DNA from: a virus
Virus record (IMG/VR): IMGVR_UViG_3300034106_001844
Location: 1-42,957 of that record
Reading direction: 5' to 3' (one strand)
Length of the DNA: 42,957 nucleotides
The translations under genes and the position numbers were made by a program. Of this stretch, positions 1 through 42,957 are shown piece after piece; within the stretch, counting starts at the first letter, position 1; every line of letters begins with the position of its first letter. Below the pieces are notes generated by a model. The model did no database searches. It saw nothing but the letters and a program-made list of their open reading frames with translations, and was not told the origin of the DNA.

Positions 1-69
1 AGAATCATTTAATTCACTCCACAGGAACGAGTTGATTACTGTTCTAGCGTTTTTTGTATAGTCTGCCAT
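1..69 (-). CDS. Partial neck/tail gene, N-terminus only
   Basis: The first 23 codons of a minus-strand gene (product begins MADYTKNARTVINSF) run off the left edge. The ATG lies one base beyond the stop of the preceding gene, so it is the next member of the head-tail connector series. By position it could be a tail terminator or another neck component, but 23 residues are too few to assign it. Confidence 0.6.
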   Translation of the reverse strand, partial: MADYTKNARTVINSFLWSELNDS

Positions 70-70
70 T

Positions 71-799
71 TTAGATTACACTCCCAACGGTTTTGTATGC
101 AGATGTAGACCTAAATATTGCTTCTCTGACACTAGACCTTCCCGCACCTTTTCTATTCAATGCTCTAGCAACGTTCTTTTGTATATTTAAAATAACTCCA
201 GAATCATCTAGTATGGTTGGGAAATTGATATTCCACCATGAAATAAAGTGCTTATTGAAAGACCCTTTTACATCATTTCCTCCTGGATTTCTAATACTTA
301 TAGTTTTTCCAGGTGGTACAAAAACTATAGATCTTCTATCTGGACTAAATGCTATTGTTCTGGTAGTAATAAATTGTACTGGCTTTCCAGCCTCCATAAC
401 ATTAGCCTTATCTTTAAATACACCACTTCTTTTTACCACGGCCCCTGTAACGCCTGGATTTTTGAGTACAGGCGCTATTGGAGATGACTTCTTAGAATTA
501 TTAAACTTTGTATAGATAGTGGCAGCGCCTGCAGAAGAATTTCTTTTGATTATTCTAAACAATCTTCCAGATTCTCTTCCAGTTTCTCGCCATTCATAAA
601 CATGGTGGAATGCATTCTTATTTGATCTTGCATACATATTTGTAGTCTTAACAAATTTTAATGCTGCAATAGAGAATGCCGTATCCATTAGTTCTTTCTG
701 GGTATAGGCAGTTGTTAACTCTTTCATGCCATCTATTTTTTTATTTAGTTCAGCAAAGAGTTCGGCTTCAGATGAAGAATCTATTCTGACATTAATCAT
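71..799 (-). CDS. Putative tail-completion (gp10-like) neck protein
   Basis: A 242-residue, strongly basic protein without membrane segments. It is the fourth gene after the major capsid gene, a place where many siphophages encode an HK97-gp10-like tail-completion protein. The N-terminal helix-like stretch and the basic C-terminus (KNVARALNRKGAGR) suit that family, but I see no diagnostic motif. It overlaps the preceding gene by 8 bases, suggesting translational coupling. The function is inferred mainly from synteny. Confidence 0.5.
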   Translation of the reverse strand: MINVRIDSSSEAELFAELNKKIDGMKELTTAYTQKELMDTAFSIAALKFVKTTNMYARSNKNAFHHVYEWRETGRESGRLFRIIKRNSSAGAATIYTKFNNSKKSSPIAPVLKNPGVTGAVVKRSGVFKDKANVMEAGKPVQFITTRTIAFSPDRRSIVFVPPGKTISIRNPGGNDVKGSFNKHFISWWNINFPTILDDSGVILNIQKNVARALNRKGAGRSSVREAIFRSTSAYKTVGSVI

Positions 800-1217
800 T
801 CGACTGTACCATTACTCTTTTAAGATGATTTTCATAATACTGAACATTTCCAAATATGTCTACGATTGGATGTGACGCATACACTTCAAATATGGTATTG
901 GGCTGAGAGATTCTGTCTACCTCTTTATACAATTCTTTTTTAGAAGAATTTTTTATGTTGGTTACTCTCCATCTTTTACTTAATTGCTCAGAAGTGTGCA
1001 TTTTTATTTCTAAGTCTTCAGTATATTCTTTTGAAAAGTTTTTGTTATCAGATGTTGCGGAGCCTCCGCTTTCTCTAATTGGAATTATTGCACATGATAT
1101 CGGTTTAAGAACTACCCATCGCCTGGTTATTTCATTAGTATCGGAATCTTGATCCCTAATTTGATGTAGAAGTTCAGCAGACATTGAGAATAAAGAACTT
1201 CTAATACATCCATACAT
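792..1217 (-). CDS. Putative head-closure / stopper protein
   Basis: A 141-residue protein between the connector (1217-2161) and the gp10-like gene. The C-terminal part (IFEVYASHPIVDIFGNVQYY) has the beta-rich, aromatic look of head-tail joining proteins, which close the portal channel after packaging. Start and stop overlap the neighbours (TAATG junction upstream, 8-base overlap downstream), which is typical of a neck-gene operon. The function comes from gene order and is not proven by a motif. Confidence 0.5.
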   Translation of the reverse strand: MYGCIRSSLFSMSAELLHQIRDQDSDTNEITRRWVVLKPISCAIIPIRESGGSATSDNKNFSKEYTEDLEIKMHTSEQLSKRWRVTNIKNSSKKELYKEVDRISQPNTIFEVYASHPIVDIFGNVQYYENHLKRVMVQSND

Positions 1218-2161
1218 TAAATAATCACAGCCTGGATCATTCTAAACTTTTGTAGGATTGCATCTACTATTGCATTACCTGTGCCGAAGTGTGCCTGTCC
1301 AGATATTTCTACTGACAACTGTCCACTATTAATTTTCTTAACATACCTAGTTCTCCATATGCTGTCGCTACAAAGTAGATCGTTGACTAATAGAAATGCT
1401 GACTGCTTTACTTCTGATGGAACATAGTCCCACCCGACAATTCCAGAAACTTCATATCTGTATCCATCTCTGAACCTTCCCTTAGTTAATCCAGTATAGT
1501 CAAACTCTTCTTGCTCATCTATATCATCTCCTGGATTGGGTGGGACGATTCTTAATCCATATGATGTTTCTGTCAATTCAATATCAAAGCCAAATATATT
1601 GTAGTTTGTCGCTGAATCTACAACTAATTCATCATTCTCTTTTAAGGATGTAACAGATATCATTCTTGATGGTAAAAGAAGTACGTCTGCTCCAGATCCA
1701 TACGCTACCACAGAACCCTGAGATTTATTTATTGAAAATCCTAGGTAATTGTCTATCATCATTCTAGCGACTCTTTCCGCACCTACTATTTTTTCATATG
1801 AATAGTAATTAGCATCCTCAGGTCTTGAGGAGAAACCTAGTTCTGCAGATATTTCATCTGGAGTTGCATATGGTGTACAAACATATACATATTCTGTTTC
1901 TTGATTTAATCTAGAATTAATGGTATATGACCATACTACTTTTAAAACCCTGTCAAAAGCGGTGGAGGAGGCTGGAAGACTATACCGATACTCACCAGGA
2001 TAGTCTGAGTCTACTAGAGTTGGAGAACCACTAACTACTGATTGTCCAGTTGATGCATCAGTTACTACAACAGTAGGATTTGAATCTGGCGCTGTAGGCA
2101 AACCATCTTCATAAGTTATTAAATCTATTGTACCTACCCTGCCAGTATAAATCTCTATCAT
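1217..2161 (-). CDS. Head-to-tail connector with N-terminal beta domain
   Basis: A 314-residue protein in two parts. Residues about 1-95 form a beta-rich, Ig-like module of the kind actinophage neck proteins carry. Residues about 98-314 resemble a gp6/gp15-type adaptor: a helical start (ATPDEISAELGFS), a central strand-rich region, and a late helical pair (SEVKQSAFLLVNDLL). Such adaptors form the ring docking onto the portal. It lies 12 bases after the 128-residue gene upstream and shares a TAATG junction with the next gene. Confidence 0.6.
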   Translation of the reverse strand: MIEIYTGRVGTIDLITYEDGLPTAPDSNPTVVVTDASTGQSVVSGSPTLVDSDYPGEYRYSLPASSTAFDRVLKVVWSYTINSRLNQETEYVYVCTPYATPDEISAELGFSSRPEDANYYSYEKIVGAERVARMMIDNYLGFSINKSQGSVVAYGSGADVLLLPSRMISVTSLKENDELVVDSATNYNIFGFDIELTETSYGLRIVPPNPGDDIDEQEEFDYTGLTKGRFRDGYRYEVSGIVGWDYVPSEVKQSAFLLVNDLLCSDSIWRTRYVKKINSGQLSVEISGQAHFGTGNAIVDAILQKFRMIQAVII

Positions 2162-2173
2162 TCAAACCCTCCG

Positions 2174-2560
2174 TTAGTTATAGTATTCTTGGACCTCTCT
2201 AGGAGTGGCCATTCTAAATCCTTCTTGTGTCTCGAAAATAAATTCTGCGTCTTCTTCAGACATAACTACATATGGATGTTCTCTAGTAAACTTATATCCA
2301 TTAATTTCGTATGCTGGATTTTCTCTTTCCATTCTTACTAGAACGGCAGATTCTGCAGCAGGCTTCTTGTTTGTTTTTTTAACTGGAAGATCCACTTCTG
2401 CTTTTTCTGCTCCTAAAAACTTTGAGTACATTTCATATGTAATTCCTTCTTCTGAAAGTACAGAAATAACTTCATTCTTAGTTTTCAATCCTTCAAGTTC
2501 CACACCGAAGTAATCTCCAACCTCACGAAGTTCCTTAATTTTCATTGCTGTAAAAGACAT
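2174..2560 (-). CDS. Small head protein with SAP/LEM-like N-terminus
   Basis: 128 residues when started at ATG 2560. An AAAGGAT ribosome-binding site precedes this ATG, whereas an upstream in-frame start at 2584 lacks one. The N-terminus (MKIKELREVGDYFGV, then LKTKNEVISVL) looks like a short SAP/Rho-N helical module. The middle is Lys-rich, and the C-terminus (YKFTREHPYVVMSEEDAEFI) is beta-like. Many actinophages have such a gene just after the capsid gene. It might be a decoration or connector-associated protein; the role is not established. Confidence 0.55.
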   Translation of the reverse strand: MSFTAMKIKELREVGDYFGVELEGLKTKNEVISVLSEEGITYEMYSKFLGAEKAEVDLPVKKTNKKPAAESAVLVRMERENPAYEINGYKFTREHPYVVMSEEDAEFIFETQEGFRMATPREVQEYYN

Positions 2561-2602
2561 TTTTATCCTTTCTATCTTCAACAATTATATCAGAAATAGC
2601 AA

Positions 2603-2626
2603 AAGGGGAGGATTTCTCCTCCCCTT
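2603..2626 (-). terminator. Hairpin after the major capsid gene
   Basis: A perfect 10-base-pair stem (AAGGGGAGGA / TCCTCCCCTT) with a four-base loop. On the minus strand it is followed by a short T run (TTTTGC). It lies between the capsid stop and the next gene, where phages often place a partial terminator to keep capsid transcript high. Confidence 0.8.
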
Positions 2627-2647
2627 GTGCTAGTGCTAAGAGTTAGA

Positions 2648-3640
2648 TCAGGAAGCGACCTTAACGTTCTTAACAACTACGAAGGAATCAAGGTTTTCGA
2701 TTGCCACACCTACGCGAACGAAGAGTGTGTATTCGATTGTGTCCTTCTTTGGCTTGAACTCGCGGTAAACTGTAACATCGCGCTTAATGCCGATGATAAA
2801 GTTTTGTGGGAATGTCAAGTGAACTTCACCGTGTTGGCCAGTTGCACCTGAGTAATCACCTGTACGAGTTTCGTCAATTAGTGGAACTTCAACAACTGGA
2901 ATGCCGAAGGCGAATGGTGTTACTCCACCTGGGGCACCGTCTGGTGCTGCTGGATTTCCGCGAAGAATGCTAGAAGCGATATCTTCTGGAGTTGCACTAA
3001 TGTTTGTCAAGTTGTACAAGTAGTCCTGAACCAAGTTGCTTCCGGTGAAGAAGCGCAACTGGTTACGACGTTGCTTGTACTTGCGTGGCATTTCCTTGAG
3101 GGCGCTGTTGAATGTGGCCTTGCTAATTGTATCGCCGCCAGCATCAACAACAAATCCTCCGTTCAGGGCCAACTTACGGAAGCCATTAAATGCCTTGAGT
3201 AAGTTGTTGCTGGACAGGGCTGTATCGCCATTGAGGGCCAAGTCTTCAATGTCATTGCCTGCTTGTGTTGCCATCAAACGGGCGATATGATCTTCAAGAT
3301 CTGCACCTTCAATATTGTCCTCAAGTGACTCGCTTGAGAGTTCCCAGTCTAGACGGAGTTTCTTTGTTGTAAGAGATACCTTTGTGAAGGTTGCTCCACG
3401 ATCAGTTTGGCCAGTAGTTGCACCTTCTGTTGCGAGAACCATCAGTCTCTCACCAACACCCACCTTATCAATCTCTGTTGTGTCTGCACGCATACGAATT
3501 GTACGAGCAGCGCGTGTCAGGATTGTTGCGTCAAACATGTAGTCAATGAAACGGTTTGATTGCTCTGGCTTTAAAAGGCCACCACCGCCTGCACCAACTT
3601 CAGTTGTGTCGATTACTTTTTGTAAAAGTTCATTGCTCAT
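2648..3640 (-). CDS. Major capsid protein, HK97 fold
   Basis: 330 residues from ATG 3640, which has AGGTAG upstream at good spacing. An in-frame GTG at 3652 would place the ribosome site right against the start. The family's usual order is visible: an N-terminal arm, an E-loop-like stretch near residues 60-100 (GVGERLMVLATEGA), a long spine helix with LEDHIARLMATQAGNDIEDL, and a beta-rich C-terminal P/A domain ending IGIKRDVTVYREFKPKKDTIEY. It directly follows the protease/scaffold gene and is followed by a terminator hairpin. G+C content is higher than in neighbouring genes, as expected for a very highly expressed gene. Confidence 0.9.
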   Translation of the reverse strand: MSNELLQKVIDTTEVGAGGGGLLKPEQSNRFIDYMFDATILTRAARTIRMRADTTEIDKVGVGERLMVLATEGATTGQTDRGATFTKVSLTTKKLRLDWELSSESLEDNIEGADLEDHIARLMATQAGNDIEDLALNGDTALSSNNLLKAFNGFRKLALNGGFVVDAGGDTISKATFNSALKEMPRKYKQRRNQLRFFTGSNLVQDYLYNLTNISATPEDIASSILRGNPAAPDGAPGGVTPFAFGIPVVEVPLIDETRTGDYSGATGQHGEVHLTFPQNFIIGIKRDVTVYREFKPKKDTIEYTLFVRVGVAIENLDSFVVVKNVKVAS

Positions 3641-3671
3641 TTTGCTTTTCACCTACCTTTCGAATTTTTGT

Positions 3672-5246
3672 TTATAGGTCACGAACGCCGAGGAAAGAGC
3701 CGGACCAAATACCTTTTCTTATTGTTTTTTCTTCCTTTGATCCTTCCAGATCGCGGGACTTCTTAACAGCAGTTTCATTCTCCACCAGATCGACTCTTTT
3801 TTCGATTGTGTCAATGGCACTTTTGATGCTCTCAACTGCTTTGCTGAGTGAATCGTGCTTATCAGCCAATTCTGTAATGCGAGCGTCGATAGTCTTGCTC
3901 AGTTCTTCAACTGTAGTCTTTGTATCTTCTGCGCTCTTTGTTAAATTATCTCCGAAGAAAGTTTTGAGGTCGTCCAACATTTTCACAAAGTCGGGTTCTT
4001 CAACCTCAACATCGGAGACTGCAGCCTTCTCTATTTCAGTTTCTTCCAAAGCCTTTTCAACGTCTACTTCTTCAGTTTCTTCTACAGACTCTTCATTGGA
4101 CACACCTTCTTCTGCAACCTCTGCAGAAGCATCTAATGCTCCACCAATAACTCTGCTCTTCTCTACATTCTCTTCTGTTTCAACGTCTTCATTCTTTTCA
4201 ATTTCCATGTTTTCTACTGCACCTCCTTCAATATTGGTTTCATCTTCTGCCTGCTTTGCTACTGTTGGTTCAGGCAAGTCTTCAATTTTTCTTAGAGTAC
4301 TCATTTTATGTCCTGCGCGAGTGTCAGTAGGCTCCCAGCCATTGGATGATTTTCTGTAAACTCTAATAAGTACTGCAGGATCATCTTCTTCTGCATTTAT
4401 GGTGAAATCTGAGTCAGGAACATTGATAGATCCAGAAGTTGCTATTCTTTCAATCTTTCCTCTTGCTGTTCCGCCACTTGAATTCCAAGAAACGAAGTCT
4501 CCGACCTTTACAGATCCAGGAGAAGCCTTCTTAATATGTCTATCGACAGCCTTGCCAATCTCTTCATTCTTTGAAACGTCATTGGACTCTACCCAACCAA
4601 TGTTTGTCATGTCTGAATTACAAACTAAACATGTTGAGGAATCATTATCTTTTGCTACTGCTATTTGATCTGACTCGCACCAGAAAATATTATCCATTTT
4701 AATCTCTGTGGCAATTCCTGTTGCTACAATTCGATCATCTACTTTTTGAATAGAAAACACATTAGCAAGTTGGTTGGCTGGACTATCTACTAATGACAAT
4801 TCTACTAGTTCGTATTCTTTAATGACACGAACCATATCGTCACCCTTTTGGACACTATCTACCTTTGTAATGTTTCCTCCGATAGAGAATCCAGAAAGTG
4901 TTCCATCAACAACCTTTTCCCAGGTATCTTGGGCACCTTTAGATACATATGTGTCTACAAAGACACCACGATATGTTTGTCCAGTTGACTTGTCGTAGAA
5001 TTGCTCTTCACGGAAGTTAGTTACTTTGCCTACAGCAATTGGCTGATGCATTTCTCTTAAATTGCCACGGAATGTCTCAAAGGCTTTTATGGATGCCTCT
5101 GCGTCTACAATATCATTGTGTCTATCTACATTGTCTAGCGTGGCAAAGCCGGAGACAATTCTGCGCTCCTCGTCAACTTTAAAGAACGGAACAGACAGAC
5201 TTATTCTGTCGCCGTCACTATGCCAATAAGACTTATTAATTTCCAT
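3672..5246 (-). CDS. Prohead protease fused to Tudor-like and scaffold domains
   Basis: A 524-residue head-maturation protein. Residues about 10-165 match the HK97-type (U35) serine protease: His67 in REMHQP, Ser121 in LSGFSIGG, and the ELVELSLVDSPAN strand. A cysteine-containing linker (Cys190, CLVC 206-209) follows. Residues about 247-323 (VKVGDFVSWNSSGG ... AGHKMSTLRKI) resemble the small SH3/Tudor-like DUF2945 module. Residues 330-430 are very acidic, and 440-500 look like coiled coil, as expected of a delta/scaffold domain. Most HK97-type proteases are near 200-250 residues, so this is a protease-scaffold fusion. It is likely to cleave itself and the capsid during assembly. Confidence 0.88.
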   Translation of the reverse strand: MEINKSYWHSDGDRISLSVPFFKVDEERRIVSGFATLDNVDRHNDIVDAEASIKAFETFRGNLREMHQPIAVGKVTNFREEQFYDKSTGQTYRGVFVDTYVSKGAQDTWEKVVDGTLSGFSIGGNITKVDSVQKGDDMVRVIKEYELVELSLVDSPANQLANVFSIQKVDDRIVATGIATEIKMDNIFWCESDQIAVAKDNDSSTCLVCNSDMTNIGWVESNDVSKNEEIGKAVDRHIKKASPGSVKVGDFVSWNSSGGTARGKIERIATSGSINVPDSDFTINAEEDDPAVLIRVYRKSSNGWEPTDTRAGHKMSTLRKIEDLPEPTVAKQAEDETNIEGGAVENMEIEKNEDVETEENVEKSRVIGGALDASAEVAEEGVSNEESVEETEEVDVEKALEETEIEKAAVSDVEVEEPDFVKMLDDLKTFFGDNLTKSAEDTKTTVEELSKTIDARITELADKHDSLSKAVESIKSAIDTIEKRVDLVENETAVKKSRDLEGSKEEKTIRKGIWSGSFLGVRDL

Positions 5247-5297
5247 CTCAAGTAAATGTTATCAAGTATTTAAAATAATACAAAAATTTTTCCACAA

Positions 5298-6869
5298 TTA
5301 TTCCACAACTCTGCCGTCACCCTGTGGATTTCTTGCTTCTCCACTAGAGTCTGGTGAGTTATTTTGTCTTTCTTGATCTCTGGATCTATTTCTTGTATTT
5401 TGAGCATTTTGTTCTGCTCTAGCCTGAGCATTTAGAACTATTGGGGTGTCTCCACCATCTAATGCTGGCATACCCTTACGAGATCTTACTTCATTAGGAA
5501 CAATAACTTGCATTCTGAGGTATCTTTCATCAATCTTTGATTGAGTATCCTCATCTGTAAGAGTAAGTTCATTGAACTTTAGCGTGAACATATCGGTAAA
5601 TTCTTTAACAATCTTGTTAATCTTCTTTTGGAAGTAATCTTGTGTTGGTCTAGTTACCTGTTCTTTAAAGTTTTTATCAGCATCCCTAGCAGCCGCCAGG
5701 GAGACTCCCTGACCCATAGAAACCTTAGTTACTGGAACTCTGTGAGCCATAAGAATTTCATCACGGTTCTCAAGGCGGTAATTTCTAAATGATGAATCTT
5801 GTATCCCAGCCTCTACTGGCTCCATCTTAAATTCTACCTTAGACTGCCCATCGTCTGCTGGAAGGGGGATGTATAGTGATCTGTGATTCTTTCCCTTTAG
5901 TCCTGTCTGGAAAAACTCTAGAAGTTTTCTTTGTGAATCATCAGACAGTTTTGCTCCCTTTACTACAACAATATATCTAGGAACAGCCTTGTTTTCAAAG
6001 TAATCCAAGTTGAACTTAGAAGCAAACTCGTCGCCAGCCAACGCTGATAGGGCTGGGATAATGTCTGGAACTCCATAGTAGTTATTTGTAGGAGTGTACT
6101 TCTTGAAGTGTATTACCTCGTTCGGCCTAGAATCATTTCCAACTGGATCTGGAGTTTCTGTATCTCCATAGTTTCTAAAGAATACGATTTTATTGTTGAC
6201 TATTTGAATGAATCCGTCCCTGTTTCTACGAACTCTCATATTTGATGATGGAATTTGTCCTAAGTAGCCTATAGTTCCATCTACTTTTCTTCCTATTTCT
6301 AGGTATGCATTTCCTGTTGCTTCATAGTCAACATCAATTTTTTTCATAGTCTCAGTAAAACTCTCATCTTCATTTAGAGAGTCAAGAACCTCGTACATCC
6401 TAGTTTTTGATCTAGAAATTTTTCTTCTTAAAAAGTTTAGTTTACTAGTATCATCATCATCAATTTCTTCTAACTTTTCTTTAGTGTCAGAGGTTTCAAT
6501 AAAATCATAGCCAAGGCCCACGGTATTTGATACTTTGGCATCGACTGCGGCATGGTGGGGTGAAGAAATTTCATAAACTTTTGCAAGGTAGTCCATGTTA
6601 TAGGGAGGCTCTACAACCTCAAACATAGCATATCCAGTTACATCTGGATCTTCAATCTTCTTAGATCTAGTTCCAGAAACTCCTTGATGATATTTCTGTA
6701 ATTGCCTAGTATTCTTTCTTTTAAATGAAGGAGATAGGCCGTCATATTTATTTATTACTTCAACGCTCTCAAGGAACGGGTCTGAGTGTGAATCTGATGA
6801 GTAATGGAAAAAATCATTAGATGATACAACGTGTACTTCAGAAGATGAATCTTCTACATACTCTGTCAT
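5298..6869 (-). CDS. Portal protein (PBSX/HK97-like)
   Basis: A 523-residue portal that would form the dodecameric DNA channel at one capsid vertex. Recognisable segments are the wing region near 90-125, EVIHFKKYTPTNNYYGVPDI at 251-270, and the clip/stem region from about 270 (IPALSALAGDEFASKFNLDYF). VPVTKVSMGQG and the acidic C-terminal tail follow. Length and motif order fit PBSX-type portals. It starts inside the end of the preceding 111-residue gene (ATGA overlap) and precedes the protease gene by about 50 bases. Confidence 0.9.
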   Translation of the reverse strand: MTEYVEDSSSEVHVVSSNDFFHYSSDSHSDPFLESVEVINKYDGLSPSFKRKNTRQLQKYHQGVSGTRSKKIEDPDVTGYAMFEVVEPPYNMDYLAKVYEISSPHHAAVDAKVSNTVGLGYDFIETSDTKEKLEEIDDDDTSKLNFLRRKISRSKTRMYEVLDSLNEDESFTETMKKIDVDYEATGNAYLEIGRKVDGTIGYLGQIPSSNMRVRRNRDGFIQIVNNKIVFFRNYGDTETPDPVGNDSRPNEVIHFKKYTPTNNYYGVPDIIPALSALAGDEFASKFNLDYFENKAVPRYIVVVKGAKLSDDSQRKLLEFFQTGLKGKNHRSLYIPLPADDGQSKVEFKMEPVEAGIQDSSFRNYRLENRDEILMAHRVPVTKVSMGQGVSLAAARDADKNFKEQVTRPTQDYFQKKINKIVKEFTDMFTLKFNELTLTDEDTQSKIDERYLRMQVIVPNEVRSRKGMPALDGGDTPIVLNAQARAEQNAQNTRNRSRDQERQNNSPDSSGEARNPQGDGRVVE

Positions 6870-7201
6870 TTTAGCCTCTTTTGCATGGACATTAATTCAT
6901 CCCTCGCTGCGCCGTAATCAAGTTCGTCTGGGATAAGTCCCCACTCCATTCTTTGTTTCTGATACTCATATTCTTCATCTGTAACTCTTCTATGGCCTGA
7001 CCAAAATACGGCGCGGCCCTCATGAATTCCAAAGGACTTAACTGTGTCTACTAGTAATTTTATTTTTTCCCTATCGTTCTTCTTTGCTGGGATATTTAAA
7101 AAGTTTTTTTGGTCATCTGCCACTAAAGATCCGTCTGGCATTTCCCATAAGTATAGACCGTAATCAGTTTCTTCAACCTCTGTAATTCTAGTTCTCTTCA
7201 T
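6866..7201 (-). CDS. Small portal-linked protein of unknown function
   Basis: 111 residues from ATG 7201. This start is chosen because a -10 box (TATCAT) sits exactly six bases before it and TTGTTA 18 bases further upstream, giving a leaderless transcript. An upstream in-frame ATG would lie in the promoter. The protein is charged and soluble, with EGRAVFWSGHRRVTDEEYEY near its centre. It overlaps the portal gene by 4 bases and appears to open the head-gene operon. I do not recognise a family. Confidence 0.65.
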   Translation of the reverse strand: MKRTRITEVEETDYGLYLWEMPDGSLVADDQKNFLNIPAKKNDREKIKLLVDTVKSFGIHEGRAVFWSGHRRVTDEEYEYQKQRMEWGLIPDELDYGAARDELMSMQKRLK

Positions 7202-7207
7202 ATTAAT

Positions 7208-7237
7208 ATGATACCATTTTTCACTCTTAAATAACAA
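7208..7237 (-). promoter_or_regulatory. Promoter of the portal/capsid operon
   Basis: On the minus strand TTGTTA (7237-7232), an 18-base spacer and TATCAT (7213-7208) are followed after six bases by ATG 7201. This is a sigma-70-like promoter giving a leaderless message. It lies in the gap between the large virion protein gene and the head genes. Confidence 0.65.
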
Positions 7238-7260
7238 AATACGTCAATAATTGAGACATA

Positions 7261-10200
7261 TTAGTTCGCTAGATCGATTTCTTCCCACGAAGATGTGACA
7301 AATTTGACCTTTGGAAGATCAATCATTTCAAAGTAGTCGCTATTTCTATAGTATGTTTGAGTACCCGCAGGCTCATCATTTACATTAATAGATCCTCCAG
7401 AAATTGATCTAGATACCCTTCCTATTAGATCTTGGTACTTGTCTGATGCAAACGTTGCGTAATTCATATTTATTTCTTCATAGATACAAATTTTACCTAT
7501 AGATCCATTAATCATATTCGCAGAAGACTTGTTACTTCCTAAGTGAATATTGTTGCTATTTAATGAAGGAAGTACGGCTATTATGTGATAGATTTCTCCT
7601 ACAGAAATTTCGTATAGGGATGGTGTAGTTCTTAATTGTCCATCTATGTATAGATCATATGTTCCATACTTATTTAACCCCGCCGCTGAGTAGGAAAGAC
7701 CTATAGATGTTGCTCCAGATATATCAAATATATTATAAACTTCTGATCTATTTGGATACTTGGTAATTTTAAAGATAAATTCAATAATTTTATAATCTGA
7801 TGTATTCTTAATTATTCTACACCCAGATGATATTCCTCTAGTAAATTTTACCCCTATGTTTGAGTCATGTGCTAGCACGTTTGTCTCTCTACTCTTTATA
7901 ATATATGGGCTATCTACATAATTAGAACTTATATCCACATTTGGGGTCAGCACAAAGTTAGAGAGTGATGAAATAACTTCATTTGAATTAAATGAAGAAG
8001 CGTATAAATTGTTAATTATAGGATTATCTAAGTATGCATCTTCAGTAGTCACTTCTGCATATATTTTTATAGACTCTGGATTTTCGTAATTATTGTTTGG
8101 AATATTAGAAGGCTCGTAGATAATCTCATCATTTATAAAAAGGTATGGCTTGCTAGCATCATTAAAGGTAACTATGCTGTTGTTAGATGTATCCAGGCTG
8201 GTAGCAGTATATTCTATCCTACCCTTTTGAGATACATTTAAATTTCCATTAAATCTAAGCATATATAATTCTGGAGAATACCAATCTATATTATTAAACG
8301 TTGTTAGTGGATCTACTCCAAAGTTTCTAATTCTGTCTGGGAACGCATCATCAGATGAGGGGAAGTTTCCCAAAACTATCTGCGTATACGTTTGTATGTT
8401 AGGAATGCTTATATCATTAAACTCTTGTGATCCGATTTTTACAGACATTGATAATTCTGTAAAATTAAACGCAAGGTTATACTGACCTGATACCAGGGTG
8501 TTAGACTCAAATAGTAGGTCTGGAGATGTGTCTCCAAAGTCGTTAAGAACAACTCCTACTATCTTATTAGACTGCTTTTTAATTGATATTGCATAGGCAT
8601 TAGTTACTGGTGTTATTGTAAGTAAAGTCCCATCGCCAGATGTAGAGTCTAACTGAATTTGCATTTTTATTGTAGATGAATATGGGTTAAAGTATTTATC
8701 AACATTATCTATGTTTATAAAATAATCACCAGATAGTAGAACTCCATTAGAGTTTAAAGAATAGGACCCGCCGTATAGTCCAGATGAAATAACTGCAGGC
8801 TTTACTGATGGCATATAGAATCCATTATTTGTGTATAAAAGATTCTGTGAGGTTACTTGATCTGTTTTTGCCAATTCTAAAATATCTACCTCTTTGGTAG
8901 CGTAAATAGAATTGTAATCTGTATTTATTCTATCTCCAGAGAACTTAATTGAAAGAGAATCTGAAAAATCTTGGGTAGCATAATTGATTCTTTTTATTAT
9001 TTTATCTCTAGGCATCGCAAACGGATATAGGGCTATGGAAGATATAAAAAGTGGATCGCTATCATCAGAAAGTTCGTCCCAGACAACTGAGTAGTCTGAC
9101 TTTTCTAGAAGGCAAGCATCTACTAAAAATATTTGTCCTGCTGTTCCAGAAACAGAACTTACAACATAGACCTCTATATAATTTTCATTGTATCCAGGGG
9201 TGAATGAAAGAGATAGTTCTTGCCATGAGTCTGCACTAGATATTACTACTTGATCTTCATAGTTATTTATTACAGATCCTCCTGAAACATCTTCGTATGT
9301 TTTACATATCAACTTCAAGGTAGTGCTTTCTTGACCAGAAGGAATTTTAACTTGAGTTGATAATTGATACTTATTATATTTTTTAACTGGCAATCTATCT
9401 ATAATCTTTACCCCAGAGTTTGAACTTGCAGACCTAGAAATACTTAAACTTTTATCTCCAGAAAATGAATCTGTAGAAACACTAGATATAGTCGTTCCTG
9501 ATCCATGTAGTTCCCATCCTGTCGTCCCATCCTCAAAGGATGGGTTGAAAATTAAATTTCTTGGGCTGGAGCATGGGCCAAACACCACAGATGGTATAAG
9601 TGTAGTATTTATTATGTCATCAAACCTAAAGTCTTCATCTAGTGAAACAGATACAGGATCTCTATCATCTAAATAAAGATCTATCTTTCTGTTTAAATAT
9701 GAAATGGCAACATAGTGTTGTTTTTCCCAGTCTACTACCTGTATGCTTGCACTCTTCCCGCCTGATTCTATAAATATTCTATCTCTTTCAATGTAGCAGT
9801 TTAGGAATGTTCCTATCTTCAAAAGTGTATGTCTGTAGGATGGCGGCTGTTCTATAGCAAACCACATTTCAATGGTCGCGTCTTTATTCTCTGTGCCAGA
9901 TATAAACAATTTATAGTTGTTATTCAAATTCGGGGAAACTTGCTCAGTCAGTTTTACACAACTATCTGTACCAAATATTATGGGCTTAATATTTTTATGA
10001 TCGTACTCAAATATATTTATATTATTGGTGGATACCCTATCTTCTATTTGATATACGCTACCCTCATAGAACTGAACGCCATCTACTAAAATTTCATCAC
10101 CGATAGATCCTGAACCACTAGTAGCAATACCCCAAGATACAAAGTAGTCGTTATCGTTAGGCGTAAATATTAAGTCGGTATGGTATATGGTTGTCCATGA

Positions 10201-10614
10201 GTCACTAGATAGTTGAAATTCATTAGAGTATCTTACTGCCTCTGACAATGTAGATCCGCTTTGGGTAGTAAAATATTCAATTCTTATTGAAGCATTTCTG
10301 GTTCCCTGCGCCCTTTTTACTCTAGCAAGCATCGTATATCTTTTACCAGGAGTTACTTGAATGCGAGATCCAGAAGAAATTCTAACCTCTCCGTGCTGAC
10401 TTGCTGAATTTGCTGTCAGTTTTAATGATGCAGATCCAACATATGAGTCAGAGGTAACTCTTGATATTGAAGTATTAGAGTCTACCGCAGACCAGCCAGA
10501 AGTAGAAGTTTCTATAGAATACTGATTCTGTGTTAATAGGTTCTCTACGCCAAAATCTGGGGATTCCCAATATCCTAATGGCTTATCTGCTAGAACTAAT
10601 TGAGAGTAGGACAT
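7261..10614 (-). CDS. Large virion protein with LamG-like and CBM-like domains
   Basis: A 1117-residue protein built of repeated beta-sandwich modules. The N-terminus (SQLVLADKPLGYWE) is the usual opening of phage LamG/concanavalin-like proteins. Two carbohydrate-binding-like segments follow: residues about 24-185, and about 355-510 opening with NPSFEDGTTGWELHGSG. LamG-like stretches lie between and after them (e.g. KDATIEMWFAIEQP, YFNPYSSTIKMQIQL, and near the C-terminus YKIIEFIFKITKYPN). No enzyme motif is seen. A glycan-binding adhesin or baseplate protein is likely. It sits between the hydroxylase genes and the head operon. Confidence 0.75.
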   Translation of the reverse strand: MSYSQLVLADKPLGYWESPDFGVENLLTQNQYSIETSTSGWSAVDSNTSISRVTSDSYVGSASLKLTANSASQHGEVRISSGSRIQVTPGKRYTMLARVKRAQGTRNASIRIEYFTTQSGSTLSEAVRYSNEFQLSSDSWTTIYHTDLIFTPNDNDYFVSWGIATSGSGSIGDEILVDGVQFYEGSVYQIEDRVSTNNINIFEYDHKNIKPIIFGTDSCVKLTEQVSPNLNNNYKLFISGTENKDATIEMWFAIEQPPSYRHTLLKIGTFLNCYIERDRIFIESGGKSASIQVVDWEKQHYVAISYLNRKIDLYLDDRDPVSVSLDEDFRFDDIINTTLIPSVVFGPCSSPRNLIFNPSFEDGTTGWELHGSGTTISSVSTDSFSGDKSLSISRSASSNSGVKIIDRLPVKKYNKYQLSTQVKIPSGQESTTLKLICKTYEDVSGGSVINNYEDQVVISSADSWQELSLSFTPGYNENYIEVYVVSSVSGTAGQIFLVDACLLEKSDYSVVWDELSDDSDPLFISSIALYPFAMPRDKIIKRINYATQDFSDSLSIKFSGDRINTDYNSIYATKEVDILELAKTDQVTSQNLLYTNNGFYMPSVKPAVISSGLYGGSYSLNSNGVLLSGDYFINIDNVDKYFNPYSSTIKMQIQLDSTSGDGTLLTITPVTNAYAISIKKQSNKIVGVVLNDFGDTSPDLLFESNTLVSGQYNLAFNFTELSMSVKIGSQEFNDISIPNIQTYTQIVLGNFPSSDDAFPDRIRNFGVDPLTTFNNIDWYSPELYMLRFNGNLNVSQKGRIEYTATSLDTSNNSIVTFNDASKPYLFINDEIIYEPSNIPNNNYENPESIKIYAEVTTEDAYLDNPIINNLYASSFNSNEVISSLSNFVLTPNVDISSNYVDSPYIIKSRETNVLAHDSNIGVKFTRGISSGCRIIKNTSDYKIIEFIFKITKYPNRSEVYNIFDISGATSIGLSYSAAGLNKYGTYDLYIDGQLRTTPSLYEISVGEIYHIIAVLPSLNSNNIHLGSNKSSANMINGSIGKICIYEEINMNYATFASDKYQDLIGRVSRSISGGSINVNDEPAGTQTYYRNSDYFEMIDLPKVKFVTSSWEEIDLAN

Positions 10615-10620
10615 ATGTTA

Positions 10621-10626
10621 ATTATA
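10621..10626 (-). promoter_or_regulatory. -10 box of the large virion protein gene
   Basis: TATAAT on the minus strand ends six bases before ATG 10614, the leaderless spacing seen elsewhere in the window. No convincing -35 is present. The box lies in the 14-base gap after the previous gene, so the adhesin may have its own transcript. Confidence 0.5.
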
Positions 10627-10628
10627 TC

Positions 10629-11123
10629 TTATTTGCTGGATAATCCTGTGTTTTCTAAGACACCTAGGTTTTTAAAAAATCTTTCTGAGTCAAATCTTTG
10701 GTTATCCTTAGAAAAAATTCTACCAATTTGTAAGGCTAGTTCCTCATATATTCTTATATCTAAATGATTTTTTAGATTTTTTAGTACATCTGATACTTCA
10801 ATATATACAGACCTCATAAAAACTGGATCTATTCCTGGTGGCCTTTTTATTATTTTTTCAGACATTTTACCAGATGGCTCATATAAAGTTACTTTTAGAA
10901 AATTCTTTGCGAATCCCCAATCTAAATATGAATCATATACTCTTACTGCATCTATTGCGTTATCATAAGATATTATAGATCTAGGAGGGTTTTCTCCATC
11001 CCTTGAAATAGATATTATATAATGGCTTACGCTTCTTTCTTGAACACCATTTATATATTCTTTTAATATTCTTTCATTCTCTGGGTTAAGTTGTCCCCAT
11101 TCATCTCGTATATTAATATTCAT
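10629..11123 (-). CDS. Hypothetical protein downstream of the hydroxylases
   Basis: A 164-residue soluble protein, mostly helical in appearance, without recognisable catalytic residues. It shares a one-base TAATG junction with the dioxygenase gene 11123-11809 and so is probably co-translated with it. A central stretch (DNAIDAVRVYDSYLDWGFAKNFL) and a helical C-terminus are the only clear features. It may serve the same module as the dioxygenases or the adhesin that follows; function unknown. Confidence 0.65.
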   Translation of the reverse strand: MNINIRDEWGQLNPENERILKEYINGVQERSVSHYIISISRDGENPPRSIISYDNAIDAVRVYDSYLDWGFAKNFLKVTLYEPSGKMSEKIIKRPPGIDPVFMRSVYIEVSDVLKNLKNHLDIRIYEELALQIGRIFSKDNQRFDSERFFKNLGVLENTGLSSK

Positions 11124-11809
11124 TAAATATCTTTTTTCTTATATGCCTGAACATGCTCTGGATTAAATGGATCGTATCCATCTACAAATATGAACGCTGT
11201 AGATATGTATTTATATCCAGACTTTACTGGATGTGATTGATGTAAGTATGGATGGGTGGAGGGGAATATCAGCGCTGATCCGGCCTTTGGTTTAATCCAG
11301 AAGTCCAGGTTGGGATCATCTAAATCAGTACCTGGCCTATTCTTTCCTTCTCTATCGATCATAAAGGAAATCTCTCCACCTTCATGATCTTCATTAAAAT
11401 ATAAAACTATAGAATACAGAAGATTCATATCTCCATCTTGAGTGTCATGATGCACACCTAGCCCACCTCCTGGCGGATACTTGCACATGTCTAAAGATGG
11501 AGAAACATTTGGTTCAATATCTAGACCCTTATCTATTACAAACTGCTTGGCTATTCTTTCTATTGTACCTCTCATATTTTCTATTATTTCTTTTGCCAGC
11601 AAGCGGTTATCTCCAGTAGAGGAATCTCTTTTGTCAAAAAATAGATCCTTTCTTTCTCTATGGCATGAGTCCTGCTTCCACATTGAAATAGATTGATGAA
11701 TTTGCTCATCTCCGTTTATTCTTTCTAAATCATCTATGACCTTCTGTGGATCTTCAATTACATTAGTGTAATAGAAAATATTATCATAATAAATTTTTTC
11801 TAAATTCAC
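11123..11809 (-). CDS. Fe(II)/2-oxoglutarate dioxygenase 1 (P4H-like)
   Basis: A 228-residue member of the prolyl-4-hydroxylase-like dioxygenases, which hydroxylate a substrate while turning 2-oxoglutarate and O2 into succinate and CO2. The iron ligands are His120-x-Asp122 (GVHHDTQ) and His190 (PYLHQS); Lys200 in SGYKY should bind 2-oxoglutarate. The family core NEDHEGGEISF precedes the distal site. The start is GTG 11809 with GAGGAG upstream, because the preceding gene ends three bases earlier. It is the last of three adjacent dioxygenases. The substrate is not shown by the sequence. Confidence 0.85.
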   Translation of the reverse strand: MNLEKIYYDNIFYYTNVIEDPQKVIDDLERINGDEQIHQSISMWKQDSCHRERKDLFFDKRDSSTGDNRLLAKEIIENMRGTIERIAKQFVIDKGLDIEPNVSPSLDMCKYPPGGGLGVHHDTQDGDMNLLYSIVLYFNEDHEGGEISFMIDREGKNRPGTDLDDPNLDFWIKPKAGSALIFPSTHPYLHQSHPVKSGYKYISTAFIFVDGYDPFNPEHVQAYKKKDI

Positions 11810-12550
11810 TTACCCCAACTCCTCTATTTTATATTTTTCACCGTTTTCAGAAATTTTATAGCCTTCTTCTAAAAGAGTTTGCCATTCTTTTTTTTGAACA
11901 CTCTGCTTTTCTCTAATACTCTTCATCTCTTCTTGCCATTGTTTTTTTAGTTCCTCTGGGTATGCAATTTCATCCCTATCGTCCCAAAATGATCCTATGG
12001 TATATCTAGTACCACTTTTTATTAAAGTAACCTCATGGATGTTTTTGAATCCTCCTGAAAAACAGGCAAGCATTCCTTTCTTGGGATATATCTCTATATC
12101 TTTATTTGTAAACTTTAAGGTTCCACCTACAAAATCGTCATTCAGATACAAGAACGCTGCGTATCTACTTCTTTCAAATGGGCTTGGATTTCCTTCAAGG
12201 TCGGTATTATCTGAGTGTGGTCTAGCGTATGCACCTGGCTCCCACTTTTGACTATGAAATCCAATCTTGAATATTGAACTTTTATCTAATCCGTGAATAG
12301 ATGCTACACACTCAATAAATCTATCTTCAAGTTCCGAAAAGAAATTATTTTTTAAACCAAATTCTTCTATCTCTTCATCAGTATCTCTTGGAGTTACAGA
12401 AGAATATGACTCATAAAAAGATATTGGCGTCCATTCAAGTTTTCCGTTTTTTGCTTGCTTATCTAGAATTTTTATTACTTTGTCGCATTCTTCTTCTGTA
12501 ATAAAATCTTCAAATACAAGTATGTCCTCTGTAATCTTTTTTTCTATCAT
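11810..12550 (-). CDS. Fe(II)/2-oxoglutarate dioxygenase 2 (P4H-like)
   Basis: 246 residues from ATG 12550, chosen because GGAGG lies just upstream and the ATGA junction overlaps the previous stop. Active-site residues are His112-x-Asp114 (ARPHSDN), His172 (NIHEV) and Arg182 (SGTRY). Arg replaces the Lys of some paralogues, which the family allows. LNDDFVGGTLKF is the conserved core strand pair. The C-terminus carries a charged helical extension (residues 195-246) absent from the other five copies. The substrate is unknown. Confidence 0.87.
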   Translation of the reverse strand: MIEKKITEDILVFEDFITEEECDKVIKILDKQAKNGKLEWTPISFYESYSSVTPRDTDEEIEEFGLKNNFFSELEDRFIECVASIHGLDKSSIFKIGFHSQKWEPGAYARPHSDNTDLEGNPSPFERSRYAAFLYLNDDFVGGTLKFTNKDIEIYPKKGMLACFSGGFKNIHEVTLIKSGTRYTIGSFWDDRDEIAYPEELKKQWQEEMKSIREKQSVQKKEWQTLLEEGYKISENGEKYKIEELG

Positions 12551-13194
12551 GGTTGCCTCCTTCCAGTATGTTTTTTTATTGTCCAAAAAAATGGGACGGT
12601 ATATCTAATTCCTGATTTTATTTCGCCAACTCCATGAATATAGTTCATGTCTCCTGGAAAGAAATATGCAGATCCAGACTTTGGCTTGAACTGAATTCCT
12701 TGGTTTGGAAAATACAATTCTCCGCCCTCGTAATCATCATTAATATAGAAAAGCCCTGCAATATCATACCATGGGAAGTCATTTGGTTGGCCTGCATCTG
12801 GACCAGAATGTAATTCTTTATCCGCGTGCGGCATTTGAAATTGACCAGGAAGCCATCTTACCATGGCAGGGCTAGTCGGAGCGGCATCTACTGAGAAATA
12901 TGAATCTACTTCAATCTTAAGCCTAGCGACCATACCTTCAATAGTATCTATTATTGATGCGTCTATTTTAGATATATTTGGATATGTAATTACCCTATCT
13001 GCCCAGTAATCAGAATCATAGATTACTGTACCATTTTCATTATAGTGTGTTTCTGTAACATCCCAAATTTTATTGTTTCTAATAAAATTATTTAATTTAT
13101 TTAGTTCATCTTCTCTGATAAAGTTATCCAGAGAAACAATATTTTCTGGCGAATTTCCAAAAAATCCTGATGGGGTTATAGATTGTGGATGCAT
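12547..13194 (-). CDS. Fe(II)/2-oxoglutarate dioxygenase 3 (P4H-like)
   Basis: A 215-residue dioxygenase with iron ligands His123-x-Asp125 (MPHADKE) and His187 (YIHGV), and Arg197 (SGIRY) for 2-oxoglutarate. The core motif INDDYEGGELYFP is nearly identical to that of the copy at 15308-16036, pointing to duplication within the phage lineage. It shares a one-base junction with the partner gene upstream and a 4-base overlap with dioxygenase 2 downstream. Confidence 0.88.
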   Translation of the reverse strand: MHPQSITPSGFFGNSPENIVSLDNFIREDELNKLNNFIRNNKIWDVTETHYNENGTVIYDSDYWADRVITYPNISKIDASIIDTIEGMVARLKIEVDSYFSVDAAPTSPAMVRWLPGQFQMPHADKELHSGPDAGQPNDFPWYDIAGLFYINDDYEGGELYFPNQGIQFKPKSGSAYFFPGDMNYIHGVGEIKSGIRYTVPFFWTIKKHTGRRQP

Positions 13195-13910
13195 TACAAG
13201 TACTTTCTTCTAGACCAAACTTCGTTCAAGTACACTCCGCCATTAGGGACTCGAAATTTGGTGAGATTTACCATATTATCATTAAACATCACTAGTTCAT
13301 CAGGATATTCATATTCTTTTTCCCAATCGTCCCTCTTGAATGGAAGTAGTTGCAGATATGGAGTTCCTTGTGGAATAGTTCCTTCCCAGCCATCTTTAAT
13401 AAAAAATGGAACTGTGCCTGATAAATTAACTTTATCATTATCTACGATTCCTGTAGTGTTCAAGAACGGGAGATCAAATCTATTAAATGGTTGTGACCAC
13501 AACACACTATATCCGTCTGGAGTTTTAATTCCCCAATCGGGCCACCAAGCAAAATGCTCTTTTCTGTACCCGTCTGGCTGCATGAAATCAGGCATCTCAC
13601 TACGCTTTTGAACAAACTCCGCGTACCTGGGGTGTATTTTAACATCTAAAACATTATTAGAGTAATAAAACGTTATGTCACATGGAGTCTCTAATACATA
13701 TCCAGTTCCAAGAATGTCGTAAATGGCGGGGCAAGATTTCCATGCTGGAACTTTGCCTCCGTCTTGACCAATTATTTCTACTCCATCATTATTTTTTAAG
13801 TATCTACTAGCATTTCTATACCACTCAGGAATATTTTTTATAGCAGGAGAAGGCTTTGTTTTAGTGCTTTTATTAAGCCATGGCCTATTTGCGATAAATT
13901 TAATTTTCAT
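13194..13910 (-). CDS. Partner-family protein A (DUF6065-like)
   Basis: A 238-residue protein with two paralogues in this window (22559-23299 and 23317-24069). Shared landmarks are IPEWYR near residue 28, KSCPAIYDILGTGYVLETP near 58-76, a GYSVLWSQPFNRFDLPF segment, TGIVDND, a second PFF strand, and the C-terminal IPQGTPYLQLLPFKRDDW. The layout recalls the uncharacterised DUF6065 family, which I cannot confirm without a profile search. The beta-rich pattern around GTPxxQxxPFKR suggests a cupin-like fold. It is embedded among dioxygenase genes (1- and 11-base overlaps), so a shared process is likely. Confidence 0.7.
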   Translation of the reverse strand: MKIKFIANRPWLNKSTKTKPSPAIKNIPEWYRNASRYLKNNDGVEIIGQDGGKVPAWKSCPAIYDILGTGYVLETPCDITFYYSNNVLDVKIHPRYAEFVQKRSEMPDFMQPDGYRKEHFAWWPDWGIKTPDGYSVLWSQPFNRFDLPFLNTTGIVDNDKVNLSGTVPFFIKDGWEGTIPQGTPYLQLLPFKRDDWEKEYEYPDELVMFNDNMVNLTKFRVPNGGVYLNEVWSRRKYL

Positions 13911-14610
13911 TTGTAATCCTAATCAATATTTTTTTTGCCTCATGTTCTCCATAGGTGTTTCCGTTATGATCTACTGCATTACGATAAAAATGAGTCCATT
14001 CACCTTTAGAATTAAGTTCCTGAGATGCTTCCCCTCTTTTCTGTATTCTTTTGTTCCACTCTTGATCAGACATAAAGTTAGGAACTTTATCAATTAGAGA
14101 AACTTCTAAATCATTTAATTGCTTTAAAGATATAGGAAGAATTGAGGCAACTATTGTTCCTGCTGGAATTGTTATTAGTTCATTTGGCTTGGTCACCATC
14201 AATGCAATAGGGAGTGGCCCTATAATTGCTGAAGTACTTATAATTGTACTAATACATTGAATGCCTTCTAAAAATACGTTTGGCGGTGGCATTGTAAGTA
14301 TAGAAATATTTTTTTCTGGAGAGAAAAAAAGTCCAGTATCTAGGCTCACCGTTCTATTTCCTCTTTTAGAGTGTGCAAAGTTATCGCCATTTATTATTTT
14401 TATGTGCTGTTCTGAAGAACTATTAACGCCGTCCCATATAAAAGATAAGTCCTCTTTAAGTGAAATACCAAGTCCTGCTCTATTGGCTAGAGACATTGGA
14501 AAGCAATGATAGGCATGTCTGTCGAATGTAATGTCCATCCAGTCTCTATTCATTGGAAGTTGGTCCAGCACCACTATAGAGTTAGGATCTTTATAAACAT
14601 TAATATTCAT
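13900..14610 (-). CDS. Divergent partner-family-like protein
   Basis: A 236-residue protein lying between a dioxygenase and partner A. It opens with HCFPMSLANRAGLGISL and FIWDG, and later has IPAGTIVASILPISL. This last segment lines up with the IPxGTPxxQxxPFKR motif of the three partner proteins, but the basic Lys-Arg pair is missing. It is probably a distant member of the same beta-barrel family. No catalytic residues are evident. It overlaps both neighbours by 1-11 bases, so it belongs to one tight operon. Confidence 0.6.
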   Translation of the reverse strand: MNINVYKDPNSIVVLDQLPMNRDWMDITFDRHAYHCFPMSLANRAGLGISLKEDLSFIWDGVNSSSEQHIKIINGDNFAHSKRGNRTVSLDTGLFFSPEKNISILTMPPPNVFLEGIQCISTIISTSAIIGPLPIALMVTKPNELITIPAGTIVASILPISLKQLNDLEVSLIDKVPNFMSDQEWNKRIQKRGEASQELNSKGEWTHFYRNAVDHNGNTYGEHEAKKILIRITNEN

Positions 14611-15308
14611 TACGAACCAGTTTCTTGGTAAAATTCTGGTCGATGATATTTATCTGAATAATCAAGCATGGTAACTATAGAATACTTTGTTCCTGACTTT
14701 ACTGGCATAGCAGTATGTGGATACATAAAGTTTGATGGGAATACAAACAAGTCTCCCGCCCGTGGCTTTACAGTAAGTTCTTGAATACTAAAACTTAATT
14801 CTCCACCCTCATAATTATCATTTGGATATCCTACTAAAGAGACTACACAATTATAGGAAAATCCATGATCGTGATGCTCTCTAAAGTGCTGCCCTGGACC
14901 GTACTTTACAAAGTTCATCGCCTCCCAGTATCTCAATTCTCCTATATTGAAATACTTACAGTATGCTTGGGCTGCTGGAAAGGCTCTTCTATAAACTGAG
15001 TCCCATAGTTTTTTTAGAACAGTTCCTGACAGAGACTTATCGTTTTCAATATCACTTCTTTTATATTTAAAGTCAAAGCAGTCCCTGTAGTCGGGTACCT
15101 TCATTCCATATCCAACCATTGCTTCCATAAAATCATATTGATTAGATTTATCTTGAATAACATCTTCAAGCATATCTATAGATTTAGTAGGAATAAGATC
15201 TCTAAATACGAAAATACCTGGCCCAAGTTCCTCTACTGACGACCAAGTTTGTTCTTCTATAGTACAGAAGTTTTCTATTTTTTTTGCTATATCTTCAATG
15301 CTATTCAC
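14610..15308 (-). CDS. Fe(II)/2-oxoglutarate dioxygenase 4 (P4H-like)
   Basis: A 232-residue dioxygenase with His145-x-Asp147 in FREHHDHG, His198 in MYPHTA and Lys208 in SGTKY. The core is NDNYEGGELSF. The H-x-D-H-G form groups it with the copies at 15308-16036 and 21969-22550, separate from copies 1-3. One-base junctions link it to both neighbours. A protein or peptide substrate is likely for this family, but none is shown directly. Confidence 0.88.
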   Translation of the reverse strand: MNSIEDIAKKIENFCTIEEQTWSSVEELGPGIFVFRDLIPTKSIDMLEDVIQDKSNQYDFMEAMVGYGMKVPDYRDCFDFKYKRSDIENDKSLSGTVLKKLWDSVYRRAFPAAQAYCKYFNIGELRYWEAMNFVKYGPGQHFREHHDHGFSYNCVVSLVGYPNDNYEGGELSFSIQELTVKPRAGDLFVFPSNFMYPHTAMPVKSGTKYSIVTMLDYSDKYHRPEFYQETGS

Positions 15309-16036
15309 TAATATACCAACCTTTGATCTTGTTCTCTATAAGGATAATATCGTAGATTGCCACGGGAGTTATAATCAGTCATCACTACTACTGAGTATTT
15401 TGTGCCAGATATCATTGGCTTAGAGGCATGTTCATATATGAATGTTGACGGAAACATTACAACATCCCCTTGTTTTGGCTTAATTGTTAAATCAAATCTC
15501 GGGAAATAAAGTTCTCCGCCCTCGTAATCATCATTTAAATATGCAACAATTGAAACTGTAGTAACATATGCTGGACCATGATCAGCATGAATATTAAAGT
15601 GGTGTCCAGGGCTTTCATATTTAACAAAGTTAAATACTTCAAAGTAGTTTACGCCTACGCCCCAATATGCTCCATAATCTTGTGAGCATTGGTAGATACT
15701 TCTGAATACTGACTCATGCATATCGTAAAAGATATGATTATTTTCATCTCTATCTCCCAGATTATTTTGACCAATTTTAAAGTCTAGGCAATATCTTGCC
15801 TCTAATAGAGGTTCATTTGACTCTGTTACAATGGCTGGCTGCCAATTGTACTTCATTGACGTACCTAGATTTTTTTCTAAAGTGTTTATCGCATAAGAGC
15901 ATGTATCTTTTGGTATGGCCTGGTTATATACATTAATTCCTAGGGCTGGGTTAGTTACTAAAATATTACCCAGATTTTTTTCTGGCATTCTGTAGGCATG
16001 AGTTTCTTCCCGATTTTTATTAAGCCAATCGTTCAT
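15308..16036 (-). CDS. Fe(II)/2-oxoglutarate dioxygenase 5 (P4H-like)
   Basis: A 242-residue dioxygenase with His150-x-Asp152 (NIHADHG), His203 (YEHAS) and Lys213 (SGTKY); the core is LNDDYEGGELYFP. AAGAAAG precedes the ATG. It is the first gene after the Phe/Pro-repeat fibre protein (17-base gap) and so opens the first oxygenase block in the direction of transcription. This placement makes that fibre protein a natural candidate substrate, which is inference. Confidence 0.88.
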   Translation of the reverse strand: MNDWLNKNREETHAYRMPEKNLGNILVTNPALGINVYNQAIPKDTCSYAINTLEKNLGTSMKYNWQPAIVTESNEPLLEARYCLDFKIGQNNLGDRDENNHIFYDMHESVFRSIYQCSQDYGAYWGVGVNYFEVFNFVKYESPGHHFNIHADHGPAYVTTVSIVAYLNDDYEGGELYFPRFDLTIKPKQGDVVMFPSTFIYEHASKPMISGTKYSVVVMTDYNSRGNLRYYPYREQDQRLVY

Positions 16037-16053
16037 AAGTTTCTTTCTTATAA

Positions 16054-16959
16054 TTATTCAAAGTAGCCGATGGTGCCTTGTACGACATAGAAATTATTTG
16101 GGCTACTCACTATATTGTACATTATTGAATAGACCTCTTCAAGTTCTATGTTATTAATTTCTACAAATTCTGATTTTTCATAATTAAACAACTTATATGT
16201 TTTGTCTATTTCAGTAGGTTTTTTAAATGAAACTACTCCTTCATTCTCTACTAAAATATTTAGATTATCAGGGTATACTTCTCCGTCGATATATACAAAA
16301 TTTTGAGTTTCGGAGTAGGAAGAAATACTACTTATTTCAGTATTTACCTGATCTCCAATATTTATATTGTTAGTACCCAATCCATCTATATTTACTGAAA
16401 CTAGATAATCATTTTCAGTCAAATACTTAGCCTCTAAGTATCCATAATCAGATGTAAGAATCATTACTTTAGAATCATCTCTTAATTGATTAGATGGCGC
16501 TGTCTTAGACGGTGGTGGTGGTGGGAATGATGGGAAAAATGGTGGAAAGAATGGGAAGAACGGTGGGAAGAATGGAAAAAATGGCGGGAAGAATGGAAAG
16601 AATGGTGGGAAGAATGGAAAGAATGGAAAGAATGGTGGAAAGAATGGTGGGGGTGCTGATGTTGTAGCGCTTGCCGTACCAGACCTAATGCCTCCTGCAC
16701 CAATAGCATTAACTGTTATAGTATATGCAGTACTTCCAGTAAGACCAGTAACATTAACTGTAGCACCACTAAAAGAAACAGTTCCTCCTGCTGGAGAAGT
16801 GCTTCCTGTATATTGCCATCTTGCATCATAATTACTAATATTAAATGTTAAAGTATTAAACGTGGTGGCTGTATTAGAAAATACAGGAATTGGTGGAGCC
16901 ATTGGTTTATGAATTCCTGGAATTCTACCATGTCCAGAAAATTTTGAAACAAATGCCAT
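16054..16959 (-). CDS. Fibre protein: Fn3-like domain, Phe/Pro repeats, Hint-like C-terminus
   Basis: A 301-residue protein in three parts. Residues about 22-100 look like a fibronectin type III module (SNYDARWQY, VTGLTGSTAYTITV). Residues 103-150 are only Pro, Phe and one Ser, in repeats of PPFFPFF. Residues 160-301 (SKVMILTSDYGYLEAKYLTE ... NFYVVQGTIGYFE) resemble a degenerate Hint/intein-like domain lacking the terminal His-Asn. The start shares a TAATG junction with the upstream fibre gene. Two dioxygenase genes follow directly. Virion fibre or tip protein is likely; the Phe/Pro stretch is most unusual. Confidence 0.65.
   Translation of the reverse strand: MAFVSKFSGHGRIPGIHKPMAPPIPVFSNTATTFNTLTFNISNYDARWQYTGSTSPAGGTVSFSGATVNVTGLTGSTAYTITVNAIGAGGIRSGTASATTSAPPPFFPPFFPFFPFFPPFFPFFPPFFPFFPPFFPFFPPFFPSFPPPPPSKTAPSNQLRDDSKVMILTSDYGYLEAKYLTENDYLVSVNIDGLGTNNINIGDQVNTEISSISSYSETQNFVYIDGEVYPDNLNILVENEGVVSFKKPTEIDKTYKLFNYEKSEFVEINNIELEEVYSIMYNIVSSPNNFYVVQGTIGYFE
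16510..16653. repeat. Short tandem repeat encoding PPFFPFF
   Basis: Purine-rich GGTGGGAAGAATGGAAAGAA-type units of about 21 bases repeat in frame through this stretch, with smaller variants. They encode the Phe/Pro tract of the fibre protein. Such minisatellites expand and contract easily, so repeat number may vary between relatives. Confidence 0.85.
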
Positions 16960-17657
16960 TATGCAAACCTTGCTAGACTTCCAAGTACCACAAATGTATT
17001 ATTCGCTGTCTTTAAAATGGTAAAAGTATAAATATCTATGCTACTGGCATTACCCGCCGCTGGAACTAAGCCATCTGCCCATCTAGGAGTAATACCTACT
17101 CCATCTATCTGGAAAGCGGTTGCTCTAAATGGAGTAGCACCATTTGTTACCAATATTGTTGCTGTAATAACTTGATTATTTGCCATATGGCTATTTAGAA
17201 GTACTCCTGCATCTCCTCTAAAATTAAATGTCCAGTTTGCAGTAGCATTGCCAGTATAATAATGAATTCCTGATGTTACTAAATCAATATTTGCAGTAGA
17301 AGGTATAGCAGAGGCAATTACATTAGAATTTTCTAAAACCTCGTTAGTAACTAGTGTTGCTCCAGCACTTACTGTTCCTGTAAAAGTAGGATTTGCTAGA
17401 GTTGCATATGTTGATTGTGCTGTTGAAGATTTTAGATAACCTTGATTCACCACAAACACGGTGTTTGCAATTTGGGTAGTGCTGGTATCTATTGGAGCGG
17501 TAGGTGCAGTAGGAACTCCAGTAAATGCTGGGGAATCTGCACTAATTTTTGAATCTACCTGTTCTGATAAATCTGCAATAGTTTCACTTAACAATGTTGT
17601 AGTAGTTGTAATGTTCCTAATATCAACATCATCTAACCTAATTCTATTAATAGGCAT
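16959..17657 (-). CDS. Tail-fibre protein with head-domain-like C-terminus
   Basis: A 232-residue fibre protein. The N-terminus is helical (LLSETIADLSEQVDSKI). One or two fibre repeats follow (SPAFTGVPTAPTA, NPTFTGTVSAG). The C-terminal ~55 residues (TAFQIDGVGITPRW, AGNASSIDIYTFTI) are closely related to the end of the fibre protein at 25866-26402. This suggests domain swapping between fibres. It has a purine-rich ribosome site (AAGAAGGGG). Confidence 0.75.
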   Translation of the reverse strand: MPINRIRLDDVDIRNITTTTTLLSETIADLSEQVDSKISADSPAFTGVPTAPTAPIDTSTTQIANTVFVVNQGYLKSSTAQSTYATLANPTFTGTVSAGATLVTNEVLENSNVIASAIPSTANIDLVTSGIHYYTGNATANWTFNFRGDAGVLLNSHMANNQVITATILVTNGATPFRATAFQIDGVGITPRWADGLVPAAGNASSIDIYTFTILKTANNTFVVLGSLARFA

Positions 17658-17672
17658 TTTATTACCCCTTCT

Positions 17673-20600
17673 TTATGCCTGAGCCTCTGTCCAGGAAATT
17701 CTAGCAGCGATATTTGATGCGGTAGCAGCAGAAATGTTTCTTGCTGTGATAAGAAGAACGTCTGGGCCTACTGGGAAGCCAGGATTTAATGTACCCGCCT
17801 GCCCATCACCGCTAATAATTGATGTTCCTAGATCTCTTGCTCTTGATAGATCGTATGTAGTAGATGAGTAGTTTGCGCCACCACCATTCTCTGCATAGAA
17901 GGCAAACACTCTGTCTCCACCAGTAAATGCTCCTGTAGCAGTTGCTGCTGTTGCATTATATGTTGCGGTGCCGTCAAAATATACAACCTGTGCTAGTGAT
18001 CCAGATCCTACCGATACAGAATCCCAGTTAGTTGGGAAAGTAAGAGAACCACCAGTAATTGTTTGTGGATTAAGAATTCCTTCAATAAGGAACAGACCTT
18101 GAGATGAAACCTCCATGCTGTTGAGGGTCAACTGCATTCGGTTAACAATCTCTCTAATTCCGAAATTCTTTCCAATTCCAGAATCTGCTGATGGGGCAAT
18201 TCTAATGGCAAGGAGTGGTCTTTGTGCGCCTGCGGCCACGGTCATAAACCTATTCATACCAGCGGTGAAAATAATAGACTTGTCATCATCATAACGACCA
18301 TCCATGATCACAGATACACCCCAATGGCTTACAACTGGAGCGCAATCGCTGTATACATAACTTACAGAAACCTGACCATTTGCTCCCACTCCACCTAATG
18401 ATGAATCAGGTGTAAATGTTACGCTAGAAGAAGTTCCACCTAGGGTATATGCTGTAGAAGAGAATGATCCAGCAGGATTAACTCCAGCATATGTCCAGGA
18501 TGTTCTTCTTGATAGTCCTGATATTGGATATCCGCGAGCAGAAGAATTATATGATCCAATGTTTGTATACCTAATCATTTCACAATTTACATTGTCTTTT
18601 ACTAGAACCCAGCCACTTGAGGGCCAGTTGACAGCATCTTCAACATAAAAAGTTCCATCTGATGAGCCGAAAGCGCTACCTCTAGCAATTGAGGCTCCTG
18701 CTGTTAGTCTGGTGGTTGGACCATAATTAATTGCCTCAAACCTACCTGGGAGGTTTCCAGAACGCATGTATGCAGAAGTATTAACGTTGTTATTTGGCAT
18801 CTTGTGGCAGTAAACAATGTCTCCATTAGGACCACGGAATCCAAATCTAATATGTCCTGCTCCGTACCATGTGTAGTCGATATAGGCCATCTGCATCTTA
18901 GAAAAGTCCATGTTGTACCCAGATGGACCATTTCCATCCATAGTGTCCATATTCCATGCAGATTGAGGAATTCTAAATGTTTGTGTCTTTAGGTATCTAC
19001 AATTTGTTCTTGTTGCTCCACGATAGGCGGGTGCTACTGTCAGAGATGTGTCAGAAGTAATGCTAGTAATGAGATAACTTTGTCCCTTAATTACTACATA
19101 TTCTCCTACAACCAACTGATCTAAAAATCTTGTGTTCGTTCCAGAAACTGTGCTTGAGCCATTTGTAACACTTACTCTTCCAAACAGTTCTTTTACAGAA
19201 TCTCTTCTACACGCATATACTGTTTGACCATCATATTCAAAAAAGAATCCATTCTGATCATCGTATAGACCCGCTCTTACTGAGGAGCCCTTCCAGGATA
19301 CAGCGGTAACGAATACGTTTGTTCCTCCTGGTGTTGTATCAGTTGGAATAGATGCTGTTGTATAAGTAAATGACTTAGGTCCAGTTACACTACTTACTAA
19401 AGCAGTAATATTATACTTATCGCTATCTGCGTTACCAGCAGAAGAAACAACGCCTTCCACCTTAATAGAAGTATCTATCTGTAAATTATGGTCTTGAATA
19501 GTGCTTACAGTAACAGTATTTCCGCTAGCAGAAATAGTATCAATATCGAAGGTTGGGGTAAACTTTACGCCAGTAGAATACTGAACACCTTTTCCTGACT
19601 GATATCTAAAGTATCTTCTTGTTTGTCTGATCATTTGAGATCCATTTGATGGACCTCCTGTGGTAATTAGAACACCGCCGTCAAGGGCTCTGTGCTGCTG
19701 ATACCCATCTGGCCTAACGTACAAAAATGCGGTGGCAAAGTTAGTTCCTGAGGAAAGAGTTCCTGTTGGTGCTGCTGCAACGGTAAATGAAAAGGTAGTT
19801 GGGGTCGCAACTGTCTGTACAACCCAGTTTCCATTAGGCGGGTTAGTGCTAGCACTTATTCCTCTAACTAAAATAGGAGACCCAGGAACTAGTCCATGTG
19901 CTGATGCTGTAGTTACAGTAACAGTTGTCCCAGAATACACCATGGCTGTTGATGATACTGCTAATGGGATTCTTGCACCATCAAAGATGCCTCCTCCATA
20001 AATTGTAGTATATGTAGAGTCTTGTACTGATCCATTGACTACTCCAAACGCTGTGTATGTAAACGTAGTTGTTGATCCAACCGTATCTACTAAGAATGTT
20101 CCGTCAGTAAATGTACTTGTTGAGTCTTGAACAACTACAACATCTCCAACTGATAGACCATGTGCTGTATTAGTTGTTACTGTAATTGTAGACCGTGGGC
20201 TTTGGTTTCCTCCAACAATTGATGCTACATCAAATGTGGTCGCACCAGTAGTGCGGGAATAGAATGATGGATAATTTGAACTTAGGCTAAGGCTCTCCCA
20301 CTTTGATGGCTGTGGAGAGTACTCAAAATCTGTATCAATTAATGACTGTGGAGTTGAAACTCTGAATTTATCAACAGGATCTCTATATACCTCATCTGGT
20401 CTAAAAGTTTCTGCTGGCTCATCTATGAGAATCTGCAATTTATCTGCTGAAGACATACCAGCAGTATTGTAGTTAAGGACAATAGTGGTTGTGCCGCTAG
20501 CAGCAGAGTATACAAGCGTATCTCTATCTAATGTTGCACCCTGGCGCGTATTTGTTGATACTGCTGAATATGATGTAGCAGTAAGCGCAGGATCGGAGAA

Positions 20601-20732
20601 GTTATAAATAACTTGGTTTCTGCTAACATTTGTGATAAGAGTAAGATGTTCCTGTCTGATATAACGATTTACGACAATCGTTCTTGTAGATGGAGTGAAT
20701 GTGTAATCCTCTACAACTATTCTTCTAGCCAT
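17673..20732 (-). CDS. Large tail/fibre structural protein
   Basis: A 1019-residue beta-rich virion protein. Three related modules near residues 175-235, 265-330 and 405-470 share a pattern of TVTVTT...AHGL...V...TFTYT. A Gly/Ser/Thr-rich central part (about 540-800, with FRIPQSAWNMDTMDGNG) and a C-terminal domain with RSRDLG-like end repeats follow. No enzyme motif is seen. The start has TAGGAGATTAATTA upstream. It probably forms a baseplate or fibre shaft together with the neighbouring fibre genes. Confidence 0.7.
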   Translation of the reverse strand: MARRIVVEDYTFTPSTRTIVVNRYIRQEHLTLITNVSRNQVIYNFSDPALTATSYSAVSTNTRQGATLDRDTLVYSAASGTTTIVLNYNTAGMSSADKLQILIDEPAETFRPDEVYRDPVDKFRVSTPQSLIDTDFEYSPQPSKWESLSLSSNYPSFYSRTTGATTFDVASIVGGNQSPRSTITVTTNTAHGLSVGDVVVVQDSTSTFTDGTFLVDTVGSTTTFTYTAFGVVNGSVQDSTYTTIYGGGIFDGARIPLAVSSTAMVYSGTTVTVTTASAHGLVPGSPILVRGISASTNPPNGNWVVQTVATPTTFSFTVAAAPTGTLSSGTNFATAFLYVRPDGYQQHRALDGGVLITTGGPSNGSQMIRQTRRYFRYQSGKGVQYSTGVKFTPTFDIDTISASGNTVTVSTIQDHNLQIDTSIKVEGVVSSAGNADSDKYNITALVSSVTGPKSFTYTTASIPTDTTPGGTNVFVTAVSWKGSSVRAGLYDDQNGFFFEYDGQTVYACRRDSVKELFGRVSVTNGSSTVSGTNTRFLDQLVVGEYVVIKGQSYLITSITSDTSLTVAPAYRGATRTNCRYLKTQTFRIPQSAWNMDTMDGNGPSGYNMDFSKMQMAYIDYTWYGAGHIRFGFRGPNGDIVYCHKMPNNNVNTSAYMRSGNLPGRFEAINYGPTTRLTAGASIARGSAFGSSDGTFYVEDAVNWPSSGWVLVKDNVNCEMIRYTNIGSYNSSARGYPISGLSRRTSWTYAGVNPAGSFSSTAYTLGGTSSSVTFTPDSSLGGVGANGQVSVSYVYSDCAPVVSHWGVSVIMDGRYDDDKSIIFTAGMNRFMTVAAGAQRPLLAIRIAPSADSGIGKNFGIREIVNRMQLTLNSMEVSSQGLFLIEGILNPQTITGGSLTFPTNWDSVSVGSGSLAQVVYFDGTATYNATAATATGAFTGGDRVFAFYAENGGGANYSSTTYDLSRARDLGTSIISGDGQAGTLNPGFPVGPDVLLITARNISAATASNIAARISWTEAQA

Positions 20733-20735
20733 TAA

Positions 20736-21929
20736 TTAATCTCCTAAGTATATGTCTATTGCCTTGAATGGATAAATAGGTGGTCTTGCCTGTAAATCCA
20801 CTCCCGGAAACAATCGTGCTTCAAAGTATGATCCTGGTTCTGGTGGTTCTGGTAATACTATATATCCATCATCATCTATAAAGTATCCAAATGAAGCCAA
20901 TCCAGATAGCCAGGTCGTGCTTGGCTTTTCTGCAACTATCTGAATTATACCATTGATATTTAATAAAAGCCTAAGTGGATGATCTATTTCTAATGGAGTT
21001 CCTAGATATGTTGGTTGGAATCTTGTAGTCTTCCCGTCGAAGGTAAATGTATCAATTTGTGTTATTTCTAGTGCTTGTTGAACGAACTGGGTGGTGGCAA
21101 TCTGAGTTGTGTTGGTTCCCTGCGTTGCAGTCGGCGCAGTAGGTGTTCCAGTAAATGTAGGGGAGTTTAAATCTGCCTTTGAGGATATGTCTAGCGTTCC
21201 CCATGAGGCAGTTGTTCCATTAGTAGTAAGATATTTTCCAGAATTGCCAGTTTGTGAAGGAAGACCCTCTACTGAAGACGTTGTTACTCCTGTAACCAAG
21301 CCTTTAGCATTTACGGTAATTACTGGGATGGCAGTAGATGATCCATATGTATTTGCAGAAACTCCAGAGTTAGCAAGTGTTACTGAGATAGATGTTGTGC
21401 CCGACCCAGAAGCATCACCTGAAATTGTTATAGATTGGTTACCCGTTAAGTATGTACTTGTGTCTAGCGTCCAAGAGTCCGCTCCAGTTCTTTTTAAGAA
21501 CCCCGTCCCAGTAAGCCCAGAAATAGCAGTAAGATCTGCGTCAAGCGGCTGCTTCTGGGAAAGTGAAGTTGCTATGCTAGATGCAAAATTTGCATCATCT
21601 CCTAGTGCTGCGGCTAATTCATCTAAAGTATCTAGAGCGCCAGGAGCGCTATTGATAAGATTGCTTATTGCAGTACTTACAAACCCAGTTGTTGCAATCT
21701 GGGTGGTGTTAGTGCCAGCGCTTGCTGTCGGTGCTGCGGGAATTCCAGTAAAGGTTGGAGAGTTTATGTCTGCTTTACCAGAAATGTCTATAGTATTCCA
21801 TGAGACCACGGCTCCATCTGTACTAAGAAATTTACCGGAATTTCCAGTTTGAGATGGATATGGGTTTATTTGGGCAGGAGAAAGAATGACCCATTGACTA
21901 CCATCCCATACTCTTGCTACTTTTGCCAT
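20736..21929 (-). CDS. Tail-fibre protein with SPTFTG repeats
   Basis: A 397-residue fibre. Two copies of the common phage fibre unit (SPTFTGIPAAPTA ... NTTQIATTGFV and SPTFTGTPTAPTA ... NTTQIATTQFV) flank a helical linker with APGALDTLDELAAALGDD. The C-terminal 110 residues (FDGKTTRFQPTYLG ... PGSYFEARLFPG) look like an attachment or capping domain. TATAAT lies six bases before the ATG. The repeat block is shared with 26436-28100. Confidence 0.82.
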   Translation of the reverse strand: MAKVARVWDGSQWVILSPAQINPYPSQTGNSGKFLSTDGAVVSWNTIDISGKADINSPTFTGIPAAPTASAGTNTTQIATTGFVSTAISNLINSAPGALDTLDELAAALGDDANFASSIATSLSQKQPLDADLTAISGLTGTGFLKRTGADSWTLDTSTYLTGNQSITISGDASGSGTTSISVTLANSGVSANTYGSSTAIPVITVNAKGLVTGVTTSSVEGLPSQTGNSGKYLTTNGTTASWGTLDISSKADLNSPTFTGTPTAPTATQGTNTTQIATTQFVQQALEITQIDTFTFDGKTTRFQPTYLGTPLEIDHPLRLLLNINGIIQIVAEKPSTTWLSGLASFGYFIDDDGYIVLPEPPEPGSYFEARLFPGVDLQARPPIYPFKAIDIYLGD

Positions 21930-21935
21930 GATATA

Positions 21936-21941
21936 ATTATA
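21936..21941 (-). promoter_or_regulatory. -10 box of the fibre gene 20736-21929
   Basis: TATAAT ends six bases before ATG 21929, predicting a leaderless message. The -35 region is poor. It sits in the gap following the dioxygenase gene stop, so it could restart transcription of the fibre block. Confidence 0.5.
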
Positions 21942-21968
21942 ACCTAAAAATTGCTATTTTATAAATGG

Positions 21969-22550
21969 CTATCTCCCACATGCACATCCAGAACCGTGCC
22001 CCAACAGGTCTTTAGGCTGGTCACTCATCCAAGTAACTATAATATACTTTACTCCACTAGTAACTGGCTCTGCTGTATGCAGATAAGGGTAGTTTGATGG
22101 GAAAAGTACTAATGTAGGACTTTCTGGATCAATGGTGTAATTGAAGTGCTTAAATGTAGTCCCACCTCCTTCATATTCTCCAGGGTTTAGGTAAATAAGT
22201 CCAGAAACAGCCCTAGATAAACCTAGTCCATGGTCGGTGTGGTAGTTGTATTTATCGTATGACTCATACTTTAATAAATTAAGTCCCTCATCGCTGTATA
22301 CGTCAATATCATAATAACTTGTGTACTTCTTTACACACTCGTACATGTATGGTCTAATTTCTTTTTGAGATATATCAATATGATCAATTCCAACAGAAAG
22401 GCTAGATCTTACATGTTTGAGTACCGCGCCAGTACCGACGCTGGAATCATTCCATGTCAAATTAGATTTATTTACTTTCTTAATAGTTTCTTTAGCAAGT
22501 TTTTCTGGAAATTCAAATTGAACCGCTCCTGGGAATATCTCTATAGACAT
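21969..22550 (-). CDS. Fe(II)/2-oxoglutarate dioxygenase 6 (P4H-like)
   Basis: A 193-residue, compact dioxygenase. Ligands are His104-x-Asp106 (NYHTDHG), His158 (PYLHTA) and Lys168 (SGVKY); the core is PGEYEGGGTTF. It ends in GHGSGCACGR, a short His/Cys tail that the other copies lack and that might bind metal. AGGAGA precedes the start. It follows two partner-family genes (22559-24069), repeating the oxygenase/partner pairing of the 11-16 kb block. Confidence 0.87.
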   Translation of the reverse strand: MSIEIFPGAVQFEFPEKLAKETIKKVNKSNLTWNDSSVGTGAVLKHVRSSLSVGIDHIDISQKEIRPYMYECVKKYTSYYDIDVYSDEGLNLLKYESYDKYNYHTDHGLGLSRAVSGLIYLNPGEYEGGGTTFKHFNYTIDPESPTLVLFPSNYPYLHTAEPVTSGVKYIIVTWMSDQPKDLLGHGSGCACGR

Positions 22551-22558
22551 TTTATCTC

Positions 22559-23299
22559 CTAAAGGTATTTCTTCTTTACTCTGTGCTTATTCTTATACTC
22601 TCCACCGACAGGCTTACCATCATTATCATATCTACTTAGGGCAAAATCGTAATGACCCTTGGAGTTATCTTGAACATGTAGTGAATTCGGCTCAACAACT
22701 GAATGTGTCCAATCATCTCTTTTAAAAGGAATAATCTGAACGATTGGAGTATTTTTCTTAATAACTCCTTCGTATCCCTTTAACATAAGAAATGGGAATT
22801 GTACTGCTAATGGGTGCATGTCTGTGTCCACTACTCCCGTCAAAGTAAGGAATGGTGATACTTGATTAAATGGGTGGGTAAATATGCAACTATACCCTGG
22901 TGGAGTCTTAATTACATATGGGCTAGTAAATTTATATGCGTATTCATTGTAGACCCCGCCAAGTTCTATGTCTCTGATCTGTTCCCACGGATGCATAGTG
23001 ATAGGCTTAGAGTCACCATCTACCAATTTGGCGGGACACTTACATTCATGAGTGCCATCCTCGTCTATACTCCAGGTAGAATCATACTTAGTAACCAAGT
23101 AGTACCCTGTGGTGAATGCGTCAAGTATCGGTATACACTTTTTTACCGTGAAGTCCTTTTTTTCATTCTCATCTTCTGGGTAGAAGAATCTTCTAAGTGG
23201 AGGCATTTTTTGATACCATTTTGGTATTTCTTTAGTTGCTGGGATGGGCTCAACACAGCCCAGTCCAGGATTTTCTACTGGGATAAATTCTATATTCAT
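22559..23299 (-). CDS. Partner-family protein B (DUF6065-like)
   Basis: 246 residues from ATG 23299; GGAAGAAG upstream acts as ribosome site, and an ATG at 23311 is the alternative. It carries the landmarks of partner A: IPKWYQKMPP, KKCIPILDAFTTGYYLVTK, an HPFNQVSPFLTLTGVVDTD segment, and NTPIVQIIPFKRDDW. A CKCP pair near residue 85 is not shared. It is followed nine bases later by dioxygenase 6. Function unknown. Confidence 0.7.
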   Translation of the reverse strand: MNIEFIPVENPGLGCVEPIPATKEIPKWYQKMPPLRRFFYPEDENEKKDFTVKKCIPILDAFTTGYYLVTKYDSTWSIDEDGTHECKCPAKLVDGDSKPITMHPWEQIRDIELGGVYNEYAYKFTSPYVIKTPPGYSCIFTHPFNQVSPFLTLTGVVDTDMHPLAVQFPFLMLKGYEGVIKKNTPIVQIIPFKRDDWTHSVVEPNSLHVQDNSKGHYDFALSRYDNDGKPVGGEYKNKHRVKKKYL

Positions 23300-23316
23300 T
23301 TCTTCTTCCATATTAG

Positions 23317-24069
23317 TTACTTATACTCTTTTTTTACCCAAATGTTATTTTTATACCAGCCCATTTTAACAGATCTACCCTTTTCTCCAAGGTAGTTGCT
23401 CCTTGCCATACTAAGTTCACTAACATGGGAAACCCAGGAACTTCTTTTTATAGGAATAATCTGTGCTATAGGTGTTCCTTTAAGAATCACTCCTTCAAAA
23501 TCTTTTTGAAAGAAAAATGGGATGTTCCCTCCGGTCCACCACTCATCTGAATCAATAATTCCTGATGTAGTAAAAAATGGTAGGTCAAATCTATTCATTG
23601 GATGAGTCACAGCCAAACTCCATCCTCTAGGAAGTCTGACTCCCCATTGACCTTTAAAAACCATGTGATTTTCACAGTATCCGTTTGGCCTTGGCATGGT
23701 ATGACCCATATCACCGATTCTCTCTTCTACCATATTTAGGTATATAGATTGTTTTTTTTCATACTGATCGGTATAGGGATTTTTTTCCACAGAATAGAAT
23801 TCTTCTACTACATTAGAAGTTTTTATATAGATATCCTCCCAGAAACATATAAAATAACCTGAAATCATTGCATCTAAGAATGGCATACATGATTTCATGC
23901 CACCGATGATATTGTTATCTCCAGGCTTTGCAATTTTTGATGTTTCAGAAGATATAGCCATTTCACCAGCCCTATACCAATTTGGAACAGCACTTTTAGC
24001 AGAAATTGGAGGATCTATATTTTGGCGTGCGTAATGATCTGAAGGAACAAACCTAATTCTTTTTATCAT
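23317..24069 (-). CDS. Partner-family protein C (DUF6065-like)
   Basis: A 250-residue paralogue of A and B: VPNWYRAG, KSCMPFLDAMISGYF, THPMNRFDLPFFTTSGIIDSD, and a C-terminal KGTPIAQIIPIKRSSW. The Lys-Arg pair is kept, while the following Asp-Asp is Ser-Ser. It starts 4 bases inside the small gene upstream and ends 18 bases before partner B. Tandem duplication of B and C is likely, though they are already well diverged. Confidence 0.7.
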   Translation of the reverse strand: MIKRIRFVPSDHYARQNIDPPISAKSAVPNWYRAGEMAISSETSKIAKPGDNNIIGGMKSCMPFLDAMISGYFICFWEDIYIKTSNVVEEFYSVEKNPYTDQYEKKQSIYLNMVEERIGDMGHTMPRPNGYCENHMVFKGQWGVRLPRGWSLAVTHPMNRFDLPFFTTSGIIDSDEWWTGGNIPFFFQKDFEGVILKGTPIAQIIPIKRSSWVSHVSELSMARSNYLGEKGRSVKMGWYKNNIWVKKEYK

Positions 24070-24269
24070 TTGGGGATTACTACTTCTTCTCCGTCCACCT
24101 CAAGGTAGAATCCCTTACTTGAATCGTAGTTCCATGATTCAGTAACTTGAACATCTGTTATGTCTACAATTTGTGGACTTGATAAAAATACGGCTGCGCT
24201 TTGCTCATCAAATCTCATGACTCTCGCAACTTTACCATCAATTATAAATGCTAATACTTTTTCATTCAT
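24066..24269 (-). CDS. Small protein, paralogue of 24491-24784
   Basis: 67 residues. Its N-terminal half (AFIIDGKVARVMRFDEQ, then FLSSPQIVDIT) lines up with the middle of the 97-residue protein encoded at 24491-24784 (ALVIDGVVEDIIHCEEH, LLSEPKVVDIG). The pair flanks the zinc-ribbon gene, with 4-8-base overlaps throughout. Function unknown; it is likely part of the fibre/oxygenase module. Confidence 0.65.
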   Translation of the reverse strand: MNEKVLAFIIDGKVARVMRFDEQSAAVFLSSPQIVDITDVQVTESWNYDSSKGFYLEVDGEEVVIPK

Positions 24270-24498
24270 TACTTGACACCTCCTCTTCTTGTGAATCCCA
24301 TTTTTTAAGTGGGCAACTTGCGGCTGCTAGTTTACTTTTTTGTTTCATAAAACATCCACATTTTTTGCATTGAAAGGTAGCCTTTAATAACTCAGGGCAA
24401 TCCTTACACATTGAAATTCTTTCCATATAAATTTCGTTACTTACTCTGCCCATTTTTTTATTAAATAAGTCCCATGGACGAACATTTTTATCAGACAT
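24262..24498 (-). CDS. Small zinc-ribbon protein
   Basis: 78 residues with six cysteines arranged for metal binding: Cys31-x2-Cys34 (CKDCPEL), Cys44-x2-Cys47-Gly-Cys49 (CKKCGCF) and Cys62-Pro. The layout ends in CPLKKW. Small proteins with this CPEL...CGCF...CPxxKW pattern occur near fibre genes in environmental phages, as far as I recall. A structural or chaperone role is possible. It overlaps both small paralogous genes. Confidence 0.75.
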   Translation of the reverse strand: MSDKNVRPWDLFNKKMGRVSNEIYMERISMCKDCPELLKATFQCKKCGCFMKQKSKLAAASCPLKKWDSQEEEVSSNE

Positions 24499-24784
24499 TA
24501 TTAGAATCCTTTATAAACTTATCTGAGACTTCATCATAAATATCATAAATATTTACTTTATTAAAATTTTCTCCAATATCTACTACCTTAGGCTCACTAA
24601 GTAAAATATATCCAAGATGTTCCTCGCAATGAATTATATCTTCAACCACTCCATCAATTACTAGGGCTAGATGCATTGGTGCCTGGTTAGATCTAGTAAA
24701 TTTTGGATTACTTTTGTAGTAGGTGCTATCAATACCAAATAGTTTTTTTAACAAAAATCTTTTGTAGGTGTCTCTTTTTTTCAT
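24491..24784 (-). CDS. Small protein, paralogue of 24066-24269
   Basis: 97 residues with a basic N-terminus (KKRDTYKRFLLKKLFG), followed by the beta-like segment shared with the 67-residue protein downstream. A one-base junction with the cysteine-rich fibre gene upstream suggests coupled translation. No known domain is recognised. Confidence 0.65.
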   Translation of the reverse strand: MKKRDTYKRFLLKKLFGIDSTYYKSNPKFTRSNQAPMHLALVIDGVVEDIIHCEEHLGYILLSEPKVVDIGENFNKVNIYDIYDEVSDKFIKDSNNV

Positions 24785-25866
24785 TAACTTACTCCGAATT
24801 CATCTATACTTGAGCCTTGCTGGAAACTTGAAGTAGATTTTATTATACCATGCTGTGATGTTTTATTTGGGCTAGTTATAGACTGCACAACAGAGTTACC
24901 AATTTGAGATGTATAGTTAGTTGTAGAGAAAGACTGAATGGTTGCCTGGTTTCCTGACAAAATTGTCCTGAATGACTGAATAGCAGCACTAAATAAATTA
25001 GCACTTAATGTAGAAACAGTTCCCAGAAATGACCTTACTACTGAAATTCTATGTTCAGTAACACAATTACATGAAAAAGTAAAAAATGAATTACATACAA
25101 CTGGATTAGTTGCTCCTGGAGAGCATTGTGGTGGATTAAAGTTGGGTTGTGGGCATACTATTGGATTTGAACTGATGCAATTACCAGGCGCTTCTTGGAG
25201 ACAATACGGGGACCAAGTATTTATCGAGCCGTTACAACAAGACCCAGCGTTGCAACTCGGGGGATTAAATCCAGATGGCTGATGGCAGAATCCAAATGGG
25301 GGTGCTCTATTACCTGTATTTGCGCTATTAAACACTATACAGTTGCCTGGTGTTAAAGCAGCACAGCAAAAGGTGCCACTTGATCCGCAGTTTCCTGGCT
25401 GAAGCCAGGTGCATGTTGGTGGATTAAATTGATTGCAAGTTCCACCAGTAAAAGCATTACAGTTGGTGAAGAATGAATTACAATTGCCACCACTAAAAGA
25501 ATTGCAGTTGGAGCATGTTTGACATGCCTGTGTTTGTGTATAAACAGACGCATACCAATTATTTGCATCTGTTACCCAGAATGCTGCTCCCATTCCTGGG
25601 TCCGCGCCAGAAATACTAACCGTTACATCTGTTTTTGTAAACTTTAGAGTAGCCAGAGCATTATCTCCAGCCGTACTTGAGGATGAGGCTTTATTGCTTA
25701 CAATGCTCCATGCACCGCGCCAAACTTTCCACACCTGGCCTTTAATACTTCCTAAACCAGATTGATTGGCTTTATTAAATGTTTCAATTACAGAAACAAG
25801 TGCGGTCAGTACGGTTAATCCAAAGGAGCGTACTGAGGCAGAGGCTCTAGAAGAGAGAAGAGGCAT
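24784..25866 (-). CDS. Fibre protein with a cysteine-rich insertion
   Basis: 360 residues. Residues 25-110 look like the start of a concanavalin/LamG-like domain (WKVWRGAWSIV, FWVTDANNWYASV). Residues 115-268 then hold 22 cysteines in short repeats (PGNC, FNPPxC, CNSFF). The beta domain appears to resume after residue 270 with RISVVRSFLGTVSTL. The C-terminus is Ser/Thr/Gln-rich. The insertion might be disulphide-bonded or metal-loaded in the virion. The start shares a TAATG junction with the upstream fibre gene. Confidence 0.7.
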   Translation of the reverse strand: MPLLSSRASASVRSFGLTVLTALVSVIETFNKANQSGLGSIKGQVWKVWRGAWSIVSNKASSSSTAGDNALATLKFTKTDVTVSISGADPGMGAAFWVTDANNWYASVYTQTQACQTCSNCNSFSGGNCNSFFTNCNAFTGGTCNQFNPPTCTWLQPGNCGSSGTFCCAALTPGNCIVFNSANTGNRAPPFGFCHQPSGFNPPSCNAGSCCNGSINTWSPYCLQEAPGNCISSNPIVCPQPNFNPPQCSPGATNPVVCNSFFTFSCNCVTEHRISVVRSFLGTVSTLSANLFSAAIQSFRTILSGNQATIQSFSTTNYTSQIGNSVVQSITSPNKTSQHGIIKSTSSFQQGSSIDEFGVS

Positions 25867-26402
25867 TACGCAAAACCCGCTACGCTTGCTAAGGTAACGT
25901 AAGTCGGTGTTGATGCGGTTTTAGTGATAGTAAATGAATATACATCGATAGATGAGGCGTTTCCTTCTGCTGGTATAGAGCCTCCCTGCCAGCGTGGGGT
26001 ATGAGAAACACCATCAATTTGAAATGCTGTCTGATAGTATGCAGTAGTACCATTCGTAGCAAGAAATACTACTGTGATTGAACTTCCTACGGGTAGAATA
26101 GAATTTAACGTTGTAGAAGAATTTCCCCTTATATTTAGGGTCCAGTTGCCAGTTGCATTTGTAGTGTAATAAAGTATAGATTGTGTAACTGCGTCAAAAT
26201 TAATTGTTCCTGTTGCGGCAGTTGCGGAAATTGTAGTAATTTCCTCTGCACTAAGTAAAGTCTTATTTGTTAATGTGTCAGTTGTTGCTCTACCAATTAC
26301 CGTATCGGTTGCGCTTGGTAAAGATAGTGTACCGCCAGGTGTTACTATTGATGCGGTTCCTAACTCAAGGGCATTTTTGACTTTAAAATTCTTGTCGGTC
26401 AC
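25866..26402 (-). CDS. Fibre protein related to 16959-17657
   Basis: 178 residues from GTG 26402, giving TDKNFKVKNALELG, a common opening of phage fibre proteins. GGGGAGA lies nine bases upstream; a GTG at 26411 would abut that site. The C-terminal 55 residues (TAFQIDGVSHTPRW, EGNASSIDVYSFTI) are a clear paralogue of the end of the 232-residue fibre at 16959. This shared end may be a trimerisation or receptor module. Confidence 0.75.
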   Translation of the reverse strand: MTDKNFKVKNALELGTASIVTPGGTLSLPSATDTVIGRATTDTLTNKTLLSAEEITTISATAATGTINFDAVTQSILYYTTNATGNWTLNIRGNSSTTLNSILPVGSSITVVFLATNGTTAYYQTAFQIDGVSHTPRWQGGSIPAEGNASSIDVYSFTITKTASTPTYVTLASVAGFA

Positions 26403-26435
26403 CCAGTTCACTCTCCCCAGGATTTGATAGTTTTA

Positions 26436-28100
26436 TTATACCACGGATGTTCTTACAACCTTAACTGTCGCAGAGGTAGAATTGGCATCAGTTATAGTAA
26501 TTAATAATTTGTTAGTGACTGATCCACCACCTGGGATAAAACTGTCTGTAGTTATTGTATAAGGGATAGTTCCTCCAGATTCTACTATTCCATACTGAAC
26601 TATATCAAGGTCCACCGAAGTCATCAATGCTTTGAGTATTGTAACCTTAGAGCCTTGTTTAATTTGAATTAAATATTCACAGGAAGAGAATAATGATTGA
26701 ACGAATGAGTCTATCTCTGTAGCGCTTGTAGATGATACGGTTGTTGTTATAGTATCAATATACGCTGTTGAATCAACAGAGAGTCTTTCTGCATTTGCTG
26801 TTCCAGTAAACGTAGGACTGGCTAATCTTGCTATTGCTGAATCAATATATGTTGATGAAATAGAAGACCCTTGCCATGTGCCAGAAGAAATTGTACCTAG
26901 AGTAGTTATATTTGAACTTCCAGCCCATGTTGAAAGAGCGGTATTTTCTACATTAGATAGACCTACGGCAGACTTATCAAGTGTCTGCCATGACTTATCC
27001 CCCCTCCAATATTGTGAGGTGGTTCCAGAAGTAATAGTTGGCTCTTTGCCAGATAAAGCAGTAGTTATTGTTGTTGCAAAATTGGCATCATCGTTTATTG
27101 CCGCTGCTAATTCGTTTAAAGTATCAAGCGCTCCTGGTGCTGAATCAACTAGGTTAGAAATTTCTGTTCTAACAAATGCTGTGGTTGCAATTTGAGTTGT
27201 ATTTGTTGCAGCAGTCGCAGTAGGAGCGGTAGGAACACCAGATAATGCTGGTGAAGACAATGGTGCGTAAGTAGAAAGGTCTAAGGTTACCCAGGATACT
27301 GCTGTTCCATTAGTTGTTAAATACTTACCCGAGTTCCCACTCTGATTTGGAACAAGTGTGTTTATTGAAATATTGTCATACTCTGGAACATCAACATCAG
27401 ACTCTACCCAAATATCTCCAAGTTGTGGGGAGGAAGGGGAGTCTGCTTGGTAGAATACTTCAAATACCCCACCGCTGATTGATCCATTTTCCCATAATTC
27501 AGTTGCTGAATTATATTTTAGTGTTTGTCCTGTAGTTGGACTTGTAATTAAAACATTATGAAGTTCTTGTAATTCATAACCATTCTGAATTTTTACAAAT
27601 ATCTGCCCAGAGTTGGCGTTGCTTTTTATGCAGTATCCTATAAATACAGAATGATTTGGCTGGGTCGGCATTGTTGATGATACTAGGCCAGCAGTTGTTG
27701 AAAGCCATAAAGCCTGACCTTCTGTAAAGGTAGAAGTGTTAACTCCACGAACTATTCCAGAAGTACATACTAGACCTTCCGCGCCATTATTAATCGCTTC
27801 TGCGACTATGCCAAAGGTCTTTGAAGATGTTGCTTCAGAAGATGCTGATGCCTTAGATATAGATGGTCTTTGACCTTGCGCTCCAGATATGTATACAACA
27901 GTACCTTTTGCTAGAGTGCTTCCAGTTCCGTTATAGCATAGAGCAAGTTCTTCTTGTCCTACGGCTAATTTAACATTCCCGCCCTTAAGACCAACTTCTA
28001 ATGTACCTTCACCGTCAGACCATTTTATAGATCTTTCTGGTGCAGCAGTACCACTAATTGTTCCTGTTAAATCTATTGGCGTAAAAAATCTTTTAGACAC
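26436..28100 (-). CDS. Long tail-fibre protein
   Basis: 554 residues starting at GTG 28100 behind AGGAG. Residues about 45-175 form a small beta domain common in phage structural proteins (ALCYNGTGSTLAKGTVVY ... GQIFVKIQNGYE). Fibre units follow at about 285-345 (SPALSGVPTAPTA, NTTQIATTAFV, APGALDTLNELAAAIND), almost the same as those of 20736-21929. The C-terminal part (TSATEIDSFVQSLF ... ATVKVVRTSVV) is a typical fibre end domain. A strong hairpin precedes it. Confidence 0.82.
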   Translation of the reverse strand: MSKRFFTPIDLTGTISGTAAPERSIKWSDGEGTLEVGLKGGNVKLAVGQEELALCYNGTGSTLAKGTVVYISGAQGQRPSISKASASSEATSSKTFGIVAEAINNGAEGLVCTSGIVRGVNTSTFTEGQALWLSTTAGLVSSTMPTQPNHSVFIGYCIKSNANSGQIFVKIQNGYELQELHNVLITSPTTGQTLKYNSATELWENGSISGGVFEVFYQADSPSSPQLGDIWVESDVDVPEYDNISINTLVPNQSGNSGKYLTTNGTAVSWVTLDLSTYAPLSSPALSGVPTAPTATAATNTTQIATTAFVRTEISNLVDSAPGALDTLNELAAAINDDANFATTITTALSGKEPTITSGTTSQYWRGDKSWQTLDKSAVGLSNVENTALSTWAGSSNITTLGTISSGTWQGSSISSTYIDSAIARLASPTFTGTANAERLSVDSTAYIDTITTTVSSTSATEIDSFVQSLFSSCEYLIQIKQGSKVTILKALMTSVDLDIVQYGIVESGGTIPYTITTDSFIPGGGSVTNKLLITITDANSTSATVKVVRTSVV

Positions 28101-28121
28101 AGAATCTCCTTATTTTATGAA

Positions 28122-28143
28122 GGTGGGGGCTGATGCCCCCACC
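28122..28143 (-). terminator. Hairpin between two fibre genes
   Basis: A perfect 9-base-pair GC-rich stem (GGTGGGGGC / GCCCCCACC) with loop TGAT. On the minus strand only a weak T-rich tail follows. It lies between fibre genes 28152-29204 and 26436-28100 and could attenuate transcription or protect the upstream message. Confidence 0.7.
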
Positions 28144-28151
28144 AACACAAA

Positions 28152-29204
28152 TTATCCTACTATAACAGCCTTGTAGTTTACTCCAGTAATAGGAGCAGAT
28201 GCAAATCTGACTACTATAGCATTAGTAGTTGATCTTTCTACGTCTACTTCAACTGTATCGTAAGGTGATGCAGCATCGTAAACTTGAACTTGAACCTCTC
28301 TAGTTCCTAAATTATGGGTAATTGTAAATGATGATATTGTAGAGTCTCCAGTAATATCACTAGAAACCTTTCTAATCATGTTATAGAAAGTAGAACCATT
28401 ATTTGTAAATGTCCATGAATCTGTAGTTTCATTCCAAAGAATAGAAACATTTGCAGACGTTCCTCTTTCTATTTCAATGCCAGCATCAAGTGTCGGAGAT
28501 CCTGTTACACCACGATTAAGAAGTAATGTATTATCTTCTATTTCAAGTGTAGCGGTATTAAGGGTAGTTGTTGTACCCTCTACAGTAAGATCTCCAGTAA
28601 CTGTAAGATTATTATTTACAGTAGTTGTACCTGTTGCAGCACCTATTGATAGTGTGGTGGCTGCACCGCCAATGTTTAATGTTGTTGCATTTGCATTAAA
28701 CAATGATGCTGTGGTGGATGTGGTTGTAACATCCCCACCATTAACAGCAGCATCTCCAGACAATGTAACCCCAGCAAATGATACTGAGTCTGTTGTGCCT
28801 ACTGCTTGACCTATAGAAATAGTTGGAGTAGAACCTTCTCCTTGTGTATGTGAAACGCTTACTCCAGTTCCACCAGAAACGTCCACAACATAGTTACCTG
28901 AAGTATCTGTTCCTAATGCTACTGAATTAGAAGCAATAGTAGTGCTGATTGTTATTGTTCCGTTAGAAACATTAGCAGTACCAGTTACATCCCCCTCCAA
29001 TGTAACTGTAGATGCAGCGGCTGCGCCAAACGCTAGTGGCTGCCATGCAGTACCATCATAAACTTTCAACTTGTTATTAGTTGAATCAAAGTAGACCCGA
29101 CCCTTTACGCCAGATGGCTCTGAAGCCGCAGGCAAATTTTGAATTACAGCATTCTGCAATTCATTGGTGCCGAGGTCTAAACTAACTAAGAATCTCTTAG
29201 CCAT
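28152..29204 (-). CDS. Tail-fibre protein
   Basis: A 350-residue fibre with a standard N-terminus (KRFLVSLDLGTNELQNAVI, GVKGRVYFDSTNNKLKVYDG). A long Thr/Ser/Gly-rich beta-helix-like shaft (VTLEGDVTGTANVSNGTITI ... NNNLTVTGDLTVEG) follows, then a C-terminal domain with ITHNLGTREVQVQVYD. The INHNLG/ITHNLG end is shared with the collagen-like protein next door. GAGGTGG precedes the ATG. Confidence 0.83.
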   Translation of the reverse strand: MAKRFLVSLDLGTNELQNAVIQNLPAASEPSGVKGRVYFDSTNNKLKVYDGTAWQPLAFGAAAASTVTLEGDVTGTANVSNGTITISTTIASNSVALGTDTSGNYVVDVSGGTGVSVSHTQGEGSTPTISIGQAVGTTDSVSFAGVTLSGDAAVNGGDVTTTSTTASLFNANATTLNIGGAATTLSIGAATGTTTVNNNLTVTGDLTVEGTTTTLNTATLEIEDNTLLLNRGVTGSPTLDAGIEIERGTSANVSILWNETTDSWTFTNNGSTFYNMIRKVSSDITGDSTISSFTITHNLGTREVQVQVYDAASPYDTVEVDVERSTTNAIVVRFASAPITGVNYKAVIVG

Positions 29205-29219
29205 TTTCTATTCCACCTC

Positions 29220-29540
29220 TCATGATAAATATGCCTTTCCAGCGAAAGGATCTCTAAACGTAGCGATTAGAGTGTTTCCATTAATATATTGATAATTACC
29301 TATTACTGCACTTCCCGCCGAATCAACTATCTCAACGTTCGGGAAAAATCCTAGATTATGATTTATTGTCCAGGTATTTGAAGCAGATCCTTGAACATGT
29401 ACATACGCACCTATCCCTGGATCTCCTTGTGGACCTTGGATTCCTTGGATTCCTTGCTGTCCCTGTGGACCTTGAACTCCAGAAGAAGCAACAATTACAT
29501 TGTTTTCAACTCTTTCTACAATAACTCTCTGTTCTGTCAT
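29220..29540 (-). CDS. Collagen-like fibre protein
   Basis: 106 residues. Residues about 20-45 are Gly-x-y triplets (GPQGQQGIQGIQG, then GPQGDPGIG), enough for a short collagen-like triple helix. The rest is a fibre end domain (WTINHNLGFFPNVEIVDSAG). It overlaps the upstream gene by 4 bases. Collagen-like Pro residues are classical targets of prolyl-4-hydroxylases, which matters given the six dioxygenases downstream. Confidence 0.8.
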   Translation of the reverse strand: MTEQRVIVERVENNVIVASSGVQGPQGQQGIQGIQGPQGDPGIGAYVHVQGSASNTWTINHNLGFFPNVEIVDSAGSAVIGNYQYINGNTLIATFRDPFAGKAYLS

Positions 29541-29878
29541 CGTACCACCGCTGGAGATACTGAAAGATATCCCTTTAGGACAGTAGTTTGCTGACCACTA
29601 GGGCTTGTTATTTGTAATTGATATGCAGCACTTGGGGTTGTGAATTTTCTAGTTTGTGCTGGAGAAAATGTTATATTAATTTCTCCGTCTACTCCTGATA
29701 TTGATATTCCATTAGAAGTAGTTATTGATGCACATAAAATTTTGCCACCTGGCTCGTTTCTAACGTCCATTCTGGCTGTATAATTGGTTAAGTTTATATC
29801 TGTTCCATTAGGATTTTGATACGTTACTTTTATTGAAAACGTATCTCCCTGAACAACTTTAAAGTTAACTTCTTCCAT
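29537..29878 (-). CDS. Putative baseplate/fibre-anchor protein
   Basis: 113 residues from ATG 29878 with AGGAG about ten bases upstream. The sequence (FKVVQGDTFSIKVTYQNPNG, LTNYTARMDVRNEPGG, YQLQITSPSG) has the pattern of the N-terminal domains of baseplate upper proteins (BppU-like), which anchor receptor-binding parts. It opens the fibre module in the direction of transcription and overlaps the collagen-like gene. Confidence 0.65.
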   Translation of the reverse strand: MEEVNFKVVQGDTFSIKVTYQNPNGTDINLTNYTARMDVRNEPGGKILCASITTSNGISISGVDGEINITFSPAQTRKFTTPSAAYQLQITSPSGQQTTVLKGYLSVSPAVVR

Positions 29879-29932
29879 GAATATAGACAACTCCTCAATA
29901 AAATTATAACATCTATCAAGACTAAAACAGAA

Positions 29933-29954
29933 AGCCCGTCATTTCTGACGGGCT
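29933..29954 (-). terminator. Terminator after the endolysin gene
   Basis: A perfect 9-base-pair stem (AGCCCGTCA / TGACGGGCT) with a four-base loop. On the minus strand it is followed by TTTCTGTTTT. It lies directly after the amidase gene and before the fibre module, separating lysis and fibre transcription. Confidence 0.88.
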
Positions 29955-29971
29955 AACTATATATATTAAAT

Positions 29972-30871
29972 TTATGGCTTATCTTTACCGAATAATCCTA
30001 TCCATGTTTCAGTATTTGGCTTACCAGTTCTAAGTTCTCTGGGAAGATTAAGAGATCTTTGATATCTCTTTAGATCTTTTTCTGGAAACTTCTGGACTCC
30101 AACTTTTTCTGGAACATATCTTAACACGCCAAGGTCGTACATTCTGCAAGCGACTCGCCAGGTAGCCTTATTTGCTGCATTAGCAACTATTGCTCTATCT
30201 GCCGCTGCGCGGGAGGGAATTGTTTCATCCCATTGCTTATGCTTAATACGATACTTGCGTGCTTCTGCTCTCCAGAAGTTTTGATCATAATATTGTCTAA
30301 GTGTATCGTTCTTACGATATCTGAATGGACCATAGTTCTTTTCACCAAGGTATGGACCTGAGTCAGTCCAGTCCCCATGTGTGATAATACGAGATCCATC
30401 CTCAGGCCATTCATTAAGGTCCCATAATGCTGCTAGTGTTCTAGCAACTTGCTCTATTTGGTAGGAATTAATTGTTTTTCCCTGACCTGGATCATCAATT
30501 TCAATTCCCCAGGCTCTCCAATGAAGCACATTGCCAACCCCAACACCTACTGCTGACCATGGACCACCGTCGCCACTATGATAAGTGGCTCCCGCGCTAA
30601 GATACCAATTTGTTGACTTGTCTTTACCAACTAATTGGTTTGCTACCGCCATTGGAGCATAGGCTGTAACCGCCCAGTATAATGATGGTGCGCCATTTCC
30701 TTCACGGGCACTTGCGGTAGATGTATGATGAACTACGCAAGCCTGCATACCGTTTGACCAGGGATTACCCTTCTTATCCCAGCCCTTATAGAACTTAGCA
30801 TCTACTCCATGATCTAGCAATGCCTTCTGAATTTCTTGAGAAGTTGGTTGCTTAACCATTTGCATCATCAT
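29972..30871 (-). CDS. Endolysin: N-acetylmuramoyl-L-alanine amidase (PGRP type)
   Basis: 299 residues. Residues about 40-190 form an Amidase_2/PGRP catalytic domain with the zinc-binding site His48 or His49 (VVHHTS) and His165 (ITHGDW), and a conserved GIEIDD strand. It should cut the amide bond between muramic acid and the stem peptide. Residues about 225-299 look like a small peptidoglycan-binding domain (LKRYQRSLNLP ... NTETWIGLFG). No signal peptide is present, so export would depend on the holin. Several ATGs cluster at 30859-30871; the first is used here. It overlaps a 45-residue ORF upstream. Confidence 0.88.
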   Translation of the reverse strand: MMMQMVKQPTSQEIQKALLDHGVDAKFYKGWDKKGNPWSNGMQACVVHHTSTASAREGNGAPSLYWAVTAYAPMAVANQLVGKDKSTNWYLSAGATYHSGDGGPWSAVGVGVGNVLHWRAWGIEIDDPGQGKTINSYQIEQVARTLAALWDLNEWPEDGSRIITHGDWTDSGPYLGEKNYGPFRYRKNDTLRQYYDQNFWRAEARKYRIKHKQWDETIPSRAAADRAIVANAANKATWRVACRMYDLGVLRYVPEKVGVQKFPEKDLKRYQRSLNLPRELRTGKPNTETWIGLFGKDKP

Positions 30872-30989
30872 CCTTATCTACAATTAGTGATGGGTCGATT
30901 GGCTCTTCTTCTGGAACAAAGTCGGTTGGTGGATGATCTGTATACATATCTGCAAGATCGACTGCACCTCCATCACCATAATTACTCAT
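30852..30989 (-). CDS. Small acidic lysis-cassette ORF
   Basis: A 45-codon ORF (begins MSNYGDGGAVDLADMY) fills the space between the holin-like gene, which it overlaps by 8 bases, and the endolysin start, which it also overlaps. It is strongly acidic (PEEEPIDPS, DKDDD) and has no membrane segment. It could be a small regulator or simply translated leader; its position in the operon is the main support. Confidence 0.5.
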   Translation of the reverse strand: MSNYGDGGAVDLADMYTDHPPTDFVPEEEPIDPSLIVDKDDDANG

Positions 30990-31212
30990 CGTTCTTTAAT
31001 CCATACCTTGGATCGCTCTTATTAAGAGCAGTAACGATTACTGGAAGAGTCGCAGCAAGTCCCGCTGCCAACCATGATTTCAAATCTGTAGCAGATACAG
31101 CAAAAATATCTGCTCCATCTGCAATGAAAAGACCAAGAACTACGGTTACAAAAGAAACAACGTAGGAGCGAACTGCTCTTCCAAGGTCTGTGTTATTAAT
31201 CCAATTCCACAT
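30982..31212 (-). CDS. Holin-like membrane protein
   Basis: 76 residues from ATG 31212, with a strong GGAGGT site upstream. Two hydrophobic segments (residues about 17-36, SYVVSFVTVVLGLFIADG, and about 45-62, WLAAGLAATLPVIVTAL) are followed by a charged tail (KSDPRYGLKNDE). This is the profile of small phage holins, which perforate the membrane to release the endolysin. It precedes the amidase gene in the same operon. Confidence 0.72.
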   Translation of the reverse strand: MWNWINNTDLGRAVRSYVVSFVTVVLGLFIADGADIFAVSATDLKSWLAAGLAATLPVIVTALNKSDPRYGLKNDE

Positions 31213-31233
31213 TTTTACCTCCAATTAAGTATA

Positions 31234-33165
31234 TCATGTAATATCTACAACTTCGCATCCTGTATCTGCACTACATGCAAGTTCTTGAGAACCCTTAGTG
31301 CCATCCTCTGTTTCATAAAATACCATGTCAGACCAACGAATATCCTTTGGCATTTTGGCAAGAAGTTCTTCATACTCTTCTTTTGTAGCATCTTGATATG
31401 GTGCTTGCTTGTAGGTATGATCTGAATACGGTAGGAATGAAATTCCAGAAACTTCATCAAAGTTCTTCCACACCCATGCTCCTACATCCATCCACTCATC
31501 TTCTTTAACTGAAACAGTAATAGATGGCTTATGTTCACACCATGCACGCTGGTATGTTAACCAGATATCTAGATGCTCTACGGCTGTAAGGTCGTTACGC
31601 AAAACCGCGTCTTTTGGTGCCTTGATTGGGAATGAGAATACTGTTGTATCATTTGGCTTCATAACATCATCTTCTGCGGGAACGCCAGAATCAACAAGGA
31701 ACTTTGTTAGTGGGTCTTTCTTATCTCCACGAACAGTACGAATATAGTAATCGTTGTGCCATGGATGCATACCAGAAGAAACTCCAGTCAACTGAGAAAC
31801 TGTTCCAGAAGGTTTAACACAGGTAATGGCAGCAGATGCATTAATTCCTATAACTTTTGCTTCTTCAGCATTAACCTTTACTGCATGTTCTCTCAAATTG
31901 TTTAGAACATTACTAAGTTTTACTAATCCTTCTTGACCAGACATTAATTTATTACCAAACTGCCCAGTAATAGATACGCCAAGTAGTCTTTCTTCCTCTG
32001 TATTGTCCTTCCAGATTTTTCTTAAGTACTTAAAGTTAGTAAGTGTAGATTGCCAAGTTCCAAGAATGGTGGCAAGTTCTACTTTACGCATAAGAGTTTT
32101 TTCTGTGTCGTCTTCTCGCACTACGACTTCTGAAAGATTACAGAACTGGTATGGACGTAGGATGATTTCAGAACATGGGTTTGTTCCATATCTAATTTCT
32201 GGATCTCTACGACCGTACTTTGCAGCCTGACCCTGGGCGGCGGAGACATTATAGATACCGCGTTCTCCAGACTTGCTTTCATAAAGATTCTTCCATTCTG
32301 ACATAAAATCAGACATGCTTGGACGACCTGAGTAAGACACAGAGTTATTTGAAAGAGCGCGTTGTGAGTTATACTCCCACCATGCTCCATGCTTTGCACG
32401 GGCCATGTCATGATCATTTAGATCAGAAAGTGAAATCATAGCAGAACGACGAACACCGCCAACTACAACAACCTCTCCAATCTTACACATAATGTCATGT
32501 GCCTCTAAAGGTCTTAACCTTCTTCCTGCGGCACCTTTAATAATGTTTACACAGAAATCAAAAAGTTGAACTAGTGGCTCTGGCCCAGAGGCGCGACCTC
32601 CGAAAGTCTTAAGTCTTGCTCCCGCTGGCCTGACCTTAGAAACGTCCCATGTTGGAACTTGTCCTTGCCACAATAATGCAAGCAATTCTCTTAGTGCCTT
32701 GGCCCATCCAGCCTTAGAATCTTCTACAACAATGGTTGTGTTGGTAGGTTCAAAGTGTTCGTTGACTGTAGGAAGTTTATCTACATAGATACTTTCTACA
32801 GAGAATCCCACTCCAGTACCGCACATAAGGATATACATCGCCTCGTCAAAGGACCTTAGGCTATCTACTGGAAGGAACGAGCAGTTGTACCCTGCAACAT
32901 TGTCTCTTTCTAAGGCGGGGCCAGAAGTCATAATGGCTCTCATGGAAGGCATGATATTTCTATTAAAAACTTCCTCTCTTATCTCTGAGACAAGACCCTC
33001 TGAGGGTTCGTACCCGCATTCTTCTCTAAGATGCATACGCATAAAAGTGAAATACCTATCAACAGTTTCACCCCACGCTTCACGGCGGTTGTCTTCAGAA
33101 AGCCATCTAGCATAACGGCTTAAAGCAATAAAGTTTTCATAGTGATTGTCAATACCTTGTGACAT
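31234..33165 (-). CDS. Class II (B12-dependent) ribonucleotide reductase
   Basis: 643 residues. It reduces ribonucleotides to deoxyribonucleotides with an adenosylcobalamin radical, supplying DNA precursors. Landmarks are Cys95 (GYNCSF), Cys331 (NPCSEI) and Cys342 (FCNLSE); the spacing of 11 between the last two equals that of C408/C419 in the Lactobacillus leichmannii enzyme. The C-terminal redox pair is Cys631/Cys637. It is about 100 residues shorter than that monomeric triphosphate reductase, so part of the regulatory insertion is missing. AAGGAG precedes the start. It works with the ThyX encoded nearby. Confidence 0.92.
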   Translation of the reverse strand: MSQGIDNHYENFIALSRYARWLSEDNRREAWGETVDRYFTFMRMHLREECGYEPSEGLVSEIREEVFNRNIMPSMRAIMTSGPALERDNVAGYNCSFLPVDSLRSFDEAMYILMCGTGVGFSVESIYVDKLPTVNEHFEPTNTTIVVEDSKAGWAKALRELLALLWQGQVPTWDVSKVRPAGARLKTFGGRASGPEPLVQLFDFCVNIIKGAAGRRLRPLEAHDIMCKIGEVVVVGGVRRSAMISLSDLNDHDMARAKHGAWWEYNSQRALSNNSVSYSGRPSMSDFMSEWKNLYESKSGERGIYNVSAAQGQAAKYGRRDPEIRYGTNPCSEIILRPYQFCNLSEVVVREDDTEKTLMRKVELATILGTWQSTLTNFKYLRKIWKDNTEEERLLGVSITGQFGNKLMSGQEGLVKLSNVLNNLREHAVKVNAEEAKVIGINASAAITCVKPSGTVSQLTGVSSGMHPWHNDYYIRTVRGDKKDPLTKFLVDSGVPAEDDVMKPNDTTVFSFPIKAPKDAVLRNDLTAVEHLDIWLTYQRAWCEHKPSITVSVKEDEWMDVGAWVWKNFDEVSGISFLPYSDHTYKQAPYQDATKEEYEELLAKMPKDIRWSDMVFYETEDGTKGSQELACSADTGCEVVDIT

Positions 33166-33230
33166 TTTTTCTCCTTGGCCCCATATCTGGGAAATAAATT
33201 TATATAATCTCTATAGTATCATTCTGATGT

Positions 33231-34247
33231 TCAAAACCCGCGACTTTTAAAAATATTTTTTATTTTTTCTGCCGTAGGTTTTGTCACAGCATCCCAGTCA
33301 TACTCCATGTGTACTTTAAAGGAATTTTTAAATGATTGTTGAGCATATGAATCGTAATTATTAACCATATCAATCATAGATTTCTTTAATTCTTCTTTAG
33401 TAACATGATAAACATCTCCAGGATGTAACGCTGGATATTCACTAGGTCCAAGTTGTGATTCTAGGGGTATTGTTATAAATTTTTTATACTCTGCCCATTG
33501 ATAGGTAGATATGGTGGGCATTCCTGTTGCAAGTGCCTGGAGCGGGATGAACCCAAACCCCTCTCCCATGGTTGGGTAGATCATAGCATTAGTTTTTGAA
33601 TATAGTTCTATCATCTGAACGTGTGTTAATGGTGCTGTTGTTATAACTATATTTGAATATTTGTTGTCTGGCCCACCAGCAATGCTTCCGTCATCATGAA
33701 ATACTCTTGTTGTATTTATATTGCTACATTTTAGAACTAATTGATAGTCAGGATCATTACCAAAAAGTTCTGCGAACGCCTCCACTACAAGTTGACCGTT
33801 CTTTCGTACTTGTGGCTCACCTATATGCAAAAATCTAAATTTTTCTTTTCTTTTTCTTTTTACTGGACGCCAATCCATATCTATGCCATGTGGGTAAACA
33901 TGAATATCTTCTTTGCCAAGTTCTTCTTTAAAAACATCGGCTGTCCAAGACGAGGTGGCCCATACTTCATCACAGTTGAGCATACTTTCCCTCCAGCCAT
34001 CCTTTAGATGGGTAGATTCCCAGGCAGTATATCCAATTCTGTATTGATTCGGATAAAATTTATAATCGATAGGAAATCCCATGGATACACATACTGGTGC
34101 GACCCTGCTTGCAATTTTTACATCTATGCCAAAGTTAGCCATGGACTGAACTATTTGGTAAGAGGCGTGGCTATATCCAGTAATATCCTTAACATCATTT
34201 TTCAAATCTGCCATCTGTTCGGCGGCGGTCGTAAAGGAGATTTCCAT
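33231..34247 (-). CDS. Glycosyltransferase, GT4 type
   Basis: 338 residues with a GT-B layout. The N-terminal domain has TGYSHASYQIVQSM and AWESTHL. The C-terminal nucleotide-sugar domain begins near FLHIGEPQVRKNG (139-151). The acidic donor motif normally written E-x7-E is Glu229-x7-Gln237 here (GEGFGFIPLQALATGMP), so the second Glu is replaced. It might modify DNA, virion protein or the host surface; which cannot be told. It is the first gene of the minus-strand arm and appears leaderless. Confidence 0.85.
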   Translation of the reverse strand: MEISFTTAAEQMADLKNDVKDITGYSHASYQIVQSMANFGIDVKIASRVAPVCVSMGFPIDYKFYPNQYRIGYTAWESTHLKDGWRESMLNCDEVWATSSWTADVFKEELGKEDIHVYPHGIDMDWRPVKRKRKEKFRFLHIGEPQVRKNGQLVVEAFAELFGNDPDYQLVLKCSNINTTRVFHDDGSIAGGPDNKYSNIVITTAPLTHVQMIELYSKTNAMIYPTMGEGFGFIPLQALATGMPTISTYQWAEYKKFITIPLESQLGPSEYPALHPGDVYHVTKEELKKSMIDMVNNYDSYAQQSFKNSFKVHMEYDWDAVTKPTAEKIKNIFKSRGF

Positions 34248-34253
34248 CTCTGA

Positions 34254-34259
34254 AGTATA
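34254..34259 (-). promoter_or_regulatory. -10 box of the minus-strand arm
   Basis: TATACT on the minus strand ends six bases before ATG 34247 of the glycosyltransferase, predicting a leaderless transcript at the head of the left arm. A -35 match is weak. On the plus strand of the same 108-base divergent gap, TAAGAT (34319-34324) could drive the thyX operon. Confidence 0.55.
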
Positions 34260-34361
34260 GCATTAAGCACTATCGAATAGGATGTGTTTCGTATCACATT
34301 AAAATATTCGCCATATGGTAAGATCATATGTACAATTGCAATATATAAAGAAAGAAACAAT

Positions 34362-34604
34362 ATGGATATAAGAGTATTTAGTAAATATTATCAATATGCT
34401 TTAAAAGATAAAGTACTACCGATTCCATGCGGTATAGATTCAGAACATCCTATGTTGGTTCCGCGACTGTGGATTGATGAGAATGATAACGATATTATAT
34501 ACTTGTACTGCCTTGACTGTAACTTTAAGTTATATCCAGGATTAGAGTTATATAACAGTATTGAGTTTGTTTTAGAAGAATTGGAAGTTAATGAAGAAGA
34601 TTGA
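34362..34604 (+). CDS. Small protein opening the thyX operon
   Basis: 80 residues from ATG 34362, behind AAAGAAA. CLDCNFKLYPG near residue 55 gives one Cys-x2-Cys knuckle. The C-terminus is acidic. thyX starts inside its last codons, so the two are translationally coupled. I do not recognise a family; similar small Cys-x2-Cys proteins are common in actinophages. Confidence 0.6.
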   Translation: MDIRVFSKYYQYALKDKVLPIPCGIDSEHPMLVPRLWIDENDNDIIYLYCLDCNFKLYPGLELYNSIEFVLEELEVNEED

Positions 34605-35292
34605 TGTTTTGAATCTAGGCTATGTAGGTCTAGTTTCAACTATGGGAAATGATTTAGAAGTTGCTAATGCTGCTAGAGTTTCCTTTGATAAAAGAAGTGA
34701 ATTAGATATGACTGGTCTTTTGAAAAGTAAAGATAAGAAACTAATTGACTTCCTTTGGAAAGAAGAACATACATCACCTTTCAGACATTGCGTTCTTTCT
34801 TTTGAAATTTATGCGCCACTTATGGTAGCACGCCAACATTGGAAGTATGCCGTTGCCTCCACATTCGTAGACGATCAGAACGGATGGAATGAGTCGTCAC
34901 GCAGATACATCACAGAGGAACCTGAGTTCTACATCCCCACAGCGGAAGACTGGAGAAGTGCACCTGAGAACTCTAAGCAGGGATCAGGAGAGCCAATTAA
35001 TTACGGTCTAGGGATAGAACTCACGATGAGATTATTCAACATGATTGAGGCCGCAGAAGTAGAATACAACAACGCTCTGGAGATGGGTGTATGTGCAGAA
35101 CAGGCTAGATTATTCCTTCCTGCATATGGAATGTATGTGCGATACAGGTGGACAACCTCACTTCATGGAATAATGCACTTTACTCAGCAGAGATTAGCCC
35201 ACGACGCACAGAAAGAAATAACAGATTATGCTCTTGCAATGAAGTCGCTCGCAGAAGAAGCATTTCCTTATTCATTGAGTCTTGTTACATGA
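34591..35292 (+). CDS. thyX: Flavin-dependent thymidylate synthase
   Basis: 233 residues. ThyX makes dTMP from dUMP using FAD, NADPH and methylene-tetrahydrofolate. EHTSPFRHCVLSFEIYAP (59-76) is the conserved N-terminal block. DAQKEI and the C-terminal AFPYSL are also typical. The signature normally written RHRxxSxNExSxR is altered: RQHWKYAVAS (81-90) has Lys-Tyr-Ala where Arg-His-Arg is expected, and about eight extra residues precede NESSRRY (100-106). It is probably active but variant. It overlaps its neighbours by 4-14 bases. Confidence 0.88.
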   Translation: MKKIDVLNLGYVGLVSTMGNDLEVANAARVSFDKRSELDMTGLLKSKDKKLIDFLWKEEHTSPFRHCVLSFEIYAPLMVARQHWKYAVASTFVDDQNGWNESSRRYITEEPEFYIPTAEDWRSAPENSKQGSGEPINYGLGIELTMRLFNMIEAAEVEYNNALEMGVCAEQARLFLPAYGMYVRYRWTTSLHGIMHFTQQRLAHDAQKEITDYALAMKSLAEEAFPYSLSLVT

Positions 35293-35474
35293 GAGCCTGG
35301 ATTGAAAATGATGACGATATAACGCCATATGTCGAAATTGACATATATGAGGGCGGGGAAATGGTAGAAGCAATAGGATTTCCTATGAGGCCATTACCAT
35401 GGCGTATAGAATTAGATACTAATGATATACATGATGCTATCATTATAGAAGACGATGAGGAGCAAGATGACTGA
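35289..35474 (+). CDS. Small acidic protein downstream of thyX
   Basis: 61 residues from ATG 35289, which overlaps the thyX stop (ATGA). The product (MRAWIENDDDITPYVEI ...) is very acidic, ending IIEDDEEQDD. A longer reading frame starting inside thyX exists, but the coupled start is more natural. Function unknown. Confidence 0.6.
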   Translation: MRAWIENDDDITPYVEIDIYEGGEMVEAIGFPMRPLPWRIELDTNDIHDAIIIEDDEEQDD

Positions 35475-35658
35475 CGAGCAGTTTGAAATTGTTCAAGAGT
35501 TATTATCAGCAATATACATTCAATTAGCACGCAATTATGATATGTTGTGTATAAGTACAAGTAATCAAGAGAAGATGCTTGAAATGTACAATAGACACAA
35601 AGAGGGTCGTGTCTTCGCCCCGCCCCCGTCTTTACTTATGGATGAAGATGAGCAGTAA
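35467..35658 (+). CDS. Small helical protein
   Basis: 63 residues from ATG 35467, overlapping the previous stop by 8 bases. It looks mainly helical (DEQFEIVQELLSAIYIQLA). Nothing identifies its function. It is part of the tightly overlapped thyX operon. Confidence 0.55.
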   Translation: MTDEQFEIVQELLSAIYIQLARNYDMLCISTSNQEKMLEMYNRHKEGRVFAPPPSLLMDEDEQ

Positions 35659-35731
35659 CGATATTCAATTTCTTATTTTGATATTGCTTTGTGCAACCTT
35701 TCTCACTCTTGGAATGACTTGGAAAAAATAA
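35648..35731 (+). CDS. 27-residue membrane peptide
   Basis: A short ORF (MSSNDIQFLILILLCATF ...) with one hydrophobic segment (IQFLILILLCATFLTLGM) and a basic end (WKK). It overlaps the preceding gene by 11 bases and shares a TAATG junction with the HNH gene, so it fits the operon's overlap pattern. It is a likely single-pass membrane peptide of unknown role. Confidence 0.5.
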   Translation: MSSNDIQFLILILLCATFLTLGMTWKK

Positions 35732-36069
35732 TGACAAGAAATGAAAAACGAAATAGAGATCGTAAGATCAAATGGTCTATGTCTGGTCTTATTAAGAAGT
35801 CTAGAGGTTGCGAAAGTGAATCTTGCCCTCTTCCCCCCGATTTTTCATTTGAATCTGTCGATTTAGACTTTGATCACATAGATCCTAATCAAAAGAAGGC
35901 AAATGTATCAGATCTGATACGATCTGACTACGCTTGGACTACTATTGCCAAAGAAATCAATAAATGTCGTGTGATATGTAAGATATGTCATGCTAGACAT
36001 TCCCGCGATACCCGCGCTTCCTATAACGAACATAAAACTATCAATGTCCCGCTCTATATCTACCAATAG
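35731..36069 (+). CDS. HNH endonuclease-like protein
   Basis: 112 residues from ATG 35731, which overlaps the previous stop (TAATG); an upstream in-frame ATG is less likely. The HNH fold is indicated by Cys27/Cys32, DFDHID with His49, a following Asn (KANVSDLI), then CRVICKICHARHS with Cys83/Cys86 and His87/His90. HNH proteins cut or nick DNA; many phages carry free-standing copies acting in packaging or as homing enzymes. This one is far from any terminase in the window. Confidence 0.8.
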   Translation: MTRNEKRNRDRKIKWSMSGLIKKSRGCESESCPLPPDFSFESVDLDFDHIDPNQKKANVSDLIRSDYAWTTIAKEINKCRVICKICHARHSRDTRASYNEHKTINVPLYIYQ

Positions 36070-36157
36070 GCACGATCGTTCCGATTACTGCATTATAGTG
36101 CAGTATTTTTTACTTTTTTCTGCATTCTAGTGCAGTATCGGCATGATCGTTCCGATT
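36070..36157. repeat. Duplicated hairpin block (A-B / B'-A')
   Basis: A near-identical 17-base word, GCACGATCGTTCCGATT (36070-36086) and GCATGATCGTTCCGATT (36141-36157), brackets two related hairpins, CTGCATTATAGTGCAG and CTGCATTCTAGTGCAG. The order is word, hairpin, T-rich stretch, hairpin, word. A further GCATGATCGTT lies at 41340-41350, upstream of tRNA-Leu. It could be a binding site array as well as a terminator. Confidence 0.75.
36086..36119 (+). terminator. Terminator of the thyX-HNH operon
   Basis: A 7-base-pair stem TACTGCA / TGCAGTA (36086-36092 and 36099-36105) is followed by a long T-rich run on the plus strand (TTTTTTACTTTTTT). It lies 17 bases after the HNH stop codon. Confidence 0.8.
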
Positions 36158-36433
36158 TTACTTCTCATAACTGGAATATATCTTATCATTTATGATAACT
36201 ATACCAATTGCCGACTTTTTACTGTACTATTCGCCGTTATAAAAATGTTATATTTTAATTTGATGAAAATGTTAATGGCTGTCTATTTTGGATGATACAC
36301 AATCTGATAGATAGTACGATTTTCAACTAGTGCGCCCATACCCCTCCCCCTATACGATGACCCCCCACCCCCTCCGTTATGAACCCGTTATAAATCCTGT
36401 CCGATTTACCCCAGTTTGTATACCCCTAAGGGT
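36158..36433. other. Non-coding region between the two arms
   Basis: No convincing gene. From 36160 to about 36320 it is A+T-rich. At 36347-36378 it becomes a C-rich tract (CCCCTCCCCC, then CCCCCCACCCCC), so the minus strand has four G runs of 4-6. ATACCC/GGGTAT at 36420-36435 is an inverted repeat overlapping the first TGTCAGACCCC promoter. TGTCCGATTT at 36399 recurs before two other promoters. An origin or regulatory region is possible. Confidence 0.6.
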
Positions 36434-36434
36434 A

Positions 36435-36464
36435 TGGTCAATGTCAGACCCCTATGATTAGATA
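36435..36464 (+). promoter_or_regulatory. TGTCAGACCCC promoter 1
   Basis: TGGTCA (-35), spacer holding TGTCAGACCCC at 36442, then TTAGATA as -10. It drives the 47-residue zinc-ribbon gene, which has its own GAAAGG ribosome site. Confidence 0.75.
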
Positions 36465-36496
36465 GATACATAAGCAAGAGAACGAAAGGAAACGAA

Positions 36497-36640
36497 ATGA
36501 GAATCACCAAGGCTAGCCTCCGTAGCATCGTCAAGAATGCACGATGCAACGACTGTGGAGGAAAGCACTACGCTGCAATGGCTATCGTCAATGACGATAT
36601 CCTGTGCGCTAACTGTCATCAGGCTAGGGCTTTCGCCTGA
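36497..36640 (+). CDS. 47-residue zinc-ribbon protein
   Basis: The product (begins MRITKASLRSIVKNARC) has two Cys-x2-Cys pairs, CNDC and CANC, 17 residues apart, as in small zinc ribbons. GAAAGG lies upstream at normal spacing. It is the first gene of the G+C-richer right arm, with a promoter of the shared type in front and another just after its stop. DNA binding is possible; function unknown. Confidence 0.65.
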   Translation: MRITKASLRSIVKNARCNDCGGKHYAAMAIVNDDILCANCHQARAFA

Positions 36641-36641
36641 C

Positions 36642-36663
36642 TGTCAGACCCCCATGGTAGGGT
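36642..36663 (+). promoter_or_regulatory. TGTCAGACCCC promoter 2
   Basis: TGTCAGACCCC at 36642 with TAGGGT 16 bases later (36658-36663). The -35 region is weak. It lies immediately after the stop of the zinc-ribbon gene and before the 86-residue gene. Confidence 0.65.
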
Positions 36664-36749
36664 GTACCTATAACTGAATATCTCCTAGGCAAATAAGCCC
36701 CATGAGGGATGAGCCCTAGGCCACACCGTAAGAAAGAAAGGTAAGACAA

Positions 36750-37010
36750 ATGATTAGCACTACTCCTATCAGGACTCCTAAGAATCCTGCCCCCACTTGC
36801 CGTTGTGGTGAGTGCATTGCCGATCCCATGACCTCTCATGGTATCTACATGATCGGAGCCTATAAGGTTCCTGCTGTCCTCTCGCTCCGTGGTGGGCGGG
36901 TTACTGAACCTGAGGTTGCTTGGGAGAGTGTTAGCACTATCACTCGCGGTAAGGTAACTAAGATCTTCCCGTTTGCTCAGGCTAATGATGATAGGCGGTG
37001 GCTTATCTAA
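36750..37010 (+). CDS. Small protein with CRCGEC motif
   Basis: 86 residues with a Cys-rich N-terminal motif (PTCRCGECIAD) and a basic C-terminal half (ITRGKVTKIFPF). GAAAGG precedes the ATG. The next gene begins in its stop (TAATG). I recognise no family. Confidence 0.6.
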   Translation: MISTTPIRTPKNPAPTCRCGECIADPMTSHGIYMIGAYKVPAVLSLRGGRVTEPEVAWESVSTITRGKVTKIFPFAQANDDRRWLI

Positions 37011-37174
37011 TGAACGCATCACCATACCGTGGCATTGCACCACGCACTACTCCCGCATTGCGTGCGCGTCGCGCATTGGTTGCACGCATTGGTCACGATG
37101 CTGCAGCACAACAGGATGCGGAGCGCGTAGACTACTACCGTGACCTGATGCGACAGGCTAGGCTGTCAAAATAA
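37010..37174 (+). CDS. 54-residue basic helical protein
   Basis: The product (begins MNASPYRGIAPRTTPALRA) is Arg/Ala-rich and ends RDLMRQARLSK. Its ATG overlaps the previous stop. High Arg content and helical character would suit nucleic-acid binding, but there is no motif. The first composite palindrome follows 24 bases after its stop. Confidence 0.55.
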   Translation: MNASPYRGIAPRTTPALRARRALVARIGHDAAAQQDAERVDYYRDLMRQARLSK

Positions 37175-37197
37175 TTTCTAGAAATCGGCGTGTTGCA

Positions 37198-37270
37198 CTT
37201 GACAACATGCGATTTTTGGCGCGCGCCGAAATTCTAGGTTTGTCAAGTTACGACGTACATATTTTTCCCC
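37198..37270 (+). repeat. Composite palindrome copy 1
   Basis: 73 bases: CTTGACAACA, then GGCGCGCGCC centred at 37222.5, then GTTTGTCAAGTTACGAC, and TTTTTCCCC at the end. The two outer arms are inverted and equidistant from the central palindrome. Promoter 3 follows 66 bases later. Confidence 0.9.
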
Positions 37271-37336
37271 TAGATTTTTGTGATCTAGCCCACAGAAAAA
37301 AACTTTGAAAATGTCCGATTTGTATGCATTCTGGAT

Positions 37337-37366
37337 TTGACCATTGTCAGTCCCCTAGTGTAGAGT
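37337..37366 (+). promoter_or_regulatory. TGTCAGACCCC promoter 3
   Basis: TTGACC, 18-base spacer with TGTCAGTCCCC at 37345, TAGAGT at 37361. ATG follows after seven bases, so the transcript is almost leaderless. Upstream, TGTCCGATTTGTAT (37312) recurs at 39567. Confidence 0.8.
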
Positions 37367-37373
37367 CGGAGAC

Positions 37374-37490
37374 ATGAGAAAGACACCATGCACAGGGATT
37401 CATAAGTCCACTATCGCTTCCGGCCTCTCCTTCTGGTGCGCTGGTTGTGGAGAGTGGAACGTCGTCAATGGAAAGGCGGTCAGGGCATGA
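37374..37490 (+). CDS. 38-residue Cys-x2-Cys peptide
   Basis: The product (begins MRKTPCTGIHKSTIA) contains CAGCGEW, one zinc-knuckle-like pair, plus Cys6 and His10. Its ATG lies seven bases after the -10 of promoter 3. The next gene starts in its stop (ATGA), so it may act as a translated leader as well as a protein. Confidence 0.55.
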   Translation: MRKTPCTGIHKSTIASGLSFWCAGCGEWNVVNGKAVRA

Positions 37491-37768
37491 TCGATTCAGT
37501 AGATCGTATCGTCACCACTCCAATGCGAGAGTGCCCCCCATTTGTAGAGGGTATCCTTGGGGAGAATAGCAAGGGCGTTCTCCATACTAGGTGGTTCTGC
37601 ATCGAACCGCTAGAGGATGACTGGTTCCTTGTAACCGACACGCATGGCAATACCATGCAGTCCCGTGGCTCTGCTATGGTAAAGTGGCTCAAGCCTGAGG
37701 ACATGAACGATCCTGTAATCCAAGCAGAACTAATTACTGGCCTAGCACAGATGGGAATCGAACTGTGA
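37487..37768 (+). CDS. Hypothetical 93-residue protein
   Basis: From ATG 37487, overlapping the previous stop. It is a soluble protein with a strand-rich middle (TRWFCIEPLEDDWFLVTDTH) and a helical end (PVIQAELITGLAQM). No family recognised. It is followed by a coupled GTG-started membrane peptide. Confidence 0.6.
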   Translation: MIDSVDRIVTTPMRECPPFVEGILGENSKGVLHTRWFCIEPLEDDWFLVTDTHGNTMQSRGSAMVKWLKPEDMNDPVIQAELITGLAQMGIEL

Positions 37769-37860
37769 GAACACTCGCACAACATGTCTTGTCATTCGTC
37801 ATCATTAGCGGTATCCTTACTGCTATGGCAATCGTTGGTGGAATAGAGGGAGGCTTCTAA
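37765..37860 (+). CDS. 31-residue membrane peptide
   Basis: Starts at GTG 37765 inside the preceding stop (GTGA) and ends in a TAATG junction with the next gene. One hydrophobic segment (VLSFVIISGILTAMAIVGG) spans most of it. Both tight junctions argue that it is real. Confidence 0.55.
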   Translation: MRTLAQHVLSFVIISGILTAMAIVGGIEGGF

Positions 37861-38132
37861 TGATTACCCGCGCTGAGACATATGGTGATAGGCACTACAT
37901 CAACGCCAAGGCCAAGATCGCTCACCCCATGGCAGACGAGGTATCTATCGCAATGGGCGATGGGGCATATGCACGCTTTCCGCATTCTGTCGAACTCGCA
38001 TTCTTCAAGAATGGGGAATGGGTTACTGAACCTCTTCCTGAGTTTGCTGAACTCTACTCTTCAGAGGTTTATCCCTACGTTCCGCTGATCTACTTCGCGC
38101 AATTCATGGAGAACTACAGGGCGGTGGAGTAA
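37860..38132 (+). CDS. Hypothetical 90-residue protein
   Basis: A soluble protein (RAETYGDRHYINAKAKIAHP ...) with an amphipathic, aromatic-rich C-terminus (YPYVPLIYFAQFMENY). It is coupled to both neighbours by one-base overlaps. A second frame across the same bases is the shadow. No family recognised. Confidence 0.6.
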   Translation: MITRAETYGDRHYINAKAKIAHPMADEVSIAMGDGAYARFPHSVELAFFKNGEWVTEPLPEFAELYSSEVYPYVPLIYFAQFMENYRAVE

Positions 38133-38320
38133 TGGCTAAAGTAGCAGAGCGTCGTCCATTCGATATCAATATGACCATGCAATGGAATGACATTCAAGAA
38201 TTGCTCACACGATGCAAGCGCATGTGGGCATGTGCTGAGAATGATGACGACTTCCAAGCCATAGAATATATGGAGAGGGTTCTACATAAACTTGCAGAGA
38301 ATATTCGAACTAGGACTTGA
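38132..38320 (+). CDS. Hypothetical 62-residue helical protein
   Basis: Mostly helical (NDIQELLTRCKRMWACAEN, YMERVLHKLAENI). Its stop codon TGA lies inside the CTTGACAA arm of the second composite palindrome, so the repeat begins within the coding end. No known family. Confidence 0.6.
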   Translation: MAKVAERRPFDINMTMQWNDIQELLTRCKRMWACAENDDDFQAIEYMERVLHKLAENIRTRT

Positions 38321-38388
38321 CAAATACTGAAAAGTGGCGCGCGCCAGATTTTGACATTTGTCAAGTTACGACACTAGGAAATTTCCCC
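38316..38388 (+). repeat. Composite palindrome copy 2 (best conserved)
   Basis: CTTGACAAAT (38316-38325) and ATTTGTCAAG (38356-38365) are perfect inverted repeats. Both are ten bases from GGCGCGCGCC (38336-38345), with all three centred on 38340.5. TTACGAC and AAATTTCCCC complete the 73 bases. Confidence 0.92.
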
Positions 38389-38397
38389 TGGAATTTC

Positions 38398-38426
38398 TTG
38401 TCATTGTCGTAGGGGTGTGCTAGCAT
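38398..38426 (+). promoter_or_regulatory. TGTC-spacer promoter 4 (variant)
   Basis: TTGTCA, 17-base spacer, TAGCAT, then six bases to ATG. The spacer word is TGTCGTAGGGG instead of TGTCAGACCCC but keeps the exact 16-base distance to the -10. Confidence 0.7.
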
Positions 38427-38432
38427 TCTCTC

Positions 38433-38579
38433 ATGATCAAGAATCGTAAGCGTACCCGTGATGAAATTCAGCGTACCTTGGAATTGCGTCGGAGTAATAT
38501 AGCGCAACCCCATCGGAATAAGGCTAAGTATTCTCGCAAGCCCAAGCATCGTGATCGTTTCGTTATCGAAAATGACTGA
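38433..38579 (+). CDS. 48-residue very basic protein
   Basis: The product (begins MIKNRKRTRDEIQRTLE) is rich in Arg, Lys and His (RNKAKYSRKPKHRDRF). ATG is six bases after the -10 of promoter 4, giving a leaderless transcript. Nucleic-acid or ribosome binding is conceivable; no family recognised. Confidence 0.6.
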   Translation: MIKNRKRTRDEIQRTLELRRSNIAQPHRNKAKYSRKPKHRDRFVIEND

Positions 38580-38586
38580 TTCCCCC

Positions 38587-38615
38587 TTTCCAATGTCGGA
38601 CCCTAGTGCTAGGAT
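38587..38615 (+). promoter_or_regulatory. TGTCAGACCCC promoter 5
   Basis: TTTCCA, 17-base spacer with TGTCGGACCCT at 38594, TAGGAT at 38610, then six bases to ATG 38622. A leaderless promoter. Confidence 0.8.
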
Positions 38616-38621
38616 CATTCC

Positions 38622-39167
38622 ATGACAACGATGACAGATACCCTCGCCCCTACCGCTACTGATACCTTCCGTTCCATTATCATGACCGCCACCCTCGCGC
38701 AGATGGAGCAAGCAGCCGTCTGGTATCGTGACGCGGAGGAAGTTGCGGAGGAGGTTGCTCGTAACCTTGACACTACCCTAGAGGTAGGCGCATCCATCGT
38801 CGCAGCATTCTCGCCGCGTGAGCGTTGGTCCACTAACGTCGCCAAGGCTATTGCATTCTCGCTTGGTCAGACCCCTAAGGGCTTGGGCAATAATCTTCGC
38901 ATGGCTCAGGCTTCCATGGTCGCAGGCTTCGATGCTCTGAACGGCTTGAAGACTAACGCATTCGCTCGCGCCATTGCTGGCGATGCTGACGCGGTTGTCA
39001 TTGACGTTTGGATGATGCGAGCCGCTGGCATGGATACTGACTCTCCCAATAAGTCACAGTATCTCGCGCTATCGTCTGCGGTTGCTACGGTTGCAGATGA
39101 GTTTAGCATCACCCCGCGCACCGCGCAGGCTCTTATCTGGATTATCGTGCGAGGGGGTGCAGCATGA
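38622..39167 (+). CDS. HhH-glycosylase-like phage protein (family tentative)
   Basis: 181 residues, the largest complete protein of the right arm. Residues 34-38 (WYRDA), 62-72 (AFSPRERWSTN), the segment LNGLKTNAFARAI, and 127-131 (IDVWM) follow the pattern of a family common in actinophages and plasmids. I recall it as HhH DNA-glycosylase-like or a DUF; this needs a profile search. An Asp in IDVW would suit a helix-hairpin-helix glycosylase site, which is inference. G+C content is clearly higher than in left-arm genes. Leaderless from promoter 5. Confidence 0.65.
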   Translation: MTTMTDTLAPTATDTFRSIIMTATLAQMEQAAVWYRDAEEVAEEVARNLDTTLEVGASIVAAFSPRERWSTNVAKAIAFSLGQTPKGLGNNLRMAQASMVAGFDALNGLKTNAFARAIAGDADAVVIDVWMMRAAGMDTDSPNKSQYLALSSAVATVADEFSITPRTAQALIWIIVRGGAA

Positions 39168-39322
39168 CATACTTTGCAATGGATGGAAACTACGGAAGCG
39201 CACACGGCCTAGTTGTCATTGACACTAGCGGGTGGACTGATAAAGATTGGGACAGGGTAGAGAATGCAACCGATGATGATAGGTTCATCGTCGCGGTCGC
39301 TATTGCGGAGGAATACTCATGA
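39164..39322 (+). CDS. Hypothetical 52-residue protein
   Basis: Starts inside the previous stop (ATGA). The product (begins MTYFAMDGNYGSAHG) is acidic and ends IAEEYS. It looks like a small soluble alpha/beta protein (GLVVIDTSGW). No family recognised. Confidence 0.55.
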   Translation: MTYFAMDGNYGSAHGLVVIDTSGWTDKDWDRVENATDDDRFIVAVAIAEEYS

Positions 39323-39378
39323 ATGATATCACGCTAGAGAACTTTCGGGAGATGCTGCGCGATTTTGTGGGGGTGTGA
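39319..39378 (+). CDS. 19-residue peptide ORF
   Basis: A very short ORF (MNDITLENFREMLRDFVGV) that overlaps the previous gene by 4 bases and ends two bases before the next ATG. Its existence rests on the overlap pattern alone. It could serve only to carry ribosomes to the next start. Confidence 0.35.
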   Translation: MNDITLENFREMLRDFVGV

Positions 39379-39379
39379 A

Positions 39380-39484
39380 ATGGAAGATGTAATCGCATGG
39401 GGTTTTCTAGGTGCGACATTTTTTATCCTGGCCGCAATTTTTATTTTTATCATCGGAATCCTTTTCCAAATTTTTCGCAGATAG
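39380..39484 (+). CDS. 34-residue membrane peptide
   Basis: Nearly the whole product is hydrophobic (FLGATFFILAAIFIFIIGIL), with an acidic start and basic end (FRR), so it is probably a single-pass membrane peptide. Its stop is just before the CTTGACAAAT arm of palindrome copy 3. Confidence 0.55.
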   Translation: MEDVIAWGFLGATFFILAAIFIFIIGILFQIFRR

Positions 39485-39485
39485 A

Positions 39486-39558
39486 CTTGACAAATCCGCT
39501 CGGGCGGCGCGCGCCCGAAATTCTAAAATGTCAAATTACGACACCTTGGATTTTTCCC
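39486..39558 (+). repeat. Composite palindrome copy 3
   Basis: CTTGACAAAT, a GC-rich centre with GGCGCGCGCC (39506-39515), the right arm AAATGTCAAA followed by TTACGAC, and TTTTTCCC. The arms keep the same distance from the centre as in copy 2. TTTTCCC/GGAAAA adds a small hairpin downstream. Confidence 0.9.
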
Positions 39559-39599
39559 AGGAAAAGTGTCCGATTTGTATATATTTTGGATTCGTTCAA

Positions 39600-39621
39600 T
39601 GTCATACCCCCATGATAGCCT
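39600..39621 (+). promoter_or_regulatory. TGTCAGACCCC promoter 6
   Basis: TGTCATACCCC at 39600, TAGCCT at 39616. The -35 is poor (near TCGTTC). TGTCCGATTTGTAT lies upstream at 39567. A GAAAGG leader precedes the next gene. Confidence 0.7.
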
Positions 39622-39646
39622 TAGGGCATAGAAAGAAAGGCTAGAA

Positions 39647-39856
39647 ATGAACAACACTCTCCATTCCCACCTCGTTTGCTGCTTTTGCGATAACGAGATT
39701 TCCCTGGATGCCAAGTGGTGCGGACTGTGCCATGAATACAAGGGCATCATGACGGTAGAAGCCTTTGAGGACTACCTCAAGGTTCCCTTCGATTGTGACT
39801 GCCTCCCCACTATTGCCGATCCATTGTCAGACCCCGATGATAGGATGTCAGCATGA
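39647..39856 (+). CDS. Small zinc-ribbon protein
   Basis: 69 residues with CCFC (11-14) and CGLC (25-28), a classical double Cys-x2-Cys ribbon, then FDCDC. The last residues (DPLSDPDDRMSA) are encoded by promoter 7, which lies inside the gene end. GAAAGG is the ribosome site. Confidence 0.65.
   Translation: MNNTLHSHLVCCFCDNEISLDAKWCGLCHEYKGIMTVEAFEDYLKVPFDCDCLPTIADPLSDPDDRMSA
39825..39846 (+). promoter_or_regulatory. TGTCAGACCCC promoter 7, inside a gene end
   Basis: TGTCAGACCCC at 39825, TAGGAT at 39841, six bases to ATG 39853. The whole site lies within the coding end of the zinc-ribbon gene and is read there as SDPDD. Confidence 0.75.
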
Positions 39857-39957
39857 ACCTAGAAGAACTATACGAGAACTTCCTCCGCTTGGAGGCCACC
39901 CTTGACCTTGACCCCAACCCTTGGGTGTCAGACCCCTCTGATAAGGTGAAGCCATGA
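39853..39957 (+). CDS. 34-residue acidic peptide
   Basis: The product (begins MNLEELYENFLRLEATLDL) is acidic and helical. Its C-terminus VSDPSDKVKP is encoded by promoter 8. The start is leaderless from promoter 7 and overlaps the previous stop. No family. Confidence 0.5.
   Translation: MNLEELYENFLRLEATLDLDPNPWVSDPSDKVKP
39926..39947 (+). promoter_or_regulatory. TGTCAGACCCC promoter 8, inside a gene end
   Basis: TGTCAGACCCC at 39926, TAAGGT at 39942, six bases to ATG 39954. Again entirely within the coding end of the preceding gene. Confidence 0.75.
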
Positions 39958-40085
39958 CAACATACAAGGTGTTCGTAGATGGAGAGTTTTTCTCCACGGT
40001 TGCCACCCGCGAGGGTGCTGAGACTATCCGAGACTTTTGGGCATCACCCCGTCAGACCGTTGAGATTGTGGAGGTGAAGGCATGA
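39954..40085 (+). CDS. 43-residue protein, related to 40228-40380
   Basis: The product (MTTYKVFVDGEFFSTVATR ...) has a beta-hairpin-like start, YKVFVDGEFFSTVATREGA. This resembles the YKVYYGGQYMCSFFDRDGA segment of the protein two genes downstream. It is leaderless from promoter 8. Function unknown. Confidence 0.55.
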   Translation: MTTYKVFVDGEFFSTVATREGAETIRDFWASPRQTVEIVEVKA

Positions 40086-40228
40086 GGACGAGCGTGGACT
40101 TTGAGAAGGCGTGGCTTGACGTTTACTACATGTTGGAGGACAACGCCTTCGACTATGCGCGGTGCATGTATCTGGACGACGGCACTCTGATTGTCGATGG
40201 AGTGCGCTATGAGGAGGTTCCTTTCTAA
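40082..40228 (+). CDS. 48-residue protein
   Basis: The product (begins MRTSVDFEKAWLDVYY) is acidic, with MYLDDGTLIVDGVRYEEV at the end. It overlaps the preceding stop by 4 bases and meets the next gene with TAATG. No family. Confidence 0.55.
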   Translation: MRTSVDFEKAWLDVYYMLEDNAFDYARCMYLDDGTLIVDGVRYEEVPF

Positions 40229-40380
40229 TGCAGAATATCTACAAGGTCTACTACGGTGGACAGTACATGTGTTCATTCTTTGATAGGGATGGTGCCCTTG
40301 ATTGGGTCGCCACCCTCCTCGCGGAAGGCGAGGGGACCTTCGATGACTACGAGATTCTGGATGGGAGTGACTTCCTATGA
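40228..40380 (+). CDS. 50-residue protein, related to 39954-40085
   Basis: The product (begins MQNIYKVYYGGQYMCSF) repeats the YKVxxxGxxxxxFxxRxGA pattern of the 43-residue protein, suggesting an old duplication around the 48-residue gene. Acidic C-terminus. One-base and 4-base overlaps with its neighbours. Confidence 0.55.
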   Translation: MQNIYKVYYGGQYMCSFFDRDGALDWVATLLAEGEGTFDDYEILDGSDFL

Positions 40381-40508
40381 GTTACCATCCCATCACTCAC
40401 GATGAATTCGATCAGATACTGCGCGAGTCGGAGATTCGTTGTCGTACCCTCATGATAGGATCTTTCCATGTTGAGAAGCAGGAAGCAGGCGGGGAAGCAC
40501 AAGACTAA
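40377..40508 (+). CDS. 43-residue ORF spanning promoter 9
   Basis: The ORF (begins MSYHPITHDEFDQIL) starts within the previous stop. Its second half is read through promoter 9 and overlaps the next gene by 41 bases in another frame. The N-terminal part looks protein-like; the C-terminal part may be only a by-product of the overlap. Confidence 0.4.
   Translation: MSYHPITHDEFDQILRESEIRCRTLMIGSFHVEKQEAGGEAQD
40440..40461 (+). promoter_or_regulatory. TGTCAGACCCC promoter 9
   Basis: TGTCGTACCCT at 40440, TAGGAT at 40456, six bases to ATG 40468. It drives the basic 48-residue gene and, through it, the WhiB gene. Confidence 0.75.
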
Positions 40509-40614
40509 TTGCTACTTTGGCTGCTGCCGTAGCATGACCAAGAAGCAGGAGCGTCGCTACATCAAGCGGCGGGAAACTAACGAGTGGAAGAAGGATCAGA
40601 ATGTGGCAGGATAG
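40468..40614 (+). CDS. 48-residue basic Cys-containing protein
   Basis: The product (begins MLRSRKQAGKHKTNCYFG) has CYFGCC and a strongly basic helix (KKQERRYIKRRETNEWKK). It is leaderless from promoter 9. It overlaps the WhiB gene by 14 bases, so the two are co-expressed. A nucleic-acid-binding role is plausible, not shown. Confidence 0.55.
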   Translation: MLRSRKQAGKHKTNCYFGCCRSMTKKQERRYIKRRETNEWKKDQNVAG

Positions 40615-40813
40615 TGCAGCGTGCAAGGATGCGGACAGCGATATCTTCCTGAGTGGAGTTGCCTCGCGCATCGAAAAGGCCAAGGCGATTTGTGCAACGT
40701 GCAGCGTTGTGAAGAATTGTCTCGCATTTGCAATTAGCAACGAGGATTTCGAGCCTCATGTCTATGGTGGAATGACAGGCGCAGAACGTCGGCGTGTCGC
40801 CTTGACAATTTAG
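40601..40813 (+). CDS. WhiB-family iron-sulphur transcription factor
   Basis: 70 residues. Four cysteines, Cys8, Cys31, Cys34 and Cys40 (C-x22-C-x2-C-x5-C), match the 4Fe-4S site of WhiB-like proteins. VYGGMTGAERRR (54-65) corresponds to their G[VI]WGG turn with a basic tail. These actinobacterial proteins bind region 4 of the principal sigma factor and steer it to chosen promoters; phage copies also exist. It sits amid the promoter array and could act on it, which is inference. Its stop lies inside palindrome copy 4. Confidence 0.9.
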   Translation: MWQDSAACKDADSDIFLSGVASRIEKAKAICATCSVVKNCLAFAISNEDFEPHVYGGMTGAERRRVALTI

Positions 40814-40872
40814 TCAGGGGGCGCACGCCAAACTTATCAAATTGTCAATTACGACGATTAAGAAAATTTCCC
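40801..40872 (+). repeat. Composite palindrome copy 4
   Basis: CTTGACAATT, centre GGCGCACGCC (40820-40829), then TTGTCAATTACGAC and AAAATTTCCC. One base shorter between the arms than the other copies. The WhiB coding end overlaps its left arm. Confidence 0.88.
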
Positions 40873-40892
40873 AGAATTCCAGGAAAAAATTC

Positions 40893-40921
40893 TTGTGGCT
40901 GTCATACCCCTAGGCTATAGT
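40893..40921 (+). promoter_or_regulatory. TGTCAGACCCC promoter 10
   Basis: TTGTGG, 17-base spacer with TGTCATACCCC at 40900, TATAGT at 40916. A short leader with GAGGGA precedes ATG 40947. Confidence 0.8.
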
Positions 40922-40946
40922 AGTACTACAACAGAAAAGAGGGAAC

Positions 40947-41147
40947 ATGATTGCTACTATCCGTACTCCCTCCCGCTCGTCCACGGGCGCGGGGGTATTT
41001 GAAGCAATCAAGCATGGCGTAGAGTATGATGTATATGATGATACCCATTTCGATATCACGATTCATAATCAGACCCGCGCAAACTTGATTGCAAGAGCGG
41101 CAAATGGTAAGATTGTTGCCGTAGTTGATGCACTTCCCGTTTACTAG
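40947..41147 (+). CDS. Hypothetical 66-residue protein
   Basis: A small alpha/beta protein (VFEAIKHGVEYDVYDDTHFD, then ANGKIVAVVDALPVY). GAGGGA precedes the ATG. No family recognised. It is the first gene of the cassette after WhiB. Confidence 0.6.
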   Translation: MIATIRTPSRSSTGAGVFEAIKHGVEYDVYDDTHFDITIHNQTRANLIARAANGKIVAVVDALPVY

Positions 41148-41163
41148 TAGAAGGAGAAAGAAT

Positions 41164-41325
41164 ATGGCAAGCAAGAAGAGCAAGACCCCTAAGTTCACCT
41201 ACCTTGAGACTTGGAACACCCGTTATGGTGTCCAGACTCGTATTGTCACTCGTCAGAATGGCAAGTTCATTGACTCCACCCCCGCGTTGGAGACATTGAA
41301 GCACGGCATCCCTGCTGGTCGATAG
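41164..41325 (+). CDS. Hypothetical 53-residue basic protein
   Basis: Starts at ATG 41164 behind AAGGAG; longer in-frame starts lie in the previous gene. The product (begins MASKKSKTPKFTYLETW) is basic with a beta-like middle (RYGVQTRIVTRQNGKF). Function unknown. Confidence 0.6.
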   Translation: MASKKSKTPKFTYLETWNTRYGVQTRIVTRQNGKFIDSTPALETLKHGIPAGR

Positions 41326-41364
41326 TAGGAAGATCCTGGGCATGATCGTTAAAACTGCCCCCAC

Positions 41365-41447
41365 GCCCCTGTGGTGGAATTGGCAGACACGCTTGACTCA
41401 AAATCAAGTTCCATAACGGAGTGCGGGTTCAAGTCCCGCTGGGGGCA
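41365..41447 (+). tRNA. tRNA-Leu (anticodon CAA)
   Basis: A complete cloverleaf of 83 bases: acceptor GCCCCTG / TGGGGGC with two wobble pairs, anticodon arm CTTGA-CTCAAAA-TCAAG giving CAA, a long variable arm of the leucine type, and T-arm GCGGGTTCAAGTCCCGC. The terminal CCA is not encoded. It reads UUG, a codon frequent in the A+T-rich left arm. Confidence 0.97.
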
Positions 41448-41454
41448 CAAAGTC

Positions 41455-41484
41455 TTGACTACTGTCAGACCCTCATGATAGAGT
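41455..41484 (+). promoter_or_regulatory. TGTCAGACCCC promoter 11
   Basis: TTGACT, 18-base spacer with TGTCAGACCCT at 41463, TAGAGT at 41479. It begins eight bases after the tRNA-Leu gene. It has the best -35 of the set. Confidence 0.85.
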
Positions 41485-41513
41485 TTCACTACCTACTAAC
41501 GAAAGGCACTACC

Positions 41514-41903
41514 ATGGGTGACCGCGCTAACTTTGGAATCCGTCAGAATGACGGCAACATCATCTTCATCTACGGACATTGGGCAGGCGAGGGTATGCTT
41601 GCTAAGTTTGCTAATGCTCTTGACCATGTTCAGAATGTTGGTCGTATTGACGACCAGGCTTATGCAAATCGCATCATCATCTCGCAGTTGGTTGGCGAGT
41701 CTTGGTCTGGCGATCTTGGCTGGGGTGTTACTGTGAACTACCTTGCAGATAACGAGCATAAGGTCCCTGTCTTTGACTTTGCATTCAAGACCGTTACTCT
41801 GTATGACTATGATTGGAAGTCGGGAGTTCTGACTGATATCATTGTCACGTTCTCTCTGAACGAGTTCATCAACAAGTACGCTAAGACTTTGATGGAGGTG
41901 TAA
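41514..41903 (+). CDS. Hypothetical 129-residue protein
   Basis: Starts at ATG 41514 behind GAAAGGC, downstream of promoter 11; a longer frame runs into the tRNA and is rejected. GDRANFGIRQNDGNIIFIYG and HWAGEGMLAKFANAL recall small proteins found in many actinophages. The later strands (WGVTVNYLADNE) and the LNEFINKYAKTL helix complete a probable alpha/beta fold. Function unknown. Confidence 0.7.
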   Translation: MGDRANFGIRQNDGNIIFIYGHWAGEGMLAKFANALDHVQNVGRIDDQAYANRIIISQLVGESWSGDLGWGVTVNYLADNEHKVPVFDFAFKTVTLYDYDWKSGVLTDIIVTFSLNEFINKYAKTLMEV

Positions 41904-41904
41904 C

Positions 41905-42348
41905 ATGATTGACCCTAGCATGACTGACATTCATCCTTACCCGCCAACTATGCAGGAGTTGGAGTTGCGGGTCATCGAACTGAATACAGAGATCAACCGT
42001 CTGAATTCAGAGGTGGAGGCTCTACAGAGTGACCGTGACTACTGGAGGGGCCAGACGAACAATCGTCAGGCCCAGATTGACGGTCTTGAGTCATATCTCA
42101 AGGAGAACTTTGACTACATTGATGAGAATGTGACGCAGGAACTTGTTGATATCTTCTCTCTTACTATCACCAAGGACTATGATGTGACAATTACCGTCAC
42201 ATTCTCTGGTGTTGTTACTGCTCCTCTCAATTTCGATATGGATAGCCTTGAGGATTCTCTGAATGCTAGTCTTGAGGCATCCTACTACAGCGATCTAGAG
42301 TCTGATTTCTCAGAGGATCATATGGAGATTGACTGGACAGAGAGTTAG
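41905..42348 (+). CDS. Coiled-coil protein with acidic C-terminus
   Basis: 147 residues. Residues about 15-70 form a clear coiled coil (LELRVIELNTEINRLNSEVE). The second half is strand-like (YDVTITVTFSGVV) and ends in a very acidic stretch. It follows the previous stop by one base. Such proteins are common in actinophage non-structural arms; role unknown. Confidence 0.7.
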   Translation: MIDPSMTDIHPYPPTMQELELRVIELNTEINRLNSEVEALQSDRDYWRGQTNNRQAQIDGLESYLKENFDYIDENVTQELVDIFSLTITKDYDVTITVTFSGVVTAPLNFDMDSLEDSLNASLEASYYSDLESDFSEDHMEIDWTES

Positions 42349-42420
42349 GCAGCGGTGGTATCCTAACTACGCCTCCGCCCTGCAGACCTGAGCATGTCTT
42401 GCATAATAAACTGCTCACAC

Positions 42421-42493
42421 GCCCCCATCATCTAGTGGCCTAGGATACTGCCCTTTCAAGGCAGCGGCACGGGTTCGAATCCCGTTGGGGGTA
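42421..42493 (+). tRNA. tRNA-Glu (anticodon TTC)
   Basis: A 73-base cloverleaf: acceptor GCCCCCA / TGGGGGT with a G-U first pair, anticodon arm CTGCC-CTTTCAA-GGCAG giving TTC, T-arm ACGGGTTCGAATCCCGT. CCA is not encoded. It reads GAA/GAG, with GAA common in the left-arm genes. Confidence 0.97.
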
Positions 42494-42566
42494 CTTGAAA
42501 TTCTGATCGATTCTGGCGCACGCCGCGAAAGTGCATTTGTCAAGTTACGATGAAGGCAAATTTCCC
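42494..42566 (+). repeat. Composite palindrome copy 5
   Basis: The left arm is decayed (CTTGAAATTC), the centre is GGCGCACGCC (42515-42524), and the right arm ATTTGTCAAGTTACGA and AAATTTCCCC are intact. It starts immediately after tRNA-Glu. Confidence 0.85.
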
Positions 42567-42587
42567 CCAGATTTTTTAGAAATACCC

Positions 42588-42617
42588 TTGCCCAATGTCA
42601 GTCCCAGGGTGTATAGT
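42588..42617 (+). promoter_or_regulatory. TGTCAGACCCC promoter 12
   Basis: TTGCCC, 18-base spacer with TGTCAGTCCCA at 42596, TATAGT at 42612. It drives the DUF932-like gene with a normal leader. Confidence 0.8.
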
Positions 42618-42651
42618 TCTTCTATAAGTTCAATCAACTAAGGAGATACAT

Positions 42652-42957
42652 ATGGCACACGCAGTAGAGATTGGCGCTAACGGCGAGCAGGCTTTTGCTT
42701 CCTTCCGCGAACCCGCTTGGCATGGTCTTGGCACCGTGTTCTTTGAGGAGAAGTCCACCCAGGAAATGCTGGATGCGGCTTACCTTTCCAACTGGAACGT
42801 TCGCCTTGAGGCCGTTCCCTACCCTTCCGCCTACAATGTGATCACGCCTTCCTACATGGTACTGCGTGACAACCCCTTTGACCAGGGTACTGACGTTCTC
42901 GCTACCGTTGGTGAGCGTTACCACGTTCTTCAGAACGAGGATCTTTTCGACTTTGGC
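42652..42957 (+). CDS. DUF932 / phage-plasmid-like protein, partial
   Basis: The first 102 codons are present; the gene runs off the right edge. AHAVEIGANGEQAFASFREP, AWHGLGTVF and YMVLRDN match the start of the DUF932 (TIGR03299) family, frequent in actinophages and plasmids. Its biochemical role is unknown, though genes of this type often lie near replication or recombination functions. AAGGAG stands seven bases before the ATG, the strongest ribosome site of the right arm, suggesting high expression. Confidence 0.88.
   Translation, partial: MAHAVEIGANGEQAFASFREPAWHGLGTVFFEEKSTQEMLDAAYLSNWNVRLEAVPYPSAYNVITPSYMVLRDNPFDQGTDVLATVGERYHVLQNEDLFDFG

Follow-up and report, generated by a model that had tools for sequence, protein, structure and literature searches.

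Genes for 2OG-Fe(II) oxygenases, or "prolyl 4-hydroxylases" (P4Hs), are frequent auxiliary genes in aquatic viromes. The use which viruses make of P4Hs "remains cryptic", according to a study of the Baltic Sea (PMC9301287). A role in 2OG/nitrogen signalling has been proposed for viral 2OG oxygenases (PMC3037559). A 2026 lagoon study considers their relevance unclear and suggests a PiuC-like iron-uptake domain (PMC13184970). The P4H of Chlorella virus PBCV-1 modifies Pro peptides with sequence specificity, and hydroxyproline was not detected in its virion (PMC7019647).

The window studied here is the whole stretch of DNA analysed: 42,957 bases of an uncultured phage (IMG/VR virus record IMGVR_UViG_3300034106_001844). 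It has a gene, which we call T (16054–16959, minus strand), with an ATG start and 301 amino acids: an Fn3-like domain, a tract of Phe and Pro (F/P tract) and a dead Hint domain. In the window annotation, the strand of T also carries genes for a portal, a head-maturation protease and a head-protein-like product, together with fibre and structural genes. Directly upstream there is a tail-fibre-like gene (16959–17657, minus strand; phrog tail fiber matches to 3e-8, phrog_5906 6e-29) and then a virion structural protein of 1019 aa (17673–20732, minus strand; phrog_5838, 1.9e-253). From these upstream genes, and from its place amid fibre and structural genes, we infer that T is a fibre-side or virion protein. 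Apart from near-identical contigs, its closest relatives are found in contigs L003 (93% identity) and L006 (56% overall); L280 has an orthologue of 305 aa. A tblastn search of 50,697 phage records gave no relevant match for T, for its Hint half, for the Fn3 half of a relative or for DUF6065. With the catalytic Hint of a relative, one stretch of 31 residues was matched in a faecal phage contig.

The tract ([FYS]F-P/PP, residues 103–151; 16507–16653, minus strand) was delimited by composition, tandem repeats and codon comparison with L006. As the earlier note had stated, residues 103–150 in the window ORF are only Phe and Pro, with a single Ser. Tandem repeats are detected at 16519–16651, with a period of 21, 6.3 copies and a score of 161. 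The tract belongs to no standard family, also as stated before: Pfam, PHROG and NCBIfam give no match there, and it is neither Gly-X-Y nor a repeat family annotated in these collections. F/P tracts are present in more than 100 IMG/VR contigs. The back-translated FFPFFPPFFP is found in at least 120 stretches of viral contigs, compared with 3 in a 257 Gb collection of cellular genomes, where the chance expectation is about 0.007 (hand estimate). Its occurrence is far beyond chance.

We have compared 125 distinct tracts, which follow a simple grammar: F, sometimes Y, H or S, then F, then one or two Pro. The residue preceding the second Phe, which our parser demands, is F in 1893 cases, Y in 175, H in 53 and S in 24. 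The Pro spacers are single in 996 cases and double in 1161. Contigs L139–L148 have variant tracts with His for the first Phe (PPHFPPHF, e.g. FFPHFPPHFPP), several of them with a Hint which has Cys1 and His-Asn.

A tandem array of variable length, 18–173 residues among relatives, could be a minisatellite which expands neutrally and has no function. We find this hardly credible: it is refuted by the silent codon pattern and by the fact that all 125 distinct tracts are in frame. The earlier note had named a frameshifted tract in relatives as an argument against its reading, and none of these tracts is of this kind. When the window (L001) is compared with L006, 15 codons differ over the 34 alignable tract residues and no residue differs; single and double Pro also follow each other in an identical order. 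Only about one fifth to one third of random changes in Phe and Pro codons are silent (hand estimate), so that 15 silent differences out of 15 fall well under 1e-6 by chance. The tracts of L093 and L105, from pairs which were chosen for their identity, have 34 silent differences over 59 identical residues. The whole proteins of L001 and L006 are 56% identical, and among close relatives the domains on either side of the tract are less conserved than the tract itself. Strong purifying selection on the tract is indicated by these codon comparisons.

The earlier note had considered a self-assembling or membrane-active rod. A rigid rod is plausible; for membrane activity or assembly we found no support. 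An unmodified hydrophobic rod, self-assembling or membrane-active, agrees with the composition of the tract and with its strong sequence constraint. However, it leaves the hydroxylase cassette described below unexplained and is very improbable.

The succession of an Fn3-like domain, the tract and a Hint-like domain in T, already proposed, appears correct, and its Hint-like part is borne out by profile and predicted fold. The N-terminal Fn3/Ig-like domain (residues 1–102; 16654–16959, minus strand) has a weak score in the window protein: Pfam fn3 gives E = 0.0021 with the whole protein and 3e-4 with the N-domain alone, at 21.3 bits for a cut-off of 25. In the N-termini of homologues the match is solid (4e-9 and 4.6e-10, 37–40 bits). 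The C-terminal domain (residues 152–301; 16057–16506, minus strand) has a Hint fold with neither Cys1 nor His-Asn. It aligns with catalytic phage Hints (hhalign prob 99.6, E 1e-24), its AlphaFold2 model has a pLDDT of 92.5 and Foldseek relates this model to Hedgehog (1at0), BIL (2lwy; TMt 0.75, rmsd 2.7) and intein structures. The lack of the cleaving Asn, reported before, is visible in the alignment, and the N-terminal nucleophile is absent as well: there is no Cys at Hint position 1 in the window, L003, L006, L061 and L064. The window domain ends in IGYFE, so it has no His-Asn, and it has YPDN where active relatives have TETHP (block-B TxxH). No self-cleavage is expected, since Cys1, the block-B His and His-Asn are all missing. 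Judged from alignment and model, the window Hint has retained its fold and lost its chemistry, and is the last stage of a decay which can be followed among relatives: 14 distinct relatives are apparently active, with Cys1 and C-terminal His-Asn-Lys, three retain Cys without His-Asn and about eleven, including the window, have neither.

In T relatives the tract comes after one to three Fn3-like domains and is itself followed by a short tail or a Hint-type domain. Among the distinct short-tailed proteins 37 have at least four Cys and 51 have fewer, some of these proteins being truncated. Cys-rich tails (e.g. CGYCWRCSVCCPGRSCGC) close T in L012, L018, L035, L063, L113, L117 and others. From their distribution in the sequences, Cys-rich tail and Hint domain seem to be alternatives at the C-terminus of T.

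Behind T there is a cassette of hydroxylase-like genes, all on the minus strand, which abut or overlap. The operon order is T, O1, O2, D1, D2, O3, O4, O5, where O stands for 2OG-Fe(II) oxygenases whose nearest matches are prolyl 4-hydroxylases and D for DUF6065. The earlier note had placed T immediately upstream of two dioxygenases. This is correct but incomplete: five oxygenases and two DUF6065 genes lie downstream, and a sixth oxygenase is found at 21969–22550. O1 (15308–16036; PF13640 3.6e-12) is prolyl-4-hydroxylase-like: phmmer relates it to the P4H structures 3itq/5hv0 with 9e-7, and its active-site residues are H150-x-D152, H203 and K213. The other four are O2 (14610–15308; PF13640 3.3e-14), O3 (12547–13194; 1.2e-6), O4 (11810–12586; 2.9e-9) and O5 (11123–11809; 2.3e-12). 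PF13640 exceeds its cut-off in all six oxygenases of the window. D1 (13900–14610; PF19541 1.7e-24) is a DUF6065 protein and D2 (13194–13910) is related to DUF6065 and to phrog_7084. The AlphaFold2 model of D1 (pLDDT 80) matches dUTPases in Foldseek (E 5e-4, TMq 0.33–0.40), which tentatively suggests a dUTPase-like beta fold. The idea that DUF6065 is a diverged oxygenase was rejected: profile comparison gives a prob of 0.1 and the fold search leads to dUTPases, with low TM. DUF6065 proteins come in pairs locked into oxygenase cassettes, as at 13900–14610, 13194–13910 and 22559–24069 in the window.

A second, smaller O-D-D set is found upstream of the fibre genes (21969–24069, minus strand), with an oxygenase at 21969–22550 and members of the DUF6065 family at 22559–23311 and 23317–24069. 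L280 and L061 have the same D-D-O set upstream. At 24262–24498 the window has a small DUF6171 protein (Zn-ribbon-like CxxC), and comparable small genes recur in several relatives, where they separate T from O1.

In L156 (3973–7639) and L183 (4385–8094, 15697–16365) the cassette contains, or has beside it, genes for a sulfotransferase, an Asp/Asn beta-hydroxylase, a luciferase-like monooxygenase and a short-chain dehydrogenase. Such extra tailoring genes, present in a few cassettes, would fit a modification island. They also agree with a RiPP-like system, in which the cassette would tailor the tract as a multi-core precursor and Hint self-cleavage would free a modified peptide. The layout, a precursor plus tailoring enzymes, and the apparently catalytic Hints after the tract in 14 relatives (Cys1, terminal His-Asn-Lys) go in the same direction. 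However, the Hint is absent from most T proteins and dead in the window, a protease or exporter is not seen, and T lies among fibre and structural genes. We consider a RiPP-like system quite improbable.

The profile of the oxygenase family finds bacterial prolyl 4-hydroxylases first in the PDB (1.6e-16), then prolyl 3-hydroxylase 1 and the Chlamydomonas P4H. The HxD..H Fe triad is intact in 563 of 567 distinct oxygenases, and 562 of them also have Lys or Arg ten residues past the distal His, at the position which binds 2OG in P4Hs. Nearly all paralogues look active, since their Fe- and 2OG-binding residues are intact. Some individual oxygenases match lysyl-hydroxylase only and some match nothing; neither fold nor sequence shows whether the target residue is Pro, Lys, Asn or another one.

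The position of the cassette is conserved across contigs. O or D genes follow 83 of 94 testable T genes on the same strand, six genes away at most, and precede 6 of 39. Oxygenases represent 24–74% of the genes at the ten positions which follow T (+1 to +10) and 0–8% at −1 to −6. Where the core is complete, distinct T loci show the order OODD (24 loci) or ODOD (44 loci). The slots are orthologous across loci with less than 60% identity: O1 in 64 of 68, O2 in 65 of 68 and O3 in 59 of 64. A reverse search from the oxygenase alignment found T by an automatic test in 63 of the best 80 loci, which are biased because the ranking favours O1 relatives. The other 17 are six loci with a T homologue of variant tract (PPHF, PGF), two with T further up (L156, L183) and nine at a contig edge. 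On inspection, cassettes without T are therefore only apparent: among the best 80, every cassette with its upstream region on the contig has T or a variant.

A further sample was based on the portal gene: 27 contigs of at least 22 kb, selected for neither tract nor oxygenase. All six tract-positive contigs have 5–9 PF13640 genes and 19 of the 21 tract-negative ones have 0–2 (Fisher p 9e-5 for raw counts, which come from only a few independent lineages, since contigs such as G033, G034 and G040 look like close kin). The exceptions are G050, which ends inside O1, and G038, where the T orthologue just before O O D D has a divergent tract. The latter is L280 (6565–10354): the tract of this orthologue of the window T has no Pro-Pro spacers (FFP/SFP only) and its cassette is cut to O O D D, with O3–O5 missing. 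Its sequence makes a natural link between PP sites and O3–O5 possible.

The oxygenases might instead act elsewhere, on host metabolites, cell-surface glycans or the collagen-like repeats of fibres, or on iron uptake or the level of 2OG, with T as a mere neighbour. This is the direction of the published proposals, 2OG/nitrogen signalling (PMC3037559) and PiuC-type iron uptake (PMC13184970). Three tract-bearing contig fragments of 38, 53 and 62 kb (L054, L114, L124) have no PF13640 gene at all. There are also 35 collagen-like ORFs in the sampled loci, a weak one of them in the window at 29220–29540; in some T phages such repeats offer an alternative substrate and thus count against hydroxylation of the tract. 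The PBCV-1 precedent, a P4H without detectable virion hydroxyproline, counts against it as well (PMC7019647). However, the cassette has a fixed position directly behind T with orthologous slots, tract and oxygenases are jointly present or absent in the portal-based sample and most sampled loci have no collagen-like ORFs. An action elsewhere is unlikely in our view.

In L114 and L124 the F/P tract is found near the end of a protein of 882 residues. Among 1761 ORFs, T and its variants are nearly alone in having at least 25% Pro over 40 residues. As a fixed neighbour and almost the only proline-rich protein nearby, T provides a specific, testable target for the oxygenases. The number of oxygenases does not rise with the length of the tract (rho 0.20, p 0.45, n=17), which counts against the tract as their substrate. 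Larger contigs can have two or three tract genes beside one cassette, which is consistent with action in trans.

The tract, its selection, the gene order, the orthologous slots, the intact active sites and the Hint fold with its decay are direct observations. The pairing of T with hydroxylase-like genes recurs in many uncultured phage contigs, and so the abundant viral prolyl hydroxylases have in the tract a good candidate target. A modified rather than a naked tract is the leading reading, because the conserved operon which begins with the tract gene encodes prolyl-hydroxylase-like enzymes. As far as sequences can tell, the tract is probably hydroxylated by the downstream cassette; we are less confident of any particular role. 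T would be produced from the late structural operon, O1–O5 would hydroxylate prolines along the tract and the DUF6065 pair may assist them or add further modifications. Polyproline-II geometry is favoured by hydroxyproline, which also brings polar groups. If this effect carries over to the Phe-rich rod of T, the hydroxylated Pro/aromatic tract would form an extended rod of polyproline-II type, stiff and wettable despite about 50% Phe. The rod would connect a base, the Fn3-like domain, with a cap at the C-terminus. This cap would be a folded end piece in the window, where the Hint domain has lost its chemistry; relatives have a Cys-rich tail or an apparently active Hint in this position. We infer Pro as the modified residue, the virion as the site and the effect of the modification.

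More broadly, many uncultured aquatic phages may have a protein-hydroxylation system of their own, with an ordered cassette of P4H-type and DUF6065 genes which makes a hydroxylated aromatic-proline material on the tail-fibre complex, a hydroxyproline/Phe rod, possibly adhesive and possibly also sulfated or oxidised; we rate the chances of this a little short of even. If true, the role of viral P4Hs would shift from host metabolism to the building or decoration of the phage particle. It would represent a virus-made biomaterial with no known counterpart and would explain much of the "cryptic" P4H abundance in viromes. We found no paper on the PFFPPFF motif or on DUF6065 in a search which had most subscription journals and preprints outside its scope; an earlier report is possible.

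When compared with known systems, the Hint of T shares its fold with BIL and Hedgehog domains, and T relatives retain Cys1 and the C-terminal His-Asn. The window Hint differs from them by having no catalytic residues and by its place behind an F/P tract. RiPP clusters with tailoring oxygenases are similar in having a repetitive target gene followed by modifying enzymes. However, in the T system an exporter or protease is not seen and the candidate target is an Fn3-bearing protein of the tail-fibre region. Cyanophages and aquatic viromes have auxiliary genes for 2OG-Fe(II) oxygenases (phrog_61), which belong to the same superfamily and are also found in aquatic phages. Many cyanophage records label these homologues as "ferrochelatase" (H4, H9–H32), which is likely a misannotation. 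Among the matches listed, cyanophage records have one or two oxygenase places each, whereas T loci have an ordered multi-gene cassette tied to one gene of the structural region. With the P4Hs of collagen and extensin and their Pro-rich repeat substrates, the T system shares a P4H-type fold and residues and a Pro-rich candidate target; with the P4H of PBCV-1 it shares a hydroxylase encoded by a virus. It differs from these P4H systems in its tract, which is aromatic-Pro rather than Gly-X-Y, PAPK or SPPPP, and in its organization: in these uncultured tailed phages, typically five to ten paralogous oxygenases lie beside the candidate target gene.
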